A DNA stretch of 33,370 bases from a virus: positions 1 through 33,370 of the IMG/VR virus record IMGVR_UViG_3300044822_000057; one strand, given 5' to 3'. Shown here piece by piece: positions 1 through 33,370 of this stretch. Below the pieces are notes generated by a model. It ran no database searches. It saw only the letters and a list, made by a program, of their open reading frames with translations, and was not told where the DNA came from. The translations under genes and the position numbers were made by a program. Each line of letters starts with the position of its first letter. Position 1 is the stretch's first letter.

Positions 1-615
1 GACCGAACCTTACGACGACAAATCATCACGGAGTTTAAAAATGGACGCATCAAATGGCTCGTCTCGTGCGACCTCATCAGCGAAGGCTTCGACTGCCCAG
101 GAATCGAAGTTGGCATTTCTCTACGGCCTACTCAGAGCCTCGGTCTATGGCTCCAGCAGTGCGGGCGCATACTGCGCGTTTTCCCCGGCAAAAGCCACGC
201 TACTATTCTCGATCATTCGGGCAACTGTCTCCGACATGGACTGCCAACTGAGCAACGCGAATGGAGTCTGGCGGGCAGTGCTCGAAGCAGAGGCGCCGCA
301 AAGCCATCGCTATCAGTCCGCGTCTGCCCGTTTTGCTGGAGTGCTCAAAAATCAGGCACGAGTGTATGCCGCGATTGCGGAAAGCCTTTCCCAGTTAAGC
401 CACGAGTGTTGCGGCGCGAATCCGGAACCCTCGAAGAAGTCACGCCTGAAGAACTCGCCGCGCGCCGTGAGCGCCAAAAAAAGTCGTTCCAAGTCCACAG
501 CGCACAAACGCTCGAAACTCTGACCGCGCTCGCGCGAATGCGCAACTACAAGAACCCGGAAGGCTGGGCCGCGCACGTGCTCGCTGGTCGCGCCAAAAAA
601 CGTCAGTCGGTGTGA
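1..615 (+). CDS. DEAD/DEAH-type SF2 helicase, C-terminal part (partial)
   Basis: The reading frame is open from base 1 with no start codon, so this is the last 204 residues of a gene beginning outside the window. Seen: a helicase motif V region (SEGFDCPGIE, fragment residues 27-36) and a motif VI region (QQCGRILR, residues 52-59), followed by a four-cysteine zinc-finger-like pair (C109, C112, C123, C126) and a basic tail. Motifs V and VI belong to the second RecA-like domain of superfamily 2 helicases that unwind or remodel DNA using ATP. Inferred role: phage replication or recombination, because nuclease and primase-helicase genes follow directly. The ATP-binding motifs lie upstream and cannot be checked here. 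Confidence 0.85.
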   Translation, partial: DRTLRRQIITEFKNGRIKWLVSCDLISEGFDCPGIEVGISLRPTQSLGLWLQQCGRILRVFPGKSHATILDHSGNCLRHGLPTEQREWSLAGSARSRGAAKPSLSVRVCPFCWSAQKSGTSVCRDCGKPFPVKPRVLRRESGTLEEVTPEELAARRERQKKSFQVHSAQTLETLTALARMRNYKNPEGWAAHVLAGRAKKRQSV

Positions 616-624
616 GTCATTGTC

Positions 625-1011
625 ATGAACGAGACGGAACTTCGTAAGCGCATTCAACTGGAATTGAGCCATGGCCCCTGCCGTTTATTCCGCAACAACG
701 TCGGGCAAGCATGGCTTGGCCGCAGCGTCATGCGCCACGATGGCTCGGTCATCATTCACGCACCGCAGCGCGTTTCCTACGGGCTCGCGGTCGGTAGCGG
801 CGATTTGATCGGGTGGCGCGCCCTCAAAATCACGCCCGAAATGGTGGGTGCAACGATCGCTCAGTTTGTGAGTCTCGAAGTCAAGGTCGGCGCCGGTCGA
901 TACGGCGCGGGCCAGAAGGAATGGGCCGATGCCGTAACGGTCGCTGGCGGCGTCGGTGCGTTCGTCAACTCGGTCGAGTCGGCTTATATGGTTCTCCATG
1001 ACCCGAAATAG
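625..1011 (+). CDS. VRR-NUC domain nuclease
   Basis: 128 residues. The pattern matches the VRR-NUC branch of PD-(D/E)XK nucleases: RNNVG near residue 23, SGD with D60, EVK with E85 and K87, and Q97 in QKEW. VRR-NUC proteins cut branched or flapped DNA, and stand-alone phage versions are thought to act on recombination or replication intermediates. It starts 9 bases after the helicase stop and its end overlaps the next start by 14 bases, so the four left genes form one operon. There is no strong ribosome site before ATG 625, so it may depend on translation of the helicase. The metal-binding residues appear intact. Confidence 0.85.
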   Translation: MNETELRKRIQLELSHGPCRLFRNNVGQAWLGRSVMRHDGSVIIHAPQRVSYGLAVGSGDLIGWRALKITPEMVGATIAQFVSLEVKVGAGRYGAGQKEWADAVTVAGGVGAFVNSVESAYMVLHDPK

Positions 1012-1168
1012 ACGCGAGCTGCGGCGCTTGATGCGCAAGCACCAAGTCAACTCGCGCGGCGTCGCACGGTTGGTCGGTGTCGCGGCGCAGACGGTGCGCG
1101 CGTGGCGATGCGGCTTGCGGCCGACGCCGATCTATGCCATCCGCATTTTGAAGCTGACGCACGAATGA
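998..1168 (+). CDS. small helix-turn-helix protein
   Basis: 56 residues starting at ATG 998, which overlaps the nuclease gene by 14 bases. The protein is very basic at its N-terminus (TRNRRELRRLMRKH) and then has a helix-turn-helix-like stretch (SRGVARLVGVAAQTVRAW) similar to the Cro/CI or transposase-type HTH. Its stop overlaps the next gene in an ATGA junction, so its translation is tied to the primase-helicase. It could be a repressor or a DNA-binding accessory factor for replication. Longer upstream starts exist in the frame but lie deeper inside the nuclease gene. Confidence 0.65.
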   Translation: MTRNRRELRRLMRKHQVNSRGVARLVGVAAQTVRAWRCGLRPTPIYAIRILKLTHE

Positions 1169-3324
1169 TCGATTTTGGCGCCTTGAACGCGCAGCTCGTC
1201 GGGCAGGCGGACACGCTGTTGCCGACGTGGCTTCCTGGCGGCAAGTTCCGCGGCCACGAGTACGTGTGTAGCGACATTCACGGCGGCTCGGGCGACAGCT
1301 TCAGCGTCAACAAACTTTCCGGCAAGTGGGCCGACTTCGCGGACCCCGAGTTTACCGGCGGCGATCTGGTGTCGCTGTATGCCGCGATCAACGGCATCGA
1401 CAACCTCGAAGCGGCGGAGCGGTTGGGTGCCGAGGATCGGCCGCGCGTCAACGGGCACGTCCACCCGCAGGATGACGGCGAGGACATTCAGATCGCGCGA
1501 CCGCCGCACGCGGAGTTTCAGGCGTCACTGTTCAAGCACTACAAGTTTGGGGCCCCACTCGCGTTTTGGATCTACCGCGACGCCGAAGGGCCGCTCATGG
1601 CCGTAGCGCGATACGAGCCGGAAGGGATGCGCAAGCAGTATGTGCCTTGGATCTGGATAGGTACGCGCTGGCTCGCTAAGGCGCCGCCGAAGCCGCGACC
1701 GCTGTACGGACTCGACCGGCTGGCGCGACTGGATACCGCCGTGCTGCTCGTCGAGGGTGAGAAAGCGGCCGACGCCGGTCAGCGGTTCTTCCCCGGCAGG
1801 CCGGTCCTCTCATGGCTGGGCGGTGTCGGCGGGTGGAAACATGCCGCTTGGGCGGCCCTACAAGGCCGCCAGGTGACGCTGTGGCCGGACGCCGACGAGC
1901 CGGGGCGTCAGGCCATGGCGGGCATTGCGGGCCGCCTGATGGCCTTGGATTGCGCCGTTCGCGTCGTCGATACGGCCAGTTTCGAGGACGGCTGGGATCT
2001 GGCGGACGGCGAGCAGGAAGGCCGCACCGCAGCAGAGCTGATCGCATACGCCAAGGCGCACACCCGTGAGGTCGAGCCGGTCGAGGACGCGCCGCTCGCG
2101 CATGAGGATCCGCCGCGGCGCGTCGCTCGAGTCCAGACCGTCGCGCCGGCCGAGGTCATCCAAGCTGGGCCGCAGGAAGTCACACCGGACCGCTGGCAAC
2201 CGCAGTACGTGTGCAAGCAAAACGGCATGCCGGTCATGAACACGCACAACGTGCTCGCGGCCCTGAAACTCCGCGGCGGGTTTGACATCCGCTTCGATGA
2301 GTTCTCGAACCGCATCATGATCGGTCGGGATGAGCTCTCTGACGCACACTTGTACCGACTGACGGCGATTTTGCAGCGGGAACTGAGCCTGAAGGAGATC
2401 CGATCCGGCATCGTCAAGGAGGGTATCGAGCTCTACGCCGTCGAGCACCGCTTCGATCCGGTGAAGGACTGGCTCAACTCGCTAACTTGGGACGGTGAGG
2501 ATCGGTTGGAACGGTTGCTGCCGGACGGTTTTGGTACTGCGGCGAGCGAATACACGGCGGCGGTCGGGAAGTGTTTCCTGATCGGCATGGTGGCTCGAGT
2601 GTTCCGACCAGGCTGCAAGGTCGACTCCATGCCGATTTTCGAGGGCTCGCAGGGTATTTTCAAGTCGAGTGCGCTCAAGATATTGGGCGGCCCTTACTTC
2701 GCCGAGATCCACGAATCGATCATGTCGAAGGATTTCTATATCGCGATCGCCGGCAAGATGCTTTGCGAGATCTCGGAACTGCACGCCTTCCGTCGCGCCG
2801 ACATCGAACGAATCAAAGGAATTATCACGACGGCCACGGATCGGTTCAGATCCCCCTACGGAAAATTTGCCGCCGACTTTCCACGGCGCTGCGTGTTTGC
2901 CGGCACGACCAACTTGGACGACTGGAACACCGACGAGACCGGTGCGCGTCGCTTTTGGCCGGTGCGATGCACGGAGATCTCGCGCGAATATCTGGAGACG
3001 AATCGCGACCAGCTATTTGCGGAGTCGGTTGCACGCTTCAACTGCGGCGAGTCGTGGTGGCAAGTACCTGAGACTGAGGCCGCCGTGCAACGCGAGGCGA
3101 GGCGCGACATTGACCCTTGGGAGTCATTACTTGAGCGACATCTAGAATCGCTCATCGAGGTTGACATTCCCAACCTGATTACGAATGTGTTGCAGTTAAA
3201 TCCACGAGATATGAATGCGCTAGTTCAAAAGCGCGTAGCCAAGATCCTTCGCGCGCGCGGATTTCAAAGCAAGGTCACAAGGACGGAAGTTGGGATCAAG
3301 CGAAAATGGATTAAAGCGGTTTAG
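1165..3324 (+). CDS. primase-helicase: Toprim-like plus VapE/VirE P-loop ATPase
   Basis: 719 residues from ATG 1165, chosen for the ATGA overlap with the upstream gene rather than a start 63 bases earlier. Residues 1-80 resemble a primase N-terminal region (GGDLVSLYAAI is like DnaG GD-hydrophobic segments) but lack an obvious full set of zinc ligands. A Toprim-like core follows: LLVEGEKAAD around residue 197 and LWPDADEPGRQ around residue 240. The C-terminal half is a virulence-associated-protein-E type P-loop ATPase, with EGSQGIFKSS at about residue 493 (Walker A) and an E-I-S-E-L segment plus GTTNLDDWNTDETGARRFWP further on. Such proteins prime and unwind phage DNA at the fork. The last 200 bases are more AT-rich than the rest. 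Confidence 0.88.
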   Translation: MIDFGALNAQLVGQADTLLPTWLPGGKFRGHEYVCSDIHGGSGDSFSVNKLSGKWADFADPEFTGGDLVSLYAAINGIDNLEAAERLGAEDRPRVNGHVHPQDDGEDIQIARPPHAEFQASLFKHYKFGAPLAFWIYRDAEGPLMAVARYEPEGMRKQYVPWIWIGTRWLAKAPPKPRPLYGLDRLARLDTAVLLVEGEKAADAGQRFFPGRPVLSWLGGVGGWKHAAWAALQGRQVTLWPDADEPGRQAMAGIAGRLMALDCAVRVVDTASFEDGWDLADGEQEGRTAAELIAYAKAHTREVEPVEDAPLAHEDPPRRVARVQTVAPAEVIQAGPQEVTPDRWQPQYVCKQNGMPVMNTHNVLAALKLRGGFDIRFDEFSNRIMIGRDELSDAHLYRLTAILQRELSLKEIRSGIVKEGIELYAVEHRFDPVKDWLNSLTWDGEDRLERLLPDGFGTAASEYTAAVGKCFLIGMVARVFRPGCKVDSMPIFEGSQGIFKSSALKILGGPYFAEIHESIMSKDFYIAIAGKMLCEISELHAFRRADIERIKGIITTATDRFRSPYGKFAADFPRRCVFAGTTNLDDWNTDETGARRFWPVRCTEISREYLETNRDQLFAESVARFNCGESWWQVPETEAAVQREARRDIDPWESLLERHLESLIEVDIPNLITNVLQLNPRDMNALVQKRVAKILRARGFQSKVTRTEVGIKRKWIKAV

Positions 3325-3538
3325 GACCTGGCGGAATCGGAGCACAGTAGCCTGCTGCCGCATTTCCACCCCCCGAGATTTCCGCGCAAGTGCTGATGTC
3401 TGGCCGGCCGCGTTTATTAATTAAAGTGACCGCCTCCGCAGCAACAAGTGCGCCAGCAATCCCGCACGCGAGCGGGCGATCGCGGCAAAGCTCCGTGCAG
3501 CCGGTGAGGAGGGAGCAGATAGCGACGGCGCGGATCAA
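3311..3538 (-). CDS. small putative lipoprotein
   Basis: 75 residues if translation begins at TTG 3538, five bases after the upstream stop. I prefer this start because it puts a short signal sequence first: a positive residue, then AVAICSLLTGC, where LLTGC looks like a lipobox with cysteine 14. A second weakly hydrophobic stretch (GIAGALVAAEAVTLI) follows, and the end is Gly/Pro-rich. An ATG start at 3631 in the same frame would add 31 residues and hide the signal inside the protein. It converges on the primase-helicase gene with a 14-base overlap. Membrane surface location is inference; the function is unknown. Confidence 0.45.
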   Translation of the reverse strand: MIRAVAICSLLTGCTELCRDRPLACGIAGALVAAEAVTLINKRGRPDISTCAEISGGGNAAAGYCAPIPPGPKPL

Positions 3539-3542
3539 TGAG

Positions 3543-3914
3543 CTACGCCGGTTTGTCAGATTGTGATGCGGGTACGGCGTCCCATATGCCACGCGAAAAT
3601 ACGTTAGGCTGATTCCTTTCGAGCCATTCAATTATTGCCTTGATTCGCAATTCAGCCTTGGCGTGTTCCACCTCAAGCTCGCGGATATACGACTGGGCTT
3701 CCCCCTCGCTGCGCTTGCCAAGTACGCGCTCCCAAGCGGCTATGTTGGCGTCGCGGTCAGCGCGCAATGATGCCGTGATTTTGGGGACCGCTTTGGAGGC
3801 CTCCCGGCATACGCAGTGCGGGGCGTCTGGCAAGCACTTCCACGGGCAATTTTCGAGCGGATCATCCATCAGACTTCGCTGCGGGATCGGGCCGTCGTCA
3901 TTTGGGTATTGCAT
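3543..3914 (-). CDS. hypothetical protein, Cys-rich head and coiled-coil tail
   Basis: 123 residues, not recognised as a family. The N-terminal third carries a cluster of four cysteines (CPWKC then HCVC) that could bind zinc. The second half is charged and helical (IRELEVEHAKAELRIKAIIEWLER), likely a coiled coil. The start overlaps the preceding gene by 17 bases, as is usual in this leftward module. No signal peptide or membrane span is visible. The role is unknown. Confidence 0.6.
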   Translation of the reverse strand: MQYPNDDGPIPQRSLMDDPLENCPWKCLPDAPHCVCREASKAVPKITASLRADRDANIAAWERVLGKRSEGEAQSYIRELEVEHAKAELRIKAIIEWLERNQPNVFSRGIWDAVPASQSDKPA

Positions 3915-4149
3915 TTACTTCTCCATCGGGTGTTGACCAGCAAACAGTCGAAATGTACCTGGCGTTAAATCTCAGCACCTCCGTTCCGTTCTTCACCCGC
4001 AAGACCCAATGCTCTCCGTGGTCTCCGAGGTTGCTTTCGTGCCATACCAGTTGCCCCTCCAAACCAGACCTCACAATTTCAGAGTCGCGGCGGGTGGTAT
4101 CGGGAAACTCGACCCAATCGATTAGGTCTCCGTCTTGAGCATTTCTCAT
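3898..4149 (-). CDS. hypothetical protein
   Basis: 83 residues from ATG 4149. This start is preferred over an in-frame one 51 bases upstream because AGGAGG sits at the right distance before it on the minus strand. The sequence (WVEF, LVWHESN, EHWVLRVKNGTEVLRF) suggests a small beta-rich domain with several tryptophans. It overlaps its upstream neighbour by 4 bases and its downstream neighbour by 17. No family recognised. Confidence 0.65.
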   Translation of the reverse strand: MRNAQDGDLIDWVEFPDTTRRDSEIVRSGLEGQLVWHESNLGDHGEHWVLRVKNGTEVLRFNARYISTVCWSTPDGEVNAIPK

Positions 4150-4529
4150 TGTTCTTTTCCTCCTGTGTCGGTAGGTAAGCGGTCCTGTTCTCCAAACCAC
4201 GCATCGACGACTGCGCGGGAGCGTCGAACCACCCCAGGAACAAGGTCAGGACTCGGCTGAGAAATATCAGCCAACGCCAGAAGATCGCGCAACGTGGTTT
4301 TGAGTACCGCGATACGGGCTTGCAGCGCATCGATCGCGCCCTTGTAGTTAGCAAGCTCGGCCTCAAGCTCGCGAACGCGGACCTCGGCTGTCACCATGCG
4401 CGGGTGGATCTCCATGATGTCGTCTTCCAACTTGTCGCGCTCAGCGGCGAGGGCGTCGTAGTCGGCGGCACGCACGCAACTGACGCTAGGTTCGCCGTCG
4501 AACAGCAGCACGTCGATTCGCTTAACCAT
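4146..4529 (-). CDS. hypothetical coiled-coil protein
   Basis: 127 residues starting at ATG 4529, which has GGAGGA a few bases upstream; another ATG 15 bases earlier is less well placed. Residues 25-90 form a long heptad-like helix (YDALAAERDKLEDDI, then VRVRELEAELANYKGAIDAL). Similar coiled-coil proteins of unknown function are common in the early accessory regions of phages of Gram-negative hosts. The start overlaps the previous gene by 8 bases and the stop overlaps the next by 4, so it is part of the coupled leftward operon. Confidence 0.65.
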   Translation of the reverse strand: MVKRIDVLLFDGEPSVSCVRAADYDALAAERDKLEDDIMEIHPRMVTAEVRVRELEAELANYKGAIDALQARIAVLKTTLRDLLALADISQPSPDLVPGVVRRSRAVVDAWFGEQDRLPTDTGGKEQ

Positions 4530-4716
4530 GCTCTGATCCTCCATCGGGAGTTAAGGGGCCGCGCACTTCGCCAAGCTGCGGCATGCCGGGATAGCCTTTG
4601 ACGCATCCGTGATTCGGATTGAGGCATACCGTTACGACGTTTCCCTTGCTCTTGTACCATTCGAGGCAAAGGTCGCCATCATTCTCAATGGAGGCACTAA
4701 ATTCCCACTCGCTCAC
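4522..4716 (-). CDS. hypothetical protein
   Basis: 64 residues from GTG 4716, with AGAAGGAAAG upstream as the ribosome site. It is small and acidic at its N-terminus (EWEFSASIENDGDLCLEWYKS) and contains two further cysteines in VCLNPNHGC, perhaps a tiny metal-binding or beta-hairpin unit. The start lies inside a possible 20-residue micro-ORF in another frame (4697-4759). No family recognised. Confidence 0.6.
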   Translation of the reverse strand: MSEWEFSASIENDGDLCLEWYKSKGNVVTVCLNPNHGCVKGYPGMPQLGEVRGPLTPDGGSEHG

Positions 4717-4759
4717 GATTGCTTTCCTTCTGTGTCGGATTGTGAGTCGATTTTTCCAT
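4697..4759 (-). CDS. possible 20-residue micro-ORF after the methyltransferase
   Basis: ATG 4759 begins two bases after the methyltransferase stop and encodes MEKSTHNPTQKESNRERVGI. Its first residues are encoded by a 22-base direct repeat (4735-4756) whose second copy (5660-5681) sits in the same position of another micro-ORF, giving EKSTHNP in both. Ribosome site is weak. It may be a real peptide, or a translational bridge from the methyltransferase to the gene starting at 4716. It could also be chance. Confidence 0.35.
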   Translation of the reverse strand: MEKSTHNPTQKESNRERVGI

Positions 4760-5449
4760 GCTTATCCGGTTATCGCCCATTGGGCAGCCATCGCGTTCGC
4801 AATCCCGGAATATGTACGGGATCTTTCCCTCTGCCTTTCTGGCCCAGGCGCCAAGCGGTGCAACCGACTGGAAATGCGTCCAGGACGTTTTCCGCCCCCT
4901 ACATGCATGTCCGGCTGCACCACGTTGGTGGGCTTCAGCAGCGGCAAATTTTTGAGCCATAGACATGTGGATTTCCATTCTGGATGTCCGAACTGATAGG
5001 GCTGAATGATTTGCGCTGGCTTCATAATCCGCGTGCTGATTATGCCAATGGGATTCTCTATGGCGATGCGCGGCACGGGGCAATCCATCAGCCATTTGAC
5101 AAACGCCAGCGCGGCCTTCTGTTCTGCTTGACGTTTCGGCCACCAGCGAGCACCAGAGGATGCCAGATAGGTGCAGGGCGGATGCGCTATCATCAGGTCC
5201 CAAGCAGGCTGCTGACCTTCCAGCGCCATGCTGTGCGCAACGCGACCTTTGAACAGTTCACGAACGTCGCACTGATAATGGTGCTTTGGGTACTTTCCTT
5301 CGCTTGGCGAGAGGTCGCAACTAAAAGCCCATATTCCGCGATCCAAAAAGGCATCCCTGACAGCGCCGCTAAACTCGCACGCCACCAAAACGCGCATAGT
5401 GCTGGTTATTTTTGGATACTCAGTCATTGGGTTTTAACCGGATAAGCAT
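4758..5449. repeat. 15-base inverted repeat flanking the methyltransferase gene
   Basis: ATGCTTATCCGGTTA at 4758-4772 and its exact reverse complement at 5435-5449, about 660 bases apart, one at each end of the methyltransferase gene. The left arm contains the gene's stop codon; the right arm lies just before its start. Bases outside the arms do not match. Confidence 0.7.
4762..5427 (-). CDS. C5-cytosine-type DNA methyltransferase
   Basis: 221 residues. Visible motifs of a Rossmann-fold methyltransferase of the cytosine-C5 type: VLVACEFSGAVRDAF at residues 13-27 (SAM binding), DLMIAHPPCTYLASSG near residue 77 with the catalytic Pro-Pro-Cys, IAIENPIG as the ENV-like motif VI, and a C-terminal SGIANAMAAQWA like motif X. 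It is short for the family (often 300 or more residues), so the target-recognition part is minimal. It probably methylates phage DNA against host restriction; no partner endonuclease is adjacent. ATG 5427 lacks a ribosome site and overlaps the stop of a 10-residue ORF, so coupling likely drives translation. The gene is bracketed by a 15-base inverted repeat. Confidence 0.8.
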   Translation of the reverse strand: MTEYPKITSTMRVLVACEFSGAVRDAFLDRGIWAFSCDLSPSEGKYPKHHYQCDVRELFKGRVAHSMALEGQQPAWDLMIAHPPCTYLASSGARWWPKRQAEQKAALAFVKWLMDCPVPRIAIENPIGIISTRIMKPAQIIQPYQFGHPEWKSTCLWLKNLPLLKPTNVVQPDMHVGGGKRPGRISSRLHRLAPGPERQRERSRTYSGIANAMAAQWAITG

Positions 5450-5456
5450 TGTTCAT
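5424..5456 (-). CDS. 10-residue leader ORF (MNNAYPVKTQ)
   Basis: This micro-ORF starts at ATG 5456 inside the stop of the upstream gene (ATGA) and ends at a TGA that overlaps the methyltransferase start (ATGA). It has GGAG about 14 bases before its start. It therefore fills the gap between two genes so that a ribosome could terminate and restart twice. Codons 3-7 overlap one arm of the inverted repeat (5435-5449). A coupling or attenuation function is inference. Confidence 0.4.
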   Translation of the reverse strand: MNNAYPVKTQ

Positions 5457-5644
5457 GGCTTCACTTCTCCGCTGTCCGTTGAGCCTTTGCCTAAACCCAG
5501 TTGAATCAGCAGACCTTCGTTGTTCCACCACTGTCCTCGTGGGCACGCTGCGCAGTGATAAGGACCGACGTGCGGAGGGCAGTTGCACTGCGGCGCTCCG
5601 AATTGATCCGCCCATTCTGTTGCGGTTGTGGCGGAATCACTCAT
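5453..5644 (-). CDS. hypothetical Cys-rich protein
   Basis: 63 residues from ATG 5644, which overlaps the stop of an upstream ORF (ATGA). It carries four cysteines in two pairs (CNCPPHVGPYHCAAC) with histidines between, consistent with a small zinc-binding fold, followed by a Gly-rich end. Its stop overlaps the 10-residue ORF that leads to the methyltransferase. Function unknown. Confidence 0.6.
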   Translation of the reverse strand: MSDSATTATEWADQFGAPQCNCPPHVGPYHCAACPRGQWWNNEGLLIQLGLGKGSTDSGEVKP

Positions 5645-5687
5645 GCTTCAGCACGTCCATCGGATTGTGAGTCGATTTTTCTTTCAT
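5637..5687 (-). CDS. possible 16-residue micro-ORF (EKSTHNP type)
   Basis: ATG 5687 has CGGAG at good spacing and opens a 16-residue frame, MKEKSTHNPMDVLKHE. The stop overlaps the start of the 63-residue gene. The segment EKSTHNP is encoded by the 22-base repeat also found at the start of the micro-ORF at 4697-4759. A different frame over the same bases (5641-5808) is an alternative reading. Confidence 0.35.
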   Translation of the reverse strand: MKEKSTHNPMDVLKHE

Positions 5688-5808
5688 TGCTCAACTCCGG
5701 GTTTGGTAGTGAAAGAAGGGCCGGGGCCGGGTTCGATACCGGCTTTGCAATCGCCCAGGGCATCCGGGTTATCGCGATTCCGCGAGCCTCCAGAACTACC
5801 CAGCCCAT
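5641..5808 (-). CDS. possible 55-residue ORF
   Basis: Frame from ATG 5808 ending in an ATGA overlap with the 63-residue gene. The ATGA junction matches the operon style, but the start has no ribosome site and the sequence is low-complexity (SNPAPALLSLPNPEL). It also overlaps the better-initiated micro-ORF 5637-5687. Kept at low confidence. Confidence 0.25.
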   Translation of the reverse strand: MGWVVLEARGIAITRMPWAIAKPVSNPAPALLSLPNPELSNERKIDSQSDGRAEA

Positions 5809-5837
5809 AGTTAGTTGCGGATGTATGTTAAAAGGGT

Positions 5838-5945
5838 GACGCTGAGAGGGATTTGAACCGACAACCTTCCCCTGCCGGGGCCGCTCTACCATCCGATGCC
5901 TCGGACCCGCCTTCGAGTATCGCGGGATATTGAGCTACCAGCGCC
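5838..5945 (-). pseudogene. degenerate tRNA-like element with enlarged D-loop
   Basis: On the minus strand the first bases (GGCGCTG or GCGCTGG, 5945-5938) can pair with the last (TCAGCGTC, 5838-5845) as a 7-bp acceptor stem with wobble pairs. TA then GCTC (5935-5932) pairs with GAGC (5886-5883) in the D-arm position, preceded by GGTA. The T-loop consensus GGTTCAAATCC is present at about 5849-5859. Against a working tRNA: the D-loop is about 45 bases instead of about 10, the anticodon stem does not form with a 7-base loop, and the T-stem pairs at only 3 of 5 positions. Best read as a relic or a mimic. A 39-residue ORF (5828-5947) runs through the same bases. Confidence 0.35.
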
Positions 5946-5986
5946 ATAAACTATTTCGCCTCTGATTGAGATTGTGATGCTCGCTT

Positions 5987-6139
5987 CTATCGCCATGCGC
6001 GCAGTTCGTCGGCGTCGCCGTACAGTCGCATCCCGTAGCGATAACGGTACGTGAACGGCTGATCTAATTCACAGCTGGAATTTTCCAGGGCCAGGATTTC
6101 ATCCGGCAACGTCACTTCGACGTACCTCGGCTTACTCAT
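5987..6139 (-). CDS. hypothetical protein, 50 residues
   Basis: ATG 6139 follows CGGAGTGAAGC, a good ribosome site, and opens a 50-residue frame beginning MSKPRYVEVTLPDEILALEN and ending DADELRAWR. The start VEVTLPDEI resembles the beta strand and first turn of small DNA-binding or antitoxin-like proteins, but there is not enough sequence to assign a family. It sits 11 bases after the stop of the previous small gene. Too short for most gene finders. Confidence 0.6.
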   Translation of the reverse strand: MSKPRYVEVTLPDEILALENSSCELDQPFTYRYRYGMRLYGDADELRAWR

Positions 6140-6150
6140 GCTTCACTCCG

Positions 6151-6246
6151 TCACTCGCCGCTGTCATCGCCAGGATATCGTGCAAGCCACAGCAGCGCGA
6201 TTGCGAAGCCAAAGCCCGACGCGAATCCGACACAAAAGGTCATCAT
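6151..6246 (-). CDS. 31-residue one-span membrane protein
   Basis: ATG 6246 overlaps the stop of the upstream gene (ATGATGA). The product is 31 residues: MMTFCVGFASGFGFAIALLW then LARYPGDDSGE. The first 21 residues form a single hydrophobic helix with glycines; the tail is acidic. Expected to sit in the inner membrane. Its tight coupling and clear hydrophobic pattern support reality; function unknown. Confidence 0.5.
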   Translation of the reverse strand: MMTFCVGFASGFGFAIALLWLARYPGDDSGE

Positions 6247-6551
6247 GGCTTACCCTCGATTTTCTGTGTAGGCCAATTCTCTGGAGATTGGACCCCACAC
6301 GCTTGAACGTACTCCGCTGGCGTTTCCAAAGTCGATCCTAACGCTGATTGCAATTGATTCAGCAACGGTACGATGGCAATGACGCTCGCCGGTATGATGT
6401 CAGCGCGCACATTCATCCTTGGATCCACGACCTCAAGTAATTTCGATTGCGCGTTCCGCAGCGCATCCTCCAACTCACGGATGCGGCAATAAGGGCATGG
6501 CGCGTGCCAAGAATGGGCGTCGCAAATCTCCACGTCGCCATTAACGTTCAT
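6243..6551 (-). CDS. hypothetical protein with CPYC motif
   Basis: 102 residues from ATG 6551, chosen because that ATG overlaps the stop of the upstream membrane protein gene (ATGA); the open frame reaches much further upstream but through neighbouring genes. The N-terminus has a possible zinc site (EICDAHSWHAPCPYC) followed by a helix (RIRELEDALRNAQSKLLEVV), an arrangement frequent in phage accessory proteins. The C-terminal part is mixed. It overlaps the next gene by 4 bases. Confidence 0.6.
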   Translation of the reverse strand: MNVNGDVEICDAHSWHAPCPYCRIRELEDALRNAQSKLLEVVDPRMNVRADIIPASVIAIVPLLNQLQSALGSTLETPAEYVQACGVQSPENWPTQKIEGKP

Positions 6552-6679
6552 AGCGCAAGATGCGCAATCCCCAGCGCGCCACAAAGCAGGAGTGCACCGA
6601 TCGCCCAAAAGCCATCGCAAAAGGCCGCATACATTTCGCGCAGCAACACTATAACAATGATAACCGCCACGATGAACAT
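6548..6679 (-). CDS. 43-residue two-span membrane protein
   Basis: ATG 6679 is preceded by AAGGAGAGAATTTA, a strong ribosome site, and shares its first base with the stop of the previous gene (TAATG). The product has two hydrophobic stretches, MFIVAVIIVIVLL and WAIGALLLCGALGIAHLAL, with REMYAAFCDGF between. A small inner-membrane hairpin is likely. No family recognised. Confidence 0.6.
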   Translation of the reverse strand: MFIVAVIIVIVLLREMYAAFCDGFWAIGALLLCGALGIAHLAL

Positions 6680-6858
6680 TAAATTCTCTCCTTGACATAA
6701 CAGGCATGCAAAATCGCGACCGCATCGGAGCGCAACTCGTCGGCCATCTGCTCGTCGGTCGGCTCGATGCGGCGCGCCGCCAAGTTCAAGCACGCCGCCG
6801 CGCGGAGCGCGGAGAAAAACGGCAAACTGATCGTCACGGCTGCTGCGGTGTCGCTCAT
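6679..6858 (-). CDS. hypothetical protein, 59 residues
   Basis: ATG 6858 overlaps the stop of the upstream gene (ATGA). The product (MSDTAAAVTISLPFFSALRA, later IEPTDEQMADELRSDAVAIL) is helical and amphipathic, ending CYVKERI. The spacing on both sides is exactly that of the coupled operon. No family recognised and no membrane span. Confidence 0.55.
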   Translation of the reverse strand: MSDTAAAVTISLPFFSALRAAACLNLAARRIEPTDEQMADELRSDAVAILHACYVKERI

Positions 6859-6998
6859 GGTCGCTGTGTCCTCATGTCGGGAGTGATGCGATAGCGGTTC
6901 AGCCGCTCTGGCGAAATGCGTTTGTCGCGCTCGTCTCGGCTCAAGCCATAGCGCAGTACGACCAGCGTCACGACCAGTAACAAGAGCAAGCCGATCAT
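6855..6998 (-). CDS. 47-residue one-span membrane protein
   Basis: ATG 6998 overlaps the upstream stop (ATGA); an in-frame ATG at 7010 is possible but inside the neighbour. Product: MIGLLLLLVVTLVVLRYGLS as an N-terminal transmembrane helix, then a strongly basic soluble tail (RDERDKRISPERLNRYR). Orientation is probably N-terminus out, tail in the cytoplasm. Function unknown. Confidence 0.55.
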   Translation of the reverse strand: MIGLLLLLVVTLVVLRYGLSRDERDKRISPERLNRYRITPDMRTQRP

Positions 6999-7171
6999 GA
7001 CTGAACCCATCTGTTCAAAGCCGCAGCATCTTGGCGGCGAGACTCGTCGATCACGTCGCGGCCCGGATCCTCGACGCGCTCTCTGTCCGCGTCCGAGTCG
7101 TCTCGATCGTCGTCGAGCGCCAAACTACGCATGTGATCCTGCCACCGCTTCTGATCTGATTGGCCACTCAT
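6995..7171 (-). CDS. hypothetical acidic protein, 58 residues
   Basis: ATG 7171 has CGAGGAGTGAAACC upstream. The product is very hydrophilic and rich in Asp and Arg (LALDDDRDDSDADRERVEDP). It is likely disordered or a charge-mimic protein. Small acidic early phage proteins are often inhibitors of host factors, but nothing here proves that. It overlaps the next gene in ATGA. Confidence 0.55.
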   Translation of the reverse strand: MSGQSDQKRWQDHMRSLALDDDRDDSDADRERVEDPGRDVIDESRRQDAAALNRWVQS

Positions 7172-7185
7172 GGTTTCACTCCTCG

Positions 7186-7491
7186 TTACTCGGCTTGCAG
7201 CCGCAAAATGGACACGTTAGACAACCTTGAGCGCCGCTCCAAGTCCGCGTCCACCGCGGCGGACTGCTGCGCTCGGCGCAGCCGGTCGAAGCGATCCACT
7301 CGCACGTCGCGCAGCGCGAGCTCGACGCGCAGCGCGCGCACCCTTAACGTGGCTTGAGCCAAGCGCATTGTGGACACGCAGACCGGCAAGTCGCCGAACG
7401 TGTCGACCATGAACTGGGCGCGCTTGAACTGTTCGCGGGCGCGGCGCAGGTGAAAGCGGGCGGCGCGCAGGTGCTGCTCTGCCGGACTCAT
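7186..7491 (-). CDS. hypothetical Arg-rich helical protein
   Basis: 101 residues. The ATG overlaps the stop of the upstream gene (ATGA). The sequence is nearly all helix-forming and arginine-rich (HLRAARFHLRRAREQFKRAQ, later VRVDRFDRLRRAQQ), probably a helical bundle or coiled coil that could touch nucleic acid. No family recognised. Confidence 0.6.
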   Translation of the reverse strand: MSPAEQHLRAARFHLRRAREQFKRAQFMVDTFGDLPVCVSTMRLAQATLRVRALRVELALRDVRVDRFDRLRRAQQSAAVDADLERRSRLSNVSILRLQAE

Positions 7492-7832
7492 CGCGACACC
7501 ATCTGATCGACAAAATAGGCGACGTGCTCGGCGTACGCGGATGCTCGCTTGATCTCAGCCTCGCTCTCGGCGTCAAGCACGGGCTTGTGCCAGTCCGGGT
7601 AGAGCGGCACGTCATCGGTCGCGTCGATCGTGCAGGCCATGCTGTACGAGCCATGCGGCCGCACCCTCTCGGCGCCACCGCGAACGGCGATGCGCAGCGT
7701 CTTGAAATCACGGCCATCCACCCTCGCCTTGATGGTCTGCGCGGTTCGCGCCAAGACCTCGACCGTGAAAATGCAATTGTGGTCGCAGAGACTGCGCGCG
7801 TAATACTTTTTGCCAATCTCGAATGTTTTCAT
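7488..7832 (-). CDS. hypothetical protein
   Basis: 114 residues with a strong ribosome site (AAGGAGATCAAC before ATG 7832). The N-terminus (MKTFEIGKKYYARSLCDHNC) and the following beta pattern (IFTVEVLARTAQTIKARVDG) suggest a small barrel-like domain; similar early phage proteins of unknown function exist. It ends in an ATGA overlap with the next gene. Confidence 0.65.
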   Translation of the reverse strand: MKTFEIGKKYYARSLCDHNCIFTVEVLARTAQTIKARVDGRDFKTLRIAVRGGAERVRPHGSYSMACTIDATDDVPLYPDWHKPVLDAESEAEIKRASAYAEHVAYFVDQMVSR

Positions 7833-7905
7833 GTTGATCTCCTTATGTCGGTGTGGTCGTTCAAGCCTGGAGCCGCCTTCAAGCCGCGGCCCCAGGGTTC
7901 AGCGC

Positions 7906-8034
7906 CTACCCGATCGGCTCGACCGTGACGGACTCGCCCTCGGCGGCGAGCTCGAGCAGGGTGTCGACGAAGGCGGCCAGCGCGACGGTCTCGAAGACGA
8001 TTCCGGCGTCGCTCGCGAAGGTGACTATGAACAT
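7906..8034 (-). CDS. hypothetical protein, 42 residues
   Basis: ATG 8034 follows GAGGAGATACGCAC, a good ribosome site. Product: MFIVTFASDAGIVFETVALA then AFVDTLLELAAEGESVTVEPIG, a compact alternation of strands and helix. It is the first gene after the operator region at 8179-8229, so it is likely the first product of the regulated leftward transcript. No family recognised. Confidence 0.55.
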   Translation of the reverse strand: MFIVTFASDAGIVFETVALAAFVDTLLELAAEGESVTVEPIG

Positions 8035-8050
8035 GTGCGTATCTCCTCAA

Positions 8051-8078
8051 AGTCAGTGTGTGTCAGTCAGTGTGTGTC
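8051..8078. repeat. 14-base tandem repeat, two copies
   Basis: AGTCAGTGTGTGTC occurs twice head to tail (8051-8064, 8065-8078) in the leader of the leftward operon, immediately upstream of the ribosome site of the 42-residue gene. Confidence 0.8.
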
Positions 8079-8178
8079 GGTTCAGTTCGGGCCGCTTTAT
8101 CTGCCGGCCTCACTGAACACTGATGCAACGCGCGTGCCAACTCAAATTGGCGCCCAGTTGACCGATGTGCGCCCATAA

Positions 8179-8195
8179 CTGACAAAAATTGTCAG
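8179..8195. promoter_or_regulatory. operator-like palindrome 1
   Basis: CTGACAAAAATTGTCAG: 7-base arms around AAA. A second copy lies 34 bases away centre to centre. It stands between the ribbon-helix-helix gene and the leftward operon. Likely a binding site for a dimeric repressor. Confidence 0.6.
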
Positions 8196-8212
8196 TTTCT
8201 GACCGGCCAAAA

Positions 8213-8229
8213 GTGACAAAAATTGTCAC
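8213..8229. promoter_or_regulatory. operator-like palindrome 2
   Basis: GTGACAAAAATTGTCAC: same 15-base core as palindrome 1, with the outer base pair changed from C:G to G:C on both arms, so symmetry is kept. The pair spans about three helical turns, as expected for cooperative binding by a repressor. Confidence 0.6.
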
Positions 8230-8255
8230 TCGCCGCGTCGAAGATGGACGTGCAC

Positions 8256-8600
8256 TCAGAAGTCCGCCCCAGGCGGCGCGTCGTACGTCGCCGCCCCCTC
8301 CTCGAGCGGCTGCGGCTCGCGCACGATCTCCGAAATGATGCCCGTGAACGGGTTGATCTTGACGAGCCGAAACATGCCCGGCTGGTCGGTCTCTTGTAGG
8401 CCGTGCCCCTCTGGCAGTTGCAGCCGCGGATTCTCGACTGGCGAGCGCGTCAGTTTGAGCTGCTTCCCCTGCGCGCACTTCTCGACGAACGTGTACATCA
8501 GGTCGCGCACGACTTGCTGCCGGCTGCGCTGGAACTTCGGACAGTGCACCGCCAACTGCTTCCAGATGCGATCATCGACCACAATGCTAACATTTCTCAT
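8256..8600 (-). CDS. ribbon-helix-helix-like regulator
   Basis: 114 residues. The N-terminus (MRNVSIVVDDRIWKQLAVHC then RSRQQVVRDLMYTFVEK) fits the strand-helix-helix layout of MetJ/Arc-type DNA-binding proteins: a short basic strand, then two helices with a turn. The second half is a separate 60-residue tail (LPEGHGLQETDQPGMFRLVK). It is the first gene left of the divergent region. The twin palindromes just past its 3' end suggest that it, or the phage repressor, controls the leftward operon. No alternative start is better. Confidence 0.6.
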   Translation of the reverse strand: MRNVSIVVDDRIWKQLAVHCPKFQRSRQQVVRDLMYTFVEKCAQGKQLKLTRSPVENPRLQLPEGHGLQETDQPGMFRLVKINPFTGIISEIVREPQPLEEGAATYDAPPGADF

Positions 8601-8698
8601 TGGTTGTTAACCTATAGGTGTGACGTAAGAATAGGCGAATTTAAGCCCGTGCGAGGCACTATGCAAGTTTGTAACGGGCGTGTTTCACAGTAACCTAT

Positions 8699-8753
8699 AA
8701 AAGTCCCTAGTAAATCCTAACATATATAGTAATAGGATTTACTAAGAGCTTTT
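8699..8753. repeat. large AT-rich dyad
   Basis: Twelve-base arms TAGTAAATCCTA (8708-8719) and TAGGATTTACTA (8733-8744) flank a 13-base AT-rich centre. Beyond a symmetric four-base mismatch, AAAAG (8699-8703) pairs with CTTTT (8749-8753). It could be a protein-binding site, an origin element or an extruded hairpin. Confidence 0.75.
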
Positions 8754-8795
8754 AGAGTGCGATCTGTTACGTGAGCAGGCGTTACAGGCGGGAAA

Positions 8796-8901
8796 TGTTG
8801 CGGTGCGGTTTAGGTTCTAAGGCGAGGGTGGTGATAGTATACCCCCCCTCCCTATATTCCGATCGACCATGGTTGGTGGACACGAGAATCGCACCGCAAC
8901 A
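8796..8901. repeat. 12-base inverted repeat
   Basis: TGTTGCGGTGCG at 8796-8807 and its exact reverse complement at 8890-8901, 82 bases apart, inside the divergent control region. Confidence 0.6.
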
Positions 8902-8977
8902 CGACATAATGCAGTGCGGATCGGCGGGTGCGGCGAGGCGACATAATGCGGTTCCCGGCCTGGCGCTTCCGGGGCGG

Positions 8978-8993
8978 CGTTTCACGTGGAACG
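8978..8993. promoter_or_regulatory. parS-like palindrome
   Basis: CGTTTCACGTGGAACG. The bacterial parS consensus is TGTTNCACGTGNAACA; the 14 inner positions agree and only the outermost pair differs (C:G instead of T:A). Chromosomal ParB of the host could bind here. No ParA or ParB gene is in the window. Confidence 0.6.
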
Positions 8994-9325
8994 GGACCTC
9001 AAGGCGGCGTGAGCACCGCGATCGCGGCCGGCGACGCGCGCCAGCGCGGCGGCGAGCTCGGGCGTTCGGGACCTTGAGGTGCCCGCAGACCCCGAGGGTG
9101 GCGACTTGGGCCACGCGGCCACTTCGGCCCTCAAGCGCGCAGCGGCGTCAGCACGCGCGCGCACCGCCAGGCCGGCAGCTCGAGCTCGGCGTGTGCTCGG
9201 CTTCGGGTGGCGGGCGCGGCGCGTTATGTTAAATCGCGGCGGCTCGCGCGGCGATTGGGCGGCGGCCGAGCGGGCGCGTCTCCGCCACCGCTTCCCCGCC
9301 CCAAAAAAAAGCGCTACAACGGGTT

Positions 9326-9682
9326 ATGACCGAGACCTTGCTACGCCGCTGCACCGGCTGCCACCGCAACCTATCGCGCGGCTGGTTCCGACGCCACGGA
9401 TCTGGGAAGCGCTCACCGCGCTGCCGGGAATGCCGCCGAGCAAGCGATGCCACACACGCCGCAAAACGACGCGCGCAAGGGTTGCGACCGATCCGGATGT
9501 CTGAGATCGATGCCATGAAGCAACGGCAGCAGATGCGCTGCGCGTGCGGCTGTGGACGGTCGCTCTGGGCAGGATTCCACGTCGACCACATCGTGCCGCT
9601 CGCGCGCGGCGGGACGAACGGGCCGGAAAACTTGCAACTGCTGGCCCCGGTGTGTAATTTGCGCAAAGGAGCCAAGCTGTAG
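9326..9682 (+). CDS. HNH endonuclease
   Basis: 118 residues. The N-terminal third is a zinc ribbon (CTGCHRN and CREC). The C-terminal part is a classic HNH unit: CACGCG, then FHVDHIVPLARGGTNGPEN and QLLAPVCNLRKG, with the DH, the central N and the final CN-K all present. Phage HNH proteins next to the terminase are often needed for cohesive-end cutting during packaging; others are homing enzymes. Its position, first in the rightward packaging block, favours the packaging role. The ribosome site before ATG 9326 is weak. Confidence 0.85.
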   Translation: MTETLLRRCTGCHRNLSRGWFRRHGSGKRSPRCRECRRASDATHAAKRRAQGLRPIRMSEIDAMKQRQQMRCACGCGRSLWAGFHVDHIVPLARGGTNGPENLQLLAPVCNLRKGAKL

Positions 9683-9734
9683 AGCTTGGAGCCAAGGTTG
9701 TAGGTCTGGAGGGCGCACCATGGGTTGGAGGACG

Positions 9735-9857
9735 ATGCCGACAGCAAACCGCGAGCGCGGGCCAGATCCCAAGAGCCGCGCCGGTCGGCGCGCACCGGGG
9801 TCTGCCGGCAAGTACCGCACCAAGACCAAGGCCGCGCGCCGCGGCACGCCGGGCTGA
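9735..9857 (+). CDS. small basic protein
   Basis: 40 residues from ATG 9735, which has GGAGG at 9726-9730; an in-frame ATG at 9720 would give 45 residues. The product is rich in Arg and Lys (MPTANRERGPDPKSRAGRR, ending KTKAARRGTPG) and probably disordered. The 5 bases to the next gene fit an operon. Could be a nucleic-acid-binding peptide. Confidence 0.4.
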   Translation: MPTANRERGPDPKSRAGRRAPGSAGKYRTKTKAARRGTPG

Positions 9858-9863
9858 CGCGCG

Positions 9864-10157
9864 ATGGCCGACGAACCGAGCTACGGTTCACCGATGGGCG
9901 TCGAGGTGCCAGGGCAGACGACGCGGCAAAGGCCGAGCGTGAAACCGCCGGATCCAGAGAAAGTCAAGGCGGCGATGGCGAGCGTCGCGAAGCGTGCGCA
10001 GGGTGAGGCGCGGCGCACGACCGACGTGCCGGTGGGCGAGAAAAGTAACCAGCAAGGCGCGAAGCCGACCGCCTCCGGCACGAAGCCGACCGCGGTGCAG
10101 AACATCTACGACCGCAAGGCCGCCGAGGACAAGGCGATCGACGAGCAGAGCGGATGA
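9864..10157 (+). CDS. hypothetical protein
   Basis: 97 residues, hydrophilic, rich in Lys, Pro and Thr with a short duplicated segment (GAKPTASGTKPTA). Likely disordered. It starts 6 bases after the previous stop and ends in an ATGA overlap with the next gene. Not recognised; too low in complexity to be a confident small terminase. Confidence 0.55.
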   Translation: MADEPSYGSPMGVEVPGQTTRQRPSVKPPDPEKVKAAMASVAKRAQGEARRTTDVPVGEKSNQQGAKPTASGTKPTAVQNIYDRKAAEDKAIDEQSG

Positions 10158-10300
10158 CCTTGGCGCTACGCTTGTGCGTGCTGCTCTTGGCGCTCACTGT
10201 GCTCTTGGCCCTCTTAGGGCTGGCGACCCAGCGCGAGACCGCGTGTGAATTTTTGACAGCAATGGGAGTGCACCATGACGGATGCGATTGGATCGAGTGA
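10154..10300 (+). CDS. 48-residue one-span membrane protein
   Basis: ATG 10154 overlaps the upstream stop. The product is MTLALRLCVLLLALTVLLAL followed by LGLATQRETACEFLTAMG and a short His/Asp/Cys-containing end. Residues 2-24 form a leucine-rich transmembrane helix or signal anchor. Its 3' end overlaps the next gene by 26 bases in another frame. Could be a small membrane or lysis-related protein; function unknown. Confidence 0.5.
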   Translation: MTLALRLCVLLLALTVLLALLGLATQRETACEFLTAMGVHHDGCDWIE

Positions 10301-10583
10301 CGACCGCGCGCTGGCGGCGCTGAAAGGCCACCCGGACTCGGCTGCGACGGTGCTCAAAGGCGACGCGAGCACGCTTGCGCAGCGCGTCGAGGCGCTGTAC
10401 ACCCGCGTCTGGGGCGCGCTCAAGGCCGACTGGAACTGGATCGCGAACGAGCTGCACCTGCACCACGCGCCGACCAGTGGGCCCTTGCCTTCGCCGCCCG
10501 TGACCGACCCGCCGAAGGAGCCGTTGAGTGCGGCCCCCGCAGCGCCGACCGCTGACCCGGCGCCCGCCATCAAGGCCGACTAG
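10275..10583 (+). CDS. hypothetical protein
   Basis: 102 residues; ATG 10275 follows GGGAGTGCACC. Residues 1-65 are helical (LAQRVEALYTRVWGALKADW), and the last 35 are a Pro/Ala-rich linker. No family recognised. It lies in the run of small genes between the HNH and terminase genes. Confidence 0.6.
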   Translation: MTDAIGSSDDRALAALKGHPDSAATVLKGDASTLAQRVEALYTRVWGALKADWNWIANELHLHHAPTSGPLPSPPVTDPPKEPLSAAPAAPTADPAPAIKAD

Positions 10584-10595
10584 GCCGGCGCGCCG

Positions 10596-10853
10596 ATGAG
10601 ACGGACCGTGCGCGAACCGGTGCCGCCGGAGCCGCCGTACGCGCCCCTGATCCGCGCCATTCAGCACCTGGACGCGGTGTTGAAGCAGGGCATCTCGTTC
10701 GGGGTCGAGAACGAGAACGTGATCCTGCGCGATGAGGACTTGACCCACGCGACGGCGCGCGTGCGGCAGTTGCTCGACAGCGCCACCCACGACATGGACC
10801 GGCTCGCCAAGGCCATCATGCGCGCGCAGCCCGGCACCCGAGCACTCAACTGA
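10596..10853 (+). CDS. hypothetical helical protein
   Basis: 85 residues. A Pro-rich start is followed by amphipathic helices (LIRAIQHLDAVLKQGI and ARVRQLLDSATHDMDRLAKA). It ends in a TGATG overlap with the next gene. The size, helical nature and place just before the terminase make it one possible small packaging protein, but no HTH is visible. Confidence 0.55.
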   Translation: MRRTVREPVPPEPPYAPLIRAIQHLDAVLKQGISFGVENENVILRDEDLTHATARVRQLLDSATHDMDRLAKAIMRAQPGTRALN

Positions 10854-11047
10854 TGGGCGACGTGCTCGAGATGCGGCGCATGCGCGTCGACCGACAAATC
10901 GTGATGGCCTGCGCCGAGTGTCACGGGCAACTGTTCGTGCTCGTCAAGGGCGGCGAGGCGGTCTGCGATCACTGCGACCTGCCGATGTCGAACGTGCGCT
11001 GGAACACGACCAGGAACACGCCCAACGAGAGTCCGCCGGCCGCCTGA
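10853..11047 (+). CDS. zinc-ribbon protein
   Basis: 64 residues with CAEC (residues 20-23) and CDHC (residues 38-41), the spacing of a small zinc ribbon, then a basic tail (VRWNTTRNTPNES). Its start shares a base with the previous stop and its own stop is one base before the terminase GTG, so it is translated with the terminase. May bind DNA or the terminase; unproven. Confidence 0.65.
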   Translation: MGDVLEMRRMRVDRQIVMACAECHGQLFVLVKGGEAVCDHCDLPMSNVRWNTTRNTPNESPPAA

Positions 11048-11048
11048 C

Positions 11049-12857
11049 GTGCAGACCGGCTTCGACCTGCGCGCTTTCTATCGGTTCGCGAACGCGCTGC
11101 GCATCGACACCAAAGAGCAGGGCGAGATTTACTTGGGTCGCAGTTTGCTCGGCACGCAGACCGAGCTACTGAATCAGATCACGGATGGCATGGAAAATGG
11201 GATCCGCAATTTTGTCACTCTCAAGTGCCGTCAAATTGGAATTTCAACTATCAGCCTTGCGTTCGACCTGTACTGGATATTCAAGCACAAAGGTCTGTCG
11301 GGCGCGCTTGTCACCCATGACGAGCCCTCACGCGATCAGTTCCGCGTCACGCTTGACATGTACTACGATGGGCTGCCCGATGATTACAAACGGCGGCGGC
11401 TGATTAATAACCGCAACGCCATGGTGTTCGCGAACAAGTCGCGACTCATGTTCCGGGTCGCGGGTGTGAAAAAGACCGGCGGTGGCGCGCTCGGTCGCTC
11501 GGCGGCGCTGCCGTTCCTGCATGCGACCGAGATGAGCTCGTGGGGCGATCCGGATGGCTTGAAGTCGTTGCAAGGATCGCTCGCCGAGACCAATCCGCTG
11601 CGCTTCTATCACTGGGAGTCGACTGCGCGCGGCTTCAACCACTTCGAGGAGATGTGGCAGGAGGCGAAGAAAGGCGTCACGCAGAAGGCCATCTTCATCA
11701 CGTGGTGGAGTAATCAGTTCTATCGCGCGCCAAGGCACTCTGACATCTGGAAGGTGTACTGGGGACCAAAGGGGCGTCTCTCGGCGGATGAGCGCGAGTG
11801 GGTCAAGGAGATCAAGTCCCTCTACGGCGCCGAGATCGACGACACGCAGATGGCTTGGTGGCGCTGGAAGCTCACCGAAGCGATGGGCGATGAGGACTCC
11901 ATGATGCAGGAGTACCCGCCGACCGAGAACCATGCGTTCATTGCCACCGGATCGCAGTTCTTCACGTCGCAATCGATCAGCGACGGCTATAAACTGGAGC
12001 GCACCTATCCTCGGCCGCGCTCTTTCCGCATTCAAATCGGGACGCACTTCAGTGACACCACCTTACTTGCCACATCCGAGAAGCTCGCTACGCTTAGAGT
12101 TTGGGAGGAGCCGGTTGCCAAGGGAACGTACGTGCTTGGTGCAGATCCGGCATACGGCTCATCAGAGTGGGCGGACCGATTTTGTTGTTCTGTGTGGCGC
12201 TGCTACGCCGATCGACTCGTCCAAGTCGCCGAGTTCGTTGATCCCAGTATGGCGACGTACAGCTTTGCATGGGTACTGGCGTACCTGGCGGGCGCGTATG
12301 AACCTTGTCGCGTTAATCTGGAAATTAACGGCCCAGGACAGGGAGTACTAGCGGAACTCGAGAACATGCAGCGGACCATGGTCGCGAAGGGCATGTCCGA
12401 CCAAAACAGCCGCGACGCGCGCACGCTTATGGCCGTGACTAAGAACATGCGCAAGTACCTCTATCGCCGCTTGGACTCGTTCTCAGGCCCTGGCGCCATG
12501 CACACGATGATGGGTCACGAGATGAAGGAACGCATGATGAACCAGTTCCGCGACTACTACGAGCGCGGCTTCGTCATCGTGAAGTCTCGAGGCCTGCTCG
12601 ACGAGATGAAAACCATTGAGCGAGAAGGCGGTGCCGCGCCGGCCGCGCACGGGCGCGCGAAGGACGATCGGGTCATGGCCGCAGGCCTCGCCGTGATCGC
12701 GTGGAACGACCAAGAGCGCACCAAACTCATCACGTACAACGCGACGTACGACCTCGTGACCAAGGCCGAGGCTGGCGGCGCGCAAGGCGTCGTCGACCGT
12801 CTGGTCGCGAACTATCTGAAGAAGGTGGGGCTCGACCCGCGCCGCATGAACCGATGA
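11049..12857 (+). CDS. terminase large subunit
   Basis: 602 residues from GTG 11049. It has an ATPase domain with CRQIGIST as the Walker A-like motif (residues 60-67), LPFLHATEMSS near residue 154 as the Walker B region, and ESTARG near residue 190 as the coupling motif. The RNase H-like nuclease follows, with D366 in GADPAYG, E425 in LEINGPG and D539-D540 in KDDRVMA. This is the motor that pumps DNA into the prohead and cuts it. The upstream small genes are its likely partners, and it ends in an ATGA overlap. A patch near 12050-12350 is more AT-rich than the rest. Confidence 0.93.
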   Translation: MQTGFDLRAFYRFANALRIDTKEQGEIYLGRSLLGTQTELLNQITDGMENGIRNFVTLKCRQIGISTISLAFDLYWIFKHKGLSGALVTHDEPSRDQFRVTLDMYYDGLPDDYKRRRLINNRNAMVFANKSRLMFRVAGVKKTGGGALGRSAALPFLHATEMSSWGDPDGLKSLQGSLAETNPLRFYHWESTARGFNHFEEMWQEAKKGVTQKAIFITWWSNQFYRAPRHSDIWKVYWGPKGRLSADEREWVKEIKSLYGAEIDDTQMAWWRWKLTEAMGDEDSMMQEYPPTENHAFIATGSQFFTSQSISDGYKLERTYPRPRSFRIQIGTHFSDTTLLATSEKLATLRVWEEPVAKGTYVLGADPAYGSSEWADRFCCSVWRCYADRLVQVAEFVDPSMATYSFAWVLAYLAGAYEPCRVNLEINGPGQGVLAELENMQRTMVAKGMSDQNSRDARTLMAVTKNMRKYLYRRLDSFSGPGAMHTMMGHEMKERMMNQFRDYYERGFVIVKSRGLLDEMKTIEREGGAAPAAHGRAKDDRVMAAGLAVIAWNDQERTKLITYNATYDLVTKAEAGGAQGVVDRLVANYLKKVGLDPRRMNR

Positions 12858-13360
12858 AGGTCGACGGCGGCAACGGCAAGATGTACACGCGGGATCACCC
12901 GCACGAGATCATTTCACCCTACGTGATGCGCTTCGAGGAGATCCGAGACACGATACGGATGCTGCTCCAAAACCCGGAAACAGGATGGTGCCGGGCCGGT
13001 CTTGAGCGGGCTCTGGGACTGAACAAGACGCGCATCACACGACTGTTGACAGTGGGGTGGATCTGGCCGAAGGAACAGGTGCGCCTGACGCATCGCTTGC
13101 GCGAGATCTTGGAAGGGCGCATCGTGCCGCAGCTCGTCGGACGGAAACAGGAGGGCGTGTATGTCGACCCATCGCGACCCGTGGTGATCCCGAAGCGCAT
13201 CGACCCGCGCATCGTGCGCGGTCACGTCACGTTGAACGGCCTGACCCTGCATCCGCGCGTCGAGTCGCGCCCGCCGCCGCTGCCGGAGTTCCGATCGATT
13301 TTTCGCGACGTGCCGGAGTGGGAGCCGCCGAGCGTCAAGAATAAAAAAAGGCGGCTATGA
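12854..13360 (+). CDS. helix-turn-helix protein after the terminase
   Basis: 168 residues from ATG 12854, coupled to the terminase by ATGA. Residues 30-85 hold an HTH-like region (AGLERALGLNKTRITRLLTV then GWIWPKEQVRLTHRLREIL); the C-terminal half is rich in Pro and Arg and ends KNKKRRL. It could be a DNA-recognition subunit for packaging in an unusual order, or a late regulator. No other obvious small terminase is present. A hairpin overlaps its stop codon. Confidence 0.55.
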   Translation: MKVDGGNGKMYTRDHPHEIISPYVMRFEEIRDTIRMLLQNPETGWCRAGLERALGLNKTRITRLLTVGWIWPKEQVRLTHRLREILEGRIVPQLVGRKQEGVYVDPSRPVVIPKRIDPRIVRGHVTLNGLTLHPRVESRPPPLPEFRSIFRDVPEWEPPSVKNKKRRL

Positions 13361-13369
13361 GGCCGCCTT
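13348..13369. terminator. hairpin, U-tract on the minus strand
   Basis: AAGGCGGC, a 6-base loop containing the stop TGA of the HTH gene, then GCCGCCTT. Seven A residues precede it, so an intrinsic terminator with a U-tract forms for leftward transcription; the rightward copy has no U-tract and would be weak. Confidence 0.6.
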
Positions 13370-13437
13370 AAGAGTTCGCATGGCAGGGGAGATGGATCTG
13401 CCTGCGTCAACACACCGACCCGAGAAAGCATAGCACC

Positions 13438-13468
13438 TTGACAGCCGCAGTCAAACCAAGGTTACATA
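13438..13468 (+). promoter_or_regulatory. weak promoter candidate before the portal block
   Basis: A perfect TTGACA (13438-13443) lies in the 112-base gap before ATG 13473. The best -10 candidates (TTACAT/TACATA) sit at 18-19 base spacing and match poorly, and transcription would start at about the first codon. Confidence 0.2.
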
Positions 13469-13472
13469 TTGC

Positions 13473-13907
13473 ATGGCGATCCTCCGTGAGTTCCGCTGCT
13501 TGGCCCACGGGCCATTCGAGGCGTTTGAACCGGAATGCCCACACGGCTGCTCGGCGCGCTTCGTCGCGCAAGAGATTCGGACTGCGCCGGGCCTGAAGTC
13601 CGCGGCCACCAAAGTCGCCGACCGCGAGATCGGCAACCTCGCCAAGTCCTACGGCATGACCAATATCCCGACTTCGCGCGACGGCGAGTCGGTCATGGAC
13701 GCCGTGCGCCGCGGCAAGCAGATGGCGCCGACCTGGGGCGAGGTCGAACACAACGCGCCTGGCTGGTCACAGCGCGAGGGCGAGACGGCCAAGACCTTCA
13801 ACCCGCAGGCCATCGGCGCGCAGCCCGACAACGTGGTTACGCGAATGAAGCCGGTCCTCTCGCGCGGCCCGACGCCGATCGTCGTCAACAAGACGGCGCC
13901 TGCCTGA
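13473..13907 (+). CDS. zinc-ribbon-like hypothetical protein
   Basis: 144 residues. The N-terminus (FRCLAHGPFEAFEPECPHGC) has Cys and His spacing like small FmdB-type zinc ribbons: C9, C22, C26 plus H24. The remainder (IGNLAKSYGMTNIPTSRDGE) is not recognised. It stops one base before the portal start, so the two are co-translated. Proteins of this layout beside the portal occur in other short-tailed phages, role unknown. Confidence 0.6.
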   Translation: MAILREFRCLAHGPFEAFEPECPHGCSARFVAQEIRTAPGLKSAATKVADREIGNLAKSYGMTNIPTSRDGESVMDAVRRGKQMAPTWGEVEHNAPGWSQREGETAKTFNPQAIGAQPDNVVTRMKPVLSRGPTPIVVNKTAPA

Positions 13908-13908
13908 C

Positions 13909-15579
13909 GTGCAAATTCCGAAAGAGCCGGAGGCTCGCTATGCGTTCTTCGAGGACATCGCGCGCAAGTGCATGGCGTCTCGAGGCGAGCGCCGCCGCGC
14001 GTACCAGGCTTTCCGCAATTACTACATGTACGGCTGCGACGGCACATCGGACTTCCCGGCGCGCTTCAACAAGATCTATCCGCACATCGACCAACTGACG
14101 AGCTTCCTTTACAGCCAGGAGACGACGCGCTTCTCGACGCAGTTGGGCGTCAGCGTCTCGAACTTGGAGTTCCCAAAGGTCGACCCGATCAATCAGGGTA
14201 TCAACGACGAGTGGAACAACTCGAACTCGGACATCGTGTTCGGCAACTCGCTCACTTGGAGCCTCGTGTACGGCTCCATGTTCATCAAACCGCGCTGGAA
14301 GATCAACGGCATTGAACCTTTCCCGGTCGAGCCGCATAACTTCGGCGTGCTGCGCGAAGACTCGCCGATGCTGTCGTCGCAAGAAGCGTTCTCGCACTGC
14401 TACTACATGACCCGCTCGCAGTTGTTCGACGAGTTGGCCGCGTGCAATCACCCGCGTGCCGAGCAGATCAAAAACGAGGTCGTGGCCGGACCGAAGCAGA
14501 ACGCAGCCGCGCTGACGCCGCTTGATCGCATCATCACGAGCCAGACCAACATTGGCCTCACCGGCAACGTGGTCGGCAACGTCGACTTCAACTTGGCGCT
14601 CATCAATCGCTATGGACCGAAGGTCAGCGAAGACATGCTGGAGATGCAGGAGTTGTACATCTACGACTCGGAACTGTCCGACTATCGTGTCGTGACGATG
14701 GGCGAGCCGTACGTGACCATCTTCGACCGGCCTCTGGAGTCGATGTTCCTGAAAAACGACCCGCCGTTCGTTCAGATCTGCCCGCTGCCGGCGTACGACT
14801 ATTTCTGGGGGTTCTCCGAGGTCGAACGGCTGATTCCGATTCAGGAAATCCTGAACACGCGATGGGAGGAGCTGCGCCACATGATGGCAAAGCAAGCCCG
14901 CCCGCCGCGCGCGTTCATCGGTTTCACCGGCATCACGGATGAGATCGCGGGCGCGTTCGACACACCGGACGGCCAAGTGTCAACCGACATGCCTGGCGCG
15001 AAGGTCGACTCCATGTCGCCGAACATCCCCGACGACCTGTGGAAAGACTTGGATCGCATCGACATGATGTTCGAGGACACGTCCGGCATCAATAACGTCA
15101 TGAGCGGCAAGGGCGAGAGCGGCGTGCGCTCGAGCGGCCACGCCTCGCAGCTCGCGCGCTTGGGCAGTTCGCGCGTGAAGAAGCGGGCCATGATCGTCGA
15201 GGACAGTCTGGAAAAACTCGCGACGATGTACTTGAAGATCAAGCAGAAATACGATACACGTCGTTACCGAGAGAGCGGCGACGACGGAACGGAGTTTATC
15301 GCGAACCAGTTCACGACTGACTTTGTGGTCAAGGTGGACGGTCACTCGAACTCTCCGATTTTCGTCGAGGATCAGACGCAGCTTGCGTTCGAGGCGTTGA
15401 AGGTCGGCGCGATCACGAAGGAGCGGTTGCTGGAGCTCATCAATTTGCCGATGAAGCCGCAACTGCTCAACGACCTGAAGACGAAGATTGAGCCCGCCGC
15501 AGCGGCGAAAGAGCAGCAGGACCGGCAAGACAAAATTGCCGGCATTCAGTCAGCAAAGGAGAGGAAACATGGCACATAA
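13909..15579 (+). CDS. portal protein
   Basis: 556 residues from GTG 13909. The size, the position after the terminase and the sequence style fit a short-tailed-phage portal: helical N-terminus (ARKCMASRGERRRAYQAF), FPARFNKIYPHIDQLTSFLY, a conserved-looking SLVYGSMFIKPRW, and a helical crown region (SSGHASQLARLGSSRVKKRA). It forms the 12-mer ring through which DNA enters and leaves the capsid. The last 40 residues are Ala/Lys/Gln-rich. The stop lies inside the following micropeptide gene. Confidence 0.85.
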   Translation: MQIPKEPEARYAFFEDIARKCMASRGERRRAYQAFRNYYMYGCDGTSDFPARFNKIYPHIDQLTSFLYSQETTRFSTQLGVSVSNLEFPKVDPINQGINDEWNNSNSDIVFGNSLTWSLVYGSMFIKPRWKINGIEPFPVEPHNFGVLREDSPMLSSQEAFSHCYYMTRSQLFDELAACNHPRAEQIKNEVVAGPKQNAAALTPLDRIITSQTNIGLTGNVVGNVDFNLALINRYGPKVSEDMLEMQELYIYDSELSDYRVVTMGEPYVTIFDRPLESMFLKNDPPFVQICPLPAYDYFWGFSEVERLIPIQEILNTRWEELRHMMAKQARPPRAFIGFTGITDEIAGAFDTPDGQVSTDMPGAKVDSMSPNIPDDLWKDLDRIDMMFEDTSGINNVMSGKGESGVRSSGHASQLARLGSSRVKKRAMIVEDSLEKLATMYLKIKQKYDTRRYRESGDDGTEFIANQFTTDFVVKVDGHSNSPIFVEDQTQLAFEALKVGAITKERLLELINLPMKPQLLNDLKTKIEPAAAAKEQQDRQDKIAGIQSAKERKHGT

Positions 15580-15610
15580 GCGGAAGCACAAGCGTAAGAT
15601 GCGACGCTAG
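15569..15610 (+). CDS. 13-residue polycationic micropeptide
   Basis: ATG 15569 follows AAAGGAGAGGAAAC, one of the best ribosome sites in the window, and encodes MAHKRKHKRKMRR, then TAG. Ten of 13 residues are Lys, Arg or His. It overlaps the end of the portal gene by 11 bases. A second micropeptide of the same kind follows 69 bases later. The strong initiation signal and the paired arrangement argue against chance. Possible roles (inferred): DNA or RNA binding, scaffold nucleation, or capsid-interior neutralisation. Confidence 0.55.
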   Translation: MAHKRKHKRKMRR

Positions 15611-15679
15611 CGCCACGGCGGCGCTGCAACGGCTCGAATCCCAAGAGGGGGGAAACATAGCCCATGATAGGAGACGAAA

Positions 15680-15724
15680 ATGGCCCGTAAAAAGCGCCGC
15701 GGTCGCAAGTCGAAGCGGAAGTAA
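15680..15724 (+). CDS. 14-residue polycationic micropeptide
   Basis: ATG 15680 follows ATAGGAGACGAAA, again a good ribosome site, and encodes MARKKRRGRKSKRK, then TAA. Ten of 14 residues are Lys or Arg. It ends 22 bases before a strong intrinsic terminator, so it is the last gene of the portal transcript. The sequence differs from the first micropeptide but the charge plan is the same. Confidence 0.55.
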   Translation: MARKKRRGRKSKRK

Positions 15725-15746
15725 TTCCCTTCGGGTTCCACCCAGG

Positions 15747-15775
15747 AGGCCACTCAACCGAGTGGCCTTTTTCGT
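15747..15775 (+). terminator. intrinsic terminator
   Basis: Nine-base stem AGGCCACTC / GAGTGGCCT with an AACC loop (15747-15768), followed by TTTTCGTTT. Ends the terminase-portal-micropeptide transcript. Confidence 0.85.
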
Positions 15776-15805
15776 TTCTGGCGTACACGACGCGCACACG
15801 TCAAT

Positions 15806-15831
15806 TTGACTTATTGAATTTTCCGTAGGAT
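15806..15831 (+). promoter_or_regulatory. possible promoter for the capsid genes
   Basis: An AT-rich stretch between the terminator and ATG 15843 holds TTGACT and TAGGAT, but only 14 bases apart, short for a sigma-70 promoter. A promoter is expected here because the terminator lies just upstream; the exact site is uncertain. Confidence 0.25.
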
Positions 15832-15842
15832 GCTGCGCGGCA

Positions 15843-16247
15843 ATGAGTGCGTCTCCGGAAGTGATGAGTGCGTTGGGCGGCGGTGGCCCGCCCGCACCGC
15901 CGCCCGGTGGCGCACCGCCGGAACCCGCGCCCGCCGCCGCTCCCATGGCGGCGCCGCAGAAGCCGGAAGGTCAGCAAGAGGGCGCCAAAGTCGACGTACG
16001 CATGGCGATGAAGATGCTGGAGAAGGCACTTCCCGCGTTCGGCACCGGCAACAAGAATGGCGATGCCATCTTGAAGGCGCTCGGCATCCTCGGCAAAGCC
16101 TTCGGCAAAGACGAGGAGGAAACCGATCAATTGATGCCGGCTGAGATCAAGCAGTTGCTGCAAGGTCTCTCCGGTCCTGGGCAGCCGCCGAAACCGCCGG
16201 TCGCGAAACCCGGCGCGGCGCCGCCGCCACGTCCACCTGGAATGTAG
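15843..16247 (+). CDS. Pro/Ala-rich virion or assembly protein
   Basis: 134 residues. Both ends are Pro/Gly-rich and probably disordered (GGGGPPAPPPGGAPPEPAPA; KPGAAPPPRPPG), around a helical centre (VRMAMKMLEKALPAFGTGN, KALGILGKAFGKDEEE). It starts the capsid operon. The layout suggests an assembly or decoration protein; no family assigned. An in-frame ATG at residue 8 is an alternative start. Confidence 0.6.
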   Translation: MSASPEVMSALGGGGPPAPPPGGAPPEPAPAAAPMAAPQKPEGQQEGAKVDVRMAMKMLEKALPAFGTGNKNGDAILKALGILGKAFGKDEEETDQLMPAEIKQLLQGLSGPGQPPKPPVAKPGAAPPPRPPGM

Positions 16248-16258
16248 GAGATCTCACG

Positions 16259-16459
16259 ATGCCCGGCACTCGACTGTTCAATCCGTCCGACTCTATGCAA
16301 GTGCGCGATCCGGTTTCCAACGTCATCGACGACGGCATGATCGTCAATCCGCCGCGGTTCGCCGAGCTGGGCGGCCTGGACGCTGCGAACAAGGCGTTCA
16401 AGAACAAAATGGTCATCAAGCGACCCGGCAACACCATCCGCAAGGTGCCGGTCTCGTAA
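16259..16459 (+). CDS. hypothetical protein in the capsid operon
   Basis: 66 residues; GGAGATCTCACG precedes ATG 16259. Sequence MPGTRLFNPSDSMQVRDPVS and a basic end (KNKMVIKRPGNTIRKVPVS) without a recognised domain. Its place between the Pro-rich protein and the scaffold-like protein suggests a head-assembly role. Confidence 0.6.
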   Translation: MPGTRLFNPSDSMQVRDPVSNVIDDGMIVNPPRFAELGGLDAANKAFKNKMVIKRPGNTIRKVPVS

Positions 16460-16483
16460 TCGACATCGCAGGGGACACACGTC

Positions 16484-16987
16484 ATGTCACTCGAAAACCT
16501 CACCGACGATCAACGCAACAGCTTGGCGCTGAAGCGCCTGTTCGGTCATCCCGAGTTTGGCCGCGAGGCGAAGAAGCTCTGGAAGAAGATCGAACCCAAT
16601 GCGAAGTTTCCCGAGCTCGACTTGGAAGACCAGGCGCGCGCCATGAACGAGGCAACGCAGAAGGAACTCCAGGCGCTGCAAGAGAAAGTGCAGTTGCAGG
16701 AGATCCAAGGCCGGCGCGCCGAGCAGCATGCGAAGATCCGGCAGGCGGGTCTTGAGCCCGATGAGGTCGAGAAGGTCATGACGGAAGAGAAGATCGCGAG
16801 CTACGACACCGCGATCAAGTACGTGACCGCGCAGCGCAAGCTCGCGCCGCCGACGCCGGCGAACATCACGCCGATCATGCTGCCGGACGACTTAAAGGAA
16901 ATTCAGAAGAACCCGAATGCGTACGCCCGCAAGGCCGCGTTCGAGGCGGTCAACGAGATCATTGCGAACAGGGCCATTGCACGATAA
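16484..16987 (+). CDS. putative scaffolding protein
   Basis: 167 residues, highly charged and helical, with a long coiled-coil centre (NEATQKELQALQEKVQLQEI, then EQHAKIRQAGLEPDEVEKV) and a C-terminal helix (ARKAAFEAVNEIIANRAIAR). It lies directly upstream of the major capsid gene, the usual site of the scaffold in short-tailed phages, so it likely guides capsid assembly and leaves before packaging. Based on context and composition only. Confidence 0.6.
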   Translation: MSLENLTDDQRNSLALKRLFGHPEFGREAKKLWKKIEPNAKFPELDLEDQARAMNEATQKELQALQEKVQLQEIQGRRAEQHAKIRQAGLEPDEVEKVMTEEKIASYDTAIKYVTAQRKLAPPTPANITPIMLPDDLKEIQKNPNAYARKAAFEAVNEIIANRAIAR

Positions 16988-16992
16988 TTGAA

Positions 16993-17016
16993 ACCGATCG
17001 CGTGGGGGCGCGCGGT
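16993..17016 (+). other. GC-rich hairpin in the capsid leader
   Basis: ACCG-AT-CGCG, a TGGGGG loop, then CGCG-CGGT can form two stacked stems just before the AGGAG ribosome site of the capsid gene. It could stabilise the capsid mRNA or be a weak terminator; there is no U-tract. Confidence 0.3.
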
Positions 17017-17049
17017 CTTCAAGCAACAGAGTAACTAGGAGCATCCCCC

Positions 17050-18057
17050 ATGCCTGTTTTTGGTAGCGGCATTATCCCCTCGGGCTCGATCGCGAGCGAA
17101 CTGACGTACGTGACCCGCCGCGCGTTCATCCCGAAGATGGTCGTGCAGCTCTACAACACGTCGCCGCTCGCCGCCGCGCTGCTCGCCAACGCGCAGACCG
17201 CATCTGGCGGTGTCTCGAGCGTCACGGTCCCGGTCCAAGGCCAGAACTTTGTGAACACGCAGTGGTCGGACTACTCCGGCTCGTTCGCGCAGCCGATCGC
17301 ACAGCAGGGCGCGTTTGTCGCCGAGTTCAACTTAAAGTCGCTCATCACGCCGATTCCGTTCCTTGGGATGGAAGGAGCGGTGCAGTTGGATCACGCTGTG
17401 ATCCCGCTCATCGAAGCGCGCATGAACGACGCGACCAACAACATGATGGACGCGGCCTCGCAGGCGCTGTACAACAACTACACCGTTGCGAACCAGTTTA
17501 TCGGCCTGCCTGGCGCGATCGACGACGGCACCAACTTGGTCACGTACGGCAACATCAACCGCACGGCCAATGCGTGGTGGCAGTCGAAGCGTTACGCCGC
17601 GGGCGCGGTCGCGCCGACGCGCTTGAACCTGATCCAGTACATCGCAGGCGTCAACAAGTACGGCGCCGAGATGCCGACCATGGGCATCATGGGCTTCGGC
17701 ACATGGACTCGCCTCGCGCAAGACATCATCGGCTCGGAGTCGTACCAGATCCAGCCCGGCAACGGCTTCGATTCGGACGCCGACCGGCCGCGCGCCGCGT
17801 TCCGCGCGCTCGATGTCGCGGGCGTGCCGATCTATGCCGACCCTTACTGCCCGGAAGGGTTGCTGTACCTCATCAACACGAACTACTTGAACCTGTACGT
17901 GCATGACCAGGCGTCGTTCGCGTTCTCCGGGTTCGAGTCGCTGCTCTCCAACTACCAGTTGGGCTACATCGGCATCGTGTTGACGCTCGCGGAGCTGGTC
18001 CTCACGAAACCGAAGTCGTGCGGCATCGTCACGGGTTACACGTACCTCACGATCTAA
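17050..18057 (+). CDS. major capsid protein
   Basis: 335 residues. Likely HK97-fold: an N-arm-like start (ELTYVTRRAFIPKMVVQLYN), then PLAAALLANAQTASGG, a spine-helix region (AVIPLIEARMNDATNNMMDA), a central domain with NRTANAWWQSKR, and an end ELVLTKPKSCGIVTGYTYLT. The size is typical of coat proteins, and the order scaffold, coat, connector is typical. An AGGAG ribosome site is present. It is expected to be the most abundant virion protein. Confidence 0.85.
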   Translation: MPVFGSGIIPSGSIASELTYVTRRAFIPKMVVQLYNTSPLAAALLANAQTASGGVSSVTVPVQGQNFVNTQWSDYSGSFAQPIAQQGAFVAEFNLKSLITPIPFLGMEGAVQLDHAVIPLIEARMNDATNNMMDAASQALYNNYTVANQFIGLPGAIDDGTNLVTYGNINRTANAWWQSKRYAAGAVAPTRLNLIQYIAGVNKYGAEMPTMGIMGFGTWTRLAQDIIGSESYQIQPGNGFDSDADRPRAAFRALDVAGVPIYADPYCPEGLLYLINTNYLNLYVHDQASFAFSGFESLLSNYQLGYIGIVLTLAELVLTKPKSCGIVTGYTYLTI

Positions 18058-18069
18058 CGGAGAAAGACC

Positions 18070-18759
18070 ATGGCAGAGAGCAAAATTGCAGTCCCCGGCG
18101 AGGTCTTTCTTACCGAACTGAAGACCACGCAGGTGCCTGTCGCACTGGGTGCCTCGGGCGCGTTCGCGGTCTCCGGCAACATCGCGACCATCACGTTCAC
18201 GGCGGCGCACGGACTCACTTTCACGCCCGCCGCCGGCACCGCTGCAAACTTCTTCGGTACGTTCACGGGCGTGACCGGACAGACCGGCATCGGCACCTTG
18301 AACGGCCCGATCTTCCGACTTTTGGCGATCCCGTCAACGACCACGATCCAGATTTACACGACGATCACGGCCGCGACGATGACCGGCGCGAGCTTCGTGC
18401 CCGTGTTCATCCCGACCGGCGCGATCAGCGTCAACAGCGCGTTCGCGGGTGGCCCGATCCTGTCGACCAATCCCACGGTGTTGACGCCGGGATTGTTCCA
18501 AGCGTCCGCCGACATCAATTACCTGATGGGCGCGAACGCCAACGTGCAGTACAACCCGGACAACACGAGCATCATTCAGGATGCGACGACGTTGAACGCG
18601 GGTTCTACCACGCCGGGACAGACGATCGCCACCTCGCCGACGTTCCGCGTGTGCGGGGCGGTCAGCACGGGCGGTCAGATTTGGTTCGATGGCGTCGGCC
18701 AGACGATCATCTATGCGGGCGGTTCGGCCGGCACGTCGTACTGGAGCGTCATCGAGTAA
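18070..18759 (+). CDS. putative head decoration or structural protein
   Basis: 229 residues, rich in Thr, Gly and Ala and almost entirely beta-forming (SGNIATITFTAAHGLTF, LAIPSTTTIQIYTTITA), with a C-terminus FDGVGQTIIYAGGSAGTSYW. It follows the coat gene by 12 bases with its own ribosome site (CGGAGAAAGACC). Most likely a virion surface or decoration protein; no family recognised. Confidence 0.6.
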   Translation: MAESKIAVPGEVFLTELKTTQVPVALGASGAFAVSGNIATITFTAAHGLTFTPAAGTAANFFGTFTGVTGQTGIGTLNGPIFRLLAIPSTTTIQIYTTITAATMTGASFVPVFIPTGAISVNSAFAGGPILSTNPTVLTPGLFQASADINYLMGANANVQYNPDNTSIIQDATTLNAGSTTPGQTIATSPTFRVCGAVSTGGQIWFDGVGQTIIYAGGSAGTSYWSVIE

Positions 18760-18783
18760 TTCGGAAACTAGCAGGGGGGCGTT

Positions 18784-19254
18784 ATGAGCAGTGTCATGAT
18801 CGGTGAGGATCGAACCAACTACGTTCGCGTCATCAACAACAACGCGAAGGCCGTGGTCGGTCGCTGGAACGGCAAGGACTACAAATTCGAGCCCGGCAAG
18901 CCGCTGGACGTTCCCGAGATCGTTGCGAACCATGTGTTCGGCTTCGGTCAGGACGACAAGCAGCAGGCTCTGAATCGCTTGGGCTGGGCGCGCTCAAGCG
19001 ACGAGTTCGAGGCCGGCATGGAACTTCTCGCGAACGTGGTGTTCGAGGATCCGCCGGAACTGATTGAGGCCCCTCGCCTGCCGAAGAAGGCGAAGGGCTC
19101 CGCCGAAACTGGCACCGCTGGCCCCCCCGTGGCTGCAAGTGGGACTGAGGGGGGTGCCTTCAAAGCGCCCCCCGATGGACCCAAGATCGGGCAACCGGCC
19201 GCGACAGCAGCGGCGCCCGCGGCGGACGCGGAGGACGATGGCGAAGTGTTTTAA
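18784..19254 (+). CDS. hypothetical structural protein
   Basis: 156 residues. The first 90 form a compact domain (YVRVINNNAKAVVGRWNGKD, then PLDVPEIVANHVFGFGQDDK), and the last 60 are a disordered Ala/Pro/Gly linker ending acidic (DAEDDGEVF). The folded part resembles small head-completion-region proteins in its basic beta-rich style, but no family is certain. Located between coat and adaptor. Confidence 0.55.
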   Translation: MSSVMIGEDRTNYVRVINNNAKAVVGRWNGKDYKFEPGKPLDVPEIVANHVFGFGQDDKQQALNRLGWARSSDEFEAGMELLANVVFEDPPELIEAPRLPKKAKGSAETGTAGPPVAASGTEGGAFKAPPDGPKIGQPAATAAAPAADAEDDGEVF

Positions 19255-19278
19255 AGGTCAAAGAAGGCGTGATGTGGT

Positions 19279-19932
19279 ATGTCGACGACGCTGCAAAACT
19301 ACATCACGCAATGCCAGCGCCTTCTGCATGACACAAGCGCGAACTTCTGGCCGGTCTCCGAGCTGACCGACTACATCAACGCCGGCCGAAATCAGATCGC
19401 GCAGGACTCCAAGTGCCTGCGTCAACTCGCGACCACCATCAGCCTCACGGCGGGCACCGAGCTCTACAACATTGCCTCATCGGTTGCGACCGCGAGCACG
19501 CCGATCACGAACCCGGTCGTCGACGTGCTCGGAATCTCGCTTTACTGGGGAAACACTCGGTTCAAGATGAACTACATGGCGTTCTCGCAGTTCGACGCCC
19601 AGGTGCGCGCGTGGCAACTGTACCAGTCCCGGCCCGTGATCTTTACGCGCATGGGCGCGCTCAACATCTATGTCGGGCCGATTCCCGATCAGAACTATGT
19701 GACCGACTGGGACGTGGCCGTACTGCCGACGCCGCTCGTGCTCACGACCGATGTCGACACCATCCCGCCGCCGTGGACGGACCCCGTGCAGTATTGGGCC
19801 TGTTATCTCGCCAAGTTCAAGGAGCAGTCGATGGGCGAGGCGAACATCTTCAAGGCGCAATACTACGAACAGGGCCGCCGCGCGCAGCGCGCCTTCATGA
19901 CGCGGGTGCTGCCGAACCCGTACGCGACGTGA
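19279..19932 (+). CDS. head-tail adaptor protein
   Basis: 217 residues. The N-terminal helices (QNYITQCQRLLHDTSANFWP, SELTDYINAGRNQIAQDSKC) are characteristic of phage head-tail adaptors in which a helical bundle docks under the portal (P22 gp4-like or related connector families). The remainder is beta-rich with aromatic residues (VQYWACYLAKFKEQSMGEAN). It is followed at once by the tail-hub gene, as expected for a short tail. The exact family is not fixed by eye. Confidence 0.7.
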   Translation: MSTTLQNYITQCQRLLHDTSANFWPVSELTDYINAGRNQIAQDSKCLRQLATTISLTAGTELYNIASSVATASTPITNPVVDVLGISLYWGNTRFKMNYMAFSQFDAQVRAWQLYQSRPVIFTRMGALNIYVGPIPDQNYVTDWDVAVLPTPLVLTTDVDTIPPPWTDPVQYWACYLAKFKEQSMGEANIFKAQYYEQGRRAQRAFMTRVLPNPYAT

Positions 19933-19935
19933 TGC

Positions 19936-21492
19936 ATGTCCGATCAACTGCCCGAAAAGGGTGAAGCTCCGCGCCGAACCAAGATCTTCCGCAAGTTCAA
20001 AGGCGTCGTCAACAACTCAGCGCGAAACGCCCTTCCCGATGATGCCTGGTGGTATCTCGAGAACATGCAGCCCATTGGCGATGCCAATGTGCAGACCGTG
20101 CCCGCGCTGTCTTCGGCGCTCTACAACTACACCACGCACACGATTTATTGGGCGGGTTACGCCAACGTCGGCGGCGTCGACTACATCATCAGCTTTTCGA
20201 GCGATGGATATGTGTACGCTTGGAACATCGTTGCGCAGACCAACACGCAGATAGGCAGCGGCTTTTCTGGCGCTGGATCGCGGCTCTCGCAGTGGAAGAA
20301 CACCGATCTTTTGGTTGTCGACACCACGGGTTATTACTACTGGGCCGGCACCGGCACGCTGACGAAGCTGACCGGCACGGGTGTGCCGACGTTGAGCAGC
20401 GGCACCATTGACATTGCCGTCGCTTTCGGCCGCGTGTGGATCTTGGCAGGTCGGTTGCTGACCTTCACGGGTGCGAATGGCTTCGACGACGGCACGGTCA
20501 GTGGAACCAACTATTTCTTGCCCGCGAATGGCGCGGGTACGGTGAACCTCACGGATCCGACCATTCGCAGCACGCTCACTCGCTTGCAGGCGCAGAACGG
20601 GTATCTCTACATCATCGGACCCACCGGGATCAACTGCATTTCGGACGTCTACGTGCCCTCTGGCGCGAGTCCTCCGACGCCGTTGTTCACTAACTTGAAC
20701 ATTCAAGCCATCATCGGCTCCGATCAGCCGGGATCCATCTTCGCGATGAACCAGGCGCTCAATTTCACGAATCGGTTCGGCGCTTGGAGCCTGTACGGCA
20801 CGAACGCAAACAAGATCTCAAGCGACATCGACGGCACGTGGAAGTACATCAATTTCTCGCAGGCGATCTCTGGCGGCCAATGCGTCGTCAACAACATCTT
20901 GTGTTCGGCGTTCCTGATCCAGCGATTGAACGACCCGGAGTGGGGATCGAACACGGTCCTTGCCATGAACCACGACAACAAGTGGTGGTTCGCGAACTTT
21001 GGCGCGCTGACCTTTGTGTGCTCCGGTATCGTCAGCAACGAGCCTACTCTGTTCGGATTTCTCGGCAATCAACTCTATCAGTTGTTCGCGAACACGTCGG
21101 TCGGACCCGAGACTATCTTGCAGACGCCGCTGTGGCCGATGGAGGACGAGCTCGCCGACAAGCAGGTCATCCGCGCCGGCTTCGAGGTCACGATTTCGAC
21201 CTTCAGCGGCTCGTTCGGCATGACCATCGACACGGTGAGCGGATCGTCTCAGGCCGTGACGCTCGCGACCAGCGGCAACGTCGGCTGGCAGAACAACGCC
21301 GGCAACATCGTCGCGTGGGAGAACAATGCGCTCAATCCCGTGGCTTGGTTCACGGGTGAGTATCTTCTCTACAACTCGACCAGTCCCGGCGTGTACGGCA
21401 AGTACGTTGGCGCGACGATCAGTGCGAGTGCGTCGATCTATCAATTCAGCGCGGCCAACATGGACTACAAATTGCGGGCACGGTGGAATTAA
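19936..21492 (+). CDS. tail hub, beta-propeller-like (P22 gp10-like)
   Basis: 518 residues. The N-terminus (FKGVVNNSARNALPDDAWWY then LENMQPIGDANVQTVPALS) is typical of packaged-DNA-stabilisation/hub proteins of short-tailed phages. The rest repeats beta-strand blades: YIISFSSDGYVYAWNI, DLLVVDTTGYYYWAGTG, YLYIIGPTGINCISDVYV, WWFANFGALTFVC. It would sit below the adaptor and keep DNA in the capsid. Assigned by sequence style and position; a propeller is inference. Confidence 0.7.
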   Translation: MSDQLPEKGEAPRRTKIFRKFKGVVNNSARNALPDDAWWYLENMQPIGDANVQTVPALSSALYNYTTHTIYWAGYANVGGVDYIISFSSDGYVYAWNIVAQTNTQIGSGFSGAGSRLSQWKNTDLLVVDTTGYYYWAGTGTLTKLTGTGVPTLSSGTIDIAVAFGRVWILAGRLLTFTGANGFDDGTVSGTNYFLPANGAGTVNLTDPTIRSTLTRLQAQNGYLYIIGPTGINCISDVYVPSGASPPTPLFTNLNIQAIIGSDQPGSIFAMNQALNFTNRFGAWSLYGTNANKISSDIDGTWKYINFSQAISGGQCVVNNILCSAFLIQRLNDPEWGSNTVLAMNHDNKWWFANFGALTFVCSGIVSNEPTLFGFLGNQLYQLFANTSVGPETILQTPLWPMEDELADKQVIRAGFEVTISTFSGSFGMTIDTVSGSSQAVTLATSGNVGWQNNAGNIVAWENNALNPVAWFTGEYLLYNSTSPGVYGKYVGATISASASIYQFSAANMDYKLRARWN

Positions 21493-21495
21493 CTC

Positions 21496-23187
21496 ATGGC
21501 AAAGCCAATCTCAATCGGGTTCACGTTCCAAACGCAGTCGGGTCCGATCCCGCTATCGGAACTGGACACGAACTTTTCGGCCGCGTACGCCGCGATCAAC
21601 GACTTCGGCACGTACTCGAACTATCTGGTCGACACGTCTGGCGCCGCGAACGTCGTCACGCTGACCACGCCGACGAACACGACGTTCAATTTGGTTGCCG
21701 GCGTCGGTGTACAGTTCAAACTGGCGAACACGACCACTTCGGCTTCCGTTACGGTCAACATCAATGGCACGGGTGCAGTCACTCTGCTGAACTCTGACGG
21801 ATCGGCACTTGTGTCGGGTCAGTTCGTTGCCGGGCAATTGGTGCCGATCATGTACAACGGCACTAACTATGTGGTCTTGAATCCGCAGCCGAGCAATTCC
21901 GGCGGCAGCTACACCGCGCTGTTCGCCTCGCCGCCGCCGATCGGCAGCACGACTCCGAACACGGGTGCGTTTACGACGTTAAGCGCGTCCAGCACCGTGT
22001 CGGGCGTGGGTTTCTCGAATTACCTCGCGAGCCCACCGTCTATCGGAGCTACGACTCCAGCCGCTGGCAAGTTCACGACACTACAAACCACTGGCAATGT
22101 CGTTATATCCGCTCCATCCAGCGGCGTTGCGCTCACCGTCAACGCCGCATCCGGACAGGCCGGGTTAGTGAATACAGGCTCGTCTACCATAGGGCAATCT
22201 CTGCAAGTGCAAGGGGCCGGAACCAGCGGGTTTACCGGTGCAGGCACCGAACTCTATAACACCGGCACCGCAGGTGCGATCCAGGCGTACAACCGCACGG
22301 GTGCCGCTTACTTGCCGATGAACGTCATCGGCAGCACGGTATCTCTACAGATTGGCGCCAACGCTGCGTTGGCTATAGACGCCAGCTCCAACACCAATGT
22401 CTATATCAACAGCAGCGCATTTTCCACATCTTACGGTGGTGTAGGCGGATTACGGATTAACAACCTGTATTTTCAAATGCAGTCTTCGATAGACTTTGGT
22501 TTGAATGGAACACTTGTTGCTCGATTGCGGGCCGACTACGGTGGCAACATCAACTACGTTGCCACAAGTACCGGGGCGCATACTTTTTATGTTGGTGGAG
22601 ATAACGGCACAGGAACAGTTTCCGCAGAAATAGCATCAAACGGCGGACTTTTTATGAACGGCGCTACTGGCGGCAGCCAGGGCGCTGGAACCATCAACGC
22701 CACCGGCCTTTACGTGAACGGTGTCGCCGTGGGTTCTGGTTCGACCACCGTCTACAAACCCGCGACCGCGACCGAAGGGCGTGCAAGCAGCACGACGCCG
22801 ACCAACAGCACGCAGTTGACGTACGCGATTACGGCGACCGGCACGTATCAGATCGAGTGCTTGGTGTTTTTTTACAATGTTTCCTCGCCAACGGCCGGCG
22901 TGAATTTCAACATCAATTATTCGGGAACTTTCACGGCCACGTCGTCACCGTTGCAAGAAAACAGCGCCATCAACAGCGTCAATGTGGCCTCGTCGGTCGG
23001 CAACGCGCTGTTCACCGATACAGGCGTTTCCAATTCGGCATCGACTCCATATGGTTTTCTCATCAAGGGATCTATCACCGTCACCGGCACGGGTACTTTG
23101 GCGATGGCTTTTGCGCAAAACAGCGCCAGCGTCAATCAGACGACGCTTGGTATCGGTAGTTACTTGAACGTGACGAAAGTGGCTTAA
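21496..23187 (+). CDS. tail fibre or tailspike protein
   Basis: 563 residues. The N-terminal region (SIGFTFQTQSGPIPLSELDT then NFSAAYAAIND) matches the virion-anchoring start seen in many tail fibres. Two copies of a short motif follow (FASPPPIGSTTPNTGAFTTL and LASPPSIGATTPAAGKFTTL). The middle is beta-rich (SGVALTVNAASGQAGLVNTG), and the C-terminus is a separate beta domain (FNINYSGTFTATSSPLQENS). It should bind the host receptor. From about 22080 to 22720 codon use is more AT-rich than on either side. Confidence 0.8.
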   Translation: MAKPISIGFTFQTQSGPIPLSELDTNFSAAYAAINDFGTYSNYLVDTSGAANVVTLTTPTNTTFNLVAGVGVQFKLANTTTSASVTVNINGTGAVTLLNSDGSALVSGQFVAGQLVPIMYNGTNYVVLNPQPSNSGGSYTALFASPPPIGSTTPNTGAFTTLSASSTVSGVGFSNYLASPPSIGATTPAAGKFTTLQTTGNVVISAPSSGVALTVNAASGQAGLVNTGSSTIGQSLQVQGAGTSGFTGAGTELYNTGTAGAIQAYNRTGAAYLPMNVIGSTVSLQIGANAALAIDASSNTNVYINSSAFSTSYGGVGGLRINNLYFQMQSSIDFGLNGTLVARLRADYGGNINYVATSTGAHTFYVGGDNGTGTVSAEIASNGGLFMNGATGGSQGAGTINATGLYVNGVAVGSGSTTVYKPATATEGRASSTTPTNSTQLTYAITATGTYQIECLVFFYNVSSPTAGVNFNINYSGTFTATSSPLQENSAINSVNVASSVGNALFTDTGVSNSASTPYGFLIKGSITVTGTGTLAMAFAQNSASVNQTTLGIGSYLNVTKVA

Positions 23188-23200
23188 TCTAAGGAAGGTC

Positions 23201-23443
23201 ATGAATGAAATTCAACCTTGGCATATCGTTTCAGTCATAGGAGCGATCACTGTGGGCTTGCTTAGTTGGGTAGGTAATAAGCAGATTGAGCGCATCGACA
23301 GGCTCGAAGAAGCGAAGGCGGACCGCGATCACGTCAAGGATCGCTTTGATGCCGTCATCAAGCGCCTGGACGATCAAGACACGCGCTCGAACATCCGCGA
23401 CCAGAAGATCGACCGCATTTTGGAAATCGTCGTGAGCAAGTGA
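23201..23443 (+). CDS. one-span membrane protein with coiled coil
   Basis: 80 residues. An AAGGAAGGTC ribosome site precedes ATG 23201. Residues 7-24 are a transmembrane helix (WHIVSVIGAITVGLLSWV), followed by a charged coiled coil (IERIDRLEEAKADRDHVKDR). The shape is that of small phage membrane proteins that serve as holin partners or virion membrane-associated proteins. It is far from the lysozyme, so a lysis role is uncertain. Confidence 0.65.
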   Translation: MNEIQPWHIVSVIGAITVGLLSWVGNKQIERIDRLEEAKADRDHVKDRFDAVIKRLDDQDTRSNIRDQKIDRILEIVVSK

Positions 23444-23456
23444 TGCCGAGAATGTG

Positions 23457-23804
23457 ATGCCGTCCTTGTTCTTGTACGCCAACACGCAGTTGAACGACAA
23501 AAATTCGCTTGACTGCTTCCTTCTCGCGCATGCCTTCCGCCATCAGAGCTACGCCTACGCTGCATCTTTGCAAGGCGTCTCGACCGGATCGTACAACTTC
23601 CAGACCTACCCGGACGACACGTGGTTTCAGAATCACGCGATGGCGCACTACAATTTGCAGTCGTTCGCCGCGCCAGATCAGACCATCGACTTAAACGTGC
23701 TCACGCAATACACATGGGACAACGAGGACGACTTTTACACGTGGATGCAAATGCACACGCTGATCCACACGCGCTTGGATGAGGGACTGGAGATATTCGA
23801 TTGA
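23457..23804 (+). CDS. hypothetical protein, His/Trp/Tyr-rich
   Basis: 115 residues from ATG 23457 (a GTG one codon earlier is possible). It is unusually aromatic and histidine-rich: LAHAFRHQSYAYAASL, TWFQNHAMAHYNLQSF and DDFYTWMQMHTLIHTRL. The H-x(n)-H spacing could hold a metal. It overlaps the next gene. No family recognised; the position suggests a minor virion protein. Confidence 0.6.
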   Translation: MPSLFLYANTQLNDKNSLDCFLLAHAFRHQSYAYAASLQGVSTGSYNFQTYPDDTWFQNHAMAHYNLQSFAAPDQTIDLNVLTQYTWDNEDDFYTWMQMHTLIHTRLDEGLEIFD

Positions 23805-24868
23805 GCGTTCCCGATCTAAAATTTCTGACCAACCAAGAGGAGCTGACGGCGGACACTCCGCTTCAGACGAGTCAAGCGTACGCCCGCTCCGGCGGCGTGC
23901 AAGGTGGCCGAAGTACGGCGCAATTGACCGGCGCGGGACAAGAAGCAGAAGCGCAGCAGATCGACGCCAACCCGCAGTGGGCCGGCACGGCGCAGAATTT
24001 CAACACGCTGATGGATAACTACTTGGCGGCATCTGGCTACACGCCGCAGCAAATTCAGGCGCTCAAAACCACCTACACGCCGCAGGCAGAGCAACAATAC
24101 AATCAGTTGATTGAAGGTGCGACCAATTACGCCTCCAAGACGGTCGACAATCAAGTTTACGGCGAGAGCCTGTTCGACACTGTACTTGGCGACTTGGCGC
24201 TGACCGCCACGGTTGCGGGAGCCACTGCTGGTGTTGGCGCCACGCTCGCTCCCGAAATCGGTGCGGCCGGTTCCGTTTTGAGCGGCACGGCGGGTTCAGT
24301 TGCGAACGGCGCTGTGGCGGGCGCCGCTGGCGGCGCGCTCAATTCCGGGCTGACGGGCCAGAACGTCGGCACTGGTGTCCTTGAAGGCGCGGTCGGTGGC
24401 GGTTTGGGAGCGGCGGCCGCGCCGGCTGCTTCATCCCTATCCAACGCCACGGGATTAAGTTCGTCCGCCTCAATGGGTCTCGTCAAGGGCGCGATCGGCG
24501 CAGGCACAGGGGCTCTCGGAGCCGAACTGACCGGCGGCAACGTCGAGGAGTCGGCGCTTTCTAAGGGGGTGTCTGGGCTCGTTTCCGGAGGTCTGTCGGG
24601 CAGCGGTTTGCCGGGTGGCAATTTGGTTGCTGGTGCCATCGGCAACGAATTGGGAGGTTTGGCTGGCAGTACGTTAACATCACCGTCAGGGCAGAAGTCA
24701 CCGGCCACGGCGACCCAGGCCAATACGCCCGCGCTGGCGTCTTCGCTGCCGACGAGTGGCGCGCAAAGCATCTCTGCCGACGTGCTCGGCGGCCCGACCG
24801 TGGGCAGCAGCACGACGCCGCAGACGACCGCGCAACCGGGTGAGCCGCTGAGGAAATATTCGATATGA
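23801..24868 (+). CDS. Ala/Gly-rich internal virion (ejection) protein, putative
   Basis: 355 residues from TTG 23801, whose bases overlap the upstream stop. Residues 1-115 are soluble (SGYTPQQIQALKTTYTPQAE). Residues 125-290 are a long Gly/Ala-rich stretch of glycine-zipper type (LALTATVAGATAGVGATLAP, AVAGAAGGALNSGLTGQNVG), able to pack helices in a membrane. The end is Ser/Thr/Pro-rich. Podovirus ejection proteins that form a channel through the cell envelope have this composition. Function inferred from composition and position. Confidence 0.6.
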   Translation: MSVPDLKFLTNQEELTADTPLQTSQAYARSGGVQGGRSTAQLTGAGQEAEAQQIDANPQWAGTAQNFNTLMDNYLAASGYTPQQIQALKTTYTPQAEQQYNQLIEGATNYASKTVDNQVYGESLFDTVLGDLALTATVAGATAGVGATLAPEIGAAGSVLSGTAGSVANGAVAGAAGGALNSGLTGQNVGTGVLEGAVGGGLGAAAAPAASSLSNATGLSSSASMGLVKGAIGAGTGALGAELTGGNVEESALSKGVSGLVSGGLSGSGLPGGNLVAGAIGNELGGLAGSTLTSPSGQKSPATATQANTPALASSLPTSGAQSISADVLGGPTVGSSTTPQTTAQPGEPLRKYSI

Positions 24869-26166
24869 CGACACAGGACTCGAACACGATCGTTGCGCCT
24901 AGCGCGGTGCCGACTTCTACCTTGGCGCCTATTACGTCGGTGTCCGGTTCCACTGTCATGCCAACCGATTCCTCAAGCGCGGCGTTGACCGATCCCGCAA
25001 ACCAGGCGCTGACCGACACGAGCACGGGCACCGGGTCGTCGTTCTTGAGCAGCTTGGGCTCGTCTCTCGGTCTTGGCAGCGCGAGTCAGTTGGGGTCTAC
25101 CTTGGGCAGCTTGGCTCCGTACGCGGCGGTTGCCGGTATCGGCATTGCGCAAGCGAACGCGGGACAGGCTCAGGACCAGCAGTATGTGAGCCAGATGGAA
25201 AATTTGGCGCAGCCGAGCCTCACGGAAGCCGGCACGCTGACTAACGCTTACAACACCGGCACTTTGAGCACCGCCGATCAGAACGTCGTCAACACGGCGA
25301 CCACGCAAGGCAACGCGCTCATCAACTCGGCCAACAATTCGGGCCTCTCGCAGATTGCGCAGCAAGCGTTTCAGGATTACGCGAGCGGAACACTGTCGCC
25401 TGGCGATCAAGCGACCTTGGACGCGCAAGTGGCCGCGCAGAAACAGCAAGTCGCGCAGCAGCTCGCGAGCGCCGGTATCACCGACTCGACCATCTTGGCG
25501 GCTCAGAACCAGTCGATCGACAATAACGCGCTCATCACGAAGCAGCAATTGCTCAATCAGCAGTTCGCGACCGGCGATCAGGCATACGACCAGTACCTGA
25601 CCACGACTCAAGCCGGTCAGAGCCTCATTCTGCAAGGTCAGCAGTTCGCTTCCAGCCAGTTGCAGACGTACCTCTCGAACGCGATGGCCGAGACCAACAT
25701 CGGCGTCGGCGAGATGAATACGGCGATCACGACGGCGATGCAGACGGATGCAAACTACTCGGCGCAGGTGTCCCAGTTGCTGGGAACGTTGACCGCTGCG
25801 TACGCCAAAAGTCAAGCCAGCGGCAGCGGCGGCGGCCTTCTCGGCAGCGCCGCCAATGCGGCGAATGCGGCCACTTTAGGCAGTGGTAGTCTGCTTTCAA
25901 AACTCACGAACCCGACCACTAACACGGCGGCGACCAATGCGGCGGTCAATCCCGATCAGGTCGGCGTCGATCCCAACAACCCGGTCGACAGCAGTCAGTA
26001 TGCGATGAGCAACAACGCTGCCGATCAGTTGAGTTTGAATCAGGAGATGCAGCAGCAGGGCAACGACTTGGACCTGTCGACTTCGCTTGACAATCAATTG
26101 AGTGCGCCGCCGCTCGACGTGAGCAGCGACGACATTGATTTCGACTTAGACTTGGGTGGCGGATAA
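24865..26166 (+). CDS. Gln/Ala-rich internal virion protein, putative
   Basis: 433 residues coupled to its neighbours (ATGA before, TAATG after). An Ala/Gly segment (LGSLAPYAAVAGIGIAQANA) is followed by a long helical Gln-rich section (AAQKQQVAQQLASAGITDST, LITKQQLLNQQFATGDQAYD) and an acidic C-terminus rich in Asp (DVSSDDIDFDLDLGGG). Likely one of the proteins stored in the capsid and injected with DNA. Confidence 0.6.
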   Translation: MTTQDSNTIVAPSAVPTSTLAPITSVSGSTVMPTDSSSAALTDPANQALTDTSTGTGSSFLSSLGSSLGLGSASQLGSTLGSLAPYAAVAGIGIAQANAGQAQDQQYVSQMENLAQPSLTEAGTLTNAYNTGTLSTADQNVVNTATTQGNALINSANNSGLSQIAQQAFQDYASGTLSPGDQATLDAQVAAQKQQVAQQLASAGITDSTILAAQNQSIDNNALITKQQLLNQQFATGDQAYDQYLTTTQAGQSLILQGQQFASSQLQTYLSNAMAETNIGVGEMNTAITTAMQTDANYSAQVSQLLGTLTAAYAKSQASGSGGGLLGSAANAANAATLGSGSLLSKLTNPTTNTAATNAAVNPDQVGVDPNNPVDSSQYAMSNNAADQLSLNQEMQQQGNDLDLSTSLDNQLSAPPLDVSSDDIDFDLDLGGG

Positions 26167-27332
26167 TGACCGACATGCAAATCGATTCCACGCCGCCGGC
26201 CGCTGCCGGTTCCGACATTGACCCGGATCTGGCGTATGCGCTTAAGCGTCAAGCCGATGCGGTCGGGACACAACGCGAGGCCGAAGATCGATTCTCGTCC
26301 GATGTGGCAAATTTTGATCCCGCTGGCGCCGCTGGCCCTCAGCCGACGTTCAACGAGGAAGTGCCGAAGGATCATTTCGACGATTTGATGAAGCAAGCGC
26401 CGCTTTTGCTTGGGTTGGGCGCGATCGGCGGTGCGTTTGGCCGCGTTCACGGTATTGCCATGATCCAGTCGACGAACGCCATGATGAAAGGGCTGGTTCA
26501 GGGCAACGAGGACGGCTATCAGAAAGCGCGCGCCGACTACGACGCCAAGTACCAGCAGTTTCAGGAAAAGTCGCGGACTTGGAATGACGTGTATAAGGCT
26601 TACCTGAATGCCTACAAGGGACGCATCGATGCGGACCAGAAGGCGGTCGCAGCGGCCAATGCAGCGGTCGGCATCATCGACAAGGACGTGAACCTGACCA
26701 AAAAGGCGATCGGCGATCGGGTCAAACTGCAAGCGCAGATCGACAACATTCACTCCGAGATCACGCACCGTTCTGACCAAGACGTGGTTGCCGCGATGCG
26801 CGAACAGCGTCTTGCTCAGGCCGCCGCCTCCAAGCAGGCGAAGGACGCGGGCGCGAAAACAGCCAAAGAGAAAAAGCGCGACCAAGACTTGTCCGAAGCA
26901 GCGGTTCAAATCGACAAATTGATCGAACAGGTACAGCAGAATCCCACCATCGTGGGCGGCATGGGCTATGTGCGGCGCGCGGGCGAGGTCGGCGGCAATA
27001 TCTTGGGATTGAGCAACAACACAGCGGCGAACGATTTCCAGTCAAACATGGATGCACTGCTGTTGAAATTGCCGAAACTGCTCACCGATTCCAGCAAGAG
27101 CGCGGGCGACGAGCGCGCGCGCGTTGAGCAGATCGCCCGCGGACTGAAATTGGGATCTACGCCGCAGAACACGGTCAGTTCTTTGCAGCAGTTGAAGGAA
27201 CTGCTTGGTGCCGCGAAAGGCGGCTCGACAAACTCAGAGCAGGCTCCGATTGAAAAGACCGTCAATGGTGTCACTTACGTCAAGACCGGTCCAGGTCCGA
27301 CCGATTGGGCCGTGAAGGCAGGCAGTCCGTGA
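26166..27332 (+). CDS. helical internal virion protein, putative
   Basis: 388 residues. One hydrophobic stretch (APLLLGLGAIGGAFGRVHGI) near residue 78 is followed by a long charged helix (YQKARADYDAKYQQFQEKSR) and a Lys/Ala-rich segment (SKQAKDAGAKTAKEKKRDQD). It lies between the Gln-rich protein and the 879-residue protein, so the three form an ejection-protein set. Not assigned to a named family. Confidence 0.55.
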   Translation: MTDMQIDSTPPAAAGSDIDPDLAYALKRQADAVGTQREAEDRFSSDVANFDPAGAAGPQPTFNEEVPKDHFDDLMKQAPLLLGLGAIGGAFGRVHGIAMIQSTNAMMKGLVQGNEDGYQKARADYDAKYQQFQEKSRTWNDVYKAYLNAYKGRIDADQKAVAAANAAVGIIDKDVNLTKKAIGDRVKLQAQIDNIHSEITHRSDQDVVAAMREQRLAQAAASKQAKDAGAKTAKEKKRDQDLSEAAVQIDKLIEQVQQNPTIVGGMGYVRRAGEVGGNILGLSNNTAANDFQSNMDALLLKLPKLLTDSSKSAGDERARVEQIARGLKLGSTPQNTVSSLQQLKELLGAAKGGSTNSEQAPIEKTVNGVTYVKTGPGPTDWAVKAGSP

Positions 27333-29968
27333 ACACGGCGGTCACGGATCCAAAGATTCTCGAGGCGCTGAACGCGCCAGATCCGCCGCCGAAGCCCGGC
27401 GAGCGCGTCACGGACCCGAAAATCCTTGAGCAGTTGAACGCGCCGTCGCCCGGCGATGCGCCTCGAGGCGGCGAAAGCCACCCTTCTGGGATGCATCAAC
27501 CGCGCGATGCGTTGCCGTTCACCGATCAGGTCGCGCTGTCTCAGGCCGACAATATCGACGAGAAAGAACTGTACTTTCAGCACAAGTACGGCAAAGAAAA
27601 CGTCTCGCGCGAGTGGTCTGGCAAAGAGCAGGCGCTTATGGTACGCATGCCGTCTGGCGCCATATACCGGGTCGGCAACGACTCTGGTTTTGTCGCGCAG
27701 CTCGTCGGCGACAGCCCGAAATTGGCCGGAATGCTCGCTGGCGCGGGCTCCGGCGCTGAGGCCGGATCCGCCGGAGGTCCTTGGGGCGCGCTCTTGGGAG
27801 GCGTCGGCGGTGCGGCCATTGGCGCCATGGGCGGCAAGACGCTCATTGAAGGAAAGAAGGCGCTCGAAGGCAACTACGCCAAAACCCCGGAGCAATACGG
27901 CGAGGCACTGACCAGCACCGAGAAGGAAGGCGCGCTTGGCGAGGCCGGCGGCAAACTCTTGGGCGAGTCCGCCGCGCGTCTGGCTCAATTCCGCCTGCCA
28001 GCCTTCATTACGGGCGCTACCGACGAGTCGCGGGCGATGACCAAGGATGCATGGAAAGGCGGCGCGCGCCCGCCGTATGCGTCCATGGCGCCGAATGCAA
28101 TCAAACTGCGCCGCATTGAGGTCGATGCCGAAAAGCTCACCGGCAAGTACGAGGCGCAGGATCAGCGCAACATGGCCTTCGTCATCGACAACCTGAAAAA
28201 GACCCTGCGCGGTTCCGGCATGCCGCCCGCGTACGTCGACAAACTCGCCGATGAAGTGTCCGATCCGAGCTACGCTGCCTCGCATGAGGCGGTCGGCAAC
28301 GACCTAAAGGCGAGCGTTCAAGCGCACGTCGACGCCATGACGGCCTCGGTGACGCGCATGGCGGATTTGGCCGACAAGCACATCGACGCGCAGTTGAAGC
28401 CGGTGTTCGACGCGATCGACGCCAGCAAAGACGGCAACCTCGCGCAGCAGACTTCGGACGCGATCCTCGCTGCCCGCAAGCAGTTCGGCGAGCAGTTCTC
28501 GGCGCTTTATTCCAAGATCGACACCATGACCGGCGGCGCCAAAATCGTGCCCACCGATCAGGTCGCTTCTGTCGCGCGCGAGATCACGGCGCAATTGCCG
28601 AAGACCAGCGTGCAGGCGATCGTCAAGGAAATGTCGACGCTCGCAAAAAAGCCGGTTAAGCCGGAAGACGCGGTGCTTCTGAAAGAGTTCGGCATTGAAC
28701 TTCCTGAAGACGGGAAGTTGACGCTCGCGCAGGCGCAGCGCATCCGCACCGTGCTGAAGGACAAGGCGTACGTCAATAACCTGACGCCCGGCTACGCCAA
28801 GCACGACTTCGGCCGGCTGGCCGATGCCATGGACACCGCGATTCAATCGGCCGCCGAAGACCCCGCCGCGGGCGGCGCGGTTGAGATGTTGAATGCGGTC
28901 GATGCGGCGTACAAGAAAGGTCTCGCGAAGTTCAAGGACGCGGCGATCTCGCAGCTCGCCAAGGCGACGAAATCAGGGATGCCGCCGGATCCGGAGAAGA
29001 TCGTCTCGCTCATCGCGCAACCCGGCTACACCGCTCGAGCGAGCGGCATCCGTCAGATTGTCGGCGATGACGTGTGGCGGCAAGTGCAGGCCGTGCACAT
29101 GCAGCAGTACCTGCGGCGGTTCACGTCGATCGGCGCGGACGGTAAGCCGGCTCTCGACGGCATGAAGATGCTCAACAACCTGCGTGACAGCGACAGCACC
29201 AAGATGCTGGCGCAGATTCATGGCGAAGACTCGGTGGCGAACTTGCGCGAAATCGCGAAAATGGTCGCCAGTCGCGAAGGGAAGTTGGACCCCGCGTTGC
29301 TCGCCAATCACTCGACTCGCGACATTCTCACGTCTATGCAAGAGCATCAGGCGCGGCTCGACGACTTCATGAAGCACAACGCGCTCGCGATCCTGGCCGA
29401 TCCCTCCAAAACGGGCGAGGAAGCGTATCAGTGGGTCGTGCGCCCTGGCGCGGAAGGAGAGGCGCGCACGATGGCGGTTGCGAAAACCTTCGGCATCAAC
29501 TCGCCGCAGATGAAGGGAGTTCAGCAAGCGGCGCTGGAAGAACTTGCGCGCAACGCCAACATCAACGCCATCAACAAGGTGGGCAACGGCGCGCTCGAAA
29601 ACGCGCTCTCTGCGTTCACTAAGAACCAGCAGGACTTGCTGTTTCCGGATGGCCTCGCGAGCGACATGCGGCAAATTTCCAAGGTCATCAAATTCATGTT
29701 CCCGTTCAAGAGCGGCGCGGCTTCCGATACCGCGATGGCGGGTATGTCGGCCGGCGCGGTACTGGAAAAGCCGCTCCGCGAGCGCCTGTACAAACAAGCG
29801 GTCGCCTCCGTCATGCGCTTCGTCGTGTTGCATCCGTCCGTCGCGCGCTGGGTCGTCACGGGACGCGAGCGCGACGAGTTCGTGTGGATGGTGCGTACGG
29901 CGGACCTTTTCCGCAAGATGGGCCAGTTGGGTGGCGCTGAAGCCGCGACGCCGAGCAACGATCAGTGA
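27329..29968 (+). CDS. large internal virion protein, 879 residues, putative
   Basis: The start is taken at GTG 27329, which overlaps the upstream TGA; a start 24 bases earlier is possible. The N-terminus has two copies of VTDPKILE(A/Q)LNAP (from about residue 5 and residue 29). A glycine-zipper stretch follows near residues 131-170 (GMLAGAGSGAEAGSAGGPWG), then about 600 residues of alpha-helix with little hydrophobicity, and a helical end (VIKFMFPFKSGAASD; FVVLHPSVARWVVTGRERDE). No lytic transglycosylase motif was seen. The best fit is the largest ejection protein of a podovirus. Confidence 0.6.
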   Translation: MNTAVTDPKILEALNAPDPPPKPGERVTDPKILEQLNAPSPGDAPRGGESHPSGMHQPRDALPFTDQVALSQADNIDEKELYFQHKYGKENVSREWSGKEQALMVRMPSGAIYRVGNDSGFVAQLVGDSPKLAGMLAGAGSGAEAGSAGGPWGALLGGVGGAAIGAMGGKTLIEGKKALEGNYAKTPEQYGEALTSTEKEGALGEAGGKLLGESAARLAQFRLPAFITGATDESRAMTKDAWKGGARPPYASMAPNAIKLRRIEVDAEKLTGKYEAQDQRNMAFVIDNLKKTLRGSGMPPAYVDKLADEVSDPSYAASHEAVGNDLKASVQAHVDAMTASVTRMADLADKHIDAQLKPVFDAIDASKDGNLAQQTSDAILAARKQFGEQFSALYSKIDTMTGGAKIVPTDQVASVAREITAQLPKTSVQAIVKEMSTLAKKPVKPEDAVLLKEFGIELPEDGKLTLAQAQRIRTVLKDKAYVNNLTPGYAKHDFGRLADAMDTAIQSAAEDPAAGGAVEMLNAVDAAYKKGLAKFKDAAISQLAKATKSGMPPDPEKIVSLIAQPGYTARASGIRQIVGDDVWRQVQAVHMQQYLRRFTSIGADGKPALDGMKMLNNLRDSDSTKMLAQIHGEDSVANLREIAKMVASREGKLDPALLANHSTRDILTSMQEHQARLDDFMKHNALAILADPSKTGEEAYQWVVRPGAEGEARTMAVAKTFGINSPQMKGVQQAALEELARNANINAINKVGNGALENALSAFTKNQQDLLFPDGLASDMRQISKVIKFMFPFKSGAASDTAMAGMSAGAVLEKPLRERLYKQAVASVMRFVVLHPSVARWVVTGRERDEFVWMVRTADLFRKMGQLGGAEAATPSNDQ

Positions 29969-30180
29969 CCAAACCCAAAGAAGGCGTCGATCCGGCGCTC
30001 GAAAAGGCCGTCAAGGACATGCTGAAAGCCTCGACCACATCCAGCGATTTTGAGCAGAAGGCCAAGGCCATTGAGATCGCGATGAAGTTCGAGGCGCTGA
30101 AACTGAAGGCCAAAGGCCCGCGGTTCGGCAAGGGGTTCGACAGTGACGAGGGGGGCGACGATGAAGGTGACGAATTTTGA
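29965..30180 (+). CDS. hypothetical protein, acidic tail
   Basis: 71 residues from GTG 29965, coupled to the large internal protein by GTGA. A helical basic body (KAKAIEIAMKFEALKLKAKG) ends in a strongly acidic tail (DSDEGGDDEGDEF). Small phage proteins with such a tail are often assembly chaperones or scaffolds; unproven here. It overlaps the next membrane protein gene by 20 bases. Confidence 0.55.
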   Translation: MTKPKEGVDPALEKAVKDMLKASTTSSDFEQKAKAIEIAMKFEALKLKAKGPRFGKGFDSDEGGDDEGDEF

Positions 30181-30415
30181 ACTGGCGCAGGCCGTTCATA
30201 TCGGGCTGACCATCCTAAGCCATAGAGTATTGACTTTACTGGCATTACTCATGACTTTCGGGTTATTCTCGTGGGCAATGATGCAGGGCACGGTCCTGCA
30301 CTTCGCGATGGCCGCTGCGTTCGGTGTGTGCATTTTTCTGCCGATCTTGTTCGGCAACATCAGGAAACCGGAGATTACTCATGGCGAAGCCGATGACGAT
30401 GAACGCGAAGCATGA
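30161..30415 (+). CDS. two-span membrane protein, possible holin
   Basis: 84 residues from ATG 30161, which has GAGGGGGGC upstream. Two transmembrane helices (LTLLALLMTFGLFSWAMM and FAMAAAFGVCIFLPILF) are joined by a short loop, with an acidic C-terminal tail (HGEADDDEREA). The size and topology fit a class II holin, and the lysozyme is about 700 bases downstream. A second candidate holin lies at 31562-31744, so the assignment is open. Confidence 0.55.
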   Translation: MKVTNFELAQAVHIGLTILSHRVLTLLALLMTFGLFSWAMMQGTVLHFAMAAAFGVCIFLPILFGNIRKPEITHGEADDDEREA

Positions 30416-30746
30416 CCCTTACCCGGAAGTCACGGGCGGCGACAAGGAGGCGCTGCGCATCAGCACGACCTCGACCTTGCGCAAGCGCACGCCGACGAAT
30501 TTGAACACGGCGGCGAAGGTTCCCAATTTCGTGTTCGATCACAGCCGGCAGGTTCCGGTGTGGCCCAACGGCAAGCCCGACGCGCTGATCGAATCGACGC
30601 ACGCGACCCGCAGCAATGACAACTACGACACCATGAATCGCAGCGGCCGACCGTTCGCGCTCGGTGTCGATGTCGGCGGCTCGCCCGACGATCCAAGTAA
30701 CCCGTACCGGCCGTCGAAGCGCGTCAAGATCATCAGGGACGTGTAA
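30381..30746 (+). CDS. hypothetical protein
   Basis: 121 residues from ATG 30381 with CCGGAG upstream, overlapping the membrane protein gene by 35 bases. It is basic and polar (LRISTTSTLRKRTPTNLNTA) with a conserved-looking centre (SRQVPVWPNGKPDALIESTH) and a Pro/Arg-rich end. Not recognised; possibly a minor virion protein. Confidence 0.55.
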   Translation: MAKPMTMNAKHDPYPEVTGGDKEALRISTTSTLRKRTPTNLNTAAKVPNFVFDHSRQVPVWPNGKPDALIESTHATRSNDNYDTMNRSGRPFALGVDVGGSPDDPSNPYRPSKRVKIIRDV

Positions 30747-30749
30747 GTC

Positions 30750-31109
30750 ATGCAGAACTATGCGTTCCAGCCGATGACCGATGCGACCCACGGGCTGCTG
30801 CCGCCACTCGTGTTGACAGTCGCGACCGCCGGTACTGCCGTCACCGGCAATTTGCCACCCGCTAATTCTGGCGCACAGGCGATCCCGCAACAGTTGTACA
30901 TCTTTAACGAGACCACCTCGGTGGCGCAGGTCAACATCGGCACGGCGGCGCAGATCGCGGCCTATCCCGCATCGCCGACCATCGGCATCGACATTCCGGC
31001 GGGAGGTTTCAAAGTCATCACGATCGATCCCGAGGCGACCACCGCCTCGGCAGTCGCTGGCGCGGCCGGAACCGGCGTCATCAAGATCTATCGCGGCGAA
31101 GGGACGTAG
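30750..31109 (+). CDS. hypothetical beta-rich protein
   Basis: 119 residues, almost all beta-forming and Ala/Thr/Gly-rich (LVLTVATAGTAVTGNLPPA, QLYIFNETTSVAQVNIGTA, IGIDIPAGGFKVITIDPEA). The style resembles small virion surface or decoration proteins. It begins 3 bases after the previous stop and precedes the lysozyme. Confidence 0.55.
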   Translation: MQNYAFQPMTDATHGLLPPLVLTVATAGTAVTGNLPPANSGAQAIPQQLYIFNETTSVAQVNIGTAAQIAAYPASPTIGIDIPAGGFKVITIDPEATTASAVAGAAGTGVIKIYRGEGT

Positions 31110-31128
31110 ACCGGCATCAGGAGGGGGC

Positions 31129-31584
31129 ATGGACGAGTTGACGGCGCGGTTGGTCAAGCAGCTTTCGGTCGAGGAAGGCGTGCGTTTGCAGTTGTACCGC
31201 GATACGAAGGGTCTCTTGACCATCGGGGTTGGGCGCAATATCCAAAACATCGGCATTCGTCCTGACGAAGCCGAGCTGATGCTCCAAAATGACATCGCCG
31301 ACATGCGCAAATTTTTGGAGCAATATGCGTGGTACACGGATGAGAGCGATGTGCGCAAAGCCGCGCTGATCGACTTGGCGTTCATGGGACCGGAAAAACT
31401 CATGCACTTCGTCAAGATGATCGCCGACCTGAAGGCCCAAGATTTCACCGCGGCGGCGTCTGAAGTGCGGAACTCCCAGTGGTACAAGGACGTGGGACCT
31501 ACCCGCGGCGAGCGGGTTGCCAAAATGATCGAAACCGGCGCATGGCCTTCGGACATTCCGTATGCAATCGTACCTGTCGCGTAA
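31129..31584 (+). CDS. endolysin, GH24 (T4-type) lysozyme
   Basis: 151 residues with a strong AGGAGGGGGC ribosome site. It hydrolyses peptidoglycan. The catalytic triad of the family is present at the right spacing: E16 (EEGVRLQLY), D25 (YRDTKG) and T31 (LLTIGVGRN); the residue equivalent to His31 of T4 lysozyme is Arg36 here. The C-terminal part has WYKDVGPTRGERVAKMIETG, typical of the family. No signal peptide or signal anchor is seen, so it should need a holin to reach the wall. Confidence 0.9.
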   Translation: MDELTARLVKQLSVEEGVRLQLYRDTKGLLTIGVGRNIQNIGIRPDEAELMLQNDIADMRKFLEQYAWYTDESDVRKAALIDLAFMGPEKLMHFVKMIADLKAQDFTAAASEVRNSQWYKDVGPTRGERVAKMIETGAWPSDIPYAIVPVA

Positions 31585-31744
31585 GTTTGTCCAGTCGCTG
31601 TTCGTGCAGATCACGGGAGCGTTCGCGTTGTTCCAAAACAAGATCGACGGAGGCACGTACGTCGCGCTTTCGACGCTGGCGCTTGCAATCCACAGCATCG
31701 GCAGCACAGTCGATAAGAAGCTGAATCCGGATACGCAAGGATGA
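31562..31744 (+). CDS. small holin-like protein
   Basis: 60 residues, overlapping the end of the lysozyme gene by 23 bases and the next gene by 4. A basic N-terminus (QSYLSRKFVQSLFVQITGAF) is followed by one or two moderately hydrophobic stretches (GTYVALSTLALAIHSIGSTV) and a charged end. The position between endolysin and spanin is that of a holin, but hydrophobicity is modest. Confidence 0.5.
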   Translation: MQSYLSRKFVQSLFVQITGAFALFQNKIDGGTYVALSTLALAIHSIGSTVDKKLNPDTQG

Positions 31745-32253
31745 TCGCATGGCTGCTGGCCAATCGAACTGTCGCCGAGATCGGCGGCGCTCTGCTCGCG
31801 GCGCTCGGCGTGTGGGCGCTGTGGGTGCATCACGATCACGTCGAGCAGCAGATCGGCGATCAAAAATGCCTCGCCGCCGTGACCGTGACCAAAGACCAAG
31901 CGGCGGCCGAGGCGGCCGAAGCGGAAGTCAACTACCAAGCGCAACTTACTCGCGCGAAGGAAGATTATGACGAGGCACTGGCAGCGATCCCTGTGCGCAC
32001 TGTTACTACTCCTGTCTGGGTGCAGCGCGGCCCCAGTCCGACTTGTCCCGGTGCCGTGCCAAGTCCCGCCCCCTCCGGCGGTCAAGCTGCCGGCGCCGGG
32101 GGAACTGACGCAGGATCTCGAGGCGGTGCTGTCGACATCCGGCCCGCCATCAATGCCTTTGAAGCCAAATACGAAACCGTCATCGCTCAGTGCCGCGAAA
32201 CCATCGCCGACTGGCCCCAACCCTCTGGAGTAAACAATGCCCAATCCCACTAA
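31741..32253 (+). CDS. inner-membrane spanin (Rz-like)
   Basis: 170 residues. The N-terminal transmembrane helix (VAEIGGALLAALGVWALWV) is followed by a periplasmic helix (KDQAAAEAAEAEVNYQAQLT RAKEDYDEAL is its core). The rest is Pro/Gly-rich in the part that overlaps the nested gene, then a final helix (INAFEAKYETVIAQCRETIA). Inner-membrane spanins join an outer-membrane partner to fuse the two membranes in the last step of lysis. An ATG overlap links it to the holin-like gene. Confidence 0.75.
   Translation: MIAWLLANRTVAEIGGALLAALGVWALWVHHDHVEQQIGDQKCLAAVTVTKDQAAAEAAEAEVNYQAQLTRAKEDYDEALAAIPVRTVTTPVWVQRGPSPTCPGAVPSPAPSGGQAAGAGGTDAGSRGGAVDIRPAINAFEAKYETVIAQCRETIADWPQPSGVNNAQSH
31967..32233 (+). 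CDS. outer-membrane spanin lipoprotein (Rz1-like), nested
   Basis: 88 residues, entirely inside the inner-membrane spanin gene in another frame. It has a short signal (MTRHWQRSLCALLLLLSGC) ending in the lipobox LLSGC with cysteine 19, then a proline-rich mature part (VPVPCQVPPPPAVKLPAPGE). This is the classical embedded Rz/Rz1 layout. The lipoprotein would be anchored in the outer membrane. Confidence 0.8.
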   Translation: MTRHWQRSLCALLLLLSGCSAAPVRLVPVPCQVPPPPAVKLPAPGELTQDLEAVLSTSGPPSMPLKPNTKPSSLSAAKPSPTGPNPLE

Positions 32254-32566
32254 GTTTTCATGGACCGAGCCCACGACCAACACGGACGGCACCGCGATCG
32301 CGGCTGGCGAGATCACCGGTTATACGGTCGGCGCCCGCTTGACCACGGCGGCCGGCAGTGCCGCAGGCACGTATCCCTTCACGTTCACGGTGCAGGGCGC
32401 AGGCATGCTTTCCGCGCCCCTGTCGAATTTCTCGCCCGCGCTCTCGCCAGGCTCCTACGCAGCCGCCGTACAAGCGATCGGGCCGGAGAACTCCGCGTGG
32501 TCGACGGAGGCCACGTTCACGATCGCGGAGACGCCGAGCGCACCCGGAAATTTTTCGGTCGCTTGA
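32237..32566 (+). CDS. fibronectin type III-like domain protein
   Basis: 109 residues with GGAGTAAACA before ATG 32237. One Ig/FN3-like beta domain: FSWTEPTTNTDG, then ITGYTVGARL, a middle strand pair, SPGSYAAAVQAIGPENSAWS and ATFTIAETPSAPGNF. The Trp, Tyr and G-x-Y positions fit FN3. Such domains on phage particles bind weakly to cell-surface or mucosal sugars. No signal peptide. The location after the spanins is unusual for a virion gene. Confidence 0.65.
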   Translation: MPNPTKFSWTEPTTNTDGTAIAAGEITGYTVGARLTTAAGSAAGTYPFTFTVQGAGMLSAPLSNFSPALSPGSYAAAVQAIGPENSAWSTEATFTIAETPSAPGNFSVA

Positions 32567-32585
32567 TCCAATGGCTGAGGAGCCT

Positions 32586-32810
32586 ATGGAATCAAGCGAA
32601 GATCTGGCTGTAACTTACCGGGAATGGATGAGCGCGTGCCAGAGGCGCTACGTGGAGGACGCGCTGCGCCGCGCTGGCGGAAATGTCACTGAGGCTTGTC
32701 GAGCGAGCGGACTGCACCGCGCGTCGTTCTACGCCATGATGGCGAAGCACGGACTGCTGACGTTGATGCGTCGCCGGCAGCGCGGCAACTGGGAGCGGCA
32801 CGGACTGTAG
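32586..32810 (+). CDS. Fis-type helix-turn-helix protein
   Basis: 74 residues from ATG 32586 (GAGG upstream); an in-frame ATG at 32571 would add 5. Residues 12-60 match the Fis/NtrC C-terminal HTH: REWMSACQRRYVEDALRRAG, then GNVTEACRASGLHRASFYAM with L/K after it. Family members bind DNA and act in enhancer-type regulation or recombination. It stands alone, without an ATPase domain, as the last rightward gene. A hairpin covers its end. Confidence 0.75.
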   Translation: MESSEDLAVTYREWMSACQRRYVEDALRRAGGNVTEACRASGLHRASFYAMMAKHGLLTLMRRRQRGNWERHGL

Positions 32811-32821
32811 ATCCGTGCCGC
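32795..32821. terminator. hairpin between convergent genes
   Basis: GCGGCACGGA, a 7-base loop holding the stop of the Fis-type gene, then TCCGTGCCGC: a 10-bp stem between the converging Fis-type and RecT genes. There is no long U-tract on either side, so it may act as a barrier or weak bidirectional terminator. Confidence 0.5.
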
Positions 32822-32828
32822 CATGGGT

Positions 32829-33370
32829 TTAAAAAATGTCGTCCTGCTTGGCCTGCTCGACTGCCTGATTCAAGCTCGACGACCGCCTGGCCTTGGCCTG
32901 CTCCGGCTTCACGGTCTGCTGCACCGTCTCGGCCTTGGTCTCCTCGACTGCCGGCACCGGCTCGGCTGCGGCGGGTTGCTCGTACACGACGGTCTCCGGA
33001 TCGAACGAGGGCATGTCCTCCGGCGGCGCGCTGTCGAACTCAAACGCTTGGTCGTCGGCGTCCAAGGTCCGCTGCACCAGTTCCTCGCTCAACGGCACCC
33101 GCTTGGCGCAGCGGCGCAGCACGGTCTTACGCCAGCCTTCGGAGGCGAACTTGGTCCACATCAGCGAGTCCGGCGACTTCGACTGCGCGCGCACGGCCTC
33201 GATCTGCACCTTGTCCATAATTTCGCGGTAGACCTCGCCCGTGCGCGCCTTCAGGATCGCGTACGCGCCGATCATCTCGCCGCGGTCGGCGCCCAGTTTC
33301 ACCGGCTTGTGCAGGATCTTCGGGTCGTCGCCAAAGATCACGTCGAACTCATCGTTCGCATAGACGACCT
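32829..33370 (-). CDS. RecT-family single-strand annealing protein (partial, C-terminal)
   Basis: The frame is open to the window edge, so the N-terminus is missing; about 180 residues are visible. The end of the RecT core is recognisable: GAYAILKARTGEVYREIMDK, VRAQSKSPDSLMWTKFASEG, WRKTVLRRCAKRVPLSEE. It anneals single-stranded DNA during phage recombination. The C-terminal 70 residues are a disordered acidic/Pro/Gln linker ending QDDIF, which resembles the acidic-aromatic tip of single-strand-binding proteins. It is transcribed leftward, away from the lysis genes, probably with exonuclease or replication partners beyond the window. Confidence 0.8.
   Translation of the reverse strand, partial: VVYANDEFDVIFGDDPKILHKPVKLGADRGEMIGAYAILKARTGEVYREIMDKVQIEAVRAQSKSPDSLMWTKFASEGWRKTVLRRCAKRVPLSEELVQRTLDADDQAFEFDSAPPEDMPSFDPETVVYEQPAAAEPVPAVEETKAETVQQTVKPEQAKARRSSSLNQAVEQAKQDDIF

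Follow-up and report, generated by a model that had tools for sequence, protein, structure and literature searches.

In the usual picture of tailed phages, DNA is packaged bare together with small cations, and the counter-ions for dsDNA are normally metal ions and polyamines of the host. The J protein of microviruses is small, basic and encoded beside capsid genes, and it is longer than the phage peptides described here and has a capsid-binding end. In phiX174, J is present in about 120 copies and coats replicative DNA (PMC13386984). Adenovirus mu, a basic peptide of 19 residues in its mature form, is carried at 100-300 copies per virion and helps to condense the viral DNA (PMC7998265). As to control of such proteins, the nucleic-acid-binding product of T4 gene 32 represses its own mRNA via a pseudoknot located 5' of the ribosome site (PMC535899).

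The window analysed here, the whole of a virus record of 33 kb (33,370 nucleotides), has terminase, portal and major capsid genes of tailed-phage type, and two tandem micro-ORFs, MP1 and MP2, lie between portal and capsid genes. Their products share with mu a very short length (less than 20 aa) and a mostly basic composition, mu being a late virion DNA-condensing peptide of a dsDNA virus (PMC7998265). However, mu (protein X) is cut by a protease from a larger precursor, whereas each phage peptide has a separate gene of 10-15 codons, which at each locus brings a start, a stop and a ribosome site of its own. The J protein of phiX174 and other Microviridae offers a second likeness as a DNA-binding phage protein (PMC13386984), but the phage to which it belongs has an ssDNA genome and a T=1 head, whereas the present peptides are those of a tailed phage and come in pairs. 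Because both precursor origin and virus type were tested with these outcomes, assignment to mu or J is withheld, and no sequence relation to either is claimed; our best guess is that the phage peptides at most work like them. A phmmer comparison of the joined peptides with PDB chains returned nothing, which is weak evidence for peptides so short and of such low complexity, and a partial literature collection held nothing on point concerning phage basic micropeptides. The head module of the Kuraviruses phiEco32 and SU10 has a portal and adaptor distantly related to those of the window, but neither phage has a basic micro-ORF downstream of the portal, unlike the window family.

Layout of the locus and its transcript boundaries

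All features lie on the plus strand. The portal gene (13909-15579, 556 aa) is a distant SU10/phiEco32-like relative (phrog_104, E 2e-6), with a weak Pfam SU10_portal match (E 7e-6, under the curated cut-off), and the adaptor is likewise SU10-like (SU10_adaptor, E 3e-16). MP1 (MAHKRKHKRKMRR, 13 codons, 15569-15610) overlaps the portal stop codon (15577-15579), which lies inside it in a different frame, and is preceded by the ribosome binding site AGGAGAGG (15557-15564). MP2 (MARKKRRGRKSKRK, 14 codons, 15680-15724) follows, with AGGAG (15669-15673) as its ribosome site, and the spacing between site and start is good for both. A sequence-only reading of this DNA had placed the two micro-ORFs within 15569-15724 and assigned a ribosome site to each, as found here. 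Its figure of about 75% basic residues stands if histidine is counted (77% for MP1); lysine plus arginine alone account for 8 of 13 residues in MP1 (62%) and 10 of 14 in MP2 (71%). The net charges are about +8 and about +10, respectively.

Behind the pair stands an intrinsic terminator (15744-15771; a 12-pair stem, then T-rich DNA), predicted to end the terminase-portal-micropeptide transcript. Beyond it lie the first gene of the capsid-side operon (15843-16247, 134 aa, no assigned function) and the major capsid protein gene (17050-18057; phrog_9953, E 1e-33). A tentative capsid-operon promoter, TTGACT-14-TAGGAT (15806-15831), is weak in the window and absent from the list of the consensus promoter scan. 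Across relatives, 124 of 133 loci have TTGACN at most 260 nt past the last micro-ORF, against the 20% expected from shuffles. The terminator in the window and this element in the relatives thus indicate that the micro-ORFs close the terminase/portal transcript and that the capsid operon has its own start; both the terminator and the closing position of the pair had been proposed in the sequence-only reading.

MP1 and MP2 are the only ORFs of their kind in the window (9-20 aa, ATG, SD, at least 60% K/R; both strands scanned). No ORF of this description appeared in 60 dinucleotide-preserving shuffles of the window, and 1.36 Mb of related loci held no comparable ORF (at least 55% K/R) away from the post-portal spot. 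The shuffles, the absence elsewhere in family DNA and the in-frame codon selection described below rule out a chance origin, which had been thought unlikely from the outset. A fused or frameshifted portal tail is ruled out as well, as in L006, L007 and many other relatives a separate gene or stretch intervenes between portal and MP1; that no real long gene carries the micro-ORF motif also argues against it. MP1 and MP2 are genuine standalone coding genes.

Conservation and coding selection across the family

The sequence-only reading had made conservation in related phages part of its refuting test, and the micro-ORFs passed this part: relatives with portals 49-69% identical keep their reading frame, their start and stop codons, the ribosome sites and the charge. 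Four viral contigs (L001-L004, portals 66-68% identical) and two public uncultured phage genomes (MW202825 and MW202753, portals 50-53% identical) each have two such ORFs in the same place, and the annotations of the two public genomes omit them. Searches with the portal and capsid alignments each gave more than 570 relatives, of which 80 per search were examined. Among 135 usable loci, a count that requires enough sequence past the portal and includes some repeat fetches of one contig, at least two basic micro-ORFs were present in 96, one in 25, a longer basic peptide of 19-25 aa in five and none in nine; with identical portals removed (n=113), the corresponding figures are 78, 22, 5 and 8. 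The caller accepted an ORF only if it had a ribosome site and a K/R share of at least 35%, and so may have overlooked a few genuine copies. A blind scan of the viral collection for a ribosome site followed by M-A-R-K-x-R-K-x-R-K, ignoring neighbouring genes, gave at least 120 stretches, and all 114 scored matches in newly fetched loci sit at this family's locus, 107 of the matches listed lying beside a family portal and seven beside family capsid-side genes. Phages with a related terminase have no micro-ORFs, as judged from the whole of Hydrogenobaculum phage 1 and parts of Vibrio 1.182.O, Pseudoalteromonas H6/1 and MW202692.

In a portal tree built by a quick method and rooted at its midpoint, loci with two copies occur on either side of the deepest split, which makes the pair probably old; this distribution suggests that it is ancestral and was then lost or replaced a few times. 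The phage family that carries it is large, uncultured and mostly known by metagenomics, and a search of phage records with the portal returned two uncultured genomes only and no cultured member. Bins named betaproteobacterium, Legionella and Alphaproteobacteria also contain portals of the family (L165-L168), a weak indication of its host range.

In-frame pN/pS, computed over distinct sequences of 13 codons, is 0.51 for the 42 of MP1 and 0.44 for the 29 of MP2, and the same DNA in other frames gives 1.4-1.7. The identical peptide MARKARKGRKARK is encoded by ten different DNA sequences. Since a charge filter was used in collecting the ORFs, conservation of charge is partly built in, but the excess of third-position change is not. 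Among relatives, K and R exchange freely, length drifts and small residues serve as spacers, and the motifs of the two genes remain distinct, MP1 often reading MY...RKTRR and MP2 ARKARKGRKARK. What is selected looks like charge with small spacers, as would be expected for electrostatic binding of nucleic acid.

RNA between the micro-ORFs

In a large sister clade, the gap between the micro-ORFs contains a short hairpin (recognised by eye) and then an H-type pseudoknot, located, for example, at L007:4817-4857 and L034:6882-6922. Over 47 distinct sequences, its 13 pairs form in 86.7% of cells. The motif by which these sequences were chosen spans some of stem 1 and, in stem 2, the loop side, which biases the conservation of the covered letters and leaves the partner side free. 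Double-change cells number 46, against 12.7 in shuffles and 1-17 in slid controls, and the covariation score is 0.273, against 0.124 in shuffles and at most 0.135 in slid controls. A model built from these sequences also matches L102 (3160-3198; E 2e-5), which lies outside the training set and where the element stands before MP1; it has no match in the window or in other tested members of the window's clade. No Rfam family is reached at gathering score for 12 sources, and the pseudoknot is a candidate new RNA family. The middle pairs of stem 2 are tandem U-G/G-U or U-U/U-C. The sister-clade arrangement is reminiscent of T4 gene 32 in that a pseudoknot lies 5' of the ribosome site of a putative nucleic-acid-binding gene; however, this pseudoknot is unrelated in sequence, and the product that it may regulate is a peptide of 10-15 aa.

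A candidate third micro-ORF in the gap of L006 and L007, MAAFPL(T)K, was dropped, as the pseudoknot explains the stretch. These two sister-clade loci also carry, between portal and MP1, a conserved gene of 50-60 aa (L006:6638-6800, L007:4573-4737) with the motif ADQPRV and a basic end, which is absent in the window and has no PHROG match. Instead of the pseudoknot, the window's clade has a run of 4-6 G at a near-constant distance ahead of the last micro-ORF (29-34 nt; 16 of the 17 loci examined); in the window it is GGGGGG at 15647-15652, 33 nt before MP2.

Candidate functions and variants of the pair

The sequence-only reading had listed neutralisation of packaged DNA, RNA binding, nucleation of scaffold or portal assembly and action on the host as possible roles, and each is treated here as a candidate. 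Taken together, the data allow a tentative model, to which we give somewhat less than even credence, in which standalone polycation genes supply peptides that bind nucleic acid, chiefly phage DNA at or in the head, with the sister-clade pseudoknot as operator. The peptides, probably unstructured, would be translated from the last part of the terminase-portal transcript, as heads assemble and DNA is packaged, and would bind electrostatically to nucleic acid, chiefly the phage DNA at or inside the head, possibly easing packing or ejection. DNA is proposed as the target because the genes lie beside terminase and portal, where the DNA being packaged is the obvious polyanion; adenovirus mu (PMC7998265) and phiX174 J (PMC13386984) are precedents for small viral polycations that act on DNA in this way. 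A very high copy number is not evident, as the micro-ORFs are on the portal transcript and not on that of the capsid. In the sister clade, the pseudoknot just before the second ribosome site probably serves as a translational operator and restricts how much peptide is made, perhaps because it binds the peptide itself; since the window has no pseudoknot, the operator idea does not apply to it as written. Translation in vivo, nucleic-acid binding, location in the virion and the operator role are what we infer. A broader proposal is that an ancestral set of two genes for 10-15 aa polycations, accompanied in many members by the pseudoknot, would provide a whole tailed-phage family with dedicated counter-ions of viral origin for dsDNA packaging; we consider this rather unlikely.

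The peptides might instead bind acidic parts of the portal, terminase or scaffold and aid assembly of the portal vertex or motor with no role for DNA. Their constant place beside the portal, with which they are cotranscribed as far as gene order shows, and the distinct MP1 and MP2 motifs, as if each had its own partner, are in keeping with such cofactors, but free K/R swaps and drifting length are easier to reconcile with a requirement for charge than with a protein interface, and we consider this role rather improbable. Much the same low standing is given to the idea that they are arginine-rich regulators that act on ribosomes or on the late mRNA of the phage and whose own target is the conserved intercistronic RNA. 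Covariation in the sister-clade pseudoknot (46 double-change cells versus 12.7 shuffled), the match in L102 outside the training set and a layout like that of T4 gene 32 (PMC535899) all point this way; however, the window's clade has the peptides without the pseudoknot, so the two are separable.

Action on the host, as poisons of membrane, nucleoid or translation, seems more doubtful still. Short Lys/Arg-rich peptides are sometimes antibacterial. The host is also the target of many phage small proteins, as reviewed (PMC11323111); however, the place of the genes between structural genes is fixed across lineages, host-takeover genes usually being sited in early regions, and the peptides show no hydrophobic face of the antimicrobial-peptide kind. 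Finally, it is very improbable that the act of translation alone matters, the micro-ORFs being attenuator leaders that sense charged Arg/Lys tRNA or couple to the terminator before the capsid operon. Basic codon runs do stand directly ahead of the terminator, and pairing of the G-run with the terminator arm is feasible in three loci, but this pairing is not conserved beyond chance, and free synonymous change and K/R exchange are unlike codon-sensing leaders, in which regulatory codons and antiterminator pairing would be conserved. The promoter-like TTGACN past the last micro-ORF (124/133 loci) also stands against an attenuator.

Under the favoured DNA-binding model, virion-bound peptides would mean that tailed phages can encode their own protamine-like peptides. 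As genes, the micro-ORFs would rank among the shortest standalone ones under clear purifying selection. Gene finders miss them, as their omission from two annotated genomes illustrates, and trypsin-based proteomics would miss the products because they would be cut to single residues. The conserved pseudoknot offers a cheap and ready handle on autoregulation.

Some lineages are without the micro-ORFs, so the peptides are replaceable. In L112, L121, L147 and L160, a single Met/Pro/Lys-rich peptide of 20-25 aa, for example MYGKKPMKSPMKPMKKGPMREQKRK, takes the place of the pair and may be an MP1 descendant; the longer peptide variants have no PHROG match. Three basic micro-ORFs follow the portal in tandem in L073, L154, L162 and L100, and the extra copy in L073, L154 and L100 has a cysteine near its end, in a terminal SCK or SCR. 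In L004 (7850-8170), the micro-ORFs are separated from the capsid operon by an extra ORF that by eye resembles an HNH-type endonuclease.
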